NCBI RefSeq assembly: GCF_018069625.1
Contig: NZ_CP072941.1
Location: forward strand, 2,046,001 to 2,110,000
Length of the DNA stretch: 64,000 bases
DNA from: Streptomyces yatensis
GTDB taxonomy: Bacteria; Actinomycetota; Actinomycetes; Streptomycetales; Streptomycetaceae
Direction of reading: 5' to 3'
Both the position numbers and the translations under genes were made by a program. Below are positions 1 to 64,000 of this stretch, piece after piece (position 1 is the first letter of the stretch; each line of letters starts with the position of its first letter). The notes beneath the pieces were generated by a model. That model searched no databases, was not told the DNA's origin, and saw nothing but the letters and a program-made list of their open reading frames with translations.

Positions 1-280
1 GCCCGTCATCCTCCACCACCCCTCCGCCGGTGCCACCGACCGGCAGCCGGAACAACGCCCGGGCGGCGCCCAAGTCACCGCCCTGCGTTGCCGCTTCACC
101 GTCCGGGGCAGCCGCGTCAGCGGTTGGCGGGCGCCTTCACGACAACGGGTACACCTTGGTGACCGTGCGGGTGAATCACCCGCACGGACCAACGGCCACG
201 CCTCCCCCGGCCGCCATCATCGGACGGATCAACCATCGGAAGCGGCCACCCCTTCGTGTGGCCCGAGCTGGGAGAAGTGT
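1..280. other. Intergenic leader, no gene seen
   Basis: No reading frame here has protein-like composition or a convincing ribosome site except at the right edge, where GGAGAAG at 271-277 serves the GTG at 281. The promoter of that gene is presumably here, but I cannot pick a clear -35/-10 pair. The window starts inside this stretch, so the end of a preceding gene cannot be excluded. Confidence 0.4.
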
Positions 281-877
281 GTGACTTCAGCGAACGGGCG
301 CAGGCGCGCCCTCGTCCATACGGCGGCCCTGGGACTGCTGGCGGCCTCGGCGACCGCCGTGGCCTTACTGGGGCAGCAGCCCCCGGCCCGCGCGGCCGCC
401 GAAGCCCCGGCCGTGCCCCTGCCGTTGACCTGCAAGGGCACGGCCACGGTGGAGCCCACCAACCCCGACCTGGTGCTCGTGCGCGACCAGAGCGGCGTCG
501 CGGGCTACCGGGCCACCATCACCGGAAACTGCCTCGGCTCCGCCGTGGTCTCCAAGGTGCGGGTCACCCTGGAGGGCATGGCCGAGGGCACCTGTGCCGC
601 GGCCATCGGCACCGGCACCGGCACGGCGGAGTGGATCGGGCCGGGCGGTGCGCGGGTCGGCACCAGCACCGGTGGCGGCAAGCTCCACTTCACCAACGAC
701 GCCGACGGCAACGTCACCTTCCGGGCCGAGAACGTGCAGATCGCCAGGGGCCTCTTCGCAGGCTCCGTGGGCGTCGACATCACGGTGAACGACCGCGGTG
801 TGGGCCGGGACTGCTGGACGCAGGGCAGGCTGGCCGGCGGCTCGGGCAGCGGCTCAGCGCGGCTGACGTTCGGCTGA
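281..877 (+). CDS. Small secreted protein of unknown function
   Basis: This 198-residue protein has a clear Sec signal: a basic start (GRRRALVH), a hydrophobic core at about residues 10-28, and an Ala-rich cleavage region near ARAAAEA (about 36-42). The mature part is rich in Gly, Thr and Val, looks like a beta-sandwich, and holds four cysteines that could form disulfides. I do not recognise the family. The GTG start follows a GGAGAAG ribosome site by four bases. Its last 24 bases overlap the 3' end of the converging MMPL gene, so the two transcripts are antisense there. An extracellular role is likely; nothing more specific is supported. Confidence 0.75.
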   Translation: MTSANGRRRALVHTAALGLLAASATAVALLGQQPPARAAAEAPAVPLPLTCKGTATVEPTNPDLVLVRDQSGVAGYRATITGNCLGSAVVSKVRVTLEGMAEGTCAAAIGTGTGTAEWIGPGGARVGTSTGGGKLHFTNDADGNVTFRAENVQIARGLFAGSVGVDITVNDRGVGRDCWTQGRLAGGSGSGSARLTFG

Positions 878-3091
878 CGCCCCGGCGGGGGCCGGAAGCC
901 GTGCCGCGTGTTCCGGGGCGGCCTCCGGTCGCCCGCCCTTGCCGGTACGCCATTTCCGCCCGCCCTTACCCGAACGGGACTTCCCGGCCGTGCCGGAGCT
1001 CCGAGAGAAGGGCCACCACCAGTTCGCCGCGCCGAGCAGCCGCATCACGGCGGGTACCAGGACCGCCCGTACGAGCACCGCATCGATCAGCACCGCCAGG
1101 AAGACACCGACGCAGATCTCCTTCACCATGACCACGCTGCTGGTCGCGAAGCAGGCCGTCACCACCAGAACGGCCGCCGCTGCGGCGCTGATCACCCGCC
1201 CCGAGCGCTCGATCCCCACCGCCACCGACTCCCGGTCGTCCCCGAGCAGGCGGTACTGCTCCCGGATGCGCAGCAGCAGGAACAGTTCGTAGTCCATGGA
1301 CACCGCGATGAGGAGGAACAGCATGACGATGGGGGCCAGCGCGTCCACGTAACCCGTCGGTTCGGCGCCGAGCGGCCGGCTGGCGTGTCCGTCCTGGAAG
1401 ATCCAGGTGAGGGCGCCGAAGGAGGCGCCGATGGACAGGCCGTTCATCACCAGCGCCTTGAGGGGAAGTACGAGCGAGCGCAGGGCGACGGTGAGCAGCA
1501 CCAAGCTCGTGATCACCATGAAGGCCAGCACCCGGGGCAGCAGCCGGTAGAAGGTGTCCATGGTGTCCACGGCGAGGGCCGACGCGCCGCCCACCAGCAC
1601 ACCGCTGCCGCCGGGTACGGGCAGCGCGCGCACGGCCCGTACCAGTGACTTGGCCGATTCACTCTCCACCCGCTGGTCCTGGCCGACGTAGACGACGGCC
1701 TTGTTCCCGGTGGTCCCGGCCACCAGCACCCCACGGGCGCCGGGGAGTCCGGAGACGTGCCGCGTCCAGGTCAGCAGGTCGGCGTGGCCCCGGCCGCGGT
1801 CCACGGGGTGGTCGAAGGTGGCGATGGCCTGCAGGGTGCCGAGGCCGGAGACGGCGAAGTCGTGTTCCATGCGTTCGGCCGCCACCCGGGCCGGCGCCCC
1901 GGCGGGCAGCATCCGCTGGTCCGGGAAGCCGATGACGGTGTGCAGGAACGGCACCGCGAGGGCGAGCAGCAGCGCGGAGACGGCGCAGGTGTAGGCGATG
2001 GGCTTCTGCATCACCGCACGGGCCACGCGGCCCCACAGCGCGCCGTCCCGGCGGCCGTCCTGGCGCCGTAGCCAGGCCGGTGAGAGCGCGTCCACGCGGT
2101 CGCCCAGGCAGAACAGCAGGGCGGGCAGCACCGTCACCGTCACCAGGGCTCCCACCAGCAGCCCGGCCGCCGCGCCGATGCCCAGCGCGCGGACGAAGCC
2201 GAGCGGGAAGAAGGCGAGGCCCACGGCGATGAAGGTCATGACGACGCCGGAGAGCGCCACCGTCCGCCCGGCGGTGTCGACGGTGATGGCGACGGCCTCC
2301 GCCGGGGTGCGTCCGGCCCGCAGCTCCTCCCGGAATCTGCTGACGATGAGCAGACCGGCGTCGACGCCCGCGGCGAGGCCGATGGCCACCACGAGGTTGA
2401 CCGTCACATACGGGACCTCGATGACATCGGCCACGGCGCGCAGCGCGGCGAGGGCGGCGGCCGTCGCCAGGACTCCGGTGACCACCGGCAGCAGCGCGGC
2501 GACCACGCCCCGGAAGACGAACACCATCAGCAGCATCATCAGCGGCAGCACCATCAACTCAATGCGCACCAGGTCGCGTTGGGACCGCTGGACGATCTCC
2601 GAGATGATCGCGCTCGGCCCGGTCCAGGTGACCTCGAACCCCGGTGCGCGCAGGGCGTCCCGCAGCGCCAGATAGCTCTGGGTGCGGCCGGTCTCCCCGT
2701 CGCCCCGCAGCAGGACGGGCACCACGGTCGCGTGCTGGTCGAGGGAGACCAGCAGCGGATTGGCCGAGGACCAGGCCGTCGTCGCCCGGTCCACCGTGCC
2801 TTCGGGCGCCCGGCGCAACGCGTCCTCCACCGCTTCCCGGAAGGCGGGCCGGGCGGCGGTCAGCTCCTTGCTGCGGAAGGTGACCAGGACGTCCGCGCCG
2901 CCCTCCCCCACCTCGTTGCGGATCGCGTCCGCCGCCCGGGTCGCCTCGGCGGCCGGCGCCATGAACCCGCCGTAGCTGAGCCGCCCGGACAGCCCGGAAC
3001 ACGCCCAGCAGGAGACCACCAGCACCAGCACCGCCCCCGCGAGCACCCAGACCCTGCGCGCGACGTCGAAACGCCCCAGCCGGACGAACAT
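854..3091 (-). CDS. MMPL/RND family membrane exporter
   Basis: This is a 745-residue polytopic protein with the MmpL layout: TM1 (about 13-33), a large extracytoplasmic loop (about 40-175), five helices (about 178-340), a second loop (about 395-530), and a final helix bundle to about 690. MMPL proteins move lipids or hydrophobic compounds out of the cell using the proton gradient. The second relay site keeps the typical Asp-Tyr pair (D600-Y601 in SMDYELF). The first reads Asp-Ala (D244 in AGVDAGLL) where MmpL3 has Asp-Tyr, so relay chemistry may be asymmetric. The C-terminus is a basic Ser/Gly/Lys/Arg tail of about 55 residues. The ATG follows GGGAGGG. It is transcribed divergently from the next gene and has no local lipid synthesis gene, so the substrate is unknown. 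Confidence 0.9.
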   Translation of the reverse strand: MFVRLGRFDVARRVWVLAGAVLVLVVSCWACSGLSGRLSYGGFMAPAAEATRAADAIRNEVGEGGADVLVTFRSKELTAARPAFREAVEDALRRAPEGTVDRATTAWSSANPLLVSLDQHATVVPVLLRGDGETGRTQSYLALRDALRAPGFEVTWTGPSAIISEIVQRSQRDLVRIELMVLPLMMLLMVFVFRGVVAALLPVVTGVLATAAALAALRAVADVIEVPYVTVNLVVAIGLAAGVDAGLLIVSRFREELRAGRTPAEAVAITVDTAGRTVALSGVVMTFIAVGLAFFPLGFVRALGIGAAAGLLVGALVTVTVLPALLFCLGDRVDALSPAWLRRQDGRRDGALWGRVARAVMQKPIAYTCAVSALLLALAVPFLHTVIGFPDQRMLPAGAPARVAAERMEHDFAVSGLGTLQAIATFDHPVDRGRGHADLLTWTRHVSGLPGARGVLVAGTTGNKAVVYVGQDQRVESESAKSLVRAVRALPVPGGSGVLVGGASALAVDTMDTFYRLLPRVLAFMVITSLVLLTVALRSLVLPLKALVMNGLSIGASFGALTWIFQDGHASRPLGAEPTGYVDALAPIVMLFLLIAVSMDYELFLLLRIREQYRLLGDDRESVAVGIERSGRVISAAAAAVLVVTACFATSSVVMVKEICVGVFLAVLIDAVLVRAVLVPAVMRLLGAANWWWPFSRSSGTAGKSRSGKGGRKWRTGKGGRPEAAPEHAARLPAPAGASAERQPR

Positions 3092-3510
3092 GCCACCCTC
3101 CCTGGCTCACCGCGCCGGCGCCCACGGTGGGACGGCCCGTGCAGGACGCCCAACGAACGACACTCCGACAGGTCACCCAGGTGTGCGGAGAAGCCCCGCA
3201 ATGACCCGCTATCAGGGGTAGCGGCCGGATTTTCCGGTGCGGCCGTACACAACGGAAACTGTCGTTTACCGGACCGGGTTCGCAAAGGGCTTTTCTCAGG
3301 GCCTCTCACCGCAATGGCCTTTGACGCCCCAAAACGCCGGAGAGGGCCCCGGAATACCGCTCCGAGCAGCCACTTGACCGTTACCGGCCCCTTGAAACAA
3401 CCTTCTGGCGAGATTTTTGCGACATTTGATGTCCCGGCCCTGTCCTCTTGCGACATGGCTGCTTTACGTTTCTCTTTTCCCGCACTACCAGGAACAGTTA
3501 CAGGGGAACC
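3092..3510. other. Divergent promoter region of MMPL and VC0807-like genes
   Basis: These 419 bases separate two divergent genes, so both promoters should be here. AT content is locally raised at about 3220-3480. A TTGACC at 3374-3379 and a TTGCGA near 3448 could be -35 elements, but neither has a persuasive -10. I see no long inverted repeat. Confidence 0.4.
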
Positions 3511-4488
3511 GTGCTCACTCAGGACACCACCACGCAAGGCGCTTCGAGCGCACCGGAGCCACAAGCGCCACCGGTCAGCGACCGGCCGGCCGCGCCCGCC
3601 CGGTCCAAGAGCGCCGCCATTCTCGGCTGGATCGTCACTCTCACCCTCAACGTGGCCGCGCCGATCCTCACCTACAACGTGCTGCGCGACCACGGCTGGA
3701 GCGAATTCGCCGCCCTGCTGCTCAGCAGCGCCTGGCCGGTGGTCGACGGCGCCGTTCACATCGTCTGGCGCCGCCGCCTCGATGAACTCGCCATCGTCAC
3801 CCTCGTGTTCATCGTGATCACCGCCGTGGTGTCGACCGTCGGCGCACACTCCGCCCGCGCCCTGCTGATCAAGGACTCGGCCATCACCGGGCTGTTCGGG
3901 CTGCTGTGCCTGGCGACGCTGCTGACGCCGCGCCCGCTGATGTTCTACCTGGGGCGCAAGTTCGCCACCGACGGCACCGAGGCGAGCACCGCCTGGTGGA
4001 ACGGTCTGTGGAAGGTCGACGGCTTCCGCAAGGCCATGCTGACGATGACCACCGTCTGGGGTGTGGCCTACTGCATGGAGTCCGCGGTCCGGATCGTGCT
4101 GTCCTACAGCCTGAGAACCGACACCATGGTGGTCCTGAGCCCGGTCCTGATCTACGCCGTGCTCGCCTCCCTCGGCGTGTGGACGGGCGTGTACGGCAAG
4201 CGGTCGCGCCGCAAGGGCCAGGCACGCGCCGCCGCGGCAGCGGCTGCCGCGGCCGAGGCTGAGGCGGTGGCCAAGGCCGAGGCGCCGTCCGAGACCGAGG
4301 CTGAGACGGTGGCCGAGACCGAGGCCATGACCGAGGCTGAGGCCGAGACGGTGGCCGAGACGGTGGCAGAGGCTGAGACTGAGACCGAGGCAGCGGCGGA
4401 CGAGGCAACGCCCGCCGAGGCGAAGGCCGCAGAGGCAACACCCGCCGAGGCAACGCCCGCCGGGGCGAAGGCGCCCGAGCCCGCCTGA
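3511..4488 (+). CDS. VC0807-like integral membrane protein with acidic repeat tail
   Basis: The protein has 325 residues. The first 25 or so are Pro/Ala/Gln rich, followed by about six hydrophobic helices (within about 30-215) containing APILTYNVLRD, SSAWPVVDGAVHI and LTPRPLMFYLGRKFA. This pattern resembles the VC0807/septation-protein-A-like family, whose function is undefined. From about residue 225 the protein becomes a low-complexity tail of Ala/Glu/Thr repeats (AEAE, AETEAET, ATPAEA), probably cytoplasmic and disordered. GTG at 3511 is preferred because AGGGGAA lies just upstream; an in-frame ATG at 3448 would add 21 unlikely residues. Acidic repeat tails of this kind can change length by slippage. 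Confidence 0.8.
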   Translation: MLTQDTTTQGASSAPEPQAPPVSDRPAAPARSKSAAILGWIVTLTLNVAAPILTYNVLRDHGWSEFAALLLSSAWPVVDGAVHIVWRRRLDELAIVTLVFIVITAVVSTVGAHSARALLIKDSAITGLFGLLCLATLLTPRPLMFYLGRKFATDGTEASTAWWNGLWKVDGFRKAMLTMTTVWGVAYCMESAVRIVLSYSLRTDTMVVLSPVLIYAVLASLGVWTGVYGKRSRRKGQARAAAAAAAAAEAEAVAKAEAPSETEAETVAETEAMTEAEAETVAETVAEAETETEAAADEATPAEAKAAEATPAEATPAGAKAPEPA

Positions 4489-4606
4489 CACCGCGTTACC
4501 GGCCGCGGGTGGATTCCGGCGGCCGGGCGCGGCGTCGATATGGGAAGCTGTTCGACAGCCGGACACGCACGCGGGGGCCGTGACGGCCGTCGAGAGGAGC
4601 AACAGC

Positions 4607-5404
4607 GTGACGGAGAACGGCTTCCGCGCCGAGGAGATCGATACCAGCAGGCCGCACCCTGCCCGGATCTACGACTACCTCCTGGGCGGCAAGAACAACT
4701 ACGAGGTGGACCGCGAGGCGGGTGACCGGCTCGCCGCCGCGGCGCCCGAGGTGTGGAGCGGCGTACGGGCCAACCGCGACTTCCTGCGGCGCGCCGTGCG
4801 CTACGTGGTCGGCAGCGGCATCCGGCAGATCCTCGACATCGGCACCGGGCTGCCCAGCTCGCCCAACGTCCACGAGATCGCCCGGGAGTTGGCGCCGGAC
4901 GTGCGCGTCGCGTACGTCGACAACGACCCGATCGTCAACACCTACGCCAATGTGCTTCTCCGCGGCTCCGCCGCGACCAGCATCGCGCTGGCCGACCTGC
5001 GCGATCCGCGGGCCGTCCTGGACCACCCCGACGTCCGCGAGGTCATCGACTTCGACGAGCCGGTGGCGTTGCTCCTCGTCGCCATCGTCCACTTCCTCAC
5101 CGAGGCGGAGGAGCCCGAGCGGGTCCTCGCCACCCTGCGCGACGGGCTTCCGGCCGGGAGCTTCCTAGTGCTCTCCCACGCCACGGGCGACTTCGCCGAC
5201 CGCAGCGCGGCCCAGGCCGTGTACGACAACGCCACCGCCACCCTGAACCTGCGGTCCCGCGCCGAGGTCGAGCGGCTCTTCGACGGCTTCACCCTGGTCG
5301 AGCCCGGTGTGGCCGAGGTGCCGTTCTGGCGCCCGGACGCCCCGCCGCGGACCAGGCCCGGCGATATCGGCTACTACGGCGGCGTGGCGCGCAAGACGGA
5401 CTGA
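4607..5404 (+). CDS. DUF574 SAM-dependent methyltransferase
   Basis: This 265-residue protein belongs to the S-adenosyl methyltransferase family (PF04672 type) that is abundant in Streptomyces. Diagnostic segments are RPHPARIYDYLLGGKNNYEV near the N-terminus, the SAM-binding QILDIGTGLPSSPNVHE, and the acidic VAYVDNDPIV that follows. Substrates of this family are generally unknown. GTG at 4607 is chosen because GAGAGGAG sits 7 bases upstream; a GTG at 4580 would add 9 residues with no ribosome site. It ends just before a small hairpin shared with the converging TetR gene. It looks monocistronic. Confidence 0.85.
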   Translation: MTENGFRAEEIDTSRPHPARIYDYLLGGKNNYEVDREAGDRLAAAAPEVWSGVRANRDFLRRAVRYVVGSGIRQILDIGTGLPSSPNVHEIARELAPDVRVAYVDNDPIVNTYANVLLRGSAATSIALADLRDPRAVLDHPDVREVIDFDEPVALLLVAIVHFLTEAEEPERVLATLRDGLPAGSFLVLSHATGDFADRSAAQAVYDNATATLNLRSRAEVERLFDGFTLVEPGVAEVPFWRPDAPPRTRPGDIGYYGGVARKTD

Positions 5405-5418
5405 GCCGCCCGCGGCTC
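5403..5418. terminator. Short hairpin between convergent genes
   Basis: GAGCCGC and GCGGCTC form a perfect 7-bp stem with a 2-base loop at the stop codon of the methyltransferase, 15 bases before the 3' end of the TetR gene. It could end transcription from both sides. There is no U tract, which is usual in Streptomyces. Confidence 0.4.
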
Positions 5419-5432
5419 GGGGCCGGCCGGTG

Positions 5433-6026
5433 TCAGCCGCGCTCCGCGCAGCGGTGCCCGTCGCCCGTTCCCACCCCGTGGAGCACGGCGCGCGCGACGT
5501 CCTCCGGAAAGTTCGGTCCGAGTCCGGAGTGGCCGAAGAGCGACCGGAAGACGATGGGGGCGGCGAACAGGTCCAGCACGAGGTCGACGTCGAGGCCGGG
5601 GCGGAGGTCGCCTCGCGCGACCCCCTTCCGCAGCGACACCTCGCACGCTTCCCGGCGAGGTGCCCAGACCGCGGTGAGGAAGGTGTCCCGCAGCTCCGGA
5701 TCGTCCGCGAGATCGGCCACGAGTGCCGGGAGCAGATGGCCGAGGACCGGGTCGTCCATGGCGAGCCGGAGCGCTTCCAGATGGCCGACGATGTCGCAGT
5801 GCGTGCATCCGGTGTCCATGTCCACGACTCCGGCCCGGTCCCGCGCCATGGCCTCGACGACCAGGTGTTTCTGGCTCTTCCAGCGCCGGCGGATGGCGGG
5901 TTTGGTGGTGCCCGCCCGCTGCGCGATGGCTTCCATGGTCAGGGCCGGATAACCGACCTCCGCCACGAGTTCGGTCACCGCGGCCAGCACGGCGTGGTCG
6001 ATCCGCTCGTCCCGCCGGCGTGCCAT
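5433..6026 (-). CDS. TetR family transcriptional regulator
   Basis: The product has 197 residues. The N-terminal helix-turn-helix covers about residues 8-55 (VTELVAEVGYPALTMEAIAQ, then RAGTTKPAIRRRWKSQKHLV) and the rest is the ligand-binding, dimerising helical domain. ATG at 6026 follows GGGAGAG; an upstream in-frame ATG would add 36 residues without TetR character. It lies 43 bp downstream of and co-directional with the quinone-oxidoreductase gene, whose promoter carries a perfect 26-bp palindrome (7031-7056). I infer that this protein represses its own two-gene operon in response to a small electrophile or quinone-like ligand. The ligand is not predictable from sequence. Confidence 0.88.
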   Translation of the reverse strand: MARRRDERIDHAVLAAVTELVAEVGYPALTMEAIAQRAGTTKPAIRRRWKSQKHLVVEAMARDRAGVVDMDTGCTHCDIVGHLEALRLAMDDPVLGHLLPALVADLADDPELRDTFLTAVWAPRREACEVSLRKGVARGDLRPGLDVDLVLDLFAAPIVFRSLFGHSGLGPNFPEDVARAVLHGVGTGDGHRCAERG

Positions 6027-6069
6027 CGAACTCTCCCGGAACCACACGAAACCCTGTTGTCCAGCCACC

Positions 6070-7011
6070 CTACCGGGGGGACAGGACCACCTTGCCGAAC
6101 GGCTTTCCGCTCTCCACCAGCCGGAGGGCGGCATCGGCCTCGGTGAGGGGCAGACGACGGTCGAGCACGGCCGAGAGCCGGCCGTCCGCCAGCAGCGTCA
6201 CGATCCTCTCCCAGGAGGAGCGAAGGTCCTCGGGCGACAGCGAGTTCAGGCTGAGGGCGTACAGCGTCGGCGATGCGTGGAAGTGGCTCAGCAGCGGCGC
6301 GAACGCTTCCGGCCCGGGGGATCCACCGGCGGCGCCGCACAGGACGTAACGCCCGTTGGGCCGCAGGAGTTCGAGGTGCTTCCCCAGATCCGGGCCGGCG
6401 ACCGTGTCCACGACGACGTCGTACGTCTCGCCGGGAAGGGCGGACCCGGTCCGGTCGACGACCCGTGCGGCGCCCAGCGCCCGCAGGCGTTCGCCGCGGG
6501 CCGGGGACGAGGTGACGACGGTGACCTCGGCTCCGCGCGCGTGGGCGATCTGGGTGGCGAGCACGCCGATCCCGCCGCCGGCGCCGCGCACGAGCACACG
6601 TTCTCCCGCGGCGGCTCCCGCCCGGTGCAGCGCGCCCTCGGCGACCAGCGCGTTCACGCCCAGCGTGACCACATCGGCCGCGTCGGCGCCCGGCGGCGCC
6701 GGAAAGACCCGGTCGGCGTCGGCGACGACCTTCTCGGCGTAGCCGCCGAAGGCGGGCAGGGCGAGAACTCGCCGCCCGGCCGGCGCCTCGGGCGCGTTCG
6801 GCCCGACCGCCGTCACGCGGCCGACGACTTCCAGGCCGGGCACCGAACCCGCGCCGGGAAAGTAGGCGTACTCACCTCGCCGGGCCATCACGTCCACGTA
6901 GCCGACGCCGATCGCGTCGACGTCGACGAGCACCTGGCCCGGCCCGGGCACGGGTTCCGGCACGTCGGCCACGGCGAGATCCCCGGACGACCTGACGATG
7001 ACGGCCTTCAT
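6070..7011 (-). CDS. NADPH:quinone reductase-like MDR oxidoreductase
   Basis: This 313-residue protein is a zinc-free medium-chain dehydrogenase/reductase of the quinone oxidoreductase type. It has a GroES-like N-terminal half with VPGLEVVGRVTAVGPNAPE, and a Rossmann half with VLVRGAGGGIGVLATQIAHA for NAD(P)H binding. The cysteine/histidine zinc ligands of alcohol dehydrogenases are absent. Such enzymes reduce quinones, enones or other electrophiles. The ATG follows GGAG by about 7 bases. It is the first gene of an operon with the TetR regulator at 5433-6026, an arrangement typical of self-regulated stress or detoxification units. The physiological substrate is unknown. Confidence 0.88.
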   Translation of the reverse strand: MKAVIVRSSGDLAVADVPEPVPGPGQVLVDVDAIGVGYVDVMARRGEYAYFPGAGSVPGLEVVGRVTAVGPNAPEAPAGRRVLALPAFGGYAEKVVADADRVFPAPPGADAADVVTLGVNALVAEGALHRAGAAAGERVLVRGAGGGIGVLATQIAHARGAEVTVVTSSPARGERLRALGAARVVDRTGSALPGETYDVVVDTVAGPDLGKHLELLRPNGRYVLCGAAGGSPGPEAFAPLLSHFHASPTLYALSLNSLSPEDLRSSWERIVTLLADGRLSAVLDRRLPLTEADAALRLVESGKPFGKVVLSPR

Positions 7012-7030
7012 GGGCTGCTCCGTTCACAGT

Positions 7031-7056
7031 AACGTTCCGATCCGGATCGGAACGTT
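7031..7056. promoter_or_regulatory. Perfect 26-bp palindromic operator
   Basis: The 13-base half AACGTTCCGATCC is followed directly by its exact reverse complement. It lies 20 bases upstream of the oxidoreductase start, where it would overlap the promoter or transcript start. Length and symmetry fit a TetR dimer site. The obvious ligand is the TetR encoded two genes downstream (5433-6026). Confidence 0.75.
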
Positions 7057-7118
7057 ATGATGGAATCCGTCGGGCGTCAACGACGGGAGGACGTCACCCC
7101 GTGCCGTGCTGTTGCGCC

Positions 7119-7150
7119 AGGAGCCGGTGTGGCAGGAGCCGGTGTGGCAG
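7119..7150. repeat. Short tandem repeat, 15-bp unit
   Basis: A 15-base unit GCAGGAGCCGGTGTG-like sequence occurs twice in tandem with a partial third copy, just beyond the 3' end of the binding-protein-like gene at 7165. It contains repeated AGGAG cores, but no credible gene starts from them. It may simply be replication slippage. Confidence 0.4.
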
Positions 7151-7164
7151 GAGGAGCCGTCGCG

Positions 7165-8754
7165 TCAGGAGGGGCAGGCGCTCTTGGAGCCGCTGCGGTA
7201 GGTGCGGTAGAGGGCGGCCGCGCCCGGGGCGCCGGAGCGGGCGCTGGACGGGTACTCGACCACGGGGACGGGTTTGCAGACGGCCCATTGGTCGTTCTTG
7301 CCCGGGCCCTCGAAGCCGTAGGTGCCTCCGGCGCCGACCAGGCAGGAGCTGCACGAGTCGCCGGCGATGCTCGGGATGATGAGGGTGTTGTACACATCGT
7401 CCTTGGTCGGGATGCTCATCGCCTCCGGCGCCTTCTCGCCGCCCTCGTTGATCTCGGCGAAGGTGCGGTCCACGGCGCCCGCGAGCAGCGCGAAGGCGTC
7501 GTGGTACATCACGGCGTAGCCGTCGTCCAGCGGTTTGCCGCCCAGCTTGTGCCGCTTGCGTATCTCCTCGAAGCGGTCGAGGAAGCGGCCGAGCGCCTTC
7601 TTGGGGTTGCTCTTCCCCGCCCACCAGGCGGGGTCGACGGAGGAGGCGTCCACGATGGTGGCCCGTGCCTCGTCCAGCCACCGGGTGGGCGCGTCCGCGG
7701 TGAGGGTGGGCTCCAGGCCGATGCCGACCTTCAGGATGCGCAGCGTCGTGGTGCGCCCGCAGCTGCCCTCCTGCGCCATGCGCTCCATGAACGCGGGAAG
7801 GTCCTGGTCGCGGCCCGCGAAGAAGACGGTGTCGGACTTCTCGTTGCAGATCTTCTGCACGGCGTCGGTGAACCGCTGGGGGATGCCCTTGTCGGTTCCG
7901 GAGGTGCCGGTGAAGTTCGAGTTGTGGTTGGTCAGGTCGTACGCCGTGCCGAAGTGGCGCTCGAAGACGCTGCGCAGATTCTGGGAGTAGACGTCCTCGC
8001 CGCGGTTGTCCCAGACCAGGAAGCCCCGGTGCCCGGCCGGCTTCTTGTCCAGGTAGAGCCCCAGGGCGCGGGCGAACTGGTCGTTGTTGGGCGAGGTCTT
8101 GAAGAAGTACGGGGAGTTCATGTTGGCCGCGGTGATGACCGGGCCGACGGTGGGGATGCTGTGCTTGCTGAGCGCGGCGATGGCCCTGCGGGTCTCCGGG
8201 GTGCTGCTCGGGATGCCGGTCACGCCCACCAGCGGTGCCCGGGTGTCCTCGGCCAGCTCGGCGAGGCGATCGACGACGGGCTCCCAGCGGTCGAGGTTCC
8301 GGCCGTCGGGGGCGAGCAGCAGCTGGTACTGCGGCCCGCCGAAGCGGTTGGCCTGCCGTTGGGCGGCCAGGGCACCGGCGAGTCCGCGGCGGATCATGTC
8401 CACCGTCATGGCGCTGTGGTCGTCCGCGGTGAAGGGCATCATCAGCGCGATCCGCACGTACGGGATCTTGGGGCCGCTCGGCGGATCCTCCCAGTCCCGC
8501 CGCACCCGCTCGTTCTCGTCCGCGACCGCCCCGATGAGGCTTTCGATGCCCGGGTCCGCCTCGAAGGCTTCCGCGGTGACGCCCACGCAGTCTCCGTCGA
8601 TCTCCCGCAGATCGTCACCGCACCTGCCGGGGCCCTGCACCACATTGACGGCGACGGTGATCGCGCCGGCGACCAGGGCGCCGAGTCCGACGACGGCCAG
8701 CCATTCGAGCGGCCCCCACTCGCGAGGGTGACGGCGGAACAGACGGAACAGCAT
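7165..8754 (-). CDS. Membrane-anchored type-I periplasmic-binding-fold protein
   Basis: This 529-residue protein begins with a basic cytoplasmic stub (LFRLFRRHPREW) and one hydrophobic helix (about 17-40), with no cleavage site or lipobox, so it is probably anchored with its bulk outside the cell. The rest resembles the branched-chain amino acid receptor fold: VRIALMMPFTADDHSAMTVD (about 99-118), PLVGVTGIPSSTPETRR, PYFFKTSPNNDQFARALGLY and DTVFFAGRDQDLPAFMERM. Several Cys residues near the C-terminus (SCSSC) could form disulfides. No permease or ABC ATPase genes are nearby. Instead it follows an atypical P-loop gene by 6 bp and a NACHT-LRR gene. I infer a ligand-sensing rather than transport role. 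Fold assignment is fairly sure; function is open. Confidence 0.75.
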   Translation of the reverse strand: MLFRLFRRHPREWGPLEWLAVVGLGALVAGAITVAVNVVQGPGRCGDDLREIDGDCVGVTAEAFEADPGIESLIGAVADENERVRRDWEDPPSGPKIPYVRIALMMPFTADDHSAMTVDMIRRGLAGALAAQRQANRFGGPQYQLLLAPDGRNLDRWEPVVDRLAELAEDTRAPLVGVTGIPSSTPETRRAIAALSKHSIPTVGPVITAANMNSPYFFKTSPNNDQFARALGLYLDKKPAGHRGFLVWDNRGEDVYSQNLRSVFERHFGTAYDLTNHNSNFTGTSGTDKGIPQRFTDAVQKICNEKSDTVFFAGRDQDLPAFMERMAQEGSCGRTTTLRILKVGIGLEPTLTADAPTRWLDEARATIVDASSVDPAWWAGKSNPKKALGRFLDRFEEIRKRHKLGGKPLDDGYAVMYHDAFALLAGAVDRTFAEINEGGEKAPEAMSIPTKDDVYNTLIIPSIAGDSCSSCLVGAGGTYGFEGPGKNDQWAVCKPVPVVEYPSSARSGAPGAAALYRTYRSGSKSACPS

Positions 8755-8760
8755 GCTTCC

Positions 8761-10887
8761 TCACTGACCGGAGATAGGGAAGGGGCGCTTCTTCCGTGCC
8801 GCCGCGGGCCAGCTGCGGGCGGCCTGACCCAGGACCGCGTGCCAGGACGGGTGGCGCGGGGAGAGGTAGGCCAGCTCTTCGCCGACCGCCTTGCACATAT
8901 CGGGGTCCGGCTCGGCGTGCGGCTCGGACACATGCCACAGGGCGTGCAGCAGCCGGTTCACGCAGCGCTCGATCTCATGCAGTTCCGCGTACCGGCCGTC
9001 GTGCGCGCCGAGGGCGATCTGCATCCGTTCGTCGGTCCACTCCGCGGCCGGTGGGGTGGGCGCGGTGGCGGCGTACCGCAGGCACAGCAGCCAGTGGGCG
9101 GCGGCCTGGGCGTCCTTCTCCGACTGGAACTCCTCGGTCAGCATGGCCACCACCGTCTCCGCGTTTCCCGCGGCGAGGGTGTGCCGCAGGGCGTCCGCCT
9201 CGCCGCTCTCCCCGCGCTGGGCGTGGTGCATCCGCAGGAAGCGGTGGATGTCCTGCCAGCTGCGGCCGTCCTCGGCCCGCGAGGAGGTGCGGCGCGCCTC
9301 GTGGACGAGCAGCGTCCGCAGCAGCGCGTCGGTGACCAACGGCTCGTCGGGTGGGGTGAGTTGCTGCCACTGCTGCTCTTCGAGATAGTCGGTGGCGGAG
9401 TTGGCGGGCAGCTGGTCCGGGCCCTGGAGACGCAGATGCTCGGCCAGCGCCTCCGCCGCGGTGCTGTCGCGGGCGAGCGAGAGCAGGGTCAGCCGGTCGC
9501 GCTGGCGCCGGTTGGGGAGCAGCCGCTCCAGGAGCGCCTCGGTGACGGCGCGGCCGTCCTTGGCGTGCAGTTCGAGGAGGTCGCGCGGGCCCACGCCGCG
9601 GCCCCGCCTGGTGGCGTCCAGGACGGCCGCGCACAGGACGGTGGTCACCGCGGGATGCCCGCCGGTCAGGGAGTGCACGGCGGAGGCCAGATAGGGGTGG
9701 AGCGGCCGGGCGGGCCAGTCCGGCACCAGGAGGGGCAGGATGTCGTCCCGGCTCAGCGGGGTGAGGGGGACGGCGAGCAGTCCGGCGGACAGGGCCAGGC
9801 CGCCGCGCTGCCAGCCGGAGGACTTCACCAGGTCGGGCAGGTCGCGGCGGATGGCGGCCGACGCGTTCTCCGGCAGGCCGCCGAGGCGGGTGGCCACGAC
9901 GACGAGCTCCTCGTGGTCGGGGCGTTCGGGCAGCGCGCGGTGTTCGAGGAGCAGGTCGAGGAAGTCCTGCCCGGGCGGGAAGTGGGCGTCGTCGAGCAGG
10001 ATGAGCGGCCAGGGCTCCCGGTTCCACCGCTGCAGCCTGCCGTAGGAGGAGGCGACATCGTGGAGGAAGGCGGCCATCAGGCTCTGCTCGGCCGCGTGCC
10101 GGTAGTCGCCGCCCCGCTGGAACCACTCCCCGAGCAGCACCAGCGGATCCCGGCCGTCCGCGCCCCGCGGGAAGCGCCGCCGGTACCACTCCCGCGCCGC
10201 GGCCGGCTGATACCGGTCGGTGTACTCCGCCACCACGGCGGCGGTGACCGCGTCCCGGCCCCACTCCGCGTCGGCCTGCGCGCCGGTCGTCTCCAGACGG
10301 CCTTCGACGGCGGTGGCCCAGGCGTGTCTCAGCGCGTTCTCGTCCCCGTCGGCGAGTCGGCAGGCGAGCAGCAGCCGGGCGAAGGTCAGGCATGCCACGT
10401 CCCGCTGCTCGCCGTTGCCCAGGGACCAGCCGGAGACGGCGAACAGGCCGGGCACCAGGACCGGGAAGCGGCGGCGCACATCGGGGGCGAGCCCGCACAC
10501 CAGCTCCGCGAGGATCTCCACGAGGGTCGAGGCGGTGGGGGCTCGACCGTCGGCCGGGGCGGGCGGGAACGTCTCGGATTCGGTGGCCACGGCGCGGACA
10601 TGGGCCAGCGGCAGCCGGCCGCGGTAGCGCGCGGCGAGCTCTTCGAGCACCGCGCTGCGCCCCATGCCGTGGTATCCCGTCACCAGCACCAGGGGAAGGT
10701 CGCCCTGGTGCTCGCGGCCCACCCGGGACCGCTCGTCGTAGGCCAGGCCGGTCAGCCGGGGAACGAGTGAGCGCAGCAGAGGGTCCCGGCCATAGAGCGG
10801 TGACCCTTCCGATACGCGCATCCTGCTGCGTCCCGCCTCAGTCGTCCTCTGCTGCCCGGCAGCCGTGACCTCGGAGACGGGCGGCAC
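8761..10887 (-). CDS. P-loop ATPase-like protein with Arg in Walker A
   Basis: The product has 708 residues. The N-terminal region carries LYGRDPLLRSLVPRL and then LVLVTGYHGMGRSAVLEE, an ORC/STAND-type entry motif with a P-loop. G71-xxxx-G76-R77-S78 has arginine where lysine is normally essential. A Walker B-like PLILLDDAHFPP follows near residue 300. The rest is helical, with a winged-helix-like section and an Ala/Leu-rich C-terminal half that may be a repeat scaffold. No membrane segment is seen. GTG at 10887 follows GGGGGAG closely; an ATG at 10821 is a weaker alternative. It lies 130 bp downstream of the NACHT gene and 6 bp upstream of the binding-fold gene, so the three are probably one operon. 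ATP hydrolysis may be weak or lost. Confidence 0.7.
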   Translation of the reverse strand: MPPVSEVTAAGQQRTTEAGRSRMRVSEGSPLYGRDPLLRSLVPRLTGLAYDERSRVGREHQGDLPLVLVTGYHGMGRSAVLEELAARYRGRLPLAHVRAVATESETFPPAPADGRAPTASTLVEILAELVCGLAPDVRRRFPVLVPGLFAVSGWSLGNGEQRDVACLTFARLLLACRLADGDENALRHAWATAVEGRLETTGAQADAEWGRDAVTAAVVAEYTDRYQPAAAREWYRRRFPRGADGRDPLVLLGEWFQRGGDYRHAAEQSLMAAFLHDVASSYGRLQRWNREPWPLILLDDAHFPPGQDFLDLLLEHRALPERPDHEELVVVATRLGGLPENASAAIRRDLPDLVKSSGWQRGGLALSAGLLAVPLTPLSRDDILPLLVPDWPARPLHPYLASAVHSLTGGHPAVTTVLCAAVLDATRRGRGVGPRDLLELHAKDGRAVTEALLERLLPNRRQRDRLTLLSLARDSTAAEALAEHLRLQGPDQLPANSATDYLEEQQWQQLTPPDEPLVTDALLRTLLVHEARRTSSRAEDGRSWQDIHRFLRMHHAQRGESGEADALRHTLAAGNAETVVAMLTEEFQSEKDAQAAAHWLLCLRYAATAPTPPAAEWTDERMQIALGAHDGRYAELHEIERCVNRLLHALWHVSEPHAEPDPDMCKAVGEELAYLSPRHPSWHAVLGQAARSWPAAARKKRPFPISGQ

Positions 10888-11016
10888 CGCTCCCCCGAGA
10901 CATCAGCCGCTGACATCCGTACCAACTACGCCTACTTTCTTGAACTTACCCGTTGGGTAAACATCCCACCAGGTAATCGCGGCACCGGGTGTGAGCCGGG
11001 TGGGCGGTGGCGCCGG

Positions 11017-14000
11017 TCAGGGGTGCGGGTAGATGTCGAGTTCCACGCTGTCGGGGAGCGAGTCCGCGCCGCGTATCTCGCCCGGGTAGACAAGCCGCAC
11101 CCGGCGCAGCCGGGGCAGTCCGGCGAGGGAGGCGAGATCGAGCTCGGCGACCTGCGACAGATGGATCTCCTCGAGCCCCGGGAGGCGCCGGGCGATCCGC
11201 CGCAGCGGCACCGCGGAACCGGCCCTGGCCCATACATCCAGGTGGGTGACCTGGGGGATCTCGGTACGGGGGGCGAACAGCAGCATGCTCAGCTGCTGCG
11301 GGGAGAGCGTCAGCTTCCGCAGCTGGGGCAACTCGGCGATGAGGGAGCCCCATTCGTCCGGGGCCAGGCGCTCGCTGGCGTCCTGCAGCCGCAGCTCCTC
11401 CAGCTCCCGGCACTCCACGATCCCGGCGAGCTGCGCCGCCGACGACGGCAGGGAGAGCAGCCGCAGCTCGGCGGGGCGCGGGAGGTCGGGCAGACCGCGC
11501 CAGGGCACCTCCGGTCCGACGAGGAGCCCCTCCAGCCGGGGGCAGTCGGCCAGTTTCAGCAGGGGCTCGAACTGGGGGAGGTCGCGCAGCTCCAGCCTCC
11601 GCAGATGGGGCAGCCGGGTCAGCGGCGTGGGGTCCTTGACGTTCCGGCATCCCTGCAGGGCGACCGTCTCCAGCTCGGGGTAGGCGGAGAGCAGGGTGAG
11701 GTCCTCCAGCCGCAGGGTGTTGCGCAGGCGCAGCTCGCGCAGCCGGCGCGGGTCGAGCGAGGCGCGGATGTCCTCCGGGTCGAAGTCGCCGTGCAGGCCC
11801 ACGCGTTGGTAGCCGGACATGGTGCGCAGCGCCTCCAGCTCGGCGGGTGAGCGCACCGTGACGATCTCCTCGGGGGCGGTGTCGAGGAGCGGCCGTACGA
11901 TCTCCTCCGCGTAGACCTTGGTGTCGAACCGGTCCCAGTGGGCGAGGAGTTGGGCGCGCACCGCGGGCTGGCCGGTGCCCAGGAACTCCCGGAGCCTGGG
12001 GATGGCGGCGTCCCCGCCGATCTGGCAGATCGCGTGGACGGTGGCCAGCTCCTCGTCGCCCTCCAGGTCCTTGGCGTCGGGCAGCAGGCCCAGCAGCAGC
12101 GGGCCCGTCTGCGCCAGTGACCTGGCCTCCCGCAGGCTGCGCGGCGGCAGCAGCCGGGCGGCCCGGTCCTCGATGGCCTCGCGCACCGTCGGCTCCAGGC
12201 GGGTGGCCTGTTCGAGGGAGGCGAGGGCGAGGAGCCTCAGCCGCGCCTGGACGGTGGCGTCCTGCTCCCGGTCGCCCCGCTCGCGCAGGCGGGTCAGCAG
12301 GTCGGCACGCTCTTGGTGACGAGCCTGAGCGACGGCCATCTGCACCACGTCCTCCCACTGGTCCAGGTGTGCGTTGTTCACCAGCATGCCCATATCGCGC
12401 TCTTCCAGCACGGCCCTGGCGCCCAGGAAGTCCTGGAAGGTGCGGTGGATGAAGTCGACCGCGCCCGGGGCCGGTTCGCGCAGCAGACCGGAGCGCTCCA
12501 GCAGATGCTGCAGGGCCTCCTCCGCCGTTCCGACGTCGGCGAGGCGGGGGACGGAGGGCTGGAGCCGCCGCACCACGTTGACCGCGTCGGGGCGGTCGAG
12601 CTGTGTCCGCTCGTTGCGGATCAGCCAGTACGCGAGCCTCTGGAGCGGCTCGGTGGCCGACTTCTGGTCCAGGGCCGGACGGCCGCGGCCGTAGACCTCG
12701 CGCTCCAGGTCGCGCCGCTCCAGGAGCATGGAGAGCGCCGCCTCGTACAGGGAGGCGCGGCCCTGGGGCAGGAAGCCGCGCCGCTCCCGGTGCAGGGCGC
12801 AGATCAGGCCGCACATCAGCGGGTTGGTCGCCAGGCGGCTCAGCTCGGGGCTGCTGCGCAGCGACAGCGAGAGGGACTCGCCGAGCTCCTGCGAGGCTCC
12901 CGCCGCGGTGTGCCAGCGCCGGATGAACTGCTTCATGTCGGCGGGCCGCATCGCGGCGAGCGCGAACTCCTGGAACCCCTCGCGGGCCAGCCAGCCCCGT
13001 TCCAGGGCCGAGGGGCGGGAGGTGAGCAGCCACAGGTTGCCGGGGAAGACGGCGAGCAGCTTCTTCAGCCAGGCCCGCACCCGGGCCCGGTCGTCCTTCG
13101 GGATCTCGTCGGCCCCGTCGATCAGGAGCACGCCGCGCCCGTGCCGCAGCACCCGGGCGGCCCAGCCGTCGGGCTCGGTGCCCACCAGTGGGCAGCCGAT
13201 CCAGCGCAGGAAGTCATCGGGCATGGGCAGTTCGGAGTCCCTGCGCGCCAGGGTGCGCAGCGGCAGGACGAAGGGGACGCGCCCGAACAGCTGCGAGAGC
13301 CCGCCCGGCACCCGGTCCTGCTGGGCCGTGGAGAGGGCCAGCCACTGGACGAGGGTGGTCTTGCCGGTGCCGGCGACGCCGCGCAGCAGGACGCGCTCAT
13401 GGCTGGCGAAGACCGCCTCGGCCGGGCCCGCGGCCCGCTCGGCCTCGGTGTCCCGGTCGGCCCCGGGCTCGCCGCTGACCACCGGCACCCGGTCGGTGCC
13501 GTCGCGGTACGGCCTGGCCTCCAGGCTCAGATAGGCGGTCTCCAGCGGCCAGTCCTGGCCGTCCGGTTCGCGGAGGTCGACGCCGTAGATCGTGAGCCGG
13601 CCGTGGCACTCGACGACGTAGCGCGCGTACTCCTCCTCGAACCGCGCGTCCTGGTGGCTGATGTCCGGCAGCCGCCGCAGGATGGAGTCCAATTTCTCGC
13701 TCTGCTCCCGGATCTCGCGGCTCTGCTCGATCTGGGCCCGGGCCGCGAATCCGGGCCGCTGGCTGAAGAAGCGCATGAGGTGGAGGCAGGCCGTCTCCAG
13801 CAGCCGGTCGTGGAAGCGGGCGGCGTCGTCGCTCAGCAGCCTGCGCGTGTCGGGGCCGGCGCGCCGGGACAGCTCCGCGGCCAGCCGCTCGGGGCCGAGC
13901 GCGAAGGCGTGGACGTCGTCCATGTCGAGATCGCCGAGGGCGTGCAGGGTGCGGGTGAGCGCCTGGCCGACGGAGTCGTGCTCGTCGGCGCCGATCGGCG

Positions 14001-14235
14001 GATCGTGCGGCCCGGCGGCCCGCACGGCGCGGCGGACCAGCTCGCGGGCGAGCTTGTGCAGATCGTCCTCGGTGAGGGTGCGGTGCTCCCGGGCGAAGGA
14101 CACCAGCCGGCGGATCGGCACGGGCCGCTCGCCGTACTCCGCCCCGGGCGCGCTCGCGGGCGGCAGCAGCAGCCGTTTGACCACCGGCACGACCACTGCC
14201 GACGCGATCCGCAGCCCCACCGTGCCGCCGTCCAC
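11017..14235 (-). CDS. NACHT-domain STAND NTPase with C-terminal leucine-rich repeats
   Basis: The protein has 1072 residues. An N-terminal helical region (1-190) is followed by a NACHT module: Walker A GVAGTGKT (286-293), Walker B LLIDGADE (370-377), sensor LLTSRPS (403-409), NPL (471-473), and a winged-helix end with FIHRTFQDFLGARA (595-608). A HEAT-like helical stretch (about 640-790) leads into leucine-rich repeats (about 800-1060), with recurring LxxLxLxx phrases such as LRELRLRNTLRLEDLTLL. NACHT proteins are switches that oligomerise on ligand binding; bacterial ones include anti-phage bNACHT proteins. No nuclease, protease or TIR effector is visible in the N-terminus, so the effector could be the helical domain or a partner. 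GTG follows GAGGGAGGGG. It heads the three-gene unit. Confidence 0.88.
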   Translation of the reverse strand: MDGGTVGLRIASAVVVPVVKRLLLPPASAPGAEYGERPVPIRRLVSFAREHRTLTEDDLHKLARELVRRAVRAAGPHDPPIGADEHDSVGQALTRTLHALGDLDMDDVHAFALGPERLAAELSRRAGPDTRRLLSDDAARFHDRLLETACLHLMRFFSQRPGFAARAQIEQSREIREQSEKLDSILRRLPDISHQDARFEEEYARYVVECHGRLTIYGVDLREPDGQDWPLETAYLSLEARPYRDGTDRVPVVSGEPGADRDTEAERAAGPAEAVFASHERVLLRGVAGTGKTTLVQWLALSTAQQDRVPGGLSQLFGRVPFVLPLRTLARRDSELPMPDDFLRWIGCPLVGTEPDGWAARVLRHGRGVLLIDGADEIPKDDRARVRAWLKKLLAVFPGNLWLLTSRPSALERGWLAREGFQEFALAAMRPADMKQFIRRWHTAAGASQELGESLSLSLRSSPELSRLATNPLMCGLICALHRERRGFLPQGRASLYEAALSMLLERRDLEREVYGRGRPALDQKSATEPLQRLAYWLIRNERTQLDRPDAVNVVRRLQPSVPRLADVGTAEEALQHLLERSGLLREPAPGAVDFIHRTFQDFLGARAVLEERDMGMLVNNAHLDQWEDVVQMAVAQARHQERADLLTRLRERGDREQDATVQARLRLLALASLEQATRLEPTVREAIEDRAARLLPPRSLREARSLAQTGPLLLGLLPDAKDLEGDEELATVHAICQIGGDAAIPRLREFLGTGQPAVRAQLLAHWDRFDTKVYAEEIVRPLLDTAPEEIVTVRSPAELEALRTMSGYQRVGLHGDFDPEDIRASLDPRRLRELRLRNTLRLEDLTLLSAYPELETVALQGCRNVKDPTPLTRLPHLRRLELRDLPQFEPLLKLADCPRLEGLLVGPEVPWRGLPDLPRPAELRLLSLPSSAAQLAGIVECRELEELRLQDASERLAPDEWGSLIAELPQLRKLTLSPQQLSMLLFAPRTEIPQVTHLDVWARAGSAVPLRRIARRLPGLEEIHLSQVAELDLASLAGLPRLRRVRLVYPGEIRGADSLPDSVELDIYPHP

Positions 14236-14381
14236 AGCAGCCCCTCCCTCGCGGCGTCGGCGCGCGTTCCCCGCCGTGCCGCGTGCATCCCCTCACCTGC
14301 CGCTCACGATAGCCGCGAAGACCCCTGAAGGGTGAGGGTCCACGGGGCGCGAAGCGCGGTCGCACCGGTACGGTTTGGCCC

Positions 14382-15110
14382 ATGGATGTTTCCGGAACAG
14401 CTTCCGCCGATGAAAACACCAGGCCGCGGGCGGTCATCACGTCCACCGCACGCCAACTGCTGGTGAAACTGGGGGCCGGAGGGCTGACCCTGGATGCCGT
14501 CGCCCGTGAGGGCGGACTCGCCCTCAGCGATGTGGAAGCCGTCTTTCCGCATCGGGACGAGCTGCTGACCGCGCTGCTCATCGACGCCTACAACGACTCC
14601 GGCGCCGCGATGGAGCAGGCCGATCAGGCCGCCCGGGACGCCGGCGCGTCGGCGGGCGGGCGGCTCCTCGCGGCCACCCGGGCGCTGCGCCGGTGGTCCT
14701 TCGCCAACCCCGCCGAGTTCACGCTGGTCTACGGTTCGCCCGTGCCGGGCTACCACGCCCCGCAGGACACCGTCCCGCCCGCCTCACGCACCCCCGCGGT
14801 GCTGGCCGGCATCGTGCGTGCGGCGCTGGAGGCCGGTGAACTCACCGCCCCCCGGCGTCAGGTGCCGGGGCCGCCGCTGCTCCTGCCGGACGCCGAGGCG
14901 CTCTTCGGCGGGGTGCCCGAGGCTCCGTTCTCGGACCTCATCGAGCGCGGCATCGTGCTGTGGAGCAGTCTGGTCGGGCTCCTGGTCTTCCAGGTCTTCA
15001 GCCGTACCCATGACAGCGTCCGGGACGAGACCGCGTTCTTCGACTACGCCATCGCGGTGGCGGCCGAGGGGATCGGACTCGTGGTTCCCTTGGGCGAGCA
15101 CACCGACTGA
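14382..15110 (+). CDS. TetR family transcriptional regulator
   Basis: This 242-residue protein has a TetR-type N-terminal DNA-binding domain (about 18-63): AVITSTARQLLVKLGAGGLT, LDAVAREGGLALSDVEAVFP, HRDELLTALL. The helix-turn-helix is divergent but recognisable. The long C-terminal domain has YGSPVPGYHAP, which recalls the WHG (TetR_C_33) subgroup. It is transcribed divergently from the NACHT gene with 146 bp between them, and ends 30 bp before the membrane-protein start, so it may be the first gene of that unit. The ribosome site is weak, so the start is uncertain by several codons. Confidence 0.82.
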   Translation: MDVSGTASADENTRPRAVITSTARQLLVKLGAGGLTLDAVAREGGLALSDVEAVFPHRDELLTALLIDAYNDSGAAMEQADQAARDAGASAGGRLLAATRALRRWSFANPAEFTLVYGSPVPGYHAPQDTVPPASRTPAVLAGIVRAALEAGELTAPRRQVPGPPLLLPDAEALFGGVPEAPFSDLIERGIVLWSSLVGLLVFQVFSRTHDSVRDETAFFDYAIAVAAEGIGLVVPLGEHTD

Positions 15111-15140
15111 AACCGTTCGGCACCTGTGGGGGAAAGGGCC

Positions 15141-16295
15141 GTGACCACCATCAAGACTCTCTGCTTCGTCATCGCGGCGCTGTCGTCGTATGCCGCGCTG
15201 ATCTACCGACTGTTCCAGGTCAGGCGCAGCTGGCGGGACACCGCCTACCGCGCGCTCGTGATCACCCTGCTGCTGCAGTGCCTCACCTTCACGATGGGTG
15301 CCTTCGCCATGGGGAGCGAGCGCTTCCTGGGCGTGGGCAACCTCGCGATCCTGGTGATGCATCTGTCGGCGGTCGCCTTCTGCGTCAGCGCGCAGATCAT
15401 CCTGCTGCACTGGGCGTCCGCCTCCGAGGAGTCGGGGCGCAGGGCCCGCTACTGGCTGATCATCGGCTTCGCCCTCGACGCGCTGCTGACGGCGCTGTTC
15501 TTCATCGCCGACGGCCCCGGGCGGCCGGCCGAGGACTTCAACACCGGCAGCGGGCAGCCGCTGATCCTCACCTACCTCCTGGTCTTCATGGTCTCCCAGG
15601 CGGTTCCGTGCGTCACCATCCTGCGCCAGTGCGTGCCGTACGCCCGGATGGCGGGCAAGACCTCGCTGGGGCAGGCGCTGCGGATGCTCTCCGTCGCCGC
15701 GGTGATCCTGTTCCTCTACTGCCTGGCCCGGGTGGTCAACGTCCTCACGGCCGCGGGCGGGCTCGACATCGGCGGCTGGACGCTGGCCGCCTCCGTCTTC
15801 AGCGCGCTGGGCATCCTCACCCTCTCGCTCGCCCTGACGATCTCCTCCTGGGGGCCCTCGGCCACCAAGCTGCTGGAGTGGGCGCGCGGTTACCGGTCCT
15901 ACCGGGCCCTGTATCCGCTGTGGCGGGATCTGTACGAGTCCTCTCCGGACATCGTCCTGGAGCCGCCGGGGGCCGCGGTCTCCGACCTCAACTACCGGCT
16001 CCACCGGCGGGTCATCGAAATACGGGACGGCTGGCGGGAGTTGCGCCCCTACATCGACCGCACCACGGGCGGCGACGGCCCGGCGGGCCCCAAGGGGAGC
16101 GAGGAGTCCCGGCAGGCGTTCGCCGAGGCGGCGCAGATCAGGCAGGCCCTGCACGCCAAGCGCACCGGCACCATTCCCGATGACAACGCGGACACCGGCG
16201 ACTTCGAGGACCGCGACACGGACAACTTCACCGCCGAGGTCGTCTGGCTCACCAAGGTGGCCTCCGCCTACCGGCGGCTGGCCAAAGCGCGCTGA
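15141..16295 (+). CDS. MAB_1171c-type integral membrane protein
   Basis: The protein has 384 residues. About seven hydrophobic helices lie within residues 1-235, including TIKTLCFVIAALSSYAALIY, ALVITLLLQCLTFTMGAFAM and LSVAAVILFLYCLARVVNV. The soluble C-terminal tail of about 150 residues contains RGYRSYRALYPLWRDLYES, HRRVIEIRDGWRELRPY and ETVWLTKV-like text at the end. This matches my recollection of the MAB_1171c putative transporter family found in actinomycetes, often next to XRE and ImmA-like genes as here. GTG at 15141 is preferred because of GGGGGAAAGGG upstream; a GTG at 15126 adds five residues. Substrate unknown; the soluble tail could dock a partner. Confidence 0.75.
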   Translation: MTTIKTLCFVIAALSSYAALIYRLFQVRRSWRDTAYRALVITLLLQCLTFTMGAFAMGSERFLGVGNLAILVMHLSAVAFCVSAQIILLHWASASEESGRRARYWLIIGFALDALLTALFFIADGPGRPAEDFNTGSGQPLILTYLLVFMVSQAVPCVTILRQCVPYARMAGKTSLGQALRMLSVAAVILFLYCLARVVNVLTAAGGLDIGGWTLAASVFSALGILTLSLALTISSWGPSATKLLEWARGYRSYRALYPLWRDLYESSPDIVLEPPGAAVSDLNYRLHRRVIEIRDGWRELRPYIDRTTGGDGPAGPKGSEESRQAFAEAAQIRQALHAKRTGTIPDDNADTGDFEDRDTDNFTAEVVWLTKVASAYRRLAKAR

Positions 16296-16395
16296 GAGCG
16301 GGACGAGAGGGATCCCGCCCGGTCTGCCCCCGTCAGGCCGAGCGGGATTTCCCCCGTGATTCCCCCGTTTTCCTCTTCCGGGCCGAACGGGTGGT

Positions 16396-16434
16396 CCCCG
16401 CTCGGCCCAGCTCGGCGCAGCCCTGAGAGCGGGG
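16396..16434. terminator. GC-rich hairpin after membrane-protein gene
   Basis: CCCCGCTC and GAGCGGGG pair across a 23-base loop about 100 bp after the stop at 16295. Neighbouring repeats of CTCGGCC/GGCCGAG allow alternative pairings. It probably separates the membrane-protein transcript from the XRE/ImmA unit. Confidence 0.4.
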
Positions 16435-16548
16435 CCGAGCCGGGCCGACAGGACTGACAACCTACTCGGCCACCCCCGTGAGCGGAGTTAGCTGGCAGCT
16501 ATCGGCGAGGTCCACGTTGGCGGAGTTGGGTCAGATTGTCAACTGACC

Positions 16549-16574
16549 GCTAATCTGCGAAACTGACGATTAGC
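16549..16574. promoter_or_regulatory. Inverted repeat upstream of XRE gene
   Basis: GCTAATC (16549-16555) and GATTAGC (16568-16574) are perfect 7-base arms, 12 bases apart, interleaved with a direct repeat of ACTGAC (16542-16547 and 16562-16567). It lies 39 bases before the XRE start in an unusually AT-rich stretch, with TTGTCA (16536-16541) as a possible -35. Autoregulation by the XRE protein is the simplest reading. Confidence 0.5.
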
Positions 16575-16612
16575 CGGGGGCAAAGCCGAGGAGGTGAGGG
16601 AGGGAGATTCGC

Positions 16613-17053
16613 ATGTCCGAGACTGATGACCGGCCCACGCTGGCAGTGCGTCTGGACAACCTCTTCAAGACGGTTCGTCCCAAGGGCAAGCACTGGACCA
16701 ACGCCGAGGTGGCGGAGGAGCTGAAGCGGGCCAACCCCGAGCTCAAGGTCGGGGGTGTGTATCTGTCGCAGTTGCGGACGGGCAAGCGCTCCAATCCCTC
16801 ACCGGACCTGCTGGCCGCCCTGGCGCGCTTCTTCGGCGTATCGGTGGCCTACTTCTTCGACGACCAGGTCGCCGAGTCCGTGCTCAGCGAGGTCGCCGCC
16901 ATCGAGGCGCTCCGTCAGGCCGGGGTCCGCGCCGTGGCGATGCGGGCGGCGGGGATGAAGAAGGAGAACCTCGAGGCCATCACGACCATCATGGACCAGT
17001 ACCGGCAGCTGCAGGGCCTTCCGCCCGTGACCGACTCCTCGGACCAGGAATGA
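16613..17053 (+). CDS. XRE family helix-turn-helix regulator
   Basis: The product has 146 residues with a lambda-repressor-like domain at about residues 8-80: WTNAEVAEELKRANPELKVG, then VYLSQLRTGKRSNPSPDLLA, ending in ALARFFGVSVAYFFDD. The remainder is helical (VAAIEALRQAGVRAVAMRAA) and may dimerise or bind a partner. The ATG follows GGGAGGGAG. It sits 13 bp upstream of an ImmA/IrrE-like metalloprotease gene. XRE/ImmA pairs are known switches, such as ICEBs1 ImmR/ImmA and Deinococcus DdrO/IrrE, in which the protease cleaves the repressor. The operator candidate at 16549-16574 suggests autoregulation. Confidence 0.85.
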   Translation: MSETDDRPTLAVRLDNLFKTVRPKGKHWTNAEVAEELKRANPELKVGGVYLSQLRTGKRSNPSPDLLAALARFFGVSVAYFFDDQVAESVLSEVAAIEALRQAGVRAVAMRAAGMKKENLEAITTIMDQYRQLQGLPPVTDSSDQE

Positions 17054-17066
17054 GGGGTGCGGCTGG

Positions 17067-17636
17067 GTGAGGGGCGCCAACAAGGGACGGTCGGCCGACC
17101 ACGACCGGCGCAGTCAGCTGAAAAAGCTCCGCAAGGCCGGTGCGCGGCGGATCGCCGACCTCGACCTGCCGGAAACGGCCGATGTGGCCGAGCTCTGCCG
17201 CTATCTCGGCGAGGTCCGCGGCCGCCCCATCACGCTGGTCCCGATGCAGATGCCCGCGACGCACCCGTGCGGCATGTGGGTCGCCGCCCGCGACGAGGAC
17301 CTCATCTTCTACGACGCCAACACGACCAGCGCGCATCAGGAGCACATTATCTTGCATGAGCTGGGCCACATCATCTGCTGCCATCGCGGGGCGGGTTGGC
17401 TGGACGAGGCGAGCGCCCGCCTCCTCTTCCCCAACCTCGACCCCGACCTCGTGCGTGACATGCTCCTGCGCGCGACCTACGACGACGTCCAGGAGCAGGA
17501 GGCGGAGATCATCGCCTATCTGCTCTCCCAGCGGGTGGGCGGCGCCGAGGAGCGGCATGGCACCGCCCCCGCCGAGGACTCCGGGGGATCGGGGCAGGGC
17601 GCCACGCTCAGCCGGATCGAACGCACCCTGATCTGA
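17067..17636 (+). CDS. ImmA/IrrE family metallo-endopeptidase
   Basis: This 189-residue protein has a zinc-protease HELGH motif (residues 97-101) in EHIILHELGHIICCHRG, preceded by an actinobacterial MWVAARDEDLIFYDA strand pattern. A downstream EQEAEIIAYLLSQR could supply the third zinc ligand. The last 30 residues are low-complexity. GTG at 17067 is the likely start, with GAGGGG about 10 bases upstream. Paired with the XRE gene (13-bp gap), it probably cleaves that repressor on an unknown signal. Such proteins are often labelled toxins; I see no evidence for toxicity. It converges on the KS-AONS gene with only 22 bp between them. Confidence 0.82.
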   Translation: MRGANKGRSADHDRRSQLKKLRKAGARRIADLDLPETADVAELCRYLGEVRGRPITLVPMQMPATHPCGMWVAARDEDLIFYDANTTSAHQEHIILHELGHIICCHRGAGWLDEASARLLFPNLDPDLVRDMLLRATYDDVQEQEAEIIAYLLSQRVGGAEERHGTAPAEDSGGSGQGATLSRIERTLI

Positions 17637-17658
17637 CGTGGATCCGACGGTGTCCCCC

Positions 17659-20600
17659 TCATCCCCCGGCGGCCGCCACCTCCTCGGCCAGGATCGCCAC
17701 GGTGCGCCGGATGTCGTCCTCGCGGTGCTCGCTGGTGACGAAGAACCGCAGCCTGGCGAGCCCTTCCTCGACGGCCGGGTGGAAGATCGGATCGGCGATG
17801 ACACCGCGGTCGAAGAGCCGGTCCGCGACGCGCAGGGTCCGCGCCGAGTCGCCGAGCACACACGGCACGATCGGCGTGTGGGCGCTGGAGCCGGTCGCCA
17901 GACCGGCCGCCGCGGCCAGGCCCAGGAAGAGCTCCGCGTTGCGCCGCAGGGCGGCCACCCGGTGCGGCTCCGCGAGGATCAGCTCGGTGGCGGCCAGCGC
18001 CGCGGCCGCGTTGGCCGGGGTCAGCCCGACGCTGTAGACGAAGCCGGGCAGCGTATGCCGCAGCCACCGCACCATCCGGGCCGAGCCGCCGAGATAGCCG
18101 CCGCAGCTGGCGAACGCCTTGGACAGGGTGCCCATCCACAGATCCACACCGGACCGGTCGACGCCGAAGAACTCGCCCACGCCACGGCCGCGTTCGCCCA
18201 CCGTGCCGATGCTGTGCGCCTCGTCGACCATCAGCAGGGCGCCGTAGCGCCGCTTCAGCTCGATCACGGCGGGCAGGTCGACCAGATCGCCGTCCATGCT
18301 GTAGGCGCCCTCGACGGCGATCAGCACCCGTCTGAACCGGGACCGGTTGCGCCGCAGCGCGTCCTCCAGCCCGCCGATGTCGTTGTGGGGGAAGGGACGC
18401 CGGGCCGCCCCGGACAGGGCGCAGCCCTGGAGGATGCTGTCGTGGGCGAGCGCGTCGTGCAGCACGAGGTCCCGCGGGCCGACGAGATGCCCTATCGCGG
18501 TGACATTGGTGGCGTGGCCGCTGACCAGCGCCAGGCAGTCCGGGACGCCGAGGAAGTCGGCGAGCGCCCGCTCCAGCCGTACGGTCAGCTCCCGTTCGCC
18601 GGAGAGCACCCGGCTCGCGGAGACCGAGGTGCCGTACCGGTCCACCGCCCGGTGCACGGCCTCGTTGACCGCCGGATGGCCGGAGAGCCCCAGGTAGTTG
18701 TAGCTGCCGAAGGACAGGTACGGCCGTCCGTCGATCATGGTCGTATCGCGGATGTTGCCCTGATGGACGCGGAAGTACGGGAAGTCCGCGCCGCTGCCGG
18801 CGATCGCGCTCAACCGCTCCTCGAACTGCCGCACCTCGGGGAAGTCGTCGGCGCGGGCACTCGCCGCGTCCCACTCCCCCCGCGTCCGCTGCGGCAGCGG
18901 CGCACCGGCGGCCGGCTCGTGCGTGACATGCGGATCGACCAGCGCGACCAGCCGTTCCACGGTGAGGTCGGGCGAGAAGATCTCCTCGGTGCGGAATCCC
19001 GGTATGCGCTTGCCGATGTTGACCTCCAGCTCCTGCAGCATCAGGGAGTCGAAGCCCAGGTCGGCCACCAACTGCATCCGCTCGGTCAGGTCGGCGAGCG
19101 GGAAGACGCCGGTCCGCGACAGCTCTTCGAGCACGATGGACCCGGCGGACGCCCCGCCGCCGTGCGCCGCCGCGGGCGCGACCGCCGACCCGGTCCGGCC
19201 CGCCCCCACGGCCGCGGGGGCGGTGTCCTCTTCCTCGGGAGCGCGTGCCGACTCGTCCACCACCCAGTGGTGGCGCGGGGCGAGCGGGCTCGGCGGCAGG
19301 GTGATGGGGGGTGTGCGCTCCCCCACCGGGCGCAGCCCCGCGCCGGTGACCGCGCGCTGCGCGAGCCGGGCGAGTGCGGCCGAGCGCGCCTGCGCGGGCA
19401 GCGATTCCGGCTCCGGCACGGCGGCCTCCGGCAGCTCACCGGGTGGCACGGTGCCCGCCACCAGCCCCGCCCCGAGATCTCCGGTGCGGCCGGCCGCCAC
19501 GGCCTCGGCCGCCGCGGTCAGCCGGGTGGCGGCGTCGGCGGCGTCCTCCGCCACCAGGGCGAGCCGTTCGGCGAGGGGAGCGCGACGGGCCAGGGTGTCC
19601 GCCACCCCGGCCAGCGGCGGGCGGTCATCGGCGAGGGTGTGGGCCAGCTCCCGGGCGTAGCGAGCCAGTCCGGCCCGGTCGCGGGCGCTGAGCACCAGCA
19701 GCTGCGGCCCGCCGTCCGGTGCGGGGCGGGCCGGTGCCGTGGCGCACTCCTCCACCACCAGATGGACACCGGTGCCGCCGAAGCCGAAGGCGCTCACCCC
19801 CGCCCGGCGCGGCTGTCCGGGGTCGGGCCAGCCGGTCGGCTTGGTCGTGATGGCCAGCCGCGCGGCGTCGAGTCCGGAGCGGTCGGCCAGGTCGAAGTCC
19901 GGCTGCGGCGGTATCACCCCCCGGTGCACGGCCAGCACGGTCTTGACGAGTCCGGCGATCCCCGCGGCGTTGAGCGCGTGCCCGACCACCGCCTTCACCG
20001 CGCCGAGGAAGGCGGGTGCCCCCCGCTCGCCCCGCAGCTCCCGCAGGACGCCCACCTCGACCGGATCGCCGACCGTGGTCCCGGTGCCGTGCGCCTCGAG
20101 GTATCCCACCGCGTCCGGGGCCAGGTCCGCGTCGCGGTAGGCCCGGCGCAGGGCCCTGAGCTGACCGGCCGCCTGGGGGTGCATACCGCCCTGTACGGTC
20201 CCGTCGTTGGCCGTGCCCACGCCCCGGATCACCGCGTAGACCCGGTCACCGGCGGCCAGCGCGTCGGCCAGCGGGCGCAGCGCCAGGACCCCGGCGCCCT
20301 CCCCCAGGACGAAGCCATCGGCCTCCGCGCCGAACGGCAGGCATCTGCCGCTGCGCGAAATGGCGCCGATCCGGCACAGCCCCACCAGCAGGTCCGGGGC
20401 CAGGATGAGCTGGGCACCGCCCGCGAGCGCGATCCGGCAGCGGCCCGCGCGCAGGGCGAAGACGGCGTTGGCCACGGCCATGAGTCCACCGGAGCAGGCC
20501 GAGTCCAGCGCATAGCTCTCGCCGTGCAGATCGAAGACCGAACTGACCGTGTTCGGGCCCATGTTGAGCAGCAGGCCGGCCACGGAGGAGCCGTGCAGGC

Positions 20601-21138
20601 CGTCCACCGCGCGGACCGTCTCCGGCCACCGGGGGTCGCTCGCCCGCGCCCCGAACTCGCCGCCGGTGAGCTGGCGCATCCGGATCTGCATGGTGCTGAG
20701 CTCGCGGTAGCCGCTCTCGGTGAGCGCCGTGATCACCGAGGTCTCCTCGCGGTCGAAGCCCTCGGCCTCCCATCCGGCGTCCTGGATCGCCTCCCGGGCC
20801 AGGTCGATCAGCAGCCGGCCCTGCGGATCCATCGATTTGGCCCGCCGGGGCGGGATGCCGTAGTGCGCCGCGTCGAAGTGGCCCACGTCCGGCAGCAGGG
20901 CCATGGTGTCCGTATAGGCCGAGGACGTGTCACGTAAGTTGTCGCTGAGGAAGGTGGCGGTGCGCCACCGCGAGTCGGGGACGGCCGTGAACTGTGCCCG
21001 CGGCTCGGTGAGGAGCCGCCAGTACTGGTTGACGTTCCGCGCCCCCGGGAACCGGCAGGCCATTCCCACGATCGCGACGTCATCACGCCGCGTACCAGCT
21101 GAACCCACTTGGGAACCCTTCGCTGTCACGGATGTCAC
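17659..21138 (-). CDS. KS-ACP-alpha-oxoamine synthase fusion, no acyltransferase
   Basis: This 1159-residue multidomain enzyme has three parts. A ketosynthase (about 20-465) carries Cys215 in DSACSGG, His350 in HGTGT and Lys382/His387 in KAVVGH. An acyl carrier protein (about 665-735) has Ser698 in DLGFDSLM. A PLP-dependent alpha-oxoamine synthase (about 765-1155) has DEAHSIG (972-978) and Lys1007 in TLSKAF. Between KS and ACP there is only a linker of about 190 residues; no acyltransferase GHSxG is present, so malonyl loading must come in trans. The expected chemistry is KS chain extension on the ACP, then decarboxylative condensation with an amino acid to give an alpha-aminoketone. GTG at 21138 overlaps the upstream stop as GTGA. 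Confidence 0.88.
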   Translation of the reverse strand: MTSVTAKGSQVGSAGTRRDDVAIVGMACRFPGARNVNQYWRLLTEPRAQFTAVPDSRWRTATFLSDNLRDTSSAYTDTMALLPDVGHFDAAHYGIPPRRAKSMDPQGRLLIDLAREAIQDAGWEAEGFDREETSVITALTESGYRELSTMQIRMRQLTGGEFGARASDPRWPETVRAVDGLHGSSVAGLLLNMGPNTVSSVFDLHGESYALDSACSGGLMAVANAVFALRAGRCRIALAGGAQLILAPDLLVGLCRIGAISRSGRCLPFGAEADGFVLGEGAGVLALRPLADALAAGDRVYAVIRGVGTANDGTVQGGMHPQAAGQLRALRRAYRDADLAPDAVGYLEAHGTGTTVGDPVEVGVLRELRGERGAPAFLGAVKAVVGHALNAAGIAGLVKTVLAVHRGVIPPQPDFDLADRSGLDAARLAITTKPTGWPDPGQPRRAGVSAFGFGGTGVHLVVEECATAPARPAPDGGPQLLVLSARDRAGLARYARELAHTLADDRPPLAGVADTLARRAPLAERLALVAEDAADAATRLTAAAEAVAAGRTGDLGAGLVAGTVPPGELPEAAVPEPESLPAQARSAALARLAQRAVTGAGLRPVGERTPPITLPPSPLAPRHHWVVDESARAPEEEDTAPAAVGAGRTGSAVAPAAAHGGGASAGSIVLEELSRTGVFPLADLTERMQLVADLGFDSLMLQELEVNIGKRIPGFRTEEIFSPDLTVERLVALVDPHVTHEPAAGAPLPQRTRGEWDAASARADDFPEVRQFEERLSAIAGSGADFPYFRVHQGNIRDTTMIDGRPYLSFGSYNYLGLSGHPAVNEAVHRAVDRYGTSVSASRVLSGERELTVRLERALADFLGVPDCLALVSGHATNVTAIGHLVGPRDLVLHDALAHDSILQGCALSGAARRPFPHNDIGGLEDALRRNRSRFRRVLIAVEGAYSMDGDLVDLPAVIELKRRYGALLMVDEAHSIGTVGERGRGVGEFFGVDRSGVDLWMGTLSKAFASCGGYLGGSARMVRWLRHTLPGFVYSVGLTPANAAAALAATELILAEPHRVAALRRNAELFLGLAAAAGLATGSSAHTPIVPCVLGDSARTLRVADRLFDRGVIADPIFHPAVEEGLARLRFFVTSEHREDDIRRTVAILAEEVAAAGG

Positions 21139-22076
21139 CCGGCGGTGGACTGTCGCTCGCGCCACCACTCGACCGTCGCCTTGACCTGCTCGTCGACGGG
21201 AGTGGCACGCACCGCGAACGCGGCTTCGTAGGCGCTCGCGTCCATCACGAAGGGAGCGTCGAACTGGTAGCGGACCTCCTTCAGTTCACGCAGCAGCGGG
21301 GAGACCAGCGACGCCAGACCCAGCACGGCGGACGGCAGCCTGCGCACCGCGACCGGTCCGGTCCGCGCCTGCGCGGCGAGGCGGTCGACCATCTCCCGGG
21401 TGGATCGCGCGGGCGCCGTCGGTACGTGCCAGGCCCGGCCCCAGGCCCGCTCCTCGCCCGCGACCTCGGCCAGGGCGGCGGCCACGTCGGGGATATAGCT
21501 CCAGCTGTGCGGGGTGTCCGGGTCCCCGAGCGAGGAAACCGGCTTGCCGCGCAGCACCTTCGGCATGACCCGCGCGGCCAGATGCCCGCCGTCGGTCACA
21601 CCGGGCCCGAAGAAGTCCGACGCCCGTACCTCGACCGCCTTGATCCGGCCCTGCTCATGGAGGTCCCGCGCCTGCTCCCACACGGCGGCGCGCACCCGGC
21701 CCTTGGTGCCGGTCGCCGCGAGCGGCAGCTCCTCGGTCATGGGGCCGTCCACCGGGCCGTAGCCGTAGAGGTTGCCCAGGATGACCAGGACGGCCCCGGT
21801 CGCCTCGGCGGCCGCGCACAGCGACGAGGCCAGCGGTGGCCAGTCGCTCGCCCAGCGGTGGTAGGGCGGTGCGGCACAGCTGTAGATGGCGGCCGCGCCC
21901 TGCGCGGCCTCGGTCAGTCGTGCGGTGTCCGTCGCGTCCAGCGCGACATGCTCGATGCCCGGTTCGGGGCTTCGGCCCGATGTGGTGATGACCCGTACCG
22001 AATGGCCCTTTTCGGCCAGCAGCCGAGCGGTGGCCGCTCCGGCGGGCCCGAATCCTATGACGACATGAAGGCTCAC
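21135..22076 (-). CDS. NAD(P)-binding epimerase/reductase (extended SDR-like)
   Basis: The protein has 313 residues and begins with a dinucleotide-binding strand-turn-helix, HVVIGFGPAGAATARLLAEK. This is followed by VALDATD and YSCAAPPYHRW, then VLVILGNLYGYGP and SWSYIPDVAAALAEVA, the last typical of NAD-dependent epimerase/dehydratase proteins. The canonical YxxxK is not obvious (ENLYGYGP region only), so it may be an atypical SDR. Its TGA overlaps the GTG of the KS-ACP-AONS gene, so the two are translationally coupled. I infer that it reduces or tailors the aminoketone made by the fusion enzyme; binding of another acyl or sugar substrate is possible. Confidence 0.78.
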   Translation of the reverse strand: MSLHVVIGFGPAGAATARLLAEKGHSVRVITTSGRSPEPGIEHVALDATDTARLTEAAQGAAAIYSCAAPPYHRWASDWPPLASSLCAAAEATGAVLVILGNLYGYGPVDGPMTEELPLAATGTKGRVRAAVWEQARDLHEQGRIKAVEVRASDFFGPGVTDGGHLAARVMPKVLRGKPVSSLGDPDTPHSWSYIPDVAAALAEVAGEERAWGRAWHVPTAPARSTREMVDRLAAQARTGPVAVRRLPSAVLGLASLVSPLLRELKEVRYQFDAPFVMDASAYEAAFAVRATPVDEQVKATVEWWRERQSTAG

Positions 22077-22172
22077 GCGCGCACACTAGCGCGAGAATCT
22101 GTGGCCGTTGGGGCAGACTTTCCGACGCCCGTTCGGGTGGGGTGGAAGATGTCCCGATCTCGTTGGTGAACG

Positions 22173-22208
22173 GTGGCGTCCGGCCGGTGCCACGGGGCCG
22201 GACGCCAC
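22173..22208. terminator. Strong 13-bp stem terminator after amidase
   Basis: GTGGCGTCCGGCC (22173-22185) and its exact complement GGCCGGACGCCAC (22196-22208) enclose a 10-base loop. It begins 12 bases beyond the amidase stop and lies before the start of the converse operon at 22076, so it is well placed to end amidase transcription. Confidence 0.7.
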
Positions 22209-22220
22209 GATGTGGGCCGC

Positions 22221-23786
22221 TCAGCGGGAGGCGCCGGTCCCCACCGACGGCAGATAGCGCGGCGCCCGCCAGGCGTGAAGTCGCCGCTCCACCCCGGCGC
22301 CCAGCGACAGCAGCTCGCTGTCCTCATGGTCACCGGCCATCAGGAGCAGTCCCACGGGCAGCTCGTCCACGAATCCGGCGGGCACCGACAGGGAGGGATA
22401 TCCGGCCACGGCCGCGGGGGTCGAGGACGGGATCACATCGTTGTCGCCCCGTGCGCAGTCGGTCGTCCAGGCGGGCGGGTTGGTCGGCGAGGCGATGGCG
22501 TCCAGGTGGTGGGTGGCCATGGTCTCGTCGATGGAACGCCGGGAGAGGTCCTTCAACTCCGCGCGCATGGCGCGGTATTCCGGGTCGGTGGTGGCGGGCG
22601 CCGCGAGGGCCTGTTCGAACAGCTCCTGACCGGCGAAGCAGGTCCGCTCCCCCGGGTGGGTGCGGTTGAACGCGATCAGCTCGGCGAGGTTGCGCGGGCC
22701 CTCGCGGGTGGCGAGGTAGGCGTCGATGTCCCGATGGAACTCGCTGAGCAGCGCGGGGAATTCGAGCTCGGCCAGCCGCTGCTGATACGGCGGTGTCACC
22801 TCGACGACCTCGGCCCCCGCCGCGCGCAGTCGCTTCGCGGTACGGGTCATCAGGGCGTCCACCTCCGGCCCGAGCGAGGGCAGCCGCCACAGGCCGATCC
22901 GTTTGCCGCGCAGCCCGCCGAGGCCGGCCGGCTTGGCCTCGCTACGGCCGCCACTGAGCACCGAGAAGGTGAGCGCGGTGTCGATCACGTTGCGCGCCAT
23001 GGGCCCGGCGGTGTCCTGCTCGGCGGAGATCGGGACCACTCCGTCCTGGCTGACGAGGCCGAGGCTGGGCTTGTGGCCGACCACCCCGTTCATCCCGGCC
23101 GGGCACACGATGGAGCCGTCCGTCTCGGTACCGATCGCCACCTGCGCCAGCGACGCGGCGAGCGCGGCGCCCGAACCGGCGGACGAGCCGCAGGGGTTCC
23201 GGTCCAGTACGTAAGGGTTGTTGGTCTGCCCGCCCACCGCCGACCACCCCGATGTCGGCTTCGCGGCGCGGAAGTTGGCCCACTCGGACAGATTGGTCTT
23301 GCCGAGGATCACCGCCCCCGCGTCGCGCAGCCGCGTCACCAGGGCGGCGTCCGTGTCCGGCGGGCTGCCGGCCAGCGCCAGCGATCCGGCGGTCGTGGGC
23401 AGGCCGCGGGTGTTCACATTGTCCTTGAGCAGGACCGGGATGCCGTCGAGCGGGCCACGGGTGGCGCCGTGCCGGTGCCTGATGTCGCTGGCGGCCGCCT
23501 GCCGCAGGGCGGTCGGGTCGGTGCGCAGCACCGCGTGGATCGTGGGGTCGATGGCCTTGATCCGCCGCAGATAGGCGCCGGTCAGCGCCGACGAGGTCAG
23601 CGAGCCGCCCGCCATGCGCGCCTGGAGTTCGGGGATCGTCACGGTGTCGAGATCGACCCCGAGCCCCGCGGACGAACCAGCGCCGCCGCCGGAGTCGGCG
23701 GCCTCCGCCCGCGGTTGCGGCGCACCCGCACAGAGCGAACCCACGACCAGGGCGGCGCTCAGCGTGGCCAGGCTCCGCTTCCTCAT
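22221..23786 (-). CDS. Secreted amidase-signature hydrolase
   Basis: The product has about 521 residues. A Sec signal (RKRSLATLSAALVVGSLCAG, cleavage near AEA at 27-29) precedes an amidase-signature domain with the Ser-cisSer-Lys triad: Lys121 in LLKDN, Ser201 in CGSSAGSG and Ser225 in GTETDGSIVCP. Such enzymes hydrolyse carboxamides; an extracellular amidase could act on peptides, aryl amides or xenobiotics. Three in-frame ATGs lie at 23804, 23795 and 23786. I prefer 23786, which is best spaced from GAGGAG and gives the cleanest signal. It has its own 3' terminator and is separated from the ABC operon, so it is probably monocistronic. Confidence 0.85.
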   Translation of the reverse strand: MRKRSLATLSAALVVGSLCAGAPQPRAEAADSGGGAGSSAGLGVDLDTVTIPELQARMAGGSLTSSALTGAYLRRIKAIDPTIHAVLRTDPTALRQAAASDIRHRHGATRGPLDGIPVLLKDNVNTRGLPTTAGSLALAGSPPDTDAALVTRLRDAGAVILGKTNLSEWANFRAAKPTSGWSAVGGQTNNPYVLDRNPCGSSAGSGAALAASLAQVAIGTETDGSIVCPAGMNGVVGHKPSLGLVSQDGVVPISAEQDTAGPMARNVIDTALTFSVLSGGRSEAKPAGLGGLRGKRIGLWRLPSLGPEVDALMTRTAKRLRAAGAEVVEVTPPYQQRLAELEFPALLSEFHRDIDAYLATREGPRNLAELIAFNRTHPGERTCFAGQELFEQALAAPATTDPEYRAMRAELKDLSRRSIDETMATHHLDAIASPTNPPAWTTDCARGDNDVIPSSTPAAVAGYPSLSVPAGFVDELPVGLLLMAGDHEDSELLSLGAGVERRLHAWRAPRYLPSVGTGASR

Positions 23787-23880
23787 GACCCTCATGCTCC
23801 TCATGGGGCCAGCGGACTATAGGGCGGCGGCGCGGCGCAAGGGCCTTTCACGTCGCCGTTCGCGCTCCCTCTCCCGCCGC

Positions 23881-23896
23881 GCGGGCGCGCGCCCGC
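23881..23896. terminator. 16-bp GC palindrome after ABC operon
   Basis: GCGGGCGCGCGCCCGC is a perfect palindrome 24 bases beyond the stop of the substrate-binding gene at 23920, between it and the co-directional amidase. It could form a hairpin in RNA, but the loop would be forced from the stem, so confidence is modest. Confidence 0.35.
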
Positions 23897-23919
23897 GCCG
23901 CCGGGCCGGAAAGGAGAGC

Positions 23920-25074
23920 CTAGGGCCGGTGGCCGACCGCCTCCGCGTAGAACGAGCGGTCCACGACCTGGTCCTCGGGCAGGGGATCGCCCTCGACCAC
24001 CCCGGCGGTGGCGTACGCCTTCTGCAGCCGGTCCACCGTGCCCTCGCGGATCTCCCAGTCCATGCGCAGCGACGGGACGGCGGCCAGGGTGTCCGGCTCG
24101 GTCTTGAGCGCCTCGCCGAGGTCGTCGAGGAACGCCTCGTCCTTCTTGTAGTCCCCGGCGAAGTAGGTGTTGACGGTGCGGATGTAGGCGCGCAGGAACG
24201 CCACCCCCGCGTCCGGGTCCCCGGTCAGCAGATCGGGGCCGAACAGCAGCCCGCCGAGCGGTTCGCCGCGCGGCTGGCCGCCGAGGAAGGCGTAGCCCGC
24301 GTCGCCGTCCACCTGGCGCCACACCGGGTCGAGCAGCCATGCCGCGTCCACTCCGCCGTTCTTCAGCGAGGTGAGGACCTCGGCCGGGCCCAGCTGCTGG
24401 AAGCGGACGCTGTCCACGTCGGCCCTGTGCGCGGAGAGCACCTTCTCCATCGGGTACATGATGACCGAGCCCTTGCCGATGAGCGTGCCGACCGTACGGT
24501 CCTTGAGGCTGACCTCGTCCGCCGTCTCCCCCGGTTTCAGCCGGGCCCAGAAGCCGCTCCTGGAGCCGGGCGCGGGGGTGAAGTTGCCGGCGACCCAGCG
24601 AATGGCGAAGCCCTGACGGATGCCGTTGAGCACGGCGGCCTCCGGCGCCGCGTACTGGACGTCGATATCGCCCTTGGCGAGCAGCGGAAGCGCGTCCGGG
24701 GTGGGCAGCAGCTTCAGTTCGACATCGAGCTTCTCCTTGCCGAACTCGCCCTTGGCCATGGCGATCCGCAGGGGCGCGAGGTACTCGGCGGTCAGCGTGC
24801 TGGCGGAGACGACGATCTTCGTCTTCTTCTTCAGCGGCTTTGGCAAGGGCGCGCCGGGCGCACAGCGGGCGGGCGCGCGGTCGGCGGAGGCGTCGGCGGG
24901 GTCGGTCCAGCCCTTGGCGCAGCCCGCGACGGGGGCAATCGGGCGGGGCTTGGCCGATGTGCCGGAGCGCGCCGACTCCGAGGTCTGCGCATCGCAGGCG
25001 GCGAGGGAGCCGAGGACGCCGAGCAGGGTCAGGCCCGTGATCAGGGCGCGGGCGAGGGAGGGTCTCCGGGCCAT
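23920..25074 (-). CDS. Substrate-binding lipoprotein of nitrate/sulfonate-type ABC importer
   Basis: This 384-residue lipoprotein has a signal ending in the lipobox LGSLAAC (Cys27), then a low-complexity linker, then an SsuA/ThiY/NMT1-type fold. Visible segments are KIVVSASTLTAEYLAPLRIA, LPLLAKGDIDVQYAAPEAAV and VLTSLKNGGVDAAWLLDPVW. Such proteins bind small organics such as sulfonates, nitrate, bicarbonate or thiamine precursors. The permease and ATPase genes lie immediately upstream on the same strand, but a 195-bp gap containing a minisatellite intervenes, which is unusual. Ligand not predictable. Confidence 0.87.
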   Translation of the reverse strand: MARRPSLARALITGLTLLGVLGSLAACDAQTSESARSGTSAKPRPIAPVAGCAKGWTDPADASADRAPARCAPGAPLPKPLKKKTKIVVSASTLTAEYLAPLRIAMAKGEFGKEKLDVELKLLPTPDALPLLAKGDIDVQYAAPEAAVLNGIRQGFAIRWVAGNFTPAPGSRSGFWARLKPGETADEVSLKDRTVGTLIGKGSVIMYPMEKVLSAHRADVDSVRFQQLGPAEVLTSLKNGGVDAAWLLDPVWRQVDGDAGYAFLGGQPRGEPLGGLLFGPDLLTGDPDAGVAFLRAYIRTVNTYFAGDYKKDEAFLDDLGEALKTEPDTLAAVPSLRMDWEIREGTVDRLQKAYATAGVVEGDPLPEDQVVDRSFYAEAVGHRP

Positions 25075-25103
25075 GGGTGCCGCCTTCCGGGGCTGGAGTC
25101 GGA

Positions 25104-25274
25104 GCCGGGGTGCGGGTCAGGGCCGGGGTGGTCAGGGCCGGGGTGCGGGTCAAGGCCGGGGTGGTCAGGGCCGGGGTGCGGGTCAGGGCCGGGGTGGTCA
25201 GGGCCGGGGTGCGGGTCAAGGCCGGGGTGCGGGTCAAGGCCGGGGTGCGGGTCAAGGCCGGGGTGCGGGTCAGG
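25104..25274. repeat. Ten-unit 18/15-bp minisatellite inside ABC operon
   Basis: Ten tandem units run without gaps: seven of 18 bp (GCCGGGGTGCGGGTCARG) and three of 15 bp (GCCGGGGTGGTCAGG), the shorter ones at units 2, 4 and 6. Both lengths are multiples of three. The permease stop codon lies in the last unit, and the array fills nearly the whole gap to the binding-protein start. Units 7-9 are identical, which indicates recent slippage or unequal exchange. Confidence 0.9.
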
Positions 25275-26175
25275 GCCGGGGCCGGCCGCGGTCCCGTGGC
25301 GCCCAGGGGGTGAGCCGGCGGCCGATGAACCGGACGAGTTCGGAGAAGACCACGCCGAGCACGGCCACGCAGACGATGCCGACGAACATCACGTCGTTCT
25401 GGAACAGCGTCCGCGAGTCGAAGATCAGATGGCCGAGGCCGTCGTTCGCGGCGATCTGCTCGGAGGCGACGATGACCAGCACCGCCACTCCGGACGCGAC
25501 CCGCATGCCGACCAGGACCTGTGGCAGCGAGGCGGGCAGCAGGACATGGCGGAACATCTGCCAGGGACCGGCGCCGAACACCTGCCCGGCCTCCCGGTAG
25601 CCCTCGGCGACGCCCATCACGGCGGCCATCGTGGAGATCCAGACGAAGAAGAAGACGGTGGTCGCGACGAGGGCGATCTGAGGGCCCTCACCGAGGCCGA
25701 ACATATTGAGGAACACCGGGAGCAGCGCGAGCTTGGGCACCACGTACAGGGCGTCGAGCAAGGGCTCCAGCGCGGCGCGGACCATCCGCAGCGCGCCCAT
25801 CACCAGCCCGAAGAGATAGCCCGCGGCGGTGCCGAGCGCGTACCCGGCGACCACCCGCTGGAGCGTGGCCCATACGTCCGGCCACAGCTTGCCGTCGGCG
25901 GCGCGCTGCCAGCCGTCCGCCGCGATGGTGGACGGCGCGGGGTAGATACGCGAGTCGATCCAGTGCCGATCCGCGGCGAGTTGCCACAGCAGGATCAGCG
26001 CGGCGGGCACGGCCAGGGCGAGGGCCAGCTCGATGCCGCGGCGGCGCCGGTGGGCGCGGACGGGGTCGCGCTCCCCCGGTCCGGGGCACCGCACCAGCAC
26101 GGTCTCGGCAGGCCCGCCGTCCGCCGCACCGGGCCGGGCGGTCCGGGCCGAGGCGGGCGCACTCTCGCCCTTCAT
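25270..26175 (-). CDS. ABC transporter permease, SsuC/TauC type
   Basis: The product has 301 residues with about six membrane helices after an N-terminal cytoplasmic segment of about 48 residues rich in Ala, Pro and Arg. The EAA-like coupling loop reads EGYREAGQVFGAGPWQMFRH, typical of BPD_transp_1 permeases of nitrate, sulfonate and taurine importers. Its ATG overlaps the ATPase stop as ATGA, so the two are coupled. The last codons run into the minisatellite, so its C-terminal residues (RDRGRPRP) may vary between strains. Confidence 0.9.
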   Translation of the reverse strand: MKGESAPASARTARPGAADGGPAETVLVRCPGPGERDPVRAHRRRRGIELALALAVPAALILLWQLAADRHWIDSRIYPAPSTIAADGWQRAADGKLWPDVWATLQRVVAGYALGTAAGYLFGLVMGALRMVRAALEPLLDALYVVPKLALLPVFLNMFGLGEGPQIALVATTVFFFVWISTMAAVMGVAEGYREAGQVFGAGPWQMFRHVLLPASLPQVLVGMRVASGVAVLVIVASEQIAANDGLGHLIFDSRTLFQNDVMFVGIVCVAVLGVVFSELVRFIGRRLTPWAPRDRGRPRP

Positions 26176-27023
26176 GAGGGCTTCCCCACCGGGTCCGACA
26201 CCGGGTCCGACACCGGGTCAGCGGGAGCGGCGGCACCGGCCCCGGCCCGCTGGACCTCGTCGCGCAGCAGCTCCCACAGCTCGGACCGCAGCGCGGCGAA
26301 CCGGGGAGCGCGGCGCATCGCCCCGGTGCGCGGGCGGTCGAACGGCGGACGGCGTTCGGCGATCACCCTGCCGGGCCTGGCCGACATCACCACCACCCGG
26401 TCCCCGAGCACGATCGCCTCCTCCAGGCTGTGGGTGACGAACAGCGCGGTGGTACGGGTCGCCTGGCACACCGCGAGCAGCTCGTCCTGGAGGATGGTGC
26501 GCAACTGGGCGTCGAGCGCGGCGAACGGCTCGTCCAGCAGCAGCACCTCCGGCTCCACCGCGAGCGCGCGGGCGATCGCCACCCGCTGCCGCATCCCGCC
26601 CGACAGGGTGGCGGGGTAGGCGTCGGCGAAGTCGGCGAGACCGAGCCGGTGCAGCCAGTCCCTGGCCCGCGCGTCGGCGGCCCTGCGTGGCACGCGCTGC
26701 ACATCGAGGCCGAAGCGGACGTTGGCCAGCACGGTCTTCCAGTCGTAGATCCCGTAGTCCTGCGGGATCATCGCGGCCGGATGGCGGCGGCCCGCGCGCA
26801 GCTCGACCTCACCGCCGCTGGGGCGGACGAGTCCGGCGACGATGCGCAGGAACGTGGACTTGCCGCAGCCGGACGGGCCGACGATGCAGCAGAACTCCCC
26901 GTGCTGGACGTCGAGGTCGAGTGGTCCGAGGGCGTGCACCTGCCGGGTTCCGTGCCCGAAGGTGCGGGTCACCGCGCGGGCACGTACTTTCGGCGCGGTC
27001 CCGGGTGTGGTGTGCGGCTCCAC
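26172..27023 (-). CDS. ABC transporter ATP-binding protein, SsuB/TauB type
   Basis: This 283-residue ATPase has Walker A GPSGCGKS, Q-loop region MIPQDYGIYDWKTV, signature LSGGMRQR and Walker B VLLLDEPFAALD, with the switch His in LFVTHSLEEAI. The C-terminus ends in a small repeat, DPVSDPVSDPV. It is the first gene of a three-gene importer operon. GTG at 27023 follows AGGAG by 7 bases. The downstream binding protein sets the substrate, which is unknown. Confidence 0.92.
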   Translation of the reverse strand: MEPHTTPGTAPKVRARAVTRTFGHGTRQVHALGPLDLDVQHGEFCCIVGPSGCGKSTFLRIVAGLVRPSGGEVELRAGRRHPAAMIPQDYGIYDWKTVLANVRFGLDVQRVPRRAADARARDWLHRLGLADFADAYPATLSGGMRQRVAIARALAVEPEVLLLDEPFAALDAQLRTILQDELLAVCQATRTTALFVTHSLEEAIVLGDRVVVMSARPGRVIAERRPPFDRPRTGAMRRAPRFAALRSELWELLRDEVQRAGAGAAAPADPVSDPVSDPVGKPS

Positions 27024-27135
27024 CCGTAACTCCTGATCCGGTTCGGCGGGTGTCGTGCGACAACGGCTGCGCGCACCACCTCACGATATGACGGACCGTC
27101 AGATTCGGGCAAGGGTCGCGGAACGACTCGCGGGC

Positions 27136-29109
27136 TCAGGTCAGGCGGCGGCACAGCAGCGCGTCCGGGCTCCCGGAGCTGCCCACGCGCGTGGTGAAGG
27201 CGATCCCGGCGGCGTATTCGTCGGCCGCGCACTGCCCCTTGTAGGCGCCGTGGGCGAAGTCGCCCCCGGCGGCGTCGGCGGGCCGGTTGTCGGACCGGTC
27301 GAACCACACGGTGCGCCCCGTGGTGCCGAGCGGGTCGCGGGCCGGGGCGCACAGCGCGGCGGACACCCGGCCGCCGCGGCGGCTGTAGCCGATCAGGAAC
27401 TGGTCCGAGGGGCACTGGAACTTGGTGTAGCCGGAGGCCCAGTCGCCACCGGCCGGGACATACCGCTCGTCCGTGACGACCGTATGGGCGGTGCCGGGGG
27501 CGCGCGGGTCGTCGGCGCCGGTGTCGGTGCACAGTCCGCGCCCGGCGGTGTGACCGAGGCCGATCAGCCGCAGCCCGTCGGGGCAAGCGGCCTTGTAGGC
27601 GCCCGGATCCCAGTCGCCGTGGGCCCGCTCGATCAGCGACTGCACCTGGTCGCCGTGGTCGGTGGCGAGCATGCGCCAGGCGGGGACGGGGTCGACGGGC
27701 CCGGTGTGCCCGGGCGCGGTCATCAGCCGCTGCCAGGGCGTGGCGCGCCAGTCGCCCTGGTCGAGGATTCCGGTGCGGTGGCCCGTGGAGTCGTAGTGCA
27801 GCAGCGCCCAGTCGTCCTTGCCCTCCCAGCCCACCAGTGGCCAGTAGGCGAAGTCGGCGTCGTGGTCGGCGAAGTAGTCGGTGAGGTTGGTGAACCAGGC
27901 GCGCGGGCGGGTGCCCGTCTCGGCCGCTCCGATGCCGAACTCGCTGATCCACACGGGTGCGGTGTAGTGCCGCCCGGTGTCCTCGGCGACGAAGAACGCC
28001 TGGTCGGTGAGGACTTTACGGAGTTCGTCGCGGCTCAGGTCCTGGTACCGCGGGTCGTGGGTCTCGCCGACGCCGGTGGCGCCGCTGTGGCGGGGGCCGG
28101 TGTATCCGTAGAAGTGGGCGGAGTAGACCAGCTTGTGGGTGTTCACGAGGGTGTGCGAGAGGGTGCGCGCGGGCGCCAGGGTGGGCCGTTCATGGGGCAG
28201 TCCGTCGACCGGTATCCCCGTCCAGTTGATGCCCTCGATCACGATGAGGAGGTCGGGGTTGCCGTCGGTGAGGATGCGGTCGGCGGCCTGTTGCGCGGCG
28301 GCGTACCAGTCGTGCGCGTCGCCGAGCCCCCAGTTGGGGTCGTCCAGGATGTCGCGGCGCACCTCGTTGTAGAGGTCGGCGCCCACGACGCGTGGCTCAT
28401 CGGCGTAACGGCGGGCCATGAGGACCCAGTCGTCGATCCACTTCTGGGTGGTCTGGCCGCTGTTCCACCGCTCGTTGCCGTCGATTCCGCAGCACCAGCG
28501 GGTGGTGTTGGTGTGGTTGTTGAGGATGACGGCGAACCCGTCGCGGCCGAGGGCGGACACCACGGCGTCGAAGATCTGCAGCGGTGTCTTTCCGCGCAGT
28601 TGCGGGTTGGCGGCCACGGCACCGTCCGGCACGGTCGCGGTGGCGTGGATCATCTCGTTGGAGAACGGCAGCCGGATGCTGTTGATGCCGAGCCGGTGGA
28701 AGTCGGCGAGCAGCGTCGGCAGGGGGACCCGGTCCAGGCCGAGGGGGATGCCGTGGGAGTTCTGGCCGGCGTGGTGGTTGGCCGGGTCGTCGACGCTGCC
28801 GCTTCCGGTCCACGACCCCTGCGCACCGTCCCAGTTGGCCGACTTCAGCCGGAAGCGGTCGCCCTTGGCGTCGACGATGTAGCGGCCACGGGTGGACAGC
28901 GGCGCCTGCCAGGTGTCGGCGATGGGAGTGGCGGCCGGGGCGGTGGCGCGGGTGGCGGGCTCGGCGGACTGTTGCGCGACTGGCTGTTGCGCGGCTGGCT
29001 GTCGCGCGGCTGGCTGTTGCGCGGTGGCGACCGGCCCCGGCGCCGTGGCCAGCAGCGCGAGGGTGGCCGCGAGTCCCGTCAGATACCTGAGTGATCTCCT
29101 GGTCGGCAT
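27136..29109 (-). CDS. Secreted GH5 glycoside hydrolase with triple Cys-repeat C-terminal domain
   Basis: The product has 657 residues. After a signal peptide (cleavage near ATA, about 28-30) there is a Gln/Pro/Ala linker with AAQQP-like repeats (30-60), then a GH5 (cellulase-type) barrel at about 68-470. The acid/base is Glu249 in DLYNEVR and the nucleophile Glu390 in VWISEFGIG. The last 160 residues hold three similar modules starting at GDW498, GDW555 and GDF616, each with YKxxC-type text and a closing Cys (pairs 509/527, 566/587, 627/653). This suggests a disulfide-stabilised binding or anchoring domain that I do not recognise. It lies 15 bp downstream of the GH3 gene, making it the last gene of the sugar operon. 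Substrate could be cellulose, mannan or mixed-linkage glucan. Confidence 0.86.
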   Translation of the reverse strand: MPTRRSLRYLTGLAATLALLATAPGPVATAQQPAARQPAAQQPVAQQSAEPATRATAPAATPIADTWQAPLSTRGRYIVDAKGDRFRLKSANWDGAQGSWTGSGSVDDPANHHAGQNSHGIPLGLDRVPLPTLLADFHRLGINSIRLPFSNEMIHATATVPDGAVAANPQLRGKTPLQIFDAVVSALGRDGFAVILNNHTNTTRWCCGIDGNERWNSGQTTQKWIDDWVLMARRYADEPRVVGADLYNEVRRDILDDPNWGLGDAHDWYAAAQQAADRILTDGNPDLLIVIEGINWTGIPVDGLPHERPTLAPARTLSHTLVNTHKLVYSAHFYGYTGPRHSGATGVGETHDPRYQDLSRDELRKVLTDQAFFVAEDTGRHYTAPVWISEFGIGAAETGTRPRAWFTNLTDYFADHDADFAYWPLVGWEGKDDWALLHYDSTGHRTGILDQGDWRATPWQRLMTAPGHTGPVDPVPAWRMLATDHGDQVQSLIERAHGDWDPGAYKAACPDGLRLIGLGHTAGRGLCTDTGADDPRAPGTAHTVVTDERYVPAGGDWASGYTKFQCPSDQFLIGYSRRGGRVSAALCAPARDPLGTTGRTVWFDRSDNRPADAAGGDFAHGAYKGQCAADEYAAGIAFTTRVGSSGSPDALLCRRLT

Positions 29110-29124
29110 GCGGCCTTCCCCTGG

Positions 29125-31482
29125 TCAGCGGCCGGGCGATCCCTGCCGGGCAGGTGACTGTAGGACGGCCCGCTCGAAGTGTCGAGTACGCCCCGGACCG
29201 AACCCCGCTTCCGGCCCGGATCCGTCGACCACCAGCCGCGCCCCCTGGGTCTCGGCGGAGGACGGACCGGTCTCCAGCATCAGCTCTCCGGGCTCGACGG
29301 CGAGGCCGAGGTCGCGGGTGACGGAGGCGAGGGTGTCGGCGTCGATCGCGAACACGGCCTCGGCCTCCTCCCCCGGCCGCAGGTCGAGGCGGGCGAATCC
29401 GCGCAGCTCGCGGACGCGGGGCCAGGAGGAGCCTCCCGACAGCCGCCGCAGATAGAGCTGGACCGTCTCGCGCACCGGCCGCTCGCCGGTGTTGCGCACG
29501 GTGACCCGGCAGATGAGGGTGGGATCGTCCGGGGTCACCCGGGCGCGGGAGAGCCGTGGCGGCGCGTAGTCGACCGTGGTGTACGACAGGCCGTGGCCGA
29601 AGGCGTAGCGGGCCGTGGCGGGCTGGTCCACATAGCCGCGGTAGCCGTGGTCCTTGGCGTTGTAGAACACCGGCAGCTGCGCGGCCGACCGGGGGACGGA
29701 CACCGGCAGCCGCCCCTCGGGCCCGGCCGCGCCGAACAGCACATCGGCGATGGCCCGGCCGCCCCACGGCCCCGGGTACCAGGCGCTCAGCACCGCCCCG
29801 GCGGTGCCGGAGAGGTCGGGCAGGGCGTGCGGACGGCCCTGGACGAGGACCACCACGACCGGCACGCCGGTGGCCGCCACCGCGTCCAGGAGCGCCAACT
29901 GCCCGTCGGGCAGGCGCAGATCGGCCAGATCGACGCCCTCGCCACACGTCATACCGCCGGGGTTGGCGGAGGTCACGACGGCCGCGCCATTGGTGTCGAA
30001 GGAGGTGTCGCCCGAGCGCGCGCTGGACCCGCCCAGGACGAGGACCGCGATGTCCGCCTCCGCCGCCAGCGCGGCCGCCTCCGGGACACCGGAGAGATCC
30101 CCGCCGACCAGATCGCACCCGGGCGCGTAGCCGATCTCGGTGTCCGGCGGGGCGGCCGACCGGATGCCGTCCAGGACCGTGACATGGTGGGAGCCGGGGT
30201 GCTGTGGGGCGGTGTAGTCGCCGATCTGCTGGGCGATGGAGTCGGCGTTCGGGCCGAGGACGGCGATCCGGCGGGTGGAGGGCGCCAGTGGCAGGACTCC
30301 CCCGTCGTGGGCGAGCAGGGTGATGGACGCTCGGGCGACGCGCTCGCTCAACTCGCGCGCGTCAACGGGCTGTTCAGCCGCACGCGTAGAGGGCTGCTCG
30401 AAGAGGCCCAGGCGGAACTTGAGCGCCAGGACCCGGGCCACGGCGGCGTCCAGGGTCCGCTCCGTCACGAGCCCCTGGGCGACCGCCTCGGCCAGCCGCG
30501 GAAAGCAGGCGTCCCAGAGGCTCAGATCGCATCCGGCGTTCAGGGCCAGGGCGCCCGCGGCCACCTGGTCGCCCGTGAGCCGGACCAGCCGGTCGACGGC
30601 GGCGCCGTCCGCCATCACGATGCCGTCGAACTCCAGCCGCTCCCGCAGGAGTTCGGTCAGCAGCGGGCGGCTGGCGGCACAGGGCAGACCGTCGAATTCG
30701 TTGTAGGCCGCCATCACACCGGCGGCCCCGGCGCGGATCCCGGCCCGGGCCGCCGCGAGATGGATCTCGTGCATCTCGCGGGCGCCCAGTTCGGTGGCCG
30801 CGCTGTTGCGTCCGCCGACGGTGGCCCCCTGTCCGGCGAAGTGTTTGAGCACGACGGCCACGTCGGCGGTGCGCATGCCCCGCACCAGCGCCTCGGTGAG
30901 CCGGGCCGCCAGATACGGGTCCTCGCCGAAGCACTCCTCCGCGCGGCCCCAGCGCGGGTCGCGCACCAGGTCGAGGGCGGAGACGAGCGCCACATGGCCG
31001 CCCCGCGCCCGCACCTCCGCGCCGACCGCGGCCGCCGCCGCCTCGTAGAGCCCGGGGTCCCAGGTGGCACCGACGGCGAGGTTGACCGGCAACACGGTGC
31101 CGTCCAGGGCCTGGTGGCCGTGGGGAACCTCCTCGACGAACAGCACCGGGATGCCCAGCCGGGTGTTCTCCACGACGTGCCGCTGCACCGCTTCGGCGAC
31201 CCGCGCCGCGTCCGCCGCCGTGATGCCGTCGGCGAAGCCGACACCGGACCAGACGTCGGCCCGCTGCAGCCCGTACAGGGCGCCCATCCCGTCGTACGCG
31301 GCGACCTCGGCGCGGAAGGCATCGGTGAGCCGATGGCCGTCGCCGTGCCGCTCGTAGGCGTGCCAGCCGTACATGCGCTGGTTGACCTGGCCGACCTTCT
31401 CGGTGAGCGTCATGCGCCCCAGCAGGTCGCGGACCCGCTCGGCCACGGGCGCGGCGGGGTCGCGGTAGCGGTGGCCGGTCAC
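29125..31482 (-). CDS. GH3 beta-glycosidase (beta-glucosidase-like)
   Basis: This 785-residue protein lacks a signal peptide, so it is likely cytoplasmic. The N-terminal (beta/alpha)8 domain holds DPRWGRAEECFGEDPY (175-190), KHF (213-215), and the nucleophile Asp292 in IVMADGAA. The alpha/beta sandwich carries VLGPNADSIAQQIGDY and PVVVVLVQGRPHALPDL. The C-terminal fibronectin-III-like domain includes YAFGHGLSYTTVDY and VTVRNTGERPVRETVQLY. Start is GTG at 31482, overlapping the upstream stop as GTGA; an open frame extends further upstream but lies within the neighbouring gene. It should cleave oligosaccharides imported by the ABC system at 34.5-37.6 kb. Glucosidase, xylosidase and mannosidase activities all occur in GH3. 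Confidence 0.9.
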   Translation of the reverse strand: MTGHRYRDPAAPVAERVRDLLGRMTLTEKVGQVNQRMYGWHAYERHGDGHRLTDAFRAEVAAYDGMGALYGLQRADVWSGVGFADGITAADAARVAEAVQRHVVENTRLGIPVLFVEEVPHGHQALDGTVLPVNLAVGATWDPGLYEAAAAAVGAEVRARGGHVALVSALDLVRDPRWGRAEECFGEDPYLAARLTEALVRGMRTADVAVVLKHFAGQGATVGGRNSAATELGAREMHEIHLAAARAGIRAGAAGVMAAYNEFDGLPCAASRPLLTELLRERLEFDGIVMADGAAVDRLVRLTGDQVAAGALALNAGCDLSLWDACFPRLAEAVAQGLVTERTLDAAVARVLALKFRLGLFEQPSTRAAEQPVDARELSERVARASITLLAHDGGVLPLAPSTRRIAVLGPNADSIAQQIGDYTAPQHPGSHHVTVLDGIRSAAPPDTEIGYAPGCDLVGGDLSGVPEAAALAAEADIAVLVLGGSSARSGDTSFDTNGAAVVTSANPGGMTCGEGVDLADLRLPDGQLALLDAVAATGVPVVVVLVQGRPHALPDLSGTAGAVLSAWYPGPWGGRAIADVLFGAAGPEGRLPVSVPRSAAQLPVFYNAKDHGYRGYVDQPATARYAFGHGLSYTTVDYAPPRLSRARVTPDDPTLICRVTVRNTGERPVRETVQLYLRRLSGGSSWPRVRELRGFARLDLRPGEEAEAVFAIDADTLASVTRDLGLAVEPGELMLETGPSSAETQGARLVVDGSGPEAGFGPGRTRHFERAVLQSPARQGSPGR

Positions 31483-33413
31483 CGCAGCTCCAGGACGCGC
31501 ACCCCGTACGGGGCGAGCGGCACCTCCGCGACCGGTGTGCCGGAAGCGAGGTCGCACAGGGTGCCGTCGGCGTCGGGGCGGACGGTGAGCTCCTCGGCGC
31601 TCTGGCTGACCAGCCACACGAAGCGGCGCCCGTCGTCGTGGACGAGGAGGTCCGCGCCGACGTGGGGGCTGTCGACCGTCACCGGGCGGCGGGCCCCGGC
31701 GACGTCGGCGAGCGCCGCGTACAGCCGGTGGGTGTCCTCGGGGTTGGCGCGCGCGGTGCGGGCGGCCATGTGCTCCAGGGGGTAGGTGGCCAGGACGGTG
31801 CGGCCGCGCCCGGTGTCGTGCACCAGGAGGGCGGGCCGGCCGTGGGCGTCGACGGCCACCACCCGGGCGTCCCGCGGAACGACCGGCAGATACGCCCGGC
31901 TGTCCTCGTTGCCCGCGACGGGGAAGCGCAGTGAGGTCCCGGCGCTCAGCCCGCCGAAGTCCTCGGTGAACGTCATCTCCAGGACGTCGTCCTCGATGGG
32001 CTCGGCGACACCGTAGGAGAGCTGCAGTTCGACGCCGAACAGCCCGTCCAGGTCGTCGAACCACGGGCCGCGGGTCCCGGGGTGTTCGCCGGAGCAGAAC
32101 GAGAGGTAGACCGTGGCGCCCGCGCGGGCGCGGCGCTCCAGCTCACGCCGGGTGCGGGTGGTGAGCTGGCGGGTGGCCGGCAGCAGATACAGGGCCGCGT
32201 CGCCGGGCAGTCCGTCGGCCTCCCGGATGAAGCCCACCGGCAGGTCGGCGGCGCGGGTGGCGACATAGCTCTGGTGCAGGGAGGTGAAGATCAGCGGGCG
32301 GTCGGCGGGCCTGCTGTAGGGGTAGCCGCGCTCCAGGAAGGCGGGCACGACCAGCGCCGCGTCCGCGTCGGCGCGGCGGCAGTGTGCGAAGTCCACGCCC
32401 TTCAACACCTTGGCGAACGAGGCGAGTTCGAGCAGTGGCGCCTTGGGGGCGCCGGTGCTGTCGGTGATGCCGAAGTGCATTTCGAAGGGGTGGTGGTCGT
32501 ACGGCGAGCGGTCCCACAGGTCGTCGTAGTCGGTGTTGTTCCAGGCGATCCAGCCCGTGGCCCCGCCGAGCAGGGAGTTGTGGAGGGTCTGCCGGTAGTA
32601 GACGGCCGCGTTGCGGTCGGAGACGGTGTCCGTGGAGAGGCCGAACTCCTCCAGGACGACGGGCTGTCCGGTGACCGACGCCAGTTCGCATTCGAAGGCG
32701 GCGCGCAGATGCTGACGGGGCCGGTCGGTGTCCGAGCGGTAGACATGCGGGCCCACGAAGTCCACGTACTCGGCGGTCTCGCGCAGTGAGAAGCCGTTGT
32801 CGCGGCCGGTGACCTCGATGCCCCACGCGCCGTCGCCGAGGGAGACCGGCTGGGTGCCGCCGGCCGCCCGTACGGCGTTGCACATGGCCTGCGCCCAGGC
32901 CGTCACCACATCGGAGGAGGGCGGGTCCACCTGGTAGATCCGGCCGTAGCCGGGCATCTCATTGGTGATGAGCCAGCCGGTGACCGCCGGGTGGTCCTTG
33001 AAGCGGCGGGTCATCTGGGACACGAACCACGCCTGGCGGCCGACCATCCACACGTCCTCGTAGAGGTCGCGGCCGCCGCGCCAGGCGGGGTCCCAGTTCT
33101 CGCCCGACATGTGGCCGACGATGAAGGTGGGCACCGTCCCCATGCCGATCTCGGTGTGGGCGTCGAGGAAGTCGCGGAAGCGTTCGCACAGCGTCTCGTC
33201 GACGCGGTCGGGCTGCGGATGGAAGTCCGGCCAGTAGAAGAACGACCGGGTCATCGTCAGGCCGTGCTCGTGCAGCACCCGCAGTTCCGCGCGAACCGTC
33301 TTCGGGTCGTAGTCGCGCCACATCAGGGGCCCGCCGGTGCGGGACCAGAAGTTGGCGCCGAGCCAGGGCAGGACGGCGGGGTGGTGGATGAGCTGGGCGC
33401 TGTGGCGTCGCAT
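31479..33413 (-). CDS. Intracellular GH5-like glycosidase with C-terminal GATase-like domain
   Basis: The product has 644 residues and no signal peptide. The N-terminal barrel (about 12-345) has the clan-A pair: acid/base Glu152 in WLITNEMPG and nucleophile Glu256 in VVLEEFG. The middle region (about 370-580) resembles the trimerisation/GATase-like domain of GH42 enzymes (DAALYLLPATRQLTTRTRRE and VYLSFCSGEHPGTRGP), and a small beta domain closes the protein. This architecture fits GH5 subfamily 18-like beta-mannosidases, but GH42-type galactosidase is an alternative. ATG follows AGAAGG. It lies 61 bp after the LacI gene and is coupled to the GH3 gene. Confidence 0.8.
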   Translation of the reverse strand: MRRHSAQLIHHPAVLPWLGANFWSRTGGPLMWRDYDPKTVRAELRVLHEHGLTMTRSFFYWPDFHPQPDRVDETLCERFRDFLDAHTEIGMGTVPTFIVGHMSGENWDPAWRGGRDLYEDVWMVGRQAWFVSQMTRRFKDHPAVTGWLITNEMPGYGRIYQVDPPSSDVVTAWAQAMCNAVRAAGGTQPVSLGDGAWGIEVTGRDNGFSLRETAEYVDFVGPHVYRSDTDRPRQHLRAAFECELASVTGQPVVLEEFGLSTDTVSDRNAAVYYRQTLHNSLLGGATGWIAWNNTDYDDLWDRSPYDHHPFEMHFGITDSTGAPKAPLLELASFAKVLKGVDFAHCRRADADAALVVPAFLERGYPYSRPADRPLIFTSLHQSYVATRAADLPVGFIREADGLPGDAALYLLPATRQLTTRTRRELERRARAGATVYLSFCSGEHPGTRGPWFDDLDGLFGVELQLSYGVAEPIEDDVLEMTFTEDFGGLSAGTSLRFPVAGNEDSRAYLPVVPRDARVVAVDAHGRPALLVHDTGRGRTVLATYPLEHMAARTARANPEDTHRLYAALADVAGARRPVTVDSPHVGADLLVHDDGRRFVWLVSQSAEELTVRPDADGTLCDLASGTPVAEVPLAPYGVRVLELR

Positions 33414-33474
33414 GGTCCTTCTCGGGTGTCGGTGGTGCGGGTGGGGGGTGCCCTGAGCGGGGCCGGGTCGGGTG

Positions 33475-34518
33475 TCAGCCGGGGGCGGGTCCGGTGGACT
33501 CGCGGACGACCAGCCGCGGCCGGTCGTCGAGCACCGTCTCCTCGACGTCCTCGCCGCAGCGTGCCAGGAGCAGCCGGGCGGCGGCCGCGCCGACCCGCCG
33601 CACCTGCTGGTCGACCGTGGTCAGCCCAGGGTGCAGCCAGCGGCCGAGCGTCAGGTTGTCGTAGCCGACGACGGACAGATCGTCGGGGACGCGCAGCCCG
33701 CCGCGCTGGGCTGCGCCGATGCCGCACATGGCCATGGAGTCGTTGGCGTAGACGATGGCCGTGGCGCGGTCGGCGGGCTCCAGCAGGGCCTGGGTGGCGG
33801 CGACGGCGGACACTTCGGTGAAGTCGGTGTGCAGGACCGCGTAGGGCCGCAGGCCCGCTTGCCCCAGGGCCGTCTCGAAGACACCGCCGCGCAGCCGGGT
33901 GTGCCGCAGGTCGGCGGGGCCCGCCACATAGGCGATGCGCCGGTGTCCGAGGCCGAGCAGATGGCGGACGACCTCCTCGACGGCGGCGTCCTGGTGGCCG
34001 AGGCCCACACGTGGCACGGCGGCGGCGCGGTCGGGGGGACCGAGCAGTACGGCGGGCAGGCCGAGGCGGGTCAGCAGGGCGGGGCGCGGGTCATCCGCGC
34101 GGGCGTCGGTCAGGACGGCCCCGTCGACGCGGCCCTCGGCCGCCAGCCGCTTGTAGAGGGCGTTCTCCTCCTGGGCGCCCGCGACCAGGTGCAGCAGCAG
34201 ACCGTAGCCGCGGGGCGCCAGTTCGCCCTCGATGCCGGTGATCAGCTCGCTGAAGTGCGGGTCCGCGCCGAGCACATCGGTGGGGCGCCGGACGACGAGG
34301 GCGAGGGTGCGGGTGCGGGCGCTGCGCAGGGCGGCGGCGGACGCGCTCGGCGACCAGCCGAGCTCCATCGCGGTGTCCAGGATGCGCGCCCGGGTCGCCT
34401 CCGACAGCCGGCCCTTGTCGTTGAACGCCTGGGACACGGCCGCGGTCGACACCCCGGCGGCGGCCGCCACCTGCTTGATGGTGGGGCGCCGTCCCTGCTT
34501 CACGGCGGGTGTGCTCAC
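33475..34518 (-). CDS. LacI family regulator of the sugar operon
   Basis: This 347-residue protein has a LacI headpiece (about 9-65: PTIKQVAAAAGVSTAAVSQA, FNDKGRLSEATRARI) and a periplasmic-binding-like core with VGYDNLTLGRWLHPGLTTVD near the end. GTG at 34518 overlaps the stop of the second permease gene as GTGA, so it is translated with the transporter it presumably controls. The likely operator is the TTAAC-n5-GTTAA repeat upstream of the first gene (37663-37677). Effector unknown, probably an oligosaccharide imported by the operon. Confidence 0.9.
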   Translation of the reverse strand: MSTPAVKQGRRPTIKQVAAAAGVSTAAVSQAFNDKGRLSEATRARILDTAMELGWSPSASAAALRSARTRTLALVVRRPTDVLGADPHFSELITGIEGELAPRGYGLLLHLVAGAQEENALYKRLAAEGRVDGAVLTDARADDPRPALLTRLGLPAVLLGPPDRAAAVPRVGLGHQDAAVEEVVRHLLGLGHRRIAYVAGPADLRHTRLRGGVFETALGQAGLRPYAVLHTDFTEVSAVAATQALLEPADRATAIVYANDSMAMCGIGAAQRGGLRVPDDLSVVGYDNLTLGRWLHPGLTTVDQQVRRVGAAAARLLLARCGEDVEETVLDDRPRLVVRESTGPAPG

Positions 34519-35342
34519 GCCTTGACCGCCCCGTTGATGAGTGCCTGCTGCATGCGCTTCTGGAGCACGGTGTAGACGATCCAGACGGGGACCAGGGTCA
34601 GTACGGTGCCGGCGGTCAGGACGCCGTAGTCGGTGCCGGTGATGGCCTTCAGGGTGGGCAGGGCCACCTGCACGGTGCGCTGTTCGGGGTCGGGGCCGAT
34701 GATGATCAGCGAGTACAGGTACTCGTTCCAGAAGGTGAGGAAGTTCAGCAGGAGCACGGTCGCGATGCCGGGCAGGCACATCGGTATGTAGATGTGCCGC
34801 AGCACCGTGTAGGTGGACGCCCCGTCCATCCGGGCGGCCTCCTCCATCTCCCTGGGGATGGTCCGCATGAACTGCACCAGGATCACCACCGACAGCGGCA
34901 TCGCCGTGGCGGGCAGGAAGAAGACCATGAACAGCCGGGTGTGGAACAGCCCGGTGGCGGCGGCGAGCAGGAAGGTGGGGAAGAGCGCCGCGAACGTGGG
35001 GATGAGGAAGCCCAGCGAGAAGATCTTCTCCATCGCCGAGGCGAGCCGGCTGGTCGAGCGGGCGAGCGCGAACGCCGCGGGCAGCGCCAGCAACAGGGTC
35101 AGCGCCAGCGCGAGGACGGTCACCAGCGCCGAGTTGACGACGGCCGTCCCCAGGTCGGCGCTGTCGTAGGCGGTGCGGAAGTTGCCGAAGCCGAAGGACG
35201 AGGGCAGCGCGAAGGGGTGGGCGAAGATCTCCTCGTTGCTCTTGAACGCGGAGGCGAGGAAGTAGTAGAGCGGCACGATCAGCAGCCCCGCGTAGGTCCA
35301 CACCAGGAGGTGTGCGGGCAGCCAGCGTTTGCCGAGTTTCAT
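34515..35342 (-). CDS. Carbohydrate ABC permease, MalG type
   Basis: The product has 275 residues and six membrane helices, with the EAA motif EMEEAARMDGASTYTVLRHI typical of CUT1 sugar permeases, and the C-terminal GAVKA. ATG at 35342 starts 16 bp after the MalF-type stop; a longer open frame running to 35597 lies within the MalF-type gene. With 35359-36297 it forms the heterodimeric membrane channel. No dedicated ATPase gene is in the operon, as is usual in Streptomyces, where a shared MsiK serves several CUT1 importers. Confidence 0.9.
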   Translation of the reverse strand: MKLGKRWLPAHLLVWTYAGLLIVPLYYFLASAFKSNEEIFAHPFALPSSFGFGNFRTAYDSADLGTAVVNSALVTVLALALTLLLALPAAFALARSTSRLASAMEKIFSLGFLIPTFAALFPTFLLAAATGLFHTRLFMVFFLPATAMPLSVVILVQFMRTIPREMEEAARMDGASTYTVLRHIYIPMCLPGIATVLLLNFLTFWNEYLYSLIIIGPDPEQRTVQVALPTLKAITGTDYGVLTAGTVLTLVPVWIVYTVLQKRMQQALINGAVKA

Positions 35343-35358
35343 GGTGGACGCCTTCGGG

Positions 35359-36297
35359 TCAGTAGTTCTGGCGGAACGCGCGGCGGATGGTGAGCAGCCC
35401 GACGAGCCCGGCCAGGAAGAGGATGACGCCGACGGTCTGGCTGTAGCCCAGGTCGGCCGCGATGAACGCCTTCTGGTAGACGAGGAAGGACAGCGTCGTG
35501 GACGAACTGCCGGGACCGCCCTGGGTGAGCAGCAGCACGTGCTGGGCCGAGCCGAAGAGGGTCCACAGGAACTGCAGCATGGTGACGACGCCGGCATAGT
35601 CGCGGATCACGGGGAAGTGGATGCGCCACATGGTCCGCCAGTGCCCGGCCCCGTCCAGCTGCGCCGCCTCGCCGAGGTCGTCCGGGACGCTGTCGAGCCG
35701 GGCCGCGAACAGGACGGCGGTGAAGCCGATCCCGCTCCACACGTCCAGGGCGATGAGACAGGCCAGGGCCGTCGAGGGCGAGGCGAGCCAGGCGTCGGTG
35801 AGCGAACCGAGCCCCACCGACTGCAACGCGCCGTTGGCCAGCCCGTCCGGGGACAGCGCCGCGTAGAACACCATCGCCTTGGCCGGGGTGGAGATCAGGC
35901 CGGGGATGAACAGCAGATAGCGGATGACGCGGTGCCCGGGCGGCTTCTGCGCCACGTAGTAGCCCAGCATGTAGGCACACACGATCATGATGGGCAGCGC
36001 CACCGCCAGCTGGACGGCGGTGTTGCGCACCGCGTCCCAGAAGACGGGGTCGTCGAGGACCGTGCGGACGTTGCCGAGACCGGCGAAGGACACCGGCTGG
36101 AGCATCCCCGGCCAGTGCAGTGCGGCGATCACGAAGATGGCGATCACCGGGCCGATCATGAAGACCGCGTACCAGACCAGCGCCGGGACGGCGAGGATCG
36201 TGCCGCCCTGCCGGGGTGTGCCGCTACGGCCCGTGGTGGCGGGCGGTGCGGGCCGGCGGACCGCGGCCCCGCCCGGGGTCGGCGTCAACGTCGTCAT
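35359..36297 (-). CDS. Carbohydrate ABC permease, MalF type
   Basis: This 312-residue protein has six membrane helices after a Pro/Ala/Gly-rich N-terminal segment of about 30 residues. The coupling loop reads DLGEAAQLDGAGHWRTMWRI, and LLTQGGPGSSSTTLSFLVYQ is the characteristic CUT1 MalF signature near the fifth helix. ATG follows GGGAG. It lies between the binding protein and the MalG-type partner. Confidence 0.92.
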   Translation of the reverse strand: MTTLTPTPGGAAVRRPAPPATTGRSGTPRQGGTILAVPALVWYAVFMIGPVIAIFVIAALHWPGMLQPVSFAGLGNVRTVLDDPVFWDAVRNTAVQLAVALPIMIVCAYMLGYYVAQKPPGHRVIRYLLFIPGLISTPAKAMVFYAALSPDGLANGALQSVGLGSLTDAWLASPSTALACLIALDVWSGIGFTAVLFAARLDSVPDDLGEAAQLDGAGHWRTMWRIHFPVIRDYAGVVTMLQFLWTLFGSAQHVLLLTQGGPGSSSTTLSFLVYQKAFIAADLGYSQTVGVILFLAGLVGLLTIRRAFRQNY

Positions 36298-36349
36298 GAG
36301 GTGGCTCCCGTGGAGTCGGGCTCGGGAAAGGAGTGAGCGGGCGGGCGGT

Positions 36350-37639
36350 TCACGCGGAGCGGTACGCGGTCTCGAGCGCGGCGCGGACCTTCGCGGCGCT
36401 GGTGCCGCGGGTGAAGGAGGTACTGGTCGCGGTGATCAGCGGCTGGGCGGCGGCGGGCGGGACGTACACATCGGGCAGCAGCGCCTGGCTGACCGTGGAG
36501 CCGAGCCGCTGGGCCGCGGCGACCAGCGGGAAGTCCGTGCTGAGGGTGTCGGAGCGCAGCGCCATGTCGCGGCCGCTCTCCTTGATGAACCGGGAGACGG
36601 TGTCCGGCCGGTACATGAAGCGCAGGAACTTCTCGACGGCGTCGATCTTCTTGGTGCCGTTCGGGCTGATCCAGAAGCCGATGAGGGTGTAGGTGCGCAG
36701 GATGGTGGGCTTGTCGTGGACGGCGCCGCCGGTCAGCGGCCAGCCGCCGACCTCGGTGTGCCGGGCCACCTTCTCGGGCACCTTGGCCAGCGCCGAGGAC
36801 ATCGCCGACTCGATCGCCGCGGCCTGGGTGTTGAACTGCGTGGTCATCGTGTCCGAGGTGAGGCCCTGCGCCTTGTCGGCGAAGACGCCCGCGTCGCGCA
36901 GCGTCACGAAGTACTCGATGCCCTCCCGGGCGCCCCTGCTGCCGAAGTCCCCCGTGGTGTAGGCGTGCCGGGCCTCGTCCTCGGTGAGGAAGGTCTGGAT
37001 GATCTGGGCGAGCAGTTTCTGCCCGGTCCAGTCGTTGCCGCCGACGGTCACGGGCGCGATGCCCTTGGCGCGCAGCTTGCGGGCCGCGGCGATCAGCTCG
37101 TCGCCCGTGGTGGGTATCTGCTCGACGCCCGCCCGGTCCAGCAGGGCCCGGTTGAAGGCGATCGGCCAGTTGGTGGCGAAGTAGGGGAAGGCCCGCACCC
37201 GGCCCTTGGCGTCGGTCCACTCGGCCAGCGCCTGCGGGAGCACGCGGTCCCGCAGCCCCCAGTCGTCCAGATAACCCTTGACGTCGACCGTGGCGCCGAC
37301 GTCGGTCCAGGCCAGCGTCTTGTCGTAGAGGTTGACCATGACGACGTCCGGCTCCTTGCGGGCCAGCCGCGAGGTCTCGTAGACCTGCGCGAGGTCGTCG
37401 CCGTTGATGAGGTTCTTGACCTTGAGTCCCGGATTCTCCTTGCGGAACCGGTCGAGGGCCGCGAGGTAGGTCGGCGATCCCGGGGCGGTGGTGCCCAGCT
37501 GGCTGTGCACGACGAGGGTATCGGGATCGGAGTCCGCTCCGGTCAGTGCGGAGCAGCCGGACAGGCCGGGCAGGACGGTCGCGGCGGCCAGGCCGGAACC
37601 GGTGGCGAGGAAGCCGCGCCGAGTCAGCGGTGAGTGCAC
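36350..37639 (-). CDS. Carbohydrate-binding lipoprotein of CUT1 ABC importer, Tat-type signal
   Basis: The product has about 429 residues. The N-terminus has a twin-arginine motif (SPLTRRGFLATG), a hydrophobic stretch and a lipobox LSGC, so it is probably exported folded by Tat and then lipidated. The rest matches family 1 extracellular solute-binding proteins: FRKENPGLKVKNLINGDDLA, AFPYFATNWPIAFNRALLDR and FLRFMYRPDTVSRFIKESGR. GTG at 37639 is chosen because GGAG lies 9 bases upstream; a TTG at 37654 is the alternative. It is the first gene of the seven-gene operon that ends with the secreted GH5. Confidence 0.9.
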   Translation of the reverse strand: MHSPLTRRGFLATGSGLAAATVLPGLSGCSALTGADSDPDTLVVHSQLGTTAPGSPTYLAALDRFRKENPGLKVKNLINGDDLAQVYETSRLARKEPDVVMVNLYDKTLAWTDVGATVDVKGYLDDWGLRDRVLPQALAEWTDAKGRVRAFPYFATNWPIAFNRALLDRAGVEQIPTTGDELIAAARKLRAKGIAPVTVGGNDWTGQKLLAQIIQTFLTEDEARHAYTTGDFGSRGAREGIEYFVTLRDAGVFADKAQGLTSDTMTTQFNTQAAAIESAMSSALAKVPEKVARHTEVGGWPLTGGAVHDKPTILRTYTLIGFWISPNGTKKIDAVEKFLRFMYRPDTVSRFIKESGRDMALRSDTLSTDFPLVAAAQRLGSTVSQALLPDVYVPPAAAQPLITATSTSFTRGTSAAKVRAALETAYRSA

Positions 37640-37662
37640 TGCGGGGGTCTCCAACCAGGCGG

Positions 37663-37677
37663 TTAACGAGTGGTTAA
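37663..37677. promoter_or_regulatory. Candidate LacI operator before the sugar operon
   Basis: TTAACGAGTGGTTAA is an inverted repeat (TTAAC, 5-base spacer, GTTAA) in an AT-rich stretch 24 bases upstream of the binding-protein GTG. GGTTAA also occurs as a direct repeat here. It differs from the CebR box (TGGGAGCGCTCCCA). The LacI at 33475-34518 is the expected ligand. Confidence 0.5.
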
Positions 37678-37787
37678 TCGATCTACCTCGAGGGTGAGAG
37701 GAATGTAGGAGCCACTTCGCCTCTGGTCAAGCCCTTGCCGGGACCGAAAAACACCGCCACCGGGACGGCGCGTACGGAAAAGCGGAA

Positions 37788-37819
37788 CGGCGCCCACCGG
37801 GAGGTCCCGTGGGGCGCCG
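37788..37819. terminator. Nested hairpin after carboxylesterase gene
   Basis: CGGCGCCC (37788-37795) pairs with GGGCGCCG (37812-37819), and inside it CGGGA pairs with TCCCG, giving a long near-continuous stem. It sits 48 bases beyond the carboxylesterase stop and before the sugar-operon promoter, so it should insulate the two. Confidence 0.65.
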
Positions 37820-37866
37820 AAGCCGAGCTCCGTGTGAGGGCGGCGGTACGACCGTCCGCGCGGGCG

Positions 37867-39360
37867 CTATTCCCAGGCCCGCCGTATCGGGGCGCCGGGG
37901 TCCGCCACCCGCGTCCACGCCTCCGCGATGCGCATGGTCGTCCGGCCAACGCCGTCGTACGTGGGCCAGCCGGGGTCGCCCGTCCTCGCGAACCGGATCC
38001 AGGTGGCGTGGACGCGAGACGCGAGACCGGCGGGCGGCTCGACGGGGCCGAGAAGCGCCTCGGGGCCATGGAGCCGCGGCAGATCGGTGCGGTCGAACAC
38101 GAACGGCAGCTCCATGACATGCGTGGCGCCGAGCCGCCCGTCCAGCGCCCGCGACCGCCAGGCGAACTCATAGACGTGTGTCCGCGCCGAGGGGTGCCGG
38201 GCGTGGGCGGCCGCGAGCCGCCGCGTGCCCGCGCCGAACAGGGCGTCCGCCATGATGGCGGACCGCAGCTCCCCGGCGGACGCCCCGGGCCGCTCGCGGC
38301 GGTAGACCTCCACCAGCTTCCGGGGGTCGGGGTGGGAGCGTGCCGCCACGGCGTGGACGTCCTCCTCGGTCGAGGTCGCCAGGTGGCCGAGCGGGGCCAG
38401 ATAGAGGTTGCCCTCCTCGGCGTTGGTCCCGAGCAGTAGGTCGATGCCCGCGCCGCGGCCGGCGGCCACGGCCTCGGCCGGCTGCTGGTCCAGGACGAGG
38501 CTGAACGGGCTCAGGCCGATCAGCGGGTCGAAGTGCCCGTCGACCCTGAGATCGATGCCCGCGAGGTGGGGCATGGCCGTAACGAACCGCTCGTCGGGGA
38601 CCGACGCCAGCGCCTCCGCGGTCGGGGCGGTCCCCAGGCCGCGGGCGAGTTCCCGGGTGACCCGGTCGGCCTGGGCGGCGGTGAACGCTCCCAGGCCGTT
38701 GCCGCTCTGGATGATCGCCCGCTGGAAGAGACCTTCGGCCCGCGGGTCGGCCACCACCGCGCCCACGATGGTGGCGCCCGCCGACTGCCCGAAGAGCGTC
38801 ACCCGGGACCGGTCGCCGCCGAAGGCCGCGATGTTCTCCTCGACCCAGCGCAGGGCCGCGATCACATCCAGCAGACCCCGGTTGTCGGGGGCGTCGGGGA
38901 GGTGCAGGAAACCGGGTACGCCGAGCCGGTAGTTGAGGGTGACCAGGACGACGCCGTCACGGGCGAAGCCGGTGCCGTCGTAGAGCGCCGACCGGGTGGA
39001 ACCGGCCACGAAGCCGCCGCCGTGCACGAACACCATCACGGGCAGGTCGTCGCGTGCGGTGTCGGGCGTCCAGACGTTCACCGCGAGGTAGTCCTCGCCC
39101 GGGACCCAGCCCTGCCCGAAGTACGGGGACATGTCGAGGTCGCCGAACGCGTCGCGCTTCGGCTGCGGTGCCGTGGGGCCCGCGGCGGTGGCGTCCCGGA
39201 CACCGTCCCACGGCGGGTGGGGCACCGGCGGGGCGAACCGGGCGGCGCCCCGTGGCGGGGCGGCATAGGGGATGTGCCGGAAGACGGTGGCGTGCTCCTC
39301 CCGGCGGCCGCGGACGGCGCCTTGGGAGGTGGCCACGATGGGGGCCAGGGTGTTGGTCAT
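37867..39360 (-). CDS. Type-B carboxylesterase/lipase family protein
   Basis: This 497-residue protein has the alpha/beta-hydrolase features of type-B carboxylesterases: oxyanion hole HGGG (113-116), nucleophile Ser193 in LFGQSAGAT, and the preceding EDYLAVNVWTPD (89-100). An acidic residue in LLLGTNAEEGN and a His in RLGATHVMELPFVF complete the expected triad. No signal peptide is seen, so it is probably intracellular. It follows the MBL-fold gene by 98 bp on the same strand. The ribosome site is poor, so the start could be slightly different. Substrate is likely a small ester. Confidence 0.88.
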   Translation of the reverse strand: MTNTLAPIVATSQGAVRGRREEHATVFRHIPYAAPPRGAARFAPPVPHPPWDGVRDATAAGPTAPQPKRDAFGDLDMSPYFGQGWVPGEDYLAVNVWTPDTARDDLPVMVFVHGGGFVAGSTRSALYDGTGFARDGVVLVTLNYRLGVPGFLHLPDAPDNRGLLDVIAALRWVEENIAAFGGDRSRVTLFGQSAGATIVGAVVADPRAEGLFQRAIIQSGNGLGAFTAAQADRVTRELARGLGTAPTAEALASVPDERFVTAMPHLAGIDLRVDGHFDPLIGLSPFSLVLDQQPAEAVAAGRGAGIDLLLGTNAEEGNLYLAPLGHLATSTEEDVHAVAARSHPDPRKLVEVYRRERPGASAGELRSAIMADALFGAGTRRLAAAHARHPSARTHVYEFAWRSRALDGRLGATHVMELPFVFDRTDLPRLHGPEALLGPVEPPAGLASRVHATWIRFARTGDPGWPTYDGVGRTTMRIAEAWTRVADPGAPIRRAWE

Positions 39361-39401
39361 GTGCGGGGTGTGTCTCTTTCTCGGTTTCTCGGTATCGCTC
39401 C

Positions 39402-39440
39402 GGTCCGGGGCGCGGGCGGTCCGGGGCGCGGGCGGTCCGG
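39402..39440. repeat. Short 16-bp tandem repeat
   Basis: GGTCCGGGGCGCGGGC occurs twice in tandem with a partial third copy, in the 98-bp gap between the MBL hydrolase and the carboxylesterase. No function is apparent beyond spacing. Confidence 0.5.
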
Positions 39441-39458
39441 ATCACAGGCAGTCCGGGG

Positions 39459-40361
39459 TCACAGGCGCGCGAAGGCCGCCCATTCCTTGATGGCGAACCC
39501 GCCGCCGTCGCGCCGCACCTCCGCGGCGCCATGACCGCCCAGGTGGGCGGGGAAGACCAGGGTGTTCTCCTCGGCCGCCCGGCCGAGGATCCGGCGGCGG
39601 GTGGCGCGGGATTCGGCCGGGTTCTCGCAGAAGCAGCTGTTGGTGTCGGGGTCCGCGATCTGCACCGGGCTGTGCAGCAGGTCCCCCACGAAGAGCGCGC
39701 GTTCGCCTCGGGAATCGAGAGCGAGCACGGACGATCCCGGGGTGTGTCCGGGGGCGAGTTCCAGTCGGAGATTGGCGTCGATGTCGAGACCGCCGTCCCA
39801 GAGCAGCGCCTTGCCCGCTTGATGGACGGGGGCGACGGAATCCTCGAAGACATTCTGATTGCCCCGGCCGAGCAACGGCGTGTGCCCGTTCTCCGGATTC
39901 CAGAACTCGAAGTCGCGCTCGGGGAGGATATAGGTGGCGTTCGGAAACGTCGGGACCCACTGGCGGCCGTCGAGGCGGGTGTTCCAGCCCACGTGGTCGA
40001 CGTGCAGATGGGTGTTGATCACGATGTCGACGTCCTCCGGGCGCACCCCGGCCCTGGCGAGATTCCCCAGGAAGTCGGTGTTCAGATAGCTCCACACCGG
40101 CGCGTAGGGCCGGTGCTTGTGGTTGCCCACCCCGGTGTCGACGAGAATGGTCTTGCCCTCACTGCGCAGGACCCAGGTCTGAATCGCGGACCGCACATTG
40201 TCGGTGTCGGGGTCGTAGAAATCCGGGACCAGCCAGGAGGCGTTGTCCCCCCAGACCTCTGCCGGGCTTTCCGGGAAGAATGCCCGGGGTGTCAGGTCGA
40301 CCGGTCCGTAGTATTCCTCGACGCGTGTGATGGTGACATCGCCCAGCGTTATCTGCCGCAT
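39459..40361 (-). CDS. MBL-fold metallo-hydrolase
   Basis: The product has 300 residues. The metal-binding motif HLHVDH occupies 118-123, with further ligands expected at His in LELAPGHTPGSS, Asp in LFVGDLLHSP and His in LVFPAHLGGHG. The N-terminal ILVDTGVGNHKHRP is typical of the family. The layout resembles quorum-quenching N-acyl-homoserine lactonases and lactonase-like hydrolases, but many MBL hydrolases share it. ATG at 40361 follows GAGGCG. It is likely co-transcribed with the carboxylesterase, which suggests joint ester/lactone hydrolysis. Confidence 0.87.
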   Translation of the reverse strand: MRQITLGDVTITRVEEYYGPVDLTPRAFFPESPAEVWGDNASWLVPDFYDPDTDNVRSAIQTWVLRSEGKTILVDTGVGNHKHRPYAPVWSYLNTDFLGNLARAGVRPEDVDIVINTHLHVDHVGWNTRLDGRQWVPTFPNATYILPERDFEFWNPENGHTPLLGRGNQNVFEDSVAPVHQAGKALLWDGGLDIDANLRLELAPGHTPGSSVLALDSRGERALFVGDLLHSPVQIADPDTNSCFCENPAESRATRRRILGRAAEENTLVFPAHLGGHGAAEVRRDGGGFAIKEWAAFARL

Positions 40362-40494
40362 GGATATTCGCCTCGTGTATCAGAAAGTCGATTGGCAGCA
40401 GAATCCTCGCCGGAGGGGCCCGGGGACGGTATCCGTCACCTGACTGCACCTGCTCTCCGGCCACGGCCACATGACCGATAACACGTCACCACGG

Positions 40495-40513
40495 CTCCGA
40501 AAATTTTTCGGAG
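40495..40513. promoter_or_regulatory. Inverted repeat resembling xylanase-regulator boxes
   Basis: CTCCGAAAA and TTTTCGGAG are perfect 9-base arms around a single T. The core CGAAA-n3-TTTCG resembles the CGAAACTTTCG elements described upstream of Streptomyces xylanase genes, with two extra central bases. It lies between the divergent MBL and xylanase genes and could serve either. Confidence 0.5.
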
Positions 40514-40614
40514 ACCAGCTCGGAAAGATCCTCTGTACGGCCGACAGCGGTACGTACACACCGAAGGTCCGCAGCTCAAGGGCGGAGGGGCAGGGGAACC
40601 GGTGGACACTTCTA

Positions 40615-40629
40615 CCGGAAGAGTTCCGG
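40615..40629. promoter_or_regulatory. Inverted repeat upstream of xylanase promoter
   Basis: CCGGAAGAGTTCCGG has perfect 6-base arms with a 3-base spacer, 10 bases before the -35 of the proposed xylanase promoter. It is a possible second regulator site. Confidence 0.4.
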
Positions 40630-40638
40630 AAGGAAGCG

Positions 40639-42106
<1,468 letters not shown>

Positions 42107-42135
42107 CCGACGGACAGCAGCAACCTCATGCACGA

Positions 42136-42186
42136 CGGCGCCCCCGTGTTCGCCACCGCGGTGTGCGGTGCGCGGCGGGGGCGCCG
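42136..42186. terminator. Xylanase terminator hairpin
   Basis: CGGCGCCCCC (42136-42145) and GGGGGCGCCG (42177-42186) form a perfect 10-bp stem 30 bases after the xylanase stop. The loop itself contains the self-complementary CACCGCGGTG. It can also serve the converging flavin-monooxygenase gene. Confidence 0.65.
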
Positions 42187-42299
42187 GCCACCACGCAGCC
42201 CCACGTGTCCAGGATGTGCGGGGCCGCCCGGGGGCCGGGTGTCCGGCCCGGCCGTGCGCGGGCCGTCGTGGCCGCGCCGGACCAGTTCCTCCCCTGCGC

Positions 42300-43334
42300 T
42301 CACCCGCCGGCGTCCGGCCGCAGCGCGGGCAGCACCTCGGAGCCGACGCTTTCGATCAGCTCGGTGGGCGGGTCGTAGGAGCCGACGTGCTGGAGGAACA
42401 CATCGGTCACCCCGTCGGCGTGCAGTGCGGTGAGCCGTTCGGCGATCTCCTTCGCGGATCCGAACAGGCAGAACTCCTGGGCGAAGCGGAGCACCGCCGC
42501 ATCGCTCACCCAGGCCGAGCAGATCTCGACGGCCGCGTCCCAGTCCTCGGCGTGGACGAGGTCCGGATAGACCCCCTCCACCCGTGCGGGGACGTCCAGT
42601 TCGATCCCGGCCAGGGCGAGGAAGGGCGCTCCGCCGTTCTGGGCGATCGAGGCGCAGATCGGCTTGAGCAGCCGGGCTTCGGCCTCGATGTCGTCGGTCA
42701 CCGCACAGAACGCCGAGACCGTCAGCGGGATGGCCGCCGCGCTGCGGCCCGCGGCCTCGGCGCCCTCCCGCACCCGGGCGGTGGCACTGGCGAGGGTGTT
42801 CCGCGAGACGCCGCTGAGCAGGATGACACCGTCGGCGATCTCCCCGGCGAGCCGCAGATTGCGGGGGCCGCTGGCGGCCATGTGGATCGGCACGTGCGGA
42901 TCCGGGTCCCGCAGCCGGGACCGTACGCCGTTGAAGTCCCACTCCTCCCCCGCGAACAGCGCCCGCAGCGTGGCGAGCCCGTCGCGCAGCTCCGCCCCGG
43001 TGCTCTGGCGCAGGCCGATGGGGCCGACCGAGCTGTTGCCCACGCCGAGGCCGAGGGTGAACCGGCCGGGGGCCAGTTCGGCGACGCTGCGCGCTGCCGA
43101 GGCGACGACGGCCGGATGCCGGGTGGCCAGGTTGGTGACCGCGCTGCCCAGGCCGATCCGCTCGGTGCCCAGCGCGGCGGCGGTCAGGGCCGTGAACACG
43201 TCCCGCCACAGCAGCTGGGAGTCGGGGAACCACACCTGGTCGAAGCCCAGTTCCTCGGCCCGCCGGGCGGTTGTGGCCAGCCGGTCCACCCGGTCGCACG
43301 GCGGTATGCGGACGCCGACGCGTATCCCGCTCAC
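42300..43334 (-). CDS. LLM-class flavin-dependent oxidoreductase
   Basis: The product has 344 residues. It has the luciferase-like monooxygenase/F420-reductase barrel, with LGFDQVWFPDSQLLWRDVFT, TERIGLGSAVTNLATRHPAV, GRFTLGLGVGNSSVGPIG and HMAASGPRNLRLAGEIADGV. The last two are typical of F420-dependent methylene-H4MPT reductase-like members, so the cofactor may be F420 rather than FMN. GTG follows GGAGGAG. It lies 60 bp after the MFS gene and has its own promoter with an operator shared with that gene. Likely oxidises the compound imported by the MFS protein. Confidence 0.87.
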   Translation of the reverse strand: MSGIRVGVRIPPCDRVDRLATTARRAEELGFDQVWFPDSQLLWRDVFTALTAAALGTERIGLGSAVTNLATRHPAVVASAARSVAELAPGRFTLGLGVGNSSVGPIGLRQSTGAELRDGLATLRALFAGEEWDFNGVRSRLRDPDPHVPIHMAASGPRNLRLAGEIADGVILLSGVSRNTLASATARVREGAEAAGRSAAAIPLTVSAFCAVTDDIEAEARLLKPICASIAQNGGAPFLALAGIELDVPARVEGVYPDLVHAEDWDAAVEICSAWVSDAAVLRFAQEFCLFGSAKEIAERLTALHADGVTDVFLQHVGSYDPPTELIESVGSEVLPALRPDAGG

Positions 43335-43366
43335 GGTCTCCTCCTGATGGCTCGGCTTGATGCCAG

Positions 43367-43387
43367 TACTATGTACGGTACGTCGTA
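43367..43387. promoter_or_regulatory. Operator copy 1 of local TetR regulon
   Basis: A 21-bp imperfect palindrome: TACTATGTAC, a central G, then GTACGTCGTA; 8 of 10 arm positions are symmetric. It lies between the -35 and -10 of the promoter for the LLM oxidoreductase, so a bound protein would block polymerase. Close copies occur at 44891-44911 and 45782-45802. Confidence 0.7.
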
Positions 43388-43397
43388 CGAGAGTCAA
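43368..43397 (-). promoter_or_regulatory. Promoter of LLM oxidoreductase gene
   Basis: Reading leftwards, TTGACT (43397-43392, overlapping the MFS stop codon) and CATAGT (43373-43368) are 18 bases apart. The start codon is 34 bases beyond the -10. The architecture matches that upstream of the MFS gene. Confidence 0.6.
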
Positions 43398-44752
43398 TGG
43401 ATCTGTGCGGTGCCGCTGTCGGCCACCCGCGGAGCCGGATCGTGCGGAACCGGATGGCGTGGCGGCCGCGGTGCGTCGCCCTCCTCCCGGAGGAACAGGC
43501 CCGCGATCACCGAGACGACCGACATCGCGGCCATGTACACCGCGATGCCCAGCCACCCGCCGGTGGTGTGCAGCAGATAGGTGGCGATGTCGGGGGAGAC
43601 CGCGTTTCCGGCGATCAGCCCGACGGTGAAGCCGATCGACATACCGGTGAACCTCAGGCGCGCCGGGAAGACCTGGGAGAAGTACGCCGGCACCACCCCG
43701 TAGTTGGCGGAGTAGCCGATGAACAGGAGCGTGAAGCCCAGCAGCATCAGCCAGTACTCCCGGGTCTCCAGCAGCGCCAGCCAGACGAACGGCAGCACGA
43801 TCAGCGAGACCGCTCCGGCGAGGAAGACCCTGCGGTTTCCGAACCGGTCCGCCAGCTTTCCGGCCAGCGGCACGCATACGATGATGACGAGGGTGGCCGG
43901 CAGCAGGACGGCGATCATGGTGTCCTTGTCCAGTTGCAGGCCGGTGCGGGCGTACTCCAGGCTGTAGACGCTCGCCAGGGTGAAGGCCACCCCCGCGCTC
44001 AGGATGCCGCCGGCCATCAGCACGACCCGTCCGCCGCACTCGCGGAACACCTCGACCACGGGCAGCCGGTCCACCGTGTTCTCCGCCTTGACCGCCTCGA
44101 ACTCGGGGCTCTCCGCCAGGCTGAGCCGCACGAAGAGGCCCACCCCGACGAGCACCGCGCTCAGCAGGAACGGGATCCGCCAGCCCCAGGAGTGGAGTTG
44201 GCCGTCCGGCAGCTGGAGCACCCCGAGGAAGACGAGGTTGGCCAGGAGGAGCCCGGCCGAGGTGCCGGTATTGATCAGCGAGCCCCGGAATCCGCGTTTC
44301 CCGTGCTCCGCGTGTTCGATGGTCATCAGGACCGCCCCGCCGTATTCGCCACCGACGGAGAACCCCTGGGCGAGCCTGGCAACGATCAGCAGGATCGGCG
44401 CCGCGATCCCCACCTGGCCGTAGGTCGGCAGCAGGCCCACCGCGAAGGTGGCCACGCCCATCAGACCCAACGTGGCGACCAGCGTGGACTTCCGGCCCAG
44501 CCGGTCGCCGAAGTGCCCGAACACCACCGCGCCGACCGGCCGGGCCAGAAAGCCGATGGCGAAGGTCGACAGCGAGAGCATCGTGCCGACCACCGGGTCC
44601 GAGGTGGGGAAGAAGAGCTTGGCGAACACCACCGACGAGGCCAGTCCGTAGATGGAGAAGTCGTAGTACTCGACGGTGGTGCCGATCCAGCCCGCGACCA
44701 GCGCTCGTGTGCTCTGATCCCGGCCGGGGTCACGACCATGGGTTGCTGTCAT
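43394..44752 (-). CDS. MFS transporter, metabolite:H+ symporter type
   Basis: This 452-residue protein has 12 predicted helices. It shows GWIGTTVEYYDFSIYG at the first helix and GHFGDRLGRKSTLVATLGLM in the first cytoplasmic loop, as in the ProP/KgtP/ShiA metabolite:H+ symporters. RGSLINTGTSAGLL and SLAESPEF are further family marks. Such proteins import organic acids, osmolytes or aromatic acids. ATG at 44752 follows AGGA; an upstream open frame runs through the operator region and is rejected. It is probably co-regulated with the LLM oxidoreductase by the nearby TetR. A carboxylated aromatic or similar acid is a reasonable guess for the substrate. Confidence 0.88.
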   Translation of the reverse strand: MTATHGRDPGRDQSTRALVAGWIGTTVEYYDFSIYGLASSVVFAKLFFPTSDPVVGTMLSLSTFAIGFLARPVGAVVFGHFGDRLGRKSTLVATLGLMGVATFAVGLLPTYGQVGIAAPILLIVARLAQGFSVGGEYGGAVLMTIEHAEHGKRGFRGSLINTGTSAGLLLANLVFLGVLQLPDGQLHSWGWRIPFLLSAVLVGVGLFVRLSLAESPEFEAVKAENTVDRLPVVEVFRECGGRVVLMAGGILSAGVAFTLASVYSLEYARTGLQLDKDTMIAVLLPATLVIIVCVPLAGKLADRFGNRRVFLAGAVSLIVLPFVWLALLETREYWLMLLGFTLLFIGYSANYGVVPAYFSQVFPARLRFTGMSIGFTVGLIAGNAVSPDIATYLLHTTGGWLGIAVYMAAMSVVSVIAGLFLREEGDAPRPPRHPVPHDPAPRVADSGTAQIH

Positions 44753-44890
44753 GAGGGTCCTTTGTCCGTAGGGACGGGCGAGGCGTGGGAAGAGGTGGTG
44801 GCGGCGCGCCCCTGACAGATGCAGCGGGCCCGGGAAACCGCAGGACGCCTGGGACCGAATCGAAGTCGGCTCAGCGATCGCAAGTGGTCG

Positions 44891-44911
44891 TACTATGTAC
44901 CGTGCGGTGTA
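44891..44911. promoter_or_regulatory. Operator copy 2 of local TetR regulon
   Basis: The half TACTATGTAC is identical to copy 1, followed by C and GTGCGGTGTA. It overlaps the -10 and spacer of the MFS promoter. The second arm is less symmetric than in copy 1, so this site may be weaker. Confidence 0.65.
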
Positions 44912-44920
44912 TGCCGTCAA
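44892..44920 (-). promoter_or_regulatory. Promoter of MFS transporter gene
   Basis: Reading leftwards, TTGACG (44920-44915) and CATAGT (44897-44892) are 17 bases apart. The same -10 hexamer is used at the LLM promoter, which supports both predictions. The leader to the ATG at 44752 would be about 130 bases. Confidence 0.6.
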
Positions 44921-45013
44921 GGATCCTGACAGCACCCATGGCGGACAGGACGTCCATGACGGACAGACCTGCAGACCTATAGACGGACAGACGGACAGGG
45001 AGAGAAGACGGCT

Positions 45014-45041
45014 CGGCCCCGGGCCGAAGGACCCGGGGCCG
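45014..45041. terminator. Perfect 10-bp stem terminator after TetR gene
   Basis: CGGCCCCGGG (45014-45023) and CCCGGGGCCG (45032-45041) enclose an 8-base loop, 21 bases beyond the stop of the TetR gene. The 309-bp gap up to the MFS start also holds the promoter and operator described above and short GACGGACAG repeats near 44960-45000. Confidence 0.65.
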
Positions 45042-45061
45042 GGGAAACCGGGCAGCGGGTC

Positions 45062-45733
45062 TCAGTCGCCGGTCTGCCGCAGAACGCCCTCGATGAGGCA
45101 GTCGAGCCCGAACAGGAACTGTTCGTCGCTGGGCAGTGTGGTCATGTCCTCGGCGAGCTCCACCATGTTGGGGAAGTCCGCACGCGGCAGGGTCCCGTAG
45201 AAGTGCCTGCGGCGGCGCCGCAGTTCCTCGGCCTCGGGATGGTCCGCCTTCCCCCACGGGCGGGGGGCCTGGTAGCTGGCGAATCCCAGGCTGTACTGCA
45301 CGATCAGGCCGTAGACCCGCACCGCGTCCCGGTCCGCGAACCCCGCCTCGCGCAGCCTCCCGATGACCGCCTCGAACGCGCCCCGCATGGACTGCGGAGC
45401 GGTGCTCACCCGCGTGGCGAAGAGCCGCACGATGCTGGGGTGCTCCCGCATCATGTCGAGGAAGGCCAGCGCCAGGGCCCGCACGACCGCCTCGGGCGAG
45501 GTCTCCTCGGCGGTGGGCAGCCGGAAGTTCCCCATGACGTGGTCGGCGATCCCGTCGAGGATCTCCTCCTTGCTGCGGAAGTAGCTGTAGAGCGTCATGG
45601 CGCCCACGCCGAGGTCCGAGGCGAGCCGACGGATCGTCAGCACCTCGATGTCCTCCTCGTCGCAGATCCGGGTGGCCACCTCGATGATGCGCTCGGCAGT
45701 GAGCGCCCTCGTACGCGACCGCGGACCCGCCAC
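45062..45733 (-). CDS. TetR family regulator of the catabolic genes
   Basis: The product has 223 residues. The N-terminal domain has ALTAERIIEVATRICDEEDI, LTIRRLASDLGVGAMTLYSY and FRSKEEIL, a good TetR helix-turn-helix. The C-terminal half resembles the TetR_C tetracycline-repressor type, with FATRVSTAPQSMRGAFEAV. GTG at 45733 follows AGGAGAG. A site matching operator copies 1 and 2 lies 49-69 bases upstream of its own start, so it probably represses itself, the MFS gene and the LLM gene. It lies 165 bp downstream of the aldolase gene and could also be reached by read-through. Confidence 0.88.
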   Translation of the reverse strand: MAGPRSRTRALTAERIIEVATRICDEEDIEVLTIRRLASDLGVGAMTLYSYFRSKEEILDGIADHVMGNFRLPTAEETSPEAVVRALALAFLDMMREHPSIVRLFATRVSTAPQSMRGAFEAVIGRLREAGFADRDAVRVYGLIVQYSLGFASYQAPRPWGKADHPEAEELRRRRRHFYGTLPRADFPNMVELAEDMTTLPSDEQFLFGLDCLIEGVLRQTGD

Positions 45734-45781
45734 CTGGACTCTCCTCTTCCCACACCACCGGAAACCGGCGACGCGCCCGGC

Positions 45782-45802
45782 GCCGACGTACCGCATACCG
45801 TA
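45782..45802. promoter_or_regulatory. Operator copy 3, upstream of TetR gene
   Basis: Aligned in the leftward orientation of copy 1, 15 of 21 positions match, including the ten-base run CGACGTACCG. It lies upstream of the TetR start, as expected for autoregulation. Confidence 0.55.
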
Positions 45803-45897
45803 CAGCCGCCCCCGGGCATTTTCCCCCTCGGGCGAACCGACGGTCCGGCGGGCTGTGAGACGTGGACGGGGCGAGGTGGCCGGAGCCGATCGGGCGG

Positions 45898-46962
45898 TCA
45901 GGGGGTGGTGTTCGCGCGGGCGGCCAGGTCGAGGGCGATGTCCGTGATCATGTCCTCCTGGCCGCCGACCATCTTGCGGCGGCCGACCTCCACGAGGATC
46001 GCGCGGGTGTCCAGACCGTGGCGGACCGCGGCGGCCTCCGCATGGCGCAGGAAGCTGGAGTACACGCCCGCGTAGCCGAGGGTGAGGGTCTCCCGGTCGA
46101 CCCGGACCTCGCGGTCCTGCAGGGGCCGGACGACATCGTCGGCGGCGTCCATGAGGGGGAACAGGTCGCAGCCGTGCTTCCAGCCCATCAGGTCGGCGAC
46201 GGCGATGAACGCCTCCAGCGGGCAGTTGCCCGCCCCCGCGCCCTGGCCCGCGAGGGAGGCGTCCACGCGCGTGACGCCGTTCTCGACGGCGACCACGGTG
46301 TTGGCCACCCCGAGGGCGAGGTTGTGGTGGGCGTGGATACCGAGTTCGGTGTCCGGGTCGAGCACCTCGCGGTAGGCGCGGAAGCGGTCGCGCACACCGT
46401 CCATGGTCAGCCGGCCGCCGGAGTCGGTGACGTAGACGCAATGGGCGCCGTAGGACTCCATCAGCTTGGCCTGGCGGGCGAGTTCGGCCGGTTCGGCCAT
46501 ATGCGACATCATCAGGAACCCGGCCACGTCCATGCCCAGCTCGCGGGCGGCGGAGATGTGCTGGGCGGAGATGTCGGCCTCGGTGCAGTGGGTGGCGACG
46601 CGCACGGAGCGGATCCCGAGGGCGTGGGCCCGCTTCAGGTCGTGCAGGGTGCCGATGCCCGGCAGCAGCAGCGTGGTGGGAATCGCCTGCCCGGCGGCCC
46701 CGACGACGGCCTCGATCCAGTCCCAGTCGGTGTGGGCGCCGATGCCGTAGGTGACGCTGGAGCCGGACAGGCCGTCGCCGTGGGCGATCTCGATAGCGGC
46801 CACCCCGGCGGCGTCCAGGGCGGCGGCGATGGTGCTCGCCTGCTCGACGGTGTAGCGGTGGCGGACGGCGTGCATACCGTCCCGCAGGGTCACGTCCTGG
46901 ATGTACAGGGCGGGCGGGGCCGTTGGGGTGGGGGCGGTGGTGCCGGCGTCGGTCGTGGTCAT
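45898..46962 (-). CDS. mhpE: 4-hydroxy-2-oxovalerate aldolase
   Basis: This 354-residue class II aldolase splits 4-hydroxy-2-oxovalerate into pyruvate and acetaldehyde. It has [20 protein letters not shown] at the N-terminus (catalytic Arg-Asp of RDG), metal ligands in [15 protein letters not shown], and the C-terminal dimerisation/communication domain that contacts the dehydrogenase. Its ATG overlaps the dehydrogenase stop as ATGA. In this family, acetaldehyde is channelled directly to the partner enzyme (MhpF/DmpF). Length is normal. Confidence 0.95.
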
Positions 46963-47924
46963 CGTGCGGCCTCCTCGCCGGAGCGGTGTGCGGCCAGGCG
47001 CTCCGCGGTGCGCAGCGCGGCCGAGGTCATGATGTCGAGGTTTCCGGCGTAGGCCGGGAGGTAGTGGGCGGCGCCCTCGACCTCGAGGAAGACCGAGACC
47101 TTCACCGCGTCGGTGTGCGCGGCCTCGGCCGGCAGCAGCGAGCGCAGCGGATCGTCGGAGCTCACCTGGTCGAACTGCACCTTCTGCTTGAGGCGGTATC
47201 CGGGCACATACGCCTGGACCCGGCCGACCATCTCCTCGACGGAGGCGGTGACCTCCTCGGTGTCGCAGCCGGAGACCAGGCAGTGCACGGTGTCCCGCAT
47301 GATCAGCGGCGGCTCGGCCGGGTTGAGGATGATGATGGCCTTGCCGCGGGCGGCGCCGCCGACGCGCTCGATGGCGGAGGCGGTGGTCTCGGTGAACTCG
47401 TCGATGTTCGCCCGGGTGCCGGGGCCCGCGGAGCGGGAGGAGATGGACGCGACGATCTCCCCGTAGTGGACCGGGGTGACCGCGCCCACCGCGGCGACGA
47501 TCGGGATCGTGGCCTGGCCGCCGCAGGTGACCATGTTGACGTTCGGCGCGCCGAGGTGGGCGTCGCCGTTGACCGGGGGCACCACATAGGGGCCGATGGC
47601 CGCCGGGGTGAGGTCGACGAGGGTACGGCCGAGGGGGCGCAGCACCTCTTCGTGGCGCTTGTGGGCACCGGCGGAGGTCGCGTCGAAGACGAGGTCCACG
47701 TCCACGAACTCGTCCAGCTTCACCAGCCCGTCCACGCCCTCGTGGGTGGTGGCCACCTTCAGCCGGCGGGCGCGGGCCAGCCCGTCGGAGTCGGGGTCGA
47801 TGCCGGCCATCGCGGCGATCTCCAGGGTGTCGGAGAGCCGCAGCACCTTGATCAGGAGGTCGGTGCCGATGTTGCCGGATCCGATGATCGCCACCTTGGT
47901 GCGGGTGTTCGTCTCGCTGCTCAC
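46959..47924 (-). CDS. mhpF: Acetaldehyde dehydrogenase (acetylating)
   Basis: The product has 321 residues. It converts acetaldehyde, CoA and NAD+ to acetyl-CoA. The Rossmann motif is [19 protein letters not shown] (11-29) and the catalytic Cys is Cys134 in [13 protein letters not shown] at 47924 overlaps the hydratase stop as GTGA, so the three genes are tightly coupled. It forms a channelling complex with the aldolase. A longer frame upstream lies within the hydratase gene and is not used. Confidence 0.95.
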
Positions 47925-48754
47925 CGGTTGTCTCCTTCCGCGGCGAACCCGACCCCTACGGCGCCCAGGTTCGAGATACGGGCCTGGAACACATCGCCCG
48001 GGGCCGCCGGGACCATCGGTCCCAGGGCCCCGGTCAGGACGAGGTCGCCCGCCCGCAGCGGATCGCCCCGCTCGGCGAGGGCCGAGGCCAGCCAGACGGC
48101 CGCGTTGAGGGGGCCGCCGAGGCAGTCGGCACCGGTCCCTTCGGAGACCATCTCGCCGTTGCGGGTCATGCTCATCTGCACGGAGCGCAGATTGACCGCG
48201 GACAGTGGCACCGGGAAGGCGCCGAGGACGTACATCCCGCAGGAGGCGTTGTCGGCGACGGTGTCGACGATGGAGATGTCCCAGTCCCGCACCCGGCTGT
48301 CGACGATCTCCAGCGCGGGCAGCGCGAAGTCGGTGGCGCGCAGCAGGTCGACGACGGTGCACTGGGCGTGCGGCAGGTCGCTGCCGAGCACGAGCGCCAC
48401 CTCGGCCTCCACCTTGGGCTGGAGCAGCCGCCCGGCGGCCACCTCGCCGCCCTCCGGGACGGCCATGTCCGCGAAGAGGGCGCCGAAGTCCGGCTGGTCC
48501 ACGCCGAGTTGGCGCTGCACGGCCAGGGACGTCAGACCGATCTTCCGGCCGACGATCCGGCGGCCGGCGGCCTGCTCGCGCTGCAGGTTCAGCCGCTGCA
48601 CCGCGTAGGCGGCCTCGATGTCGCCGTCGTCCAAGAGCGTGCGCACCGGCGGGCAGGCGGTCCCGCCACGGGCGGCCTCCGCCAGTGCGTCGGCGGCCTT
48701 GACCACGGCCCCGGGGAAGGCGTCCGTCGGGACGCGGTCGGGCACATTCGGCAC
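47921..48754 (-). CDS. mhpD: 2-keto-4-pentenoate hydratase
   Basis: This 277-residue fumarylacetoacetase-fold enzyme hydrates 2-hydroxypenta-2,4-dienoate to 4-hydroxy-2-oxovalerate. [20 protein letters not shown], the metal-binding [10 protein letters not shown] and PALEIVDSR are characteristic. GTG at 48754 follows AGGAGG. It is the first gene of the meta-cleavage lower-pathway operon. The ring-cleavage dioxygenase and the hydrolase that would feed it are not nearby, unless the divergent alpha/beta hydrolase contributes. Confidence 0.93.
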
Positions 48755-48849
48755 GGGCTACCTCCTGAGGTGGAACGTGGGTGCCGGGCCCCCGGCGCTC
48801 CCCATGTGGCCTCCGGTATAGACGCGCGGGCCGCCACGAGCCAACTTTT

Positions 48850-48866
48850 GTTCCGTTACGCGGAAC
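48850..48866. promoter_or_regulatory. Palindromic operator upstream of meta-pathway operon
   Basis: GTTCCG-TTACG-CGGAAC is a perfect 6-5-6 inverted repeat 96 bases upstream of the hydratase start. This form recalls sites bound by IclR-family regulators of aromatic catabolism. No IclR gene is present in the window. The rest of the 311-bp divergent gap holds the hydrolase promoter. Confidence 0.6.
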
Positions 48867-48986
48867 GCGGCGGGTAGGGGGAGGTCGGACGAGGCGGCGC
48901 TGACCTGCCCTATGTCTCTCCGGCCGGAAGGGCGTACCGCCTCACGGAACGCTCCGGGCGAGGGCCCCGCCTGCGCCGCACCGCTC

Positions 48987-49020
48987 TTGACGCCACCCGA
49001 GGACTTCCGTACAAAGTACG
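48987..49020 (+). promoter_or_regulatory. Promoter and palindrome of alpha/beta hydrolase gene
   Basis: TTGACG (48987-48992) and TACAAA (49010-49015) are 17 bases apart. CGTACAAAGTACG (49008-49020), a perfect 5-3-5 inverted repeat, overlaps the -10. Its GTAC halves recall the TetR operator copies at 43-46 kb, but the spacing differs, so another regulator is possible. Confidence 0.5.
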
Positions 49021-49065
49021 ACCAGGATCGCGGGCTCGCCAACCCGCCATATCGGGAGAGTGCAT

Positions 49066-49866
49066 ATGCTGACCGCCCACTACGCCTCCAGCCGCTTCGG
49101 CCAGCTGCACTACGTCGAATGCGGTGAGGGCGAGCCGGTGCTGCTGCTCCACCAGACCCCGCGGTCATGGACCGAGTACCGCGACGTGCTTCCGCTGGTC
49201 GGCGCCGCCCACCGGGCGATCGCGATGGACACCGTCGGCTACGGGGCCTCGGCGAAACCCGCCGAGGATCAGAGCATCGAGATGTTCGCCGACGGGGTCG
49301 AGGACCTGGTGGCCGGACTGGGGCTGGAGTCGTTCCACCTGGTCGGCCACCACACCGGCGGCGTGATCGCGGTGGAGGTGGCGGCGCGCCTGGGCTCCCG
49401 GGTGCGGAGCCTGGTGCTCTCGGCGACCCCGTTCATCACCCCGGAGAAGCGCGCCCGGGCGGCGTGGAAGCGCCCGGTCGACTGGGTGCAGCCGAAACCG
49501 GACGGCTCCCACCTCATGGAACTGTGGAACCGGCGGAGGCACTTCTACGCGCCGGGGCAGGAGGCCGCGCTGGGCCGGTTCATGGCCGACGCCGTACGGG
49601 TGCTGGACCGGGCGGAGGACGGCCATATCGCCGTTCGGCTGTTCGCGATGGACGAGCGGCTGCCGCGGATCACCGCCCCGGCCACGGTCATCTGCGGGCA
49701 GGACGACGATCCCTCGATGCCCAGCTTCGAGCCCATGGTGAACGCCCTGTCCGCCACGGGACACACCGTGCCCGGAGCCGGTGTGCCGTTTCCCGAACAG
49801 CGGCCGGAGGAGTTCGCGCGGCTGGTGCTGGAAGCCGTCGCGGCCGCCGGGGCGGTGGACCGCTGA
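49066..49866 (+). CDS. Alpha/beta hydrolase with His at the nucleophile elbow
   Basis: The product has 266 residues and the alpha/beta hydrolase fold: VLLLHQTPRSWTEYRDVLP at the oxyanion strand, AIAMDTVGYGASAKP, and the elbow LVGHHTGGVIAVEVAARLGS. The nucleophile position in GHxTGG is His rather than Ser, Cys or Asp. GQDDDPSMP is near the expected acid. It is therefore either a non-canonical hydrolase, a lyase-like member, or inactive. ATG at 49066 follows GGGAG by 7 bases. It is divergent from the meta-pathway operon, which suggests a role in the same catabolism. Confidence 0.82.
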   Translation: MLTAHYASSRFGQLHYVECGEGEPVLLLHQTPRSWTEYRDVLPLVGAAHRAIAMDTVGYGASAKPAEDQSIEMFADGVEDLVAGLGLESFHLVGHHTGGVIAVEVAARLGSRVRSLVLSATPFITPEKRARAAWKRPVDWVQPKPDGSHLMELWNRRRHFYAPGQEAALGRFMADAVRVLDRAEDGHIAVRLFAMDERLPRITAPATVICGQDDDPSMPSFEPMVNALSATGHTVPGAGVPFPEQRPEEFARLVLEAVAAAGAVDR

Positions 49867-49894
49867 CGGCGGCGGAGCGTCAGGGGGCGGGGTG

Positions 49895-51016
49895 TCAGGG
49901 GGCGGGGAACAGCGAGCGGTAGAAGGGCGTCTCACGGAATCCGTCCCCGTGGTGCGTGGAGCTCCAGCTCAGGGGCACCGCCGGGCCACTGGCCCGCTGC
50001 AGCTGGCCGACGAGCGCGTAGTCGGGGTGTACGCCGTCGTCGCTGATCGTCGTGGTGAACTCGAACTCGAACCGGTCGCCCGGCCGCACCGGCAGGCCCT
50101 CCTCGGACAGCGGGGCGTAGACCGGGGTCCAACTGCTCGACTGGAACAGCGAGTCGATCGGCTCGTCGTCCTCGGCCACCCACAGCCGCATGCCGAGCGC
50201 GAGCCCGGAGAAGCGGCCCTCCCGGGTGAACGTCAGCTCGGCGCCGTCGACACCCTCCGGCTGCAGCTCGCCGTTGAACTCCAGCGGCTCCACCTCGGCG
50301 GCCCCGGACAGATACGACCGCCCCCGCACCCTGGGGTCGCCCTGGATCCCCTCGATGACCACCCGAAGGTCGAAGGGGCGGCCCACCGAGGCGAACACCT
50401 CCTCCACGTAATGGAGGACGGGGGACGGAAAGGCGGGCGGTTCGCCGAGCGTCGCGCTCTTCAGGTCCAGGGCGACGGCGGTGGTGGCGCTGCGGTGCGG
50501 GATGAACACCCCGCCGGGCTTCACCAGGCGCTCCCGCGCGTCCCGCAGAACGGACCCCGCCCCCTCCGAGCCGGCGAGCGTGCCGATGATCTCGGAGACG
50601 CACATATCGACGGGCTCGGGCAGCTCGATCTCGGTGGACAGCCCCTCCACCACCGTGACCCGGTCGGCGAAACCGGCCTTCTCGATGTTCCGCCGGGCGA
50701 TCTCCGCGGACTCGGGGATGACCTCCACGGCCCATACGTGGCGCGCTCCGGCGCGGGCGGCGGCCAGCGCCCACACCGCGTCCTGGCCCGTGCCGATGTC
50801 GAGCACCGTCCGGCCGGGGGCATAGCGGCGGACGGCCTTGTTGTACGCGCCCATCCGGCGCTCGTCCTTGATCATCACCTCGTACGCGACCTCGTCGTAC
50901 ACCGGATACTCGCCGATCGAAGCGAACAGCCACACCGGGCTGGACTCCAATGCGCACGCCCGCACCGGCACCTTGCGACCCGGTACCGCTAACTCTGCGA
51001 GGAAGGAACGCGGCAT
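49895..51016 (-). CDS. PRMT-like SAM-dependent methyltransferase
   Basis: This 373-residue protein carries SAM-binding VLDIGTGQD (71-79) and VWAVEVIPE (94-102), then MCVSEIIGTLAGSEG (138-152), whose two Glu (E142, E151) match the double-E loop of protein arginine methyltransferases. A beta-barrel-like C-terminal half (about 180-370) also fits the PRMT architecture. ATG at 51016 has a weak AGGG site. It ends 28 bp from the converging hydrolase. The true substrate is unknown; an amine on a small molecule is as likely as a protein arginine. Confidence 0.8.
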   Translation of the reverse strand: MPRSFLAELAVPGRKVPVRACALESSPVWLFASIGEYPVYDEVAYEVMIKDERRMGAYNKAVRRYAPGRTVLDIGTGQDAVWALAAARAGARHVWAVEVIPESAEIARRNIEKAGFADRVTVVEGLSTEIELPEPVDMCVSEIIGTLAGSEGAGSVLRDARERLVKPGGVFIPHRSATTAVALDLKSATLGEPPAFPSPVLHYVEEVFASVGRPFDLRVVIEGIQGDPRVRGRSYLSGAAEVEPLEFNGELQPEGVDGAELTFTREGRFSGLALGMRLWVAEDDEPIDSLFQSSSWTPVYAPLSEEGLPVRPGDRFEFEFTTTISDDGVHPDYALVGQLQRASGPAVPLSWSSTHHGDGFRETPFYRSLFPAP

Positions 51017-51563
51017 CTTCAGACCTTTCCCTGGAGTGACCTTTCACGACCAGCATGCCAGCTATAAAAACGTGGAATTCCCTAGCGATCGAACTCAACC
51101 CGGGTGAATAAAGTCCGAATATAGCCCGGTTAAAGCAATGTCAAAGCGAGAGAGCCATGGCGATCGACGCCCGATAGCGACGACGGCCCGGCCGCGGCCA
51201 CGGTCGCACCCCGACAACGGCCACCGAGGAGCCCTGTGCCGCCATGAAGCGGCTCCACCGAGCGGGCGCACCCCGAGAATTGGCATGTTCGCGATCAGAC
51301 GAGGGTTGCCCGCGAAGGTAAAGTCGGCTTGATTTCGCGGATGGAGTCCCGGATCCCGGCGCCGGAGCGTCCGAAAGTCATCGGAACTCATATGCAAACT
51401 GGTTATCCGTAGTAATTGGCGAGACAGGCACTCATGCCCAGTCGTTGAAATGGCGACTTTTCTCGATGTCCGCGATATCCGTGATGTCCGCGATCAGCGC
51501 GGGACGCATCGTACGGCCGTTCCGCCCGCAACGGATCAGGCGCCGTTCATCTGACCGCCCCTG
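51017..51563. other. AT-richer intergenic stretch, no gene seen
   Basis: More than 500 bases between divergent genes, with locally low GC (for example 51060-51130 and 51390-51470). A short repeat of GATGTCCGCGAT occurs around 51466-51495. Small open frames here lack ribosome sites and codon bias, so I call none. The low GC could mark promoters for the methyltransferase or an acquired segment. Confidence 0.45.
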
Positions 51564-51586
51564 TGTGGTCACGGACCTTGACCACA
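51564..51586. promoter_or_regulatory. Inverted repeat over -35 of metallophosphatase gene
   Basis: TGTGGTC (51564-51570) and GACCACA (51580-51586) are perfect arms with a 9-base spacer, overlapping a TTGACC (51578-51583) that could be a -35. Just beyond, GGTCACC and CTTCACA are 11 bases apart, loosely like a PHO box repeat. Confidence 0.4.
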
Positions 51587-51633
51587 GTGCCGTCCGGGGT
51601 CACCGGTTCTTCACATGATGCGCGGGAGTGTCA

Positions 51634-53509
51634 ATGGACGCAGCGGGGCGCGACCAGCTGGGCAGACGGACGCTGTTGCGGGCCACCGCCGTGATCCCGG
51701 CCGCGGGCACGGCCGCCGTCGTATCGGGTACGACACCCGGTCACGCGGCCACCGCGAAGGCCGGCGGCCACCGGTACGACCCCGAGTCACCGCGGTTCAG
51801 CCTCGCGGTGCTGCCGGATACGCAGTACCTCTTCGACGCCGACAGCTCCGACCCGGAGCCGCTCCGGGCGACCTTCCGCTACCTGGTGTCCCAGCGCGAG
51901 GACGCCAACATCGCCTTCATGGCGCACCTGGGCGATGTCACGGAACACGGCTCGCGGGAGGAAATCACGCTGGCCGCGACGGTCTTCGGGACCCTCCACG
52001 GCAAGGTCCCCTACAGCGTCCTGGCCGGCAACCACGACATCGACTCCGGCACCGACGACCAGCGCGGCGACAGCGCCTATCTCGACGCCTTCGGTCCGCG
52101 GCGGTTCTCCGCCATGCCCACCTTCGGCGGCGCCTCGCCCGACGGCTACAACAGCTACCACGTCCTGCCCGCGGGCGGGCGGGAGTGGCTGGTCCTCGCG
52201 CTCGACTGGCGGATCTCCGACTCCGGGCTGCGATGGGCGCAGAAGGTGCTCGACGCCCACCCCACCCTGCCCGCCGTCCTCACCACCCACGACCTGGCCT
52301 GGGCCGACGACGAGGGCAGCGCACAGCTCTCGGACAACGGCAAGCGGCTGTGGGACGGCCTCGTCCGCGGCAACGACCAGATCTTCCTCGCCCTGGGCGG
52401 ACACTACTGGCCCCCCGGACGCACCGTCCTGACCAACGACGCCGGCAACGACGTCCACATCCACATCACCAACTACCAGGACCGGTACTACGGCGGCGCC
52501 GGAATGATCCGCCTCTACGCCTTCGACCTGGTCCGCGATGTGATCGACGTGGAGACGTTCTCGCCCTGGTTCCTCAGCCGCGACCCGGAGAAGAGAACAC
52601 CTCTGGAGGCGGAGACCATCGAACTGACCGGCCCCGTCGACCGGTTCAGCCTGAGCATCGACTTCGAACGCCGCTTCTCCTCCTTCGCGCCGGTCGTACC
52701 GCGCAAGCCGCGCCCGGCCTCCGCGGTGATGCCGCGCGGCACCCTCGCGTACTGGCGCTTCGACGCCTCGGGAACCGCCTCCCGCGCGGGCGCGGACGGG
52801 CCGGTCGGCACGGATACGGTGCTCCGGGACCTGTCCGGCCACGGCAACGACCTCCGGGTGACGCGTCTGCACGACAGCGGGCCCGAGGTCCTGACGTGGT
52901 CCGGCGAGCACCATGGCGACCAGCCGGCCCATGCCAGCCTGCGCTTCGACGGCGGCAAGGGACCCGACCGCGGCGCGGTCCTGACCACCTCCGCCACGGC
53001 GCCGCTGAACTCCGAGAAGTTCACCCGCGGCTACACCATCGAGACGTTCATCAAGCTCCCGGATCCCTTCGAGGGCGACCACGCCTGGATGGGCATCCTC
53101 AGCTGGGAGGGGCGTTTCCGGCGACGCCGGAAAGACCACCGGCTGGTCGCCCGACGAGCCGACGTGCAGCCTCAATGTGACCCCCGAGCGCTTCCTGCAG
53201 TTCGTGGTCTACCCCCATGTGCAGGACGCCGATCCGACCTCCTGGAGCCACGCCCTGCCGGTGGGCCGGTGGACCCACGTCGCCGTCGTCAACGACGGCC
53301 ATCACACCGTGGTGTACGTCGACGGCTCGAAGATCGCCCGCAATCCCACCCAGCCGTCGACCGGAATCGCCACGCTCGGCAAGCCCTTCGTGATCGGTGG
53401 CACCCAGTTCGAGGAGAAGTTCGGCCAGGGCTTCTACGGCTGGATCGGGGACACCCGCATCGTGAAACGAGCCCTGCGGCCACAGGACTTCATGAACGCC
53501 CCCGCCTAG
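51634..53509 (+). pseudogene. Secreted metallophosphatase-LamG protein, frameshifted
   Basis: The first frame encodes a Tat-type signal (LGRRTLLRAT), a calcineurin-like phosphoesterase domain with AVLPDTQYLF, MAHLGDVTE, LAGNHDI and THDLAW, and the start of a LamG/concanavalin-like domain (TLAYWRFDASGTASRAG). After MGILSWEG the frame turns into Arg-rich nonsense. The true continuation (SGDAGKTTGWSPDEPTCSLN, then TPERFLQFVVYPHVQ) lies in the +1 frame and runs to a stop at 53509. Deleting one T from TTT at 53115-53117 restores a single protein of about 625 residues. This is either a real inactivating insertion or a base-call error. The intact protein would be an extracellular phosphoesterase bound to glycans or the wall. 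Confidence 0.82.
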
Positions 53510-53586
53510 TGTCTTCCCGATCAGAGGGGGTAGGTGGCGATCGTCCCGCCCACCGCGTCACCTCCCCCTATGACCAGGAGACACAC

Positions 53587-54711
53587 GTGCCCAGAGCCCT
53601 CGTCACGGGTATCGCCGCCACCGCCGTCGCCACCGTCCTGCTCACCGGATCCGGAGCCGTGAGCGCCACCGCCACGGCCACCGCACCACGTGAGCCGCAT
53701 GCCACCGATGTCCATCGGGTCCGTATCCAGGACGACTTCGACTCGCTCGGCCCCGAGGTCCGGGGGATGACACTGGACTCGGGGCGCACCGCCCACTACA
53801 TCGACGACGGCCCCCGGGACGGCAAGCCGGTGCTCTACATCGGCGGCACGGGCACCAGCGCGCGGGTGGCCCATATGACGGACTTCCTGCGCAGCACCCG
53901 CGAGTCCCTCGGGCTGCGGCTGATATCGGTCGAGCGCAACGGCTTCGGGGACACGGAGTTCGACAAGGGCCTGGGCAAGGCCGACTTCGCGAAGGACGCC
54001 CTTCAGGTGCTGGACCGCGTCGGGGTGCGCAAGGTCAGCGTGATCGCCATCTCGGGCGGCGGACCGTACGCCGCCGAGCTGGCGTCCCTGGCCCCGGACC
54101 GGGTCCTGTCCCTGCACCTGGCCGCCGCTCTGCCGCCGTACGGCGCCCAGCGTCCGTACTGCTCGATGTCCGACGAGGAGCTGGGCAAGTCCCTGGAGAA
54201 GCAGATCGCCGATCCCCGCGTCTGGTGGGCGCTGCCGGACGACAGCCCGACCAAGCGCATCCCCGGCTTCGCCGACACCGCCTTCGAGGACGGTGCCCGC
54301 ACCTACAACCAGCGCGGCCAGAAGGCCGACCCCGCGCCTCAGGTGCATGAGCAGAAGCTCTACTGTCAGCGGCCCGGCCCGGATCTGTCGAAGCTGACGG
54401 CCCCGGTCACCCTCTACAGCGGCAAGAAGGACACGACCGTGCCGCCCAGCACGATCGACACCTGGAAGCAGCACCTGCCCGGCAAGCCGACCGTGCGCAG
54501 CTATGCCGACTCGGGCCACGACGTGCAGTACCGGCACTGGGACCAGATCCTCGTCGACCTCGCCGGACACACGGACCGCACCGTGATCTGCTACCGGGGC
54601 CACAGCTCCATGCCACCGGCCCGGATCGCCGACCCGCTGGTCGCCAAGGGGCAGGCCACCCTCGGCAGCTGCGCCTGGCAGAAGCCCGCCGCGGACAGCC
54701 CCGTCGGCTGA
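53587..54711 (+). CDS. Secreted alpha/beta hydrolase
   Basis: The product has 374 residues with a Sec signal (about 1-35, LLTGSGAVSATATATA), then an alpha/beta hydrolase domain. Nucleophile Ser lies in VIAISGGGPYAAEL, the acid in LYSGKKDTTVP, and His in ADSGHDVQYRHWD. The C-terminal 50 residues add Cys that may form disulfides. GTG at 53587 follows AGGAG by 6 bases. The same frame is open upstream from 51628, but that part belongs to the broken metallophosphatase, so the apparent 1027-residue fusion is an artefact of the frameshift. Substrate unknown. Confidence 0.87.
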   Translation: MPRALVTGIAATAVATVLLTGSGAVSATATATAPREPHATDVHRVRIQDDFDSLGPEVRGMTLDSGRTAHYIDDGPRDGKPVLYIGGTGTSARVAHMTDFLRSTRESLGLRLISVERNGFGDTEFDKGLGKADFAKDALQVLDRVGVRKVSVIAISGGGPYAAELASLAPDRVLSLHLAAALPPYGAQRPYCSMSDEELGKSLEKQIADPRVWWALPDDSPTKRIPGFADTAFEDGARTYNQRGQKADPAPQVHEQKLYCQRPGPDLSKLTAPVTLYSGKKDTTVPPSTIDTWKQHLPGKPTVRSYADSGHDVQYRHWDQILVDLAGHTDRTVICYRGHSSMPPARIADPLVAKGQATLGSCAWQKPAADSPVG

Positions 54712-54730
54712 CCCGGGGCCCCGCCGCCCA

Positions 54731-55363
54731 TCACTCCCCCGCGACCGGCCGCCGCGCCCAGAACAGGGCGTGGCCGCTGTCGCCTTCGGGGACGAACTCC
54801 TCGCCCTGGACGGTCAGTCCGGCCTGGGTGAGCCAGTCCCGGTAGGTCGCGGCATCGGCGTGGCTCCACCACATCGTGGCGCCACCGCCGAGCCAGTTGT
54901 CGTCGGTGCCGGTCCAGGCGGTGTGACCGGTGGTGCCCAGGAACCAGCCGCCGGGACGGAGCCAGGTGGCGATCTTGGCGAGGAGGGGAGGCTGCTCGGC
55001 CAGCGGGATGTGGATCAGGGCGTAGAGGGAGACCACGGCGTCGAAGGAGGCGGCCGGGAACTCCACGGCCGTGGCGTCGGCCCGGCGGAACTCGGCCTCC
55101 GGCACCAGCTCCCGTGCCCGGCGGATCTGCTCCCCGCTGATGTCGACACCGGTCACCCGGTGTCCTGCGGCGCTGAGCACGCGGGCGACCGGTAGGCCGG
55201 AGCCGCATCCCAAGTCCAGCACGGTGGCGGCGGGCGAAATGCGCTCCTGGAGGGCGCCGAGCCAGGGCCGGTACTTGGTTTCGGTGGCGTAGGACTGCTC
55301 GTAGTGGCGGGAGAGCGCGTCGTACCCGCGTCTGACCAGATCCTTGGGATCATCGATGTCCAC
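54731..55363 (-). CDS. Class I SAM-dependent methyltransferase
   Basis: The core has about 210 residues: SAM motif VLDLGCGSGLPVARVL, then VTGVDISGEQIRRAREL and FDAVVSLYALIHIP, and the post-motif LRPGGWFLGTT. This is the Methyltransf_11/25 type; substrates vary widely. The start is uncertain. GTG at 55363 gives the usual family length (DIDDPKDLVRRGYDALSRHY at the N-terminus), but the frame is open further upstream, with an ATG near 55456 and others to 55720, without good ribosome sites. It stands alone between the hydrolase and the DUF397 cassette. Confidence 0.8.
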   Translation of the reverse strand: MDIDDPKDLVRRGYDALSRHYEQSYATETKYRPWLGALQERISPAATVLDLGCGSGLPVARVLSAAGHRVTGVDISGEQIRRARELVPEAEFRRADATAVEFPAASFDAVVSLYALIHIPLAEQPPLLAKIATWLRPGGWFLGTTGHTAWTGTDDNWLGGGATMWWSHADAATYRDWLTQAGLTVQGEEFVPEGDSGHALFWARRPVAGE

Positions 55364-55774
55364 GGCGGAGCACGGTAGTTGGGGGCGGATGCGTTCCGCG
55401 AACGGTTTTCGTTGCGTCGGTGCGGTGCCGCTCGCGCCTTCGGCGCCTTTGAGCATGGGGCCGGGGGTGCCCTGGCCGGGCTCCGCCGCCGACCACCGGG
55501 CCGGCGGGGGGCGAGGCCCGGTGGCGGCCCCCGTCGGCCCATGTTGAGGACCGGGCCGGACTGCGGCGGGGGTGGGGGTACCCCTGGAAAACGTTTGACA
55601 CATTAGTTGCGTCAGATCAAGCATTTTCCGAGGGGGTACCCCGTACCCAGGAGAGGCTGCCCCACCGGCCCGGCGGACGGCGACGGCGCCGTGCCCCCGC
55701 CCCCCGCCGCCGCTGCTCACATGCGCCGAAGGCGCGAGACGATGCCCGCGCCCGGTCGCCCGTCCCCAGCGCCG
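55364..55774. other. Intergenic stretch, promoter of methyltransferase likely
   Basis: About 410 bases separate the methyltransferase and the last DUF397 gene. An AT-rich patch at about 55580-55625 stands out against GC-rich flanks and probably contains the methyltransferase promoter; on the + strand it reads TTTGACA. I see no gene in this interval. Confidence 0.4.
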
Positions 55775-55975
55775 TCAGACCATGCGCACTGCGGCGACGA
55801 ACTCCGCCCAGGCCCCGGCCGGGACGACCAGGGCGGGACCGTCCTTGTCCTTGGAGTCACGGATGCCGACCTGGGCGGTGTGGGGCAGGTGGGCGATCTC
55901 CACGCACGCGGTGCCGTTGTTCTCGCTGTAGGACGACTTGAACCATGCGCGTTCCGGAGCAACATCAGATGACAT
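55775..55975 (-). CDS. DUF397 protein, copy 2
   Basis: This 66-residue DUF397 protein contains AWFKSSYSENNGTACVEIAH followed by LPHTAQVGIRDSKDKDGPAL. Such small proteins usually accompany an XRE/DUF5753 regulator in Streptomyces and may act as its partner; the BldB-linked WhiJ/AbaA paralogues have this arrangement. Its start overlaps the end of the upstream copy by 11 bases. It differs from that copy at only a few central positions. Confidence 0.88.
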   Translation of the reverse strand: MSSDVAPERAWFKSSYSENNGTACVEIAHLPHTAQVGIRDSKDKDGPALVVPAGAWAEFVAAVRMV

Positions 55976-56189
55976 ACTCCGCCTCCCATATCTGCTCGAT
56001 GAACGCCACCCAGGCCGTGACCGGAACGACCAACGCGGGGCCAACCTTGTTCTTCGAGTCGCGGATGCCGACCTGCGCGGTGTGCGGCAGGTGCGCGATC
56101 TCGACACACATGGTGCCATTGTTCTCGCTGTACGAGGACTTGAACCAGGCGCTCTCCGGCGCCACGTCAGTCGCTATGCGGTAAGTCAT
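55965..56189 (-). CDS. DUF397 protein, copy 1
   Basis: This 74-residue DUF397 protein reads MTYRIATDVAPESAWFKSSY and continues SENNGTMCVEIAHLPHTAQV. The central 45 residues are almost identical to the next gene, so the two arose by a recent tandem duplication. It begins 1 bp after the XRE stop, forming an XRE-DUF397-DUF397 operon. Function is probably linked to the adjacent regulator. Confidence 0.88.
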   Translation of the reverse strand: MTYRIATDVAPESAWFKSSYSENNGTMCVEIAHLPHTAQVGIRDSKNKVGPALVVPVTAWVAFIEQIWEAEYVI

Positions 56190-56190
56190 G

Positions 56191-57054
56191 TCAGATCTCC
56201 CGTGCTAGTTGCTGTAGAAACGCCGGTGTCTCGCCGGGGGCGCGGGCACCTGCTCGCAGAGCCTCGAACCTGCGGGAGAAGGACCAGATGGTCGTCTCCT
56301 TGTCGCTGATGTCCGACCCGTCGATCGCATCGCTCTGCACGACTGTCGGCAGTGGACTGCCGAACTCCCACAGATTGAAGTTGGCACCGGTCCTGTACGT
56401 GGCCGTGGCCATGGGAAGGATCTGGACCGTCACGTTGTCCAGCCGGGCCAGGGTCTGGATCTCCTCGTACTGCTCACGCATGATCTCCGGGCTGCCCACC
56501 ATTCGCCTCAGCGACGCCTCGTCCTGGATGACCCAGAGTTCCAATGGGCTGTCTCTGCGCGTCAGGGCCCGCTTCCGCTCACCACGGATCTGGATATGGC
56601 GCTCTACGAACTCCGTGGTGGTCTCTTCGACCGGCTTGGCGGCCAGGAACATCTCCCGCGTGTAGCGCTCCGTTTGCAACAGGCCGAAGACGACGTGAGG
56701 CTGCCACGTCCGGCTGGTACGGGCTCCGTTCTCCAGACCGATGTGCATGCCCACGCCGGACGGAAGCACACTTCGGTAGATGGACCACCAGCCCCGGTTG
56801 AGGGAGTCACGGTGGATCTCCATGAGAAAGTCCACGTCGTCCTCGGCCTCGACGCCGTATCGGTCCAAGAGGGCTTTCAAGTCAGCGGACTTGGGCAGGG
56901 CCGAGAGGCCATTCTCGACGCGGAACAGCTTCGTGGTGGAGAACGCCAACCCGTCCACCGCCTCTGCGAGGGTGAATCCGGCCTCGTCCCGCAACCGCTT
57001 GAGCTCCCAGCCGAGTTGCATGCGACGGACCGTCGGTCCCGTTGGTGCTGCCAC
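56191..57054 (-). CDS. XRE/DUF5753 family regulator
   Basis: The product has 287 residues. The N-terminal helix-turn-helix (about 11-65: LGWELKRLRDEAGFTLAEAV, then LAFSTTKLFRVENGLSALPK) is followed by a long DUF5753 domain including FGLLQTERYTREMFLAA and VTVQILPMATATYRTGANF. GTG at 57054 follows GGGAGG by 7 bases; the frame is open 20 codons further upstream without support. It is the lead gene of a cassette with two DUF397 genes, and divergent from the small gene at 57277. These cassettes influence development or antibiotic production in several Streptomyces; the specific target here is unknown. Confidence 0.9.
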   Translation of the reverse strand: MAAPTGPTVRRMQLGWELKRLRDEAGFTLAEAVDGLAFSTTKLFRVENGLSALPKSADLKALLDRYGVEAEDDVDFLMEIHRDSLNRGWWSIYRSVLPSGVGMHIGLENGARTSRTWQPHVVFGLLQTERYTREMFLAAKPVEETTTEFVERHIQIRGERKRALTRRDSPLELWVIQDEASLRRMVGSPEIMREQYEEIQTLARLDNVTVQILPMATATYRTGANFNLWEFGSPLPTVVQSDAIDGSDISDKETTIWSFSRRFEALRAGARAPGETPAFLQQLAREI

Positions 57055-57276
57055 GAGTATGCCTCCCGTTGGGTCGAGCCTGCCATGCCGCCGTACGAGT
57101 TCTGAGTCTGGCAAGGGCGGCCCGGCGCATCAGGCCATCAGCCCACTCGGTCACATATGCCATCTGAAGCGGAAATTAGCTGTCATCTTGCGCGCCTGCT
57201 TCCGCGCACCCGAAGCTGTTTCCGCCACCGCCTCATCACTCGCGGTAGCCGAACCTCGGAACGCCATGGAGCCCTC

Positions 57277-57588
57277 ATGCCTGCATCACGCCCCCGTCTG
57301 CTGCCCTGGCCCGGACTGAACGGGCAGCCCTGCTTCCTCGTCACCGACGACACCGGCACCAGCTACCTCTCGCGACTGGCCGACGAGATGGAAGCCGTAC
57401 AACTACGGACCGGGGCCGAGCTTCTCGGGCATGCGCGGCCGCTGCTCCGGGACCGTAAGGCCGACGCCTGTGAGCTGCGGTTCGTGGGGCATCGGCTGGC
57501 CGAGGCGCTGCATGACGCGCTGCGGGTGGCGGAGAGCCGGGGGCGGCGGCTGGAGGACGGGGAAGAGAGCGCGCCCGAGCGGAGTTAG
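57277..57588 (+). CDS. Small conserved-looking protein, divergent from XRE/DUF397
   Basis: This 103-residue protein contains GLNGQPCFLVTDDTGTSYLS and RLADEMEAVQLRTGAELLGH; the rest is helical and charged. I do not recognise a named domain, but small genes of this kind often lie divergently beside XRE/DUF397 cassettes. ATG follows GGAG by 5 bases; an earlier in-frame ATG at 57157 would place the start in the intergenic promoter. It ends 7 bases before the FAD monooxygenase start, so the two may be co-transcribed. Confidence 0.65.
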   Translation: MPASRPRLLPWPGLNGQPCFLVTDDTGTSYLSRLADEMEAVQLRTGAELLGHARPLLRDRKADACELRFVGHRLAEALHDALRVAESRGRRLEDGEESAPERS

Positions 57589-57595
57589 TAGAAAC

Positions 57596-58702
57596 ATGAA
57601 CAACAGCGTGGACGTCGTGGTCATCGGTGCCGGGCAGGCCGGGTTGTCCGGTGCCTATCACCTCCGGCGGGCCGGGTACGAGCCCGGTACCGGCTTCGTG
57701 GTGCTGGACCACGCGCCCGCGCCCGGCGGGGCGTGGCAGTTCCGGTGGCCGTCGCTGACGTACGGCAAGGTGCACGGGATGTACGACCTGCCCGGTATGC
57801 GGCTGACCAGCGACGACGCCGATCCCGAGCGGCCCTCGTCCGAGGTGATCCCGGCCTACTTCGCACGCTACGAGCGCGCCTTCGATCTGCGGGTCGTCCG
57901 GCCGGTGCACATCGACGCCGTACGGGACGGGGACGACGGCCGACTGCTGGTCGAGACCTCGGCCGGGCCCTGGTCCGCGCGGGCGCTGATCAACGCGACC
58001 GGGACCTGGGACCGGCCCTTCTGGCCGCGCTACCCCGGGCAGGAGACCTTCCGGGGCCGCCAGCTGCACACCGCGCGATACCCGGGGCCCGGGGCGTTCG
58101 CCGGGCAGCGGGTGATCGTCGTCGGGGGCGGTACGTCCGGGGTGCAGCATCTGCTGGAGATCGCCGAGGTGGCGGCGGAGACGACCTGGGTCACCCGCCG
58201 CCCGCCGGTGTTCCACACCGGGCCGTTCGGCGAGGACCAGGGGCGCGCCGCCGTCGCGCTGGTGGAGGAGCGGGTCCGGCGGGGCCTGCCGCCGCAGAGC
58301 GTGGTGTCGGTGACCGGGCTGCCCATGACGGAGGCGATGGAGCGGGCCCGGGCCAGGGGCGTGCTGGAGCGGCTGCCGATGTTCGAGCGGATCACCCCGT
58401 CCGGGGTGGCCTGGGCGGACGGGCGCCATGTCGAGGCGGACACGATCCTCTGGGCCACCGGCTTCCGCGCCGCGATCGACCACCTCGCCCCGCTGCGGCT
58501 GCGCGAGCCGGGCGGCGGGATCACCGTCGAGGGCACCCGGGCGGTCCGGGATCCGCGGGTGCACCTGGTCGGCTACGGGCCCTCGGCCAGCACGGTCGGC
58601 GCCAACCGGGCGGGCCGGGCCGCCTTACGGGAGATCCAGGAGCTGCTGGGCGCCCCGGACGGCAGCCAGTGGTCAGCGGAGAAGGTCGCCGTCGGGCGCT
58701 GA
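57596..58702 (+). CDS. FAD-dependent monooxygenase/oxidoreductase
   Basis: The product has 368 residues with two dinucleotide sites: FAD-binding VVVIGAGQAGLSGAYHLRRA near the N-terminus and NADPH-binding VIVVGGGTSGVQHLLEIAE near the middle, plus ATG-type INATGTWDRPFWP and ILWATGFRAAIDHLAPL. This is the flavin-containing monooxygenase/Trk-type NAD(P)-binding flavoprotein layout; S- or N-oxygenation of small compounds is plausible. The ribosome site is remote (GGAG about 12 bases upstream), so it may depend on coupling to the gene before. It overlaps the end of the converging LacI gene by 30 bases. Confidence 0.85.
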   Translation: MNNSVDVVVIGAGQAGLSGAYHLRRAGYEPGTGFVVLDHAPAPGGAWQFRWPSLTYGKVHGMYDLPGMRLTSDDADPERPSSEVIPAYFARYERAFDLRVVRPVHIDAVRDGDDGRLLVETSAGPWSARALINATGTWDRPFWPRYPGQETFRGRQLHTARYPGPGAFAGQRVIVVGGGTSGVQHLLEIAEVAAETTWVTRRPPVFHTGPFGEDQGRAAVALVEERVRRGLPPQSVVSVTGLPMTEAMERARARGVLERLPMFERITPSGVAWADGRHVEADTILWATGFRAAIDHLAPLRLREPGGGITVEGTRAVRDPRVHLVGYGPSASTVGANRAGRAALREIQELLGAPDGSQWSAEKVAVGR

Positions 58703-59755
58703 CGGGGTGCGGGCCGGGCCGGTGCTTCCCCGGACGACGAGGGTGGGGTCGAGCACGATGTCCCGGTCGGCGGTGCGCCCCTCGTCGAGCCGTTCGACGG
58801 CGGCCCGGACGGCGCGTTCGGCCGCCTCGGCGGCGTCCTGGCGCACCGAGGTGAGGTCGATGAAGGACAGCCGGGCGAGCTGGCTGTCGTCGTAGCCGAC
58901 GATGGACACGTCCTCGGGCACGTGGACGCCCGCGCGCAGGAATGTGCCGAGCAGACCGTGCGCACAGCGGTCGTTCCCGGCGATGACCGCCGTGGGCAAC
59001 TCGCCCCGCGCGAGCAGGTCGCGGGCCGCCCGGGCTCCGGACTCCTCGGTGTAGTCGCCGGGGTGGACCTGGATGTGGTCGGCGAGACCGTGGCGGCGCA
59101 TAGCGGCGCGGTAGCCGCGTCGTCGCTCATCGGCGGCGGGCATGGCGCCGCCGTCGACATGCGCGATGGCGCGGTGTCCCTGGGCGACGAGATGGTCGAC
59201 GGCCTGGCGTATCCCGTTCCGCTCGGCGGTACGGACGACATCCGTACCGGCGGCCCGCGTCAGCGGGTTGATCTCCACGATGGAGGGCCCGCCGACACCC
59301 GTGGCCGGGTGGTGCCGCTCGAACGTCGTGCCGATGGTGATGATGGCTTCACAGCGCAGTCCTAGCAACTCGTCCATCGCCTGACGCTCGTCGCGGGTGT
59401 CGACCATGGCGTTGAGCACGAGGGTGTAGCCGTGCTTCCGGGCGGCGGGGTACAGGGCCTCGACGATGCCCACGTCGTGTGGCTGGCGCATGGTGAACAG
59501 CACGCCCAACTGCCTGCTGCGTGTGCGGCGCAGAAGCTGGGCGGCGGTGTCGGGACGGTAGCCCAGTTCCTCGGCCGCCTGGAACACCCGTCGGCGCGTA
59601 TCGGCGCTCGCGCCGGGCTGGTTGCGGAACACCAGTGACACCAGGGCCTGCGAGACACCGACGCGCGCGGCGACATCGGACATGGTCGGGCGCTTGGGGC
59701 GCGCCGCCGAGGTTCCCCGGCCGTCGGACCGGCCGGTGCCCCTTGGATCGCCCAT
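58673..59755 (-). CDS. LacI family transcriptional regulator
   Basis: The product has 360 residues. The headpiece begins at about residue 21 (KRPTMSDVAARVGVSQALVS, LVFRNQPGASADTRRRVFQA), and the core ends with VSIVGYDDSQLARLSFIDLT and PTLVVRGST. ATG at 59755 follows GGGGAGG; an ATG 10 codons earlier has no site. A perfect 25-bp inverted repeat lies 50 bases upstream, probably its operator. No transporter or enzyme gene is adjacent in the same direction. Its target may be itself or the sugar porter across the TnpB remnant. Confidence 0.9.
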   Translation of the reverse strand: MGDPRGTGRSDGRGTSAARPKRPTMSDVAARVGVSQALVSLVFRNQPGASADTRRRVFQAAEELGYRPDTAAQLLRRTRSRQLGVLFTMRQPHDVGIVEALYPAARKHGYTLVLNAMVDTRDERQAMDELLGLRCEAIITIGTTFERHHPATGVGGPSIVEINPLTRAAGTDVVRTAERNGIRQAVDHLVAQGHRAIAHVDGGAMPAADERRRGYRAAMRRHGLADHIQVHPGDYTEESGARAARDLLARGELPTAVIAGNDRCAHGLLGTFLRAGVHVPEDVSIVGYDDSQLARLSFIDLTSVRQDAAEAAERAVRAAVERLDEGRTADRDIVLDPTLVVRGSTGPARTPSAPDGDLLR

Positions 59756-59804
59756 CCGTACCTCCCCGTGCTTATGTCTTGACATGGATCACGCCGCACT
59801 CCCA

Positions 59805-59829
59805 TAGTACGTAGCACTTGTACGTACTA
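59805..59829. promoter_or_regulatory. Perfect 9-7-9 inverted repeat upstream of LacI gene
   Basis: TAGTACGTA (59805-59813) and TACGTACTA (59821-59829) flank GCACTTG. The region from here to 60056 holds no gene; GTAC-rich text continues to about 59838, followed by an AAAAAG run. Expected ligand is the adjacent LacI, although a 7-base spacer is unusual for that family. Confidence 0.55.
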
Positions 59830-60049
59830 GTCGTACTGACAAAAAGACAAAGGCTCTTCGCAGCCGCGCGATCGCGGCTGGCCGGCCATGAGAGACCGCA
59901 CGGCAGGTGACCCCTGCCGGAATGGCCGCGCCATCGCACCGGGCCCATGTACGCCGCCCACTCAGTCGACATCGGGAAACACACCGCAGCCGGCCGAGGC
60001 GCCACCACGACCTCCGCTGCCTCCACGAGGAGACACGACGTTGACTTGC

Positions 60050-60090
60050 CCCCCGCCTAAAGGCGGGGGATTCCAGCGGTCGCCCGCTGG
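60050..60090. repeat. Right-end hairpins of IS605/IS1341-type element
   Basis: CCCCCGCCT/AGGCGGGGG (60050-60069) and CCAGCGG/CCGCTGG (60073-60090) form two adjacent stem-loops. The TnpB stop codon lies within the first. This is the usual position of the right end and of the guide (omega) RNA 3' part in TnpB elements. Confidence 0.7.
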
Positions 60091-60881
60091 GGTTCCTGCT
60101 TCACCGACGACCGCCCCGTCCGGGAGGACTCCCGTTGAGGTCTCACACCGTCTCCACAGGCAGACACCGCCAGCCCGGCGGCCAGGATGTTGCGTGCCGC
60201 GTTCACGTCGCGGTCATGCACAGCGCCGCAGTCGCACGTCCACTCACGGACGTACCAGGCGCACTTGTACTCCAGCATCATGCGCAGATCCGTCCAGGCC
60301 GCATCCGAGATGGCGCGCGCGAGGCGGCCGTTCTTCAGCAGGTTACGGACGGTGAGGTCCTCGATCACGACCGTTTGGTTCTCACGGACGAGACGAGTGG
60401 TCAGCTTGTGCAGGAAGTCGCGGCGCCGGTCGGTGATCCGCGCGTGCACGCGGGCGACCTTCCGGCGCGCCTTCTCCCGGTTCACCGACCCCTTGGCCTT
60501 CCGGGACAACTCCCGCGTGAAGGCACTGCGGGTGTACTCGGCCGACGCCCGGGACTTCTTCCGCGACTTGTAGCGCGGGTACTTCGCACGCTGGGCGAAG
60601 AAGTTCCCGAACGCCGTCTGAAGATGGCGCAGCGCCTGCTGGAGCGGGACCGAGGACACCTCCGCCAGGAAGGCCAGGTCTGCGGTCTTCTTCCACTCCG
60701 TCAGCGCGGCGGACGTCTGCACGTAGGAGATGCGGCGCTGCTCGCCGTACCAGGCACGCGTGCGCTCATCCAACGCCTTGTTGTACACGAGGCGGACACA
60801 GCCGAACGTGCGCGACAGCTCGGCTGCCTGCTCGTCCGTGGGCTAAAAGCGGTACCTGGACGCCCGCTTGACCTGCCGCAC
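60057..60881 (-). pseudogene. Decayed TnpB (IS605/IS1341-type) gene
   Basis: Reading leftwards, the ancestral start GTG at 60881 gives VRQVKRASRYRF, then a TAG stop (60845-60843) where the family has Tyr, then PTDEQAAELSRTFGCVRLVY and onwards. Frame is kept to a stop at 60057, but two blocks are missing. Between EYTRSAF and TRELSRKAKG about 100 residues, including RuvC-I (normally GVDxG), are gone. Between KCAWY and VREWTCDCG the first half of the zinc finger is gone. RuvC-II (VVIEDL) and RuvC-III (DRDVNAARN) remain. It cannot be an active nuclease. Deletions that preserve frame are odd for simple decay, so a nuclease-dead derivative is conceivable. Confidence 0.85.
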
Positions 60882-61005
60882 CACGCCTCACAGCCTATCA
60901 GTTCCCTTGTGAGTCACGGGTGTCGGCCGGATTTCAGTGGACGTCGAATCACCCTGACGGCGAATCGGCTTTCCCTGCCCTGCCTCCGCAAGAGCTTCGT
61001 TTCCT

Positions 61006-61025
61006 CCCCCGGCTGAAGCCGGGGG
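61006..61025. repeat. Second TnpB-element-type hairpin, before the sugar porter
   Basis: CCCCCGGCT and AGCCGGGGG enclose GA, matching in form the hairpin at 60050-60069 and in the same orientation. It is either the other end of this element or the right end of a second lost copy. It is now 21 bases from the start of the sugar porter gene, so it lies in that gene's 5' leader. Confidence 0.6.
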
Positions 61026-61046
61026 TATCCACGAAAGAGAACCCCG

Positions 61047-62519
61047 ATGAACACCCGACTCGACTCCGAGGGCTCCGGCATCCCGCACCAGGACCCCGAA
61101 CTGCCGCCGGACACCAAGGGCCCCCACTCACGACGGCTCGGCCTGGTCGCCGTCATCGTGACCTTCGGCGGACTGCTCTTCGGCTACGACACCGGCGTCG
61201 TCAACGGTGCCCTCGATCCCCTCACCGACGACCTCGGCCTGACCGCGCTCACCGAGGGAATCGTGGTCAGCAACCTCATCTTCGGCGCCGCCTTCGGCGC
61301 CATGATCGGCGGAGTGCTGTCCGACCGGCACGGCCGCCGCCACAACATCCTGCTGCTGTCCTTGGTGTTCATGCTCGGCACCCTGGGCTGCGTACTGTCG
61401 CCGAGCTGGCAGGTGCTCGCCCTCTTCCGCTTCGTCCTCGGCCTCGCCGTGGGCGGCGCCTCGGCGACGGTCCCGGTCTACCTGGCGGAAATCGCCCCGG
61501 CCGAGCGCCGCGGCTCCATCGTCACCCGCAACGAAGTGATGATCGTGACCGGCCAGTTCGCCGCGTTCGTCATCAACGCGGTCATCTTCAACCTCTGGGG
61601 CGAGACCGATGGCATCTGGCGGCTGATGCTGCTCGTCGCCCTCCTTCCGGCGATCGGGCTGTTCCTCGGCATGCTGCGGCTGCCGGAGAGCCCGCGCTGG
61701 CTGGTCGCCCACGGCCGTGAGGACGAGGCACTCGCGGTCCTGTCCCAGGTCCGGACCCCCGAGCGGGCCCGCGCCGAGATGGCGGAGGTCCACCGCCTCG
61801 CCGAGGAGGAGCGGGTCGCCAAGACCGCGGGCAGGGTGGATCTCGGGGTGCGATGGGTGCGGGTGCTCATCCTGATCGGGGCGGGGCTCGGCTTCTGCCA
61901 ACAGTTCACCGGCATCAACTCCGTCATGTACTACGGCACACAACTGCTCGGCGACGCCGGGTTCTCGGGCGACTCCGCCATCATCGCGAACACCCTCAAC
62001 GGCGCCTTCAGCGTCATCGGCATCGCGGTGGGCGTGTCGGTCATCAACAGGCTCAAGCGGCGCACCATGCTGCTCGGCGGGTTCGCCCTGACCACGACGT
62101 TCCACCTGCTCGTCGGGCTCTCCGCGCTGCTGATGCCCGAGGGCACGCTGAAGGCGTGGTTCATTCTCGTGTTCGTCGTGCTCTTCGTCTTCTCCATGCA
62201 GGCCACCATCGGTCCGCTGGTCTGGCTCATCCTCTCCGAGATGTTCCCGCTCAAGATCCGCAGCCTCGCCATCGGCATCAGCATCTTCGTGCTGTGGATG
62301 GCGAACGCCCTGGTCGCCCTCGGCTTCCCGCCCATCGTGAAGGCCCTGGGGATCTCGAACACCTTCTTCGCGTTCGCCGCCTTCGGTGTGCTGGCCCTCC
62401 TCTTCATCGCCACCTGTGTGCCCGAGACCAAGGGCCGCTCACTGGAAGAGCTGGAGGACGACTTCCGCACCCGCTACTCCACACCCGCCCCGCTTCGAGA
62501 GGAGGGCTCCACACCGTGA
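61047..62519 (+). CDS. MFS sugar porter family transporter
   Basis: This 490-residue protein has 12 helices and the sugar porter signatures: GGLLFGYDTGVVNGAL in helix 1, SDRHGRRHNILL in loop 2-3, RLPESPRWL after helix 6, and VPETKGRSLEELE after helix 12. QQFTGINSVMYYG in helix 7 is typical of hexose, xylose and inositol H+ symporters. The leader contains a transposon-type hairpin. Its TGA overlaps the GTG of the next gene as GTGA. LacI genes on both sides could regulate it. Confidence 0.93.
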   Translation: MNTRLDSEGSGIPHQDPELPPDTKGPHSRRLGLVAVIVTFGGLLFGYDTGVVNGALDPLTDDLGLTALTEGIVVSNLIFGAAFGAMIGGVLSDRHGRRHNILLLSLVFMLGTLGCVLSPSWQVLALFRFVLGLAVGGASATVPVYLAEIAPAERRGSIVTRNEVMIVTGQFAAFVINAVIFNLWGETDGIWRLMLLVALLPAIGLFLGMLRLPESPRWLVAHGREDEALAVLSQVRTPERARAEMAEVHRLAEEERVAKTAGRVDLGVRWVRVLILIGAGLGFCQQFTGINSVMYYGTQLLGDAGFSGDSAIIANTLNGAFSVIGIAVGVSVINRLKRRTMLLGGFALTTTFHLLVGLSALLMPEGTLKAWFILVFVVLFVFSMQATIGPLVWLILSEMFPLKIRSLAIGISIFVLWMANALVALGFPPIVKALGISNTFFAFAAFGVLALLFIATCVPETKGRSLEELEDDFRTRYSTPAPLREEGSTP

Positions 62520-62875
62520 CCGTCCTGACCGCCATCGCCGAGGGCCGCGAGGGAGACCACGCGCTGACCGCGGGAATCGCCGAGGCCCGTCTGCTGGGCA
62601 CCGATCTGGTGCTGGTCAACCTGCGCCTGTCCGCGCTGGACCGCTCCGGCCTGCCCGAGGACCTGAAAATCACGATCGTCGAGCGCAGCGGTCCCGGTGA
62701 CCGCGACCCCGTGGACGCCGTTCTGGACGAGATCGAGGCGCGGCCCGGTGTCGACCGGCTGGTCGTCGGCATCCGCCGGCGCTCGCCGGTGGGCAAGGCC
62801 CTGCTGGGCAGCGTGAGCCAGCGGCTGCTGCTGGAGAGTCCCGTCCCCGTCGTCGCGGTCAAACCACCGGCCTGA
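62516..62875 (+). CDS. Universal stress protein (UspA fold)
   Basis: The product has 119 residues, shorter than the usual 140. It starts VTVLTAIAEGREGDHALTAG and has VDRLVVGIRRRSPVGKALLG followed by SVSQRLLLESPVPVVAVK, the ATP-binding GxxxxxxxGKxLLGSVSxxLL pattern of Usp proteins. It is translationally coupled to the sugar porter by a GTGA overlap, implying a defined partnership such as modulating transport by adenine nucleotide. The pair ends at a strong terminator. Confidence 0.87.
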   Translation: MTVLTAIAEGREGDHALTAGIAEARLLGTDLVLVNLRLSALDRSGLPEDLKITIVERSGPGDRDPVDAVLDEIEARPGVDRLVVGIRRRSPVGKALLGSVSQRLLLESPVPVVAVKPPA

Positions 62876-62890
62876 CCGGGCCTCGGCGTC

Positions 62891-62946
62891 TCCTCGGCGT
62901 CGGGAAGGGCCCCGGCCGGTGCCCGGGTCCTTCCCGGTGCCGAGGA
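62891..62946. terminator. Bidirectional terminator between USP and LacI
   Basis: TCCTCGGC (62891-62898) and GCCGAGGA (62939-62946) pair, and the inner text GGGAAGG/CCTTCCC extends the stem with a few mismatches to form a long hairpin. It lies between two convergent genes, 16 bases from each 3' end. Confidence 0.7.
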
Positions 62947-62962
62947 GACCGTGAGCCCGCGG

Positions 62963-63982
62963 TCACGCCCCCGGTCTGGGCGCGAACGTCGAGTCCCTGA
63001 CCACCAGTTCGGGCTGGAGGACGATCCGCCGGTGCTGATGGTCCTCCGTCTCCTCACCGGTCTCCTCGATGAGCAGCTCGGCCGCCGTCCGCCCCATCCG
63101 GAAGGCCGGCTGGCGCACCGAGGTCAGCGGCACCGCGGCCGCCGCCGCGAACTCGATGTCGTCGTACCCCACCAGCGCCACCTCCCCCGGCACCGACACC
63201 CCGGCCGCGAAAAGGGCCTGCAGCACTCCGAGCGCCAGCAGGTCGTTGGCGCAGAACACCGCCGTCGGGCGCGGTGAGATCCCCAGCAGCCGGGCCCCCG
63301 CGTCCCGGCCCGAGGCCACGTCCAGCCGCTCGGCCTCGATGTGCACCATCGCCTCCGCCGCCAGCCCCTCCTCCGCGAACGCGCCGAGCAGCCCGGCCCG
63401 CCGGTCCTGGCACTGCGGGAGCAGCATCGGACCGCTGACGTAGACCACGGAGCGGTGGCCCTGGGCGATGAGGTGGCGGCCGGCGAGCGCCCCGCCCTCG
63501 ATGTCGTCGACCGACACCGAGCAGCCGTCGGCGCTGGGCACCTCGCGGTCCACGAAGACGAACGGGATGTCGTGGCGCCGGAAGCTCTCCAAGTTGGCCC
63601 CGGTGACATCGGCCGGGGTGACCAGCACCCCGCGCACCCGGTGCTCGGCGAAGAGCCCGAGGTAGTCGGCCTCCTCCTCGGGGCTCTGCGCGCTGTTGCA
63701 CACCATCACCCCAAGACCCGCCTCCCGCGCCGCGCGCTCCGCACCGCTCGCCACGTCCACGAAGAACGGGTTCGCCATGTCCAGCACCAGCAGCGCGATG
63801 ATGCGGCTGCGCCCCGCCCGCAGCTGGCGCGCGGACTCCTGGCGTACGTAGCCCAGGCGCTCGATGACGCCCTGTACCCGGTCACGTGTGGCCTCGGCGA
63901 CCATCTCGGGCCGGTTGATCACGTTCGAGACAGTGCCGACGGACACTCCCGCCTGCCGCGCGACGTCCTTGATCCCCACCAT
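62963..63982 (-). CDS. LacI family transcriptional regulator
   Basis: The product has 339 residues. The headpiece at the very start reads VGIKDVARQAGVSVGTVSNV, with VINRPEMVAEATRDRVQGVI following, and the effector core includes ANPFFVDVASGAERAAREAG and VALVGYDDIEFAAAAAVPLT. ATG at 63982 is the likeliest start; a GTG at 63991 is three codons earlier, close to the window edge. It converges on the sugar porter/USP pair and could control it or genes beyond the window. This is a RbsR/CcpA-like pentose or inositol type by general look. Confidence 0.9.
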   Translation of the reverse strand: MVGIKDVARQAGVSVGTVSNVINRPEMVAEATRDRVQGVIERLGYVRQESARQLRAGRSRIIALLVLDMANPFFVDVASGAERAAREAGLGVMVCNSAQSPEEEADYLGLFAEHRVRGVLVTPADVTGANLESFRRHDIPFVFVDREVPSADGCSVSVDDIEGGALAGRHLIAQGHRSVVYVSGPMLLPQCQDRRAGLLGAFAEEGLAAEAMVHIEAERLDVASGRDAGARLLGISPRPTAVFCANDLLALGVLQALFAAGVSVPGEVALVGYDDIEFAAAAAVPLTSVRQPAFRMGRTAAELLIEETGEETEDHQHRRIVLQPELVVRDSTFAPRPGA

Positions 63983-64000
63983 GCGTCCCACGACCCGGAG

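Follow-up and report, generated by a model that had tools for sequence, protein, structure and literature searches.

We propose that three neighbouring genes of Streptomyces yatensis encode a receptor-controlled switch, in which a membrane-anchored type-I binding protein (Venus flytrap, hereafter the flytrap protein) and a P-loop protein form a transmembrane receptor controlling a NACHT-LRR protein similar to NLRs. We put the probability of this reading at about 0.45. The mechanism that we infer, comprising the complex, the class of ligand, the direction of the signal, the activation of the NACHT protein and the response, would run as follows. On the outer side of the membrane the anchored flytrap would bind a small ligand, probably similar to an amino acid, and the P-loop protein would receive the signal by way of the flytrap's single helix and short cytoplasmic tail. 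At the inner face, the P-loop protein may be a scaffold, either structural or nucleotide-binding; it is unlikely to be an ATPase given the arginine in its Walker A motif, and would hold or nucleate the NACHT-LRR protein, the sole partner with an intact NTPase motif. Upon the signal the NACHT protein would oligomerise, and its NNH1 domain could then act at or near the membrane to bring about a protective response, e.g. growth arrest or cell death.

The window, i.e. the whole stretch of 64,000 nucleotides that was analysed, belongs to a genome consisting of a single 10.36-Mb contig. The closest named relatives, according to the database matches of a scan with the binding protein, are Streptomyces spp., which we take to be members of the S. 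violaceusniger group. The three genes lie on one strand, as a previous sequence-only reading of this DNA had described, and the strand is the minus strand (Table 1). The G+C content at third positions, 0.93-0.95 in the three frames, fits the codon composition of a high-GC genome, which indicates that the frames are real genes. The gap of 6 bp reported between the P-loop and flytrap genes stands, and a GAGGAAG stretch overlaps the stop codon of the P-loop gene. The other reported gap, 130 bp between the NACHT and P-loop genes, is likely to be 195 bp instead, since the 23rd codon of the longest frame, an ATG at 10821, is the more likely start of the P-loop protein and gives 686 aa. An ATG occupies the equivalent position in 20 of the 22 trio loci, and at three loci (L121, L123, L124) a stop just upstream of the ATG excludes a longer start; residues 6-27 of the long form are unordered in the structure model, and the database entry for the protein (P0005) has 686 aa. 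Ten neighbouring genes were scanned in the window and no ABC transporter was found among them, in agreement with the earlier statement that transporter genes are missing nearby, though one of the ten, at 854-3091, codes for an MMPL-family membrane protein. A search of the PDB by sequence returned 0, 2 and 0 matches for the three proteins, the two being weak.

Table 1. Features of the three-gene locus, in positions of the window.
Feature	Position	Strand	Remarks
NACHT-LRR (NLR-like) protein	11017..14235	-	1072 aa, GTG start; Pfam NNH1 and NACHT
NNH1 N-terminal helical domain	13678..14217	-	residues 7-186; Pfam E 7.6e-49
NACHT domain	12904..13395	-	residues 281-444; Pfam E 1.9e-28
Leucine-rich-repeat region	11020..11865	-	about residues 791-1072; LRR models just under Pfam cut-off
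Palindrome TTACCC-AAC-GGGTAA	10946..10960	-	overlaps the promoter-like element
Promoter-like element GGTAAGTTC-N-AGTTG	10923..10950	-	between NACHT and P-loop genes; conserved
P-loop protein, longest frame (sequence-only reading)	8761..10887	-	708 aa
P-loop protein, STAND/ORC-like fold	8761..10821	-	686 aa from the likely start
Walker A motif GYHGMGRS, Lys to Arg	10654..10677	-	22/22 trio members
Membrane-anchored type-I binding protein (Venus flytrap)	7165..8754	-	529 aa
Predicted membrane helix	8638..8712	-	residues 15-39 in the model; hydropathy peak 21-39; after a short basic N-terminal tail

The NACHT domain scores 99.8 bits against a Pfam cut-off of 26.7, and both its Walker A motif, GxAGTGKTT (GVAGTGKTT or GLAGTGKTT), and the D/E of Walker B are kept in all 22 trio members. 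Leucine-rich repeats are readable in the C-terminal region, where two Pfam LRR models fall just under the cut-off. The N-terminus carries NNH1, a named helical domain, which is above the Pfam cut-off; it opens with the hydrophobic helix GTVGLRIASAVVVPVVKRLLLPP, similar in 22/22 trio members and present also in two more distant relatives, and this helix may act on membranes. Mean identity across the six most distant members is 0.73 in the NACHT and post-NACHT parts, 0.59 in the LRR region and 0.50 in the linker of residues 191-280; by these values the LRR region is among the faster-evolving parts of the protein, the linker being lower still. No fusion of NACHT to the flytrap or to the P-loop protein was found in the loci read.

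The linkage of the three genes can be followed in related genomes. Relatives of the NACHT protein with at least 67% identity occur in 21 of 392 Streptomyces genomes, and relatives of the P-loop protein with at least 57% identity occur in the identical 21 genomes; at E 1e-75 or better P-loop relatives are found in 28/392 genomes, and at E 1e-270 or better NACHT relatives in 29/392. Both lists show a break in identity, and the next-best NACHT proteins, at 48-51%, are located elsewhere in the genome. The scan with the binding protein in one collection gave 13 loci, all 13 with the three genes in identical order, the P-loop gene being split in L007 and the flytrap gene in L015, and another search added one further trio (L179). 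In a comparison of 22 loci, made up of the window and 21 others, every one kept the gene order NACHT, P-loop, flytrap and the common strand, with flanks that fall into 10 context groups. The co-occurrence and the constant order despite changed flanks lead us to conclude that in the clade of the window the trio is passed on as one unit. Pairwise distances were compared among the three proteins over 231 pairs, and the correlations, 0.925-0.958, are also what shared descent would give. Since the NACHT association has one origin, the 22 trio members are not independent of each other. Rare adjacency of the homologues in other genomes had been named beforehand as the outcome that would speak for a chance neighbourhood; within the clade, order and linkage are kept. 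Gene picking in the loci of relatives over-extends the starts, which produces negative gaps.

Counting loci on chromosome-scale contigs, we find 10 of 11 trios within the outer quarters, compared with 6 of 22 hand-picked non-trio loci of the family. The ends of Streptomyces chromosomes carry variable genes. This position, together with an LRR region among the faster-evolving parts, would suit an anti-phage bNACHT system, with phage components detected directly by the NACHT-LRR protein and a receptor pair that sets a threshold or arms the system according to the environment. The architecture is likewise that of the bacterial NLR-related proteins which protect E. coli against phage (PMC12169576), and the likeness to bNACHT proteins such as bNACHT25 comprises the central NACHT, the intact Walker motifs and a putative C-terminal sensor region. 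The protein described here differs from them by carrying NNH1 in place of a known nuclease and by its fixed linkage to a flytrap receptor pair. We nevertheless regard the anti-phage reading as unlikely: PADLOC gave no model matching the trio better than E 0.0015, NNH1 is the only candidate for an effector domain that Pfam identified in the three proteins, and the flanking genes scanned in the window are not defence genes.

The P-loop protein matches Pfam AAA_16 only under the cut-off. In a fold comparison it groups with STAND/ORC AAA+ proteins, NLR resistosomes included, and its fold is not that of an ABC ATPase. Its activity as an NTPase is doubtful because the Walker A lysine is an arginine, as it is in 22/22 trios, the Walker A of the NACHT protein being intact in the same 22 (residues counted from alignment columns). 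The trio was earlier credited with two NTPase-like proteins; the description suits the NACHT protein, with its intact Walker motifs, but is questionable for its partner. The lysine is present in 46 of 50 P-loop proteins that are linked neither to NACHT nor to a second upstream partner, designated protein X. Among the X-linked P-loop proteins the residue is arginine in 4/9, lysine in 4/9 and a gap in 1/9. The arginine is therefore not tied to NACHT, as it occurs in four of these nine members as well, and a loss of the lysine as a consequence of the coupling to NACHT was ruled out by these mixed residues.

The wider family suggests how the trio may have been assembled. Sixty of 150 Streptomyces genomes contain P-loop relatives, whose identity is mostly 30-40%, and in 77 of 81 loci a profile search places a flytrap gene on the same strand, adjacent to or overlapping the P-loop gene; the profiles derive from alignments A1 and A2, in which many of these loci are included, and the loci without a flytrap gene beside the P-loop gene are L068, L075, L090 and L098. 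The L136 locus was found by profile and missed by the single-sequence search. In a tree of 79 P-loop proteins, made by a quick method with SH-aLRT support only, the 20 NACHT-linked rows form one branch with a support of 100. The neighbouring branches hold nine members (L059 included) in which protein X, of 270-430 aa and without any family in Pfam, is encoded directly upstream instead of NACHT, so that the NACHT gene takes the place held by X in all nine other members of the clade; L178 is a further X-linked locus, outside the tree. Nine loci of X-like proteins elsewhere were read: in eight, neither a P-loop nor a flytrap gene adjoins the X-like gene, and the remaining one, L188, lacks a P-loop gene and has a broken flytrap. 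As neither a NACHT relative nor X is found upstream in 57 of the 81 P-loop loci, the pair must work without NACHT. Outside the clade the upstream genes code for HSP90, luciferase-like, MFS and amino-acid permease proteins according to Pfam, and for 2-oxoglutarate-dependent oxygenase-like and LacI-like proteins by reading of the sequences. A fixed ancient trio was rejected, the pair being older and mostly without NACHT. What had been called a three-gene unit is thus linked within the clade, but it represents an older two-gene receptor module to which NACHT was coupled in one branch only. It can be hypothesised that the system is a bacterial NLR controlled from outside, the flytrap and an NTPase-dead STAND scaffold forming the sensor half and the NACHT-LRR protein the executor, with NACHT swapped in for the older cytoplasmic partner X; this more specific proposition is tentative and somewhat doubtful.

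The space between the NACHT and P-loop genes contains a conserved promoter-like element overlapped by a palindrome. The strict pattern of the element, which was written after these gaps had been seen, occurs in 16/22 trio gaps and in 0/22 of the 250-bp stretches upstream of NACHT, with 0.05 matches expected by chance per shuffled window; the count of 16/22 refers to the true gaps and becomes 13/19 NACHT loci if measured from over-extended starts. Looser forms (GGTAA-N-TTC ... AGTTG) are present in L055, L123, L124 and L125 and absent from L122 and L126, and perfect TTACCC/GGGTAA arms of the palindrome occur in 8/22 trio gaps. The element is also found upstream of the P-loop genes of L096 and L097, two distant pairs without NACHT. 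The loose pattern has no match upstream of the X genes (0/9), and a promoter motif common to these genes was rejected on that basis. A scan for sigma-70 promoters found none; two terminator-like sites, against 1.4 expected by chance, are both on the other strand. The element suggests that the P-loop/flytrap pair may have its own promoter, separate from the NACHT transcript, and joint transcription with NACHT is consequently not assured.

A separate promoter-like element would be in keeping with independent neighbours, in which case a receptor pair would have been joined once by an NLR-like gene unrelated to it, and descent would have kept them together. The single origin of the association and the wide occurrence of both parts without each other point in the same direction. 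Such a history is harder to reconcile with an order and strand that are constant in 22/22 loci across 10 context groups, or with a NACHT gene sitting where X sits in the nine other clade members. In addition, a distant pair in Embleya has a different NACHT-domain protein (27.5 bits, cut-off 26.7) 165 bp upstream, a single case that may be a second coupling or chance. On balance we find independence quite unlikely, although a purely inherited neighbourhood retains some probability because the coupling arose once.

The flytrap protein reaches 31.8 bits with Peripla_BP_6 against a Pfam cut-off of 31.7, and the nearest folds are those of AmiC (PDB 1qo0) and of proteins that bind leucine and branched-chain amino acids, a result that bears out the type-I binding fold first assigned to it. 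Its single hydrophobic segment, near the N-terminus, would give an N-in/C-out topology. No lipobox is seen; the helix has 25 residues in the model, and there is no cysteine before C45. Pocket-like residues are kept in an alignment of 64 rows (S184 in 63, T/S208 in 62, N224 in 61, Y256 in 64), and these presumably correspond to residues of mGluR. AmiC of Pseudomonas signals without transport and controls a protein partner, AmiR. The resemblance lies in a type-I binding fold used as a sensor, and the difference in AmiC being cytoplasmic and controlling an antiterminator.

From the same fold one could derive nutrient or developmental signalling, with a flytrap that senses an amino-acid-like compound and a NACHT protein that is a regulatory, non-immune hub. 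A signalling cascade that uses a binding protein exists in actinobacteria: in the GlnH-GlnX-PknG system of Corynebacterium and Mycobacterium (PMC9769921), a binding protein signals to a cytoplasmic effector and does not serve uptake. There, GlnH is a lipoprotein on its own and GlnX spans the membrane with four helices, whereas the sensor of the trio is itself anchored and its partners are STAND-like. Moreover, the gap element, written as GTAA-N19/20-GTTG, resembles the motifs CGTAAC-N16-CGTTGA and CGTAA-N18,19-GTT given for the developmental sigma factor BldN (PMC2375139), the spacing differing by one or two, although this likeness to a BldN promoter is weak and unproven. The patchy distribution (21/392 genomes), often on chromosome arms, would be unusual for a core nutrient sensor, and the reading seems decidedly unlikely to us. 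It is scarcely credible that the flytrap serves an ABC importer as its solute receptor, its neighbours being there by coincidence, as the annotation 'ABC transporter substrate-binding protein' in many databases would imply, since an ORF with the ABC-type signature LSGG[QME] lies in the stretch read at 3 of 80 loci, the protein has a predicted membrane helix of 25 residues and no lipobox is seen, and its P-loop partner is no ABC ATPase; this near-absence of ABC genes beside the flytrap gene led us to discard an ABC uptake role, and a usual association with permease genes, raised earlier as a possible objection, was not found within this clade.

The proposed receptor, with the P-loop protein as its inner half, is supported by relatives in which the flytrap shares one chain with domains of cytoplasmic type. 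A profile search of 147 genomes of the order had matches in 88, and roughly 40 weaker matches were in open frames mostly longer than 840 aa. Ten long single-chain proteins were read (L018, L177, L180-L187), each with a hydrophobic segment just before the flytrap and four of them (L181, L182, L184, L186) with additional ones further upstream. Their N-terminal part resembles the NTPase domain of the P-loop family (HHalign probability 97.4, E 9.6e-12, 252 columns), the P-loop motif being decayed. In L176 an HTH_31 domain (Pfam) precedes the helix and flytrap, and in L172 they lie behind an N-terminus in which no family was called. One further protein, P0121, was rejected as a natural P-loop/flytrap fusion, having no membrane helix and long stretches that read frame-shifted. 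A comparable arrangement is known from 'System 4' of Kaur et al. (2020), a two-gene conflict system of EACC1 with a caspase or cNMP-cyclase protein (PMC7159879), which is actinobacterial and membrane-associated, some members having a TM helix and an extracellular periplasmic-binding-protein domain. The C-terminal part of that system is variable, the binding domain being one of many found there, whereas the flytrap gene of the trio is constant; and unlike System 4, the three trio proteins have no caspase or cyclase domain matched by Pfam. The outside-to-inside signalling put forward earlier is consistent with the linkage, the few ABC ORFs, a receptor fold with pocket-like residues and the single chains, and is weakened by the separate promoters that NACHT and the pair may have.

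In the literature searched, which covered few subscription journals, no description of this three-gene set was found. Plants possess paired NLRs in which one partner has a degenerate P-loop. The trio resembles them in having two linked STAND-like proteins, one with an intact and one with an altered Walker A; it differs in that the two belong to separate lineages and that a membrane-anchored sensor of small-molecule type replaces the integrated decoy. To our knowledge, bacterial NLR-related proteins have so far been understood as intracellular sensors, and the activators of most of them are unknown. In the present case, one NLR-like branch is co-inherited with a receptor-like module that apparently faces outwards. 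If the coupling is real, the input of an NLR could be tested with defined ligands, and the trio would be a bacterial counterpart of NLR pairs in which one NTPase is dead. It would also define in Streptomyces a receptor family, with single-chain, HTH-, X- and NACHT-coupled forms, whose members are now annotated as parts of transporters.

In the gaps between the NACHT and P-loop genes, the arms of the palindrome (TTACCC/GGGTAA) are perfect in 8 of the 22 trio loci, the window included. One strain (L007/L127) has a frameshift that breaks its P-loop gene in two, and in another (L015) the binding-protein gene is split; either sequencing error or decay may be the cause.

The position occupied by NACHT in the trio can be held by another protein, X, of ~270-430 aa, for which no Pfam family was found; its gene lies directly upstream of the P-loop gene at loci L057, L058, L059, L060, L133-L137 and L178. 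In other genomes, X-like proteins also occur by themselves. L188 is a module in decay, in which no P-loop gene was found beside X and the broken flytrap (type-I binding protein) gene.

Features of the window and of related loci (L-numbers)
Locus	Coordinates	Strand	Feature	Context
Window	10923-10960	minus	Conserved promoter-like element overlapping TTACCC-AAC-GGGTAA palindrome	NACHT/P-loop gap
L019	4386-6530		Different NACHT-domain protein	Embleya plasmid
L021	8791-10353		Flytrap relative, solitary	Nonomuraea
L188 (G047)	8353-10650		X, then broken flytrap gene	
L176	9161-11326		Single protein joining an HTH_31 domain to a membrane helix and a flytrap	
L018	8366-11131		Single-chain receptor	Decayed P-loop-like domain, hydrophobic segment, flytrap
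L177	7870-11430		Single-chain receptor	As L018

The NACHT-domain gene of L019 is located 165 bp upstream of a distantly related P-loop/flytrap pair, and the L021 flytrap relative ends next to an opposite-strand protein whose sequence reads like a Ser/Thr kinase. The L176 protein is a candidate one-component transmembrane regulator. A decayed P-loop-like domain, a hydrophobic segment and a flytrap are combined in one chain at L018, L177 and L180-L187, and such single-chain receptors are apparently common in Streptomyces.
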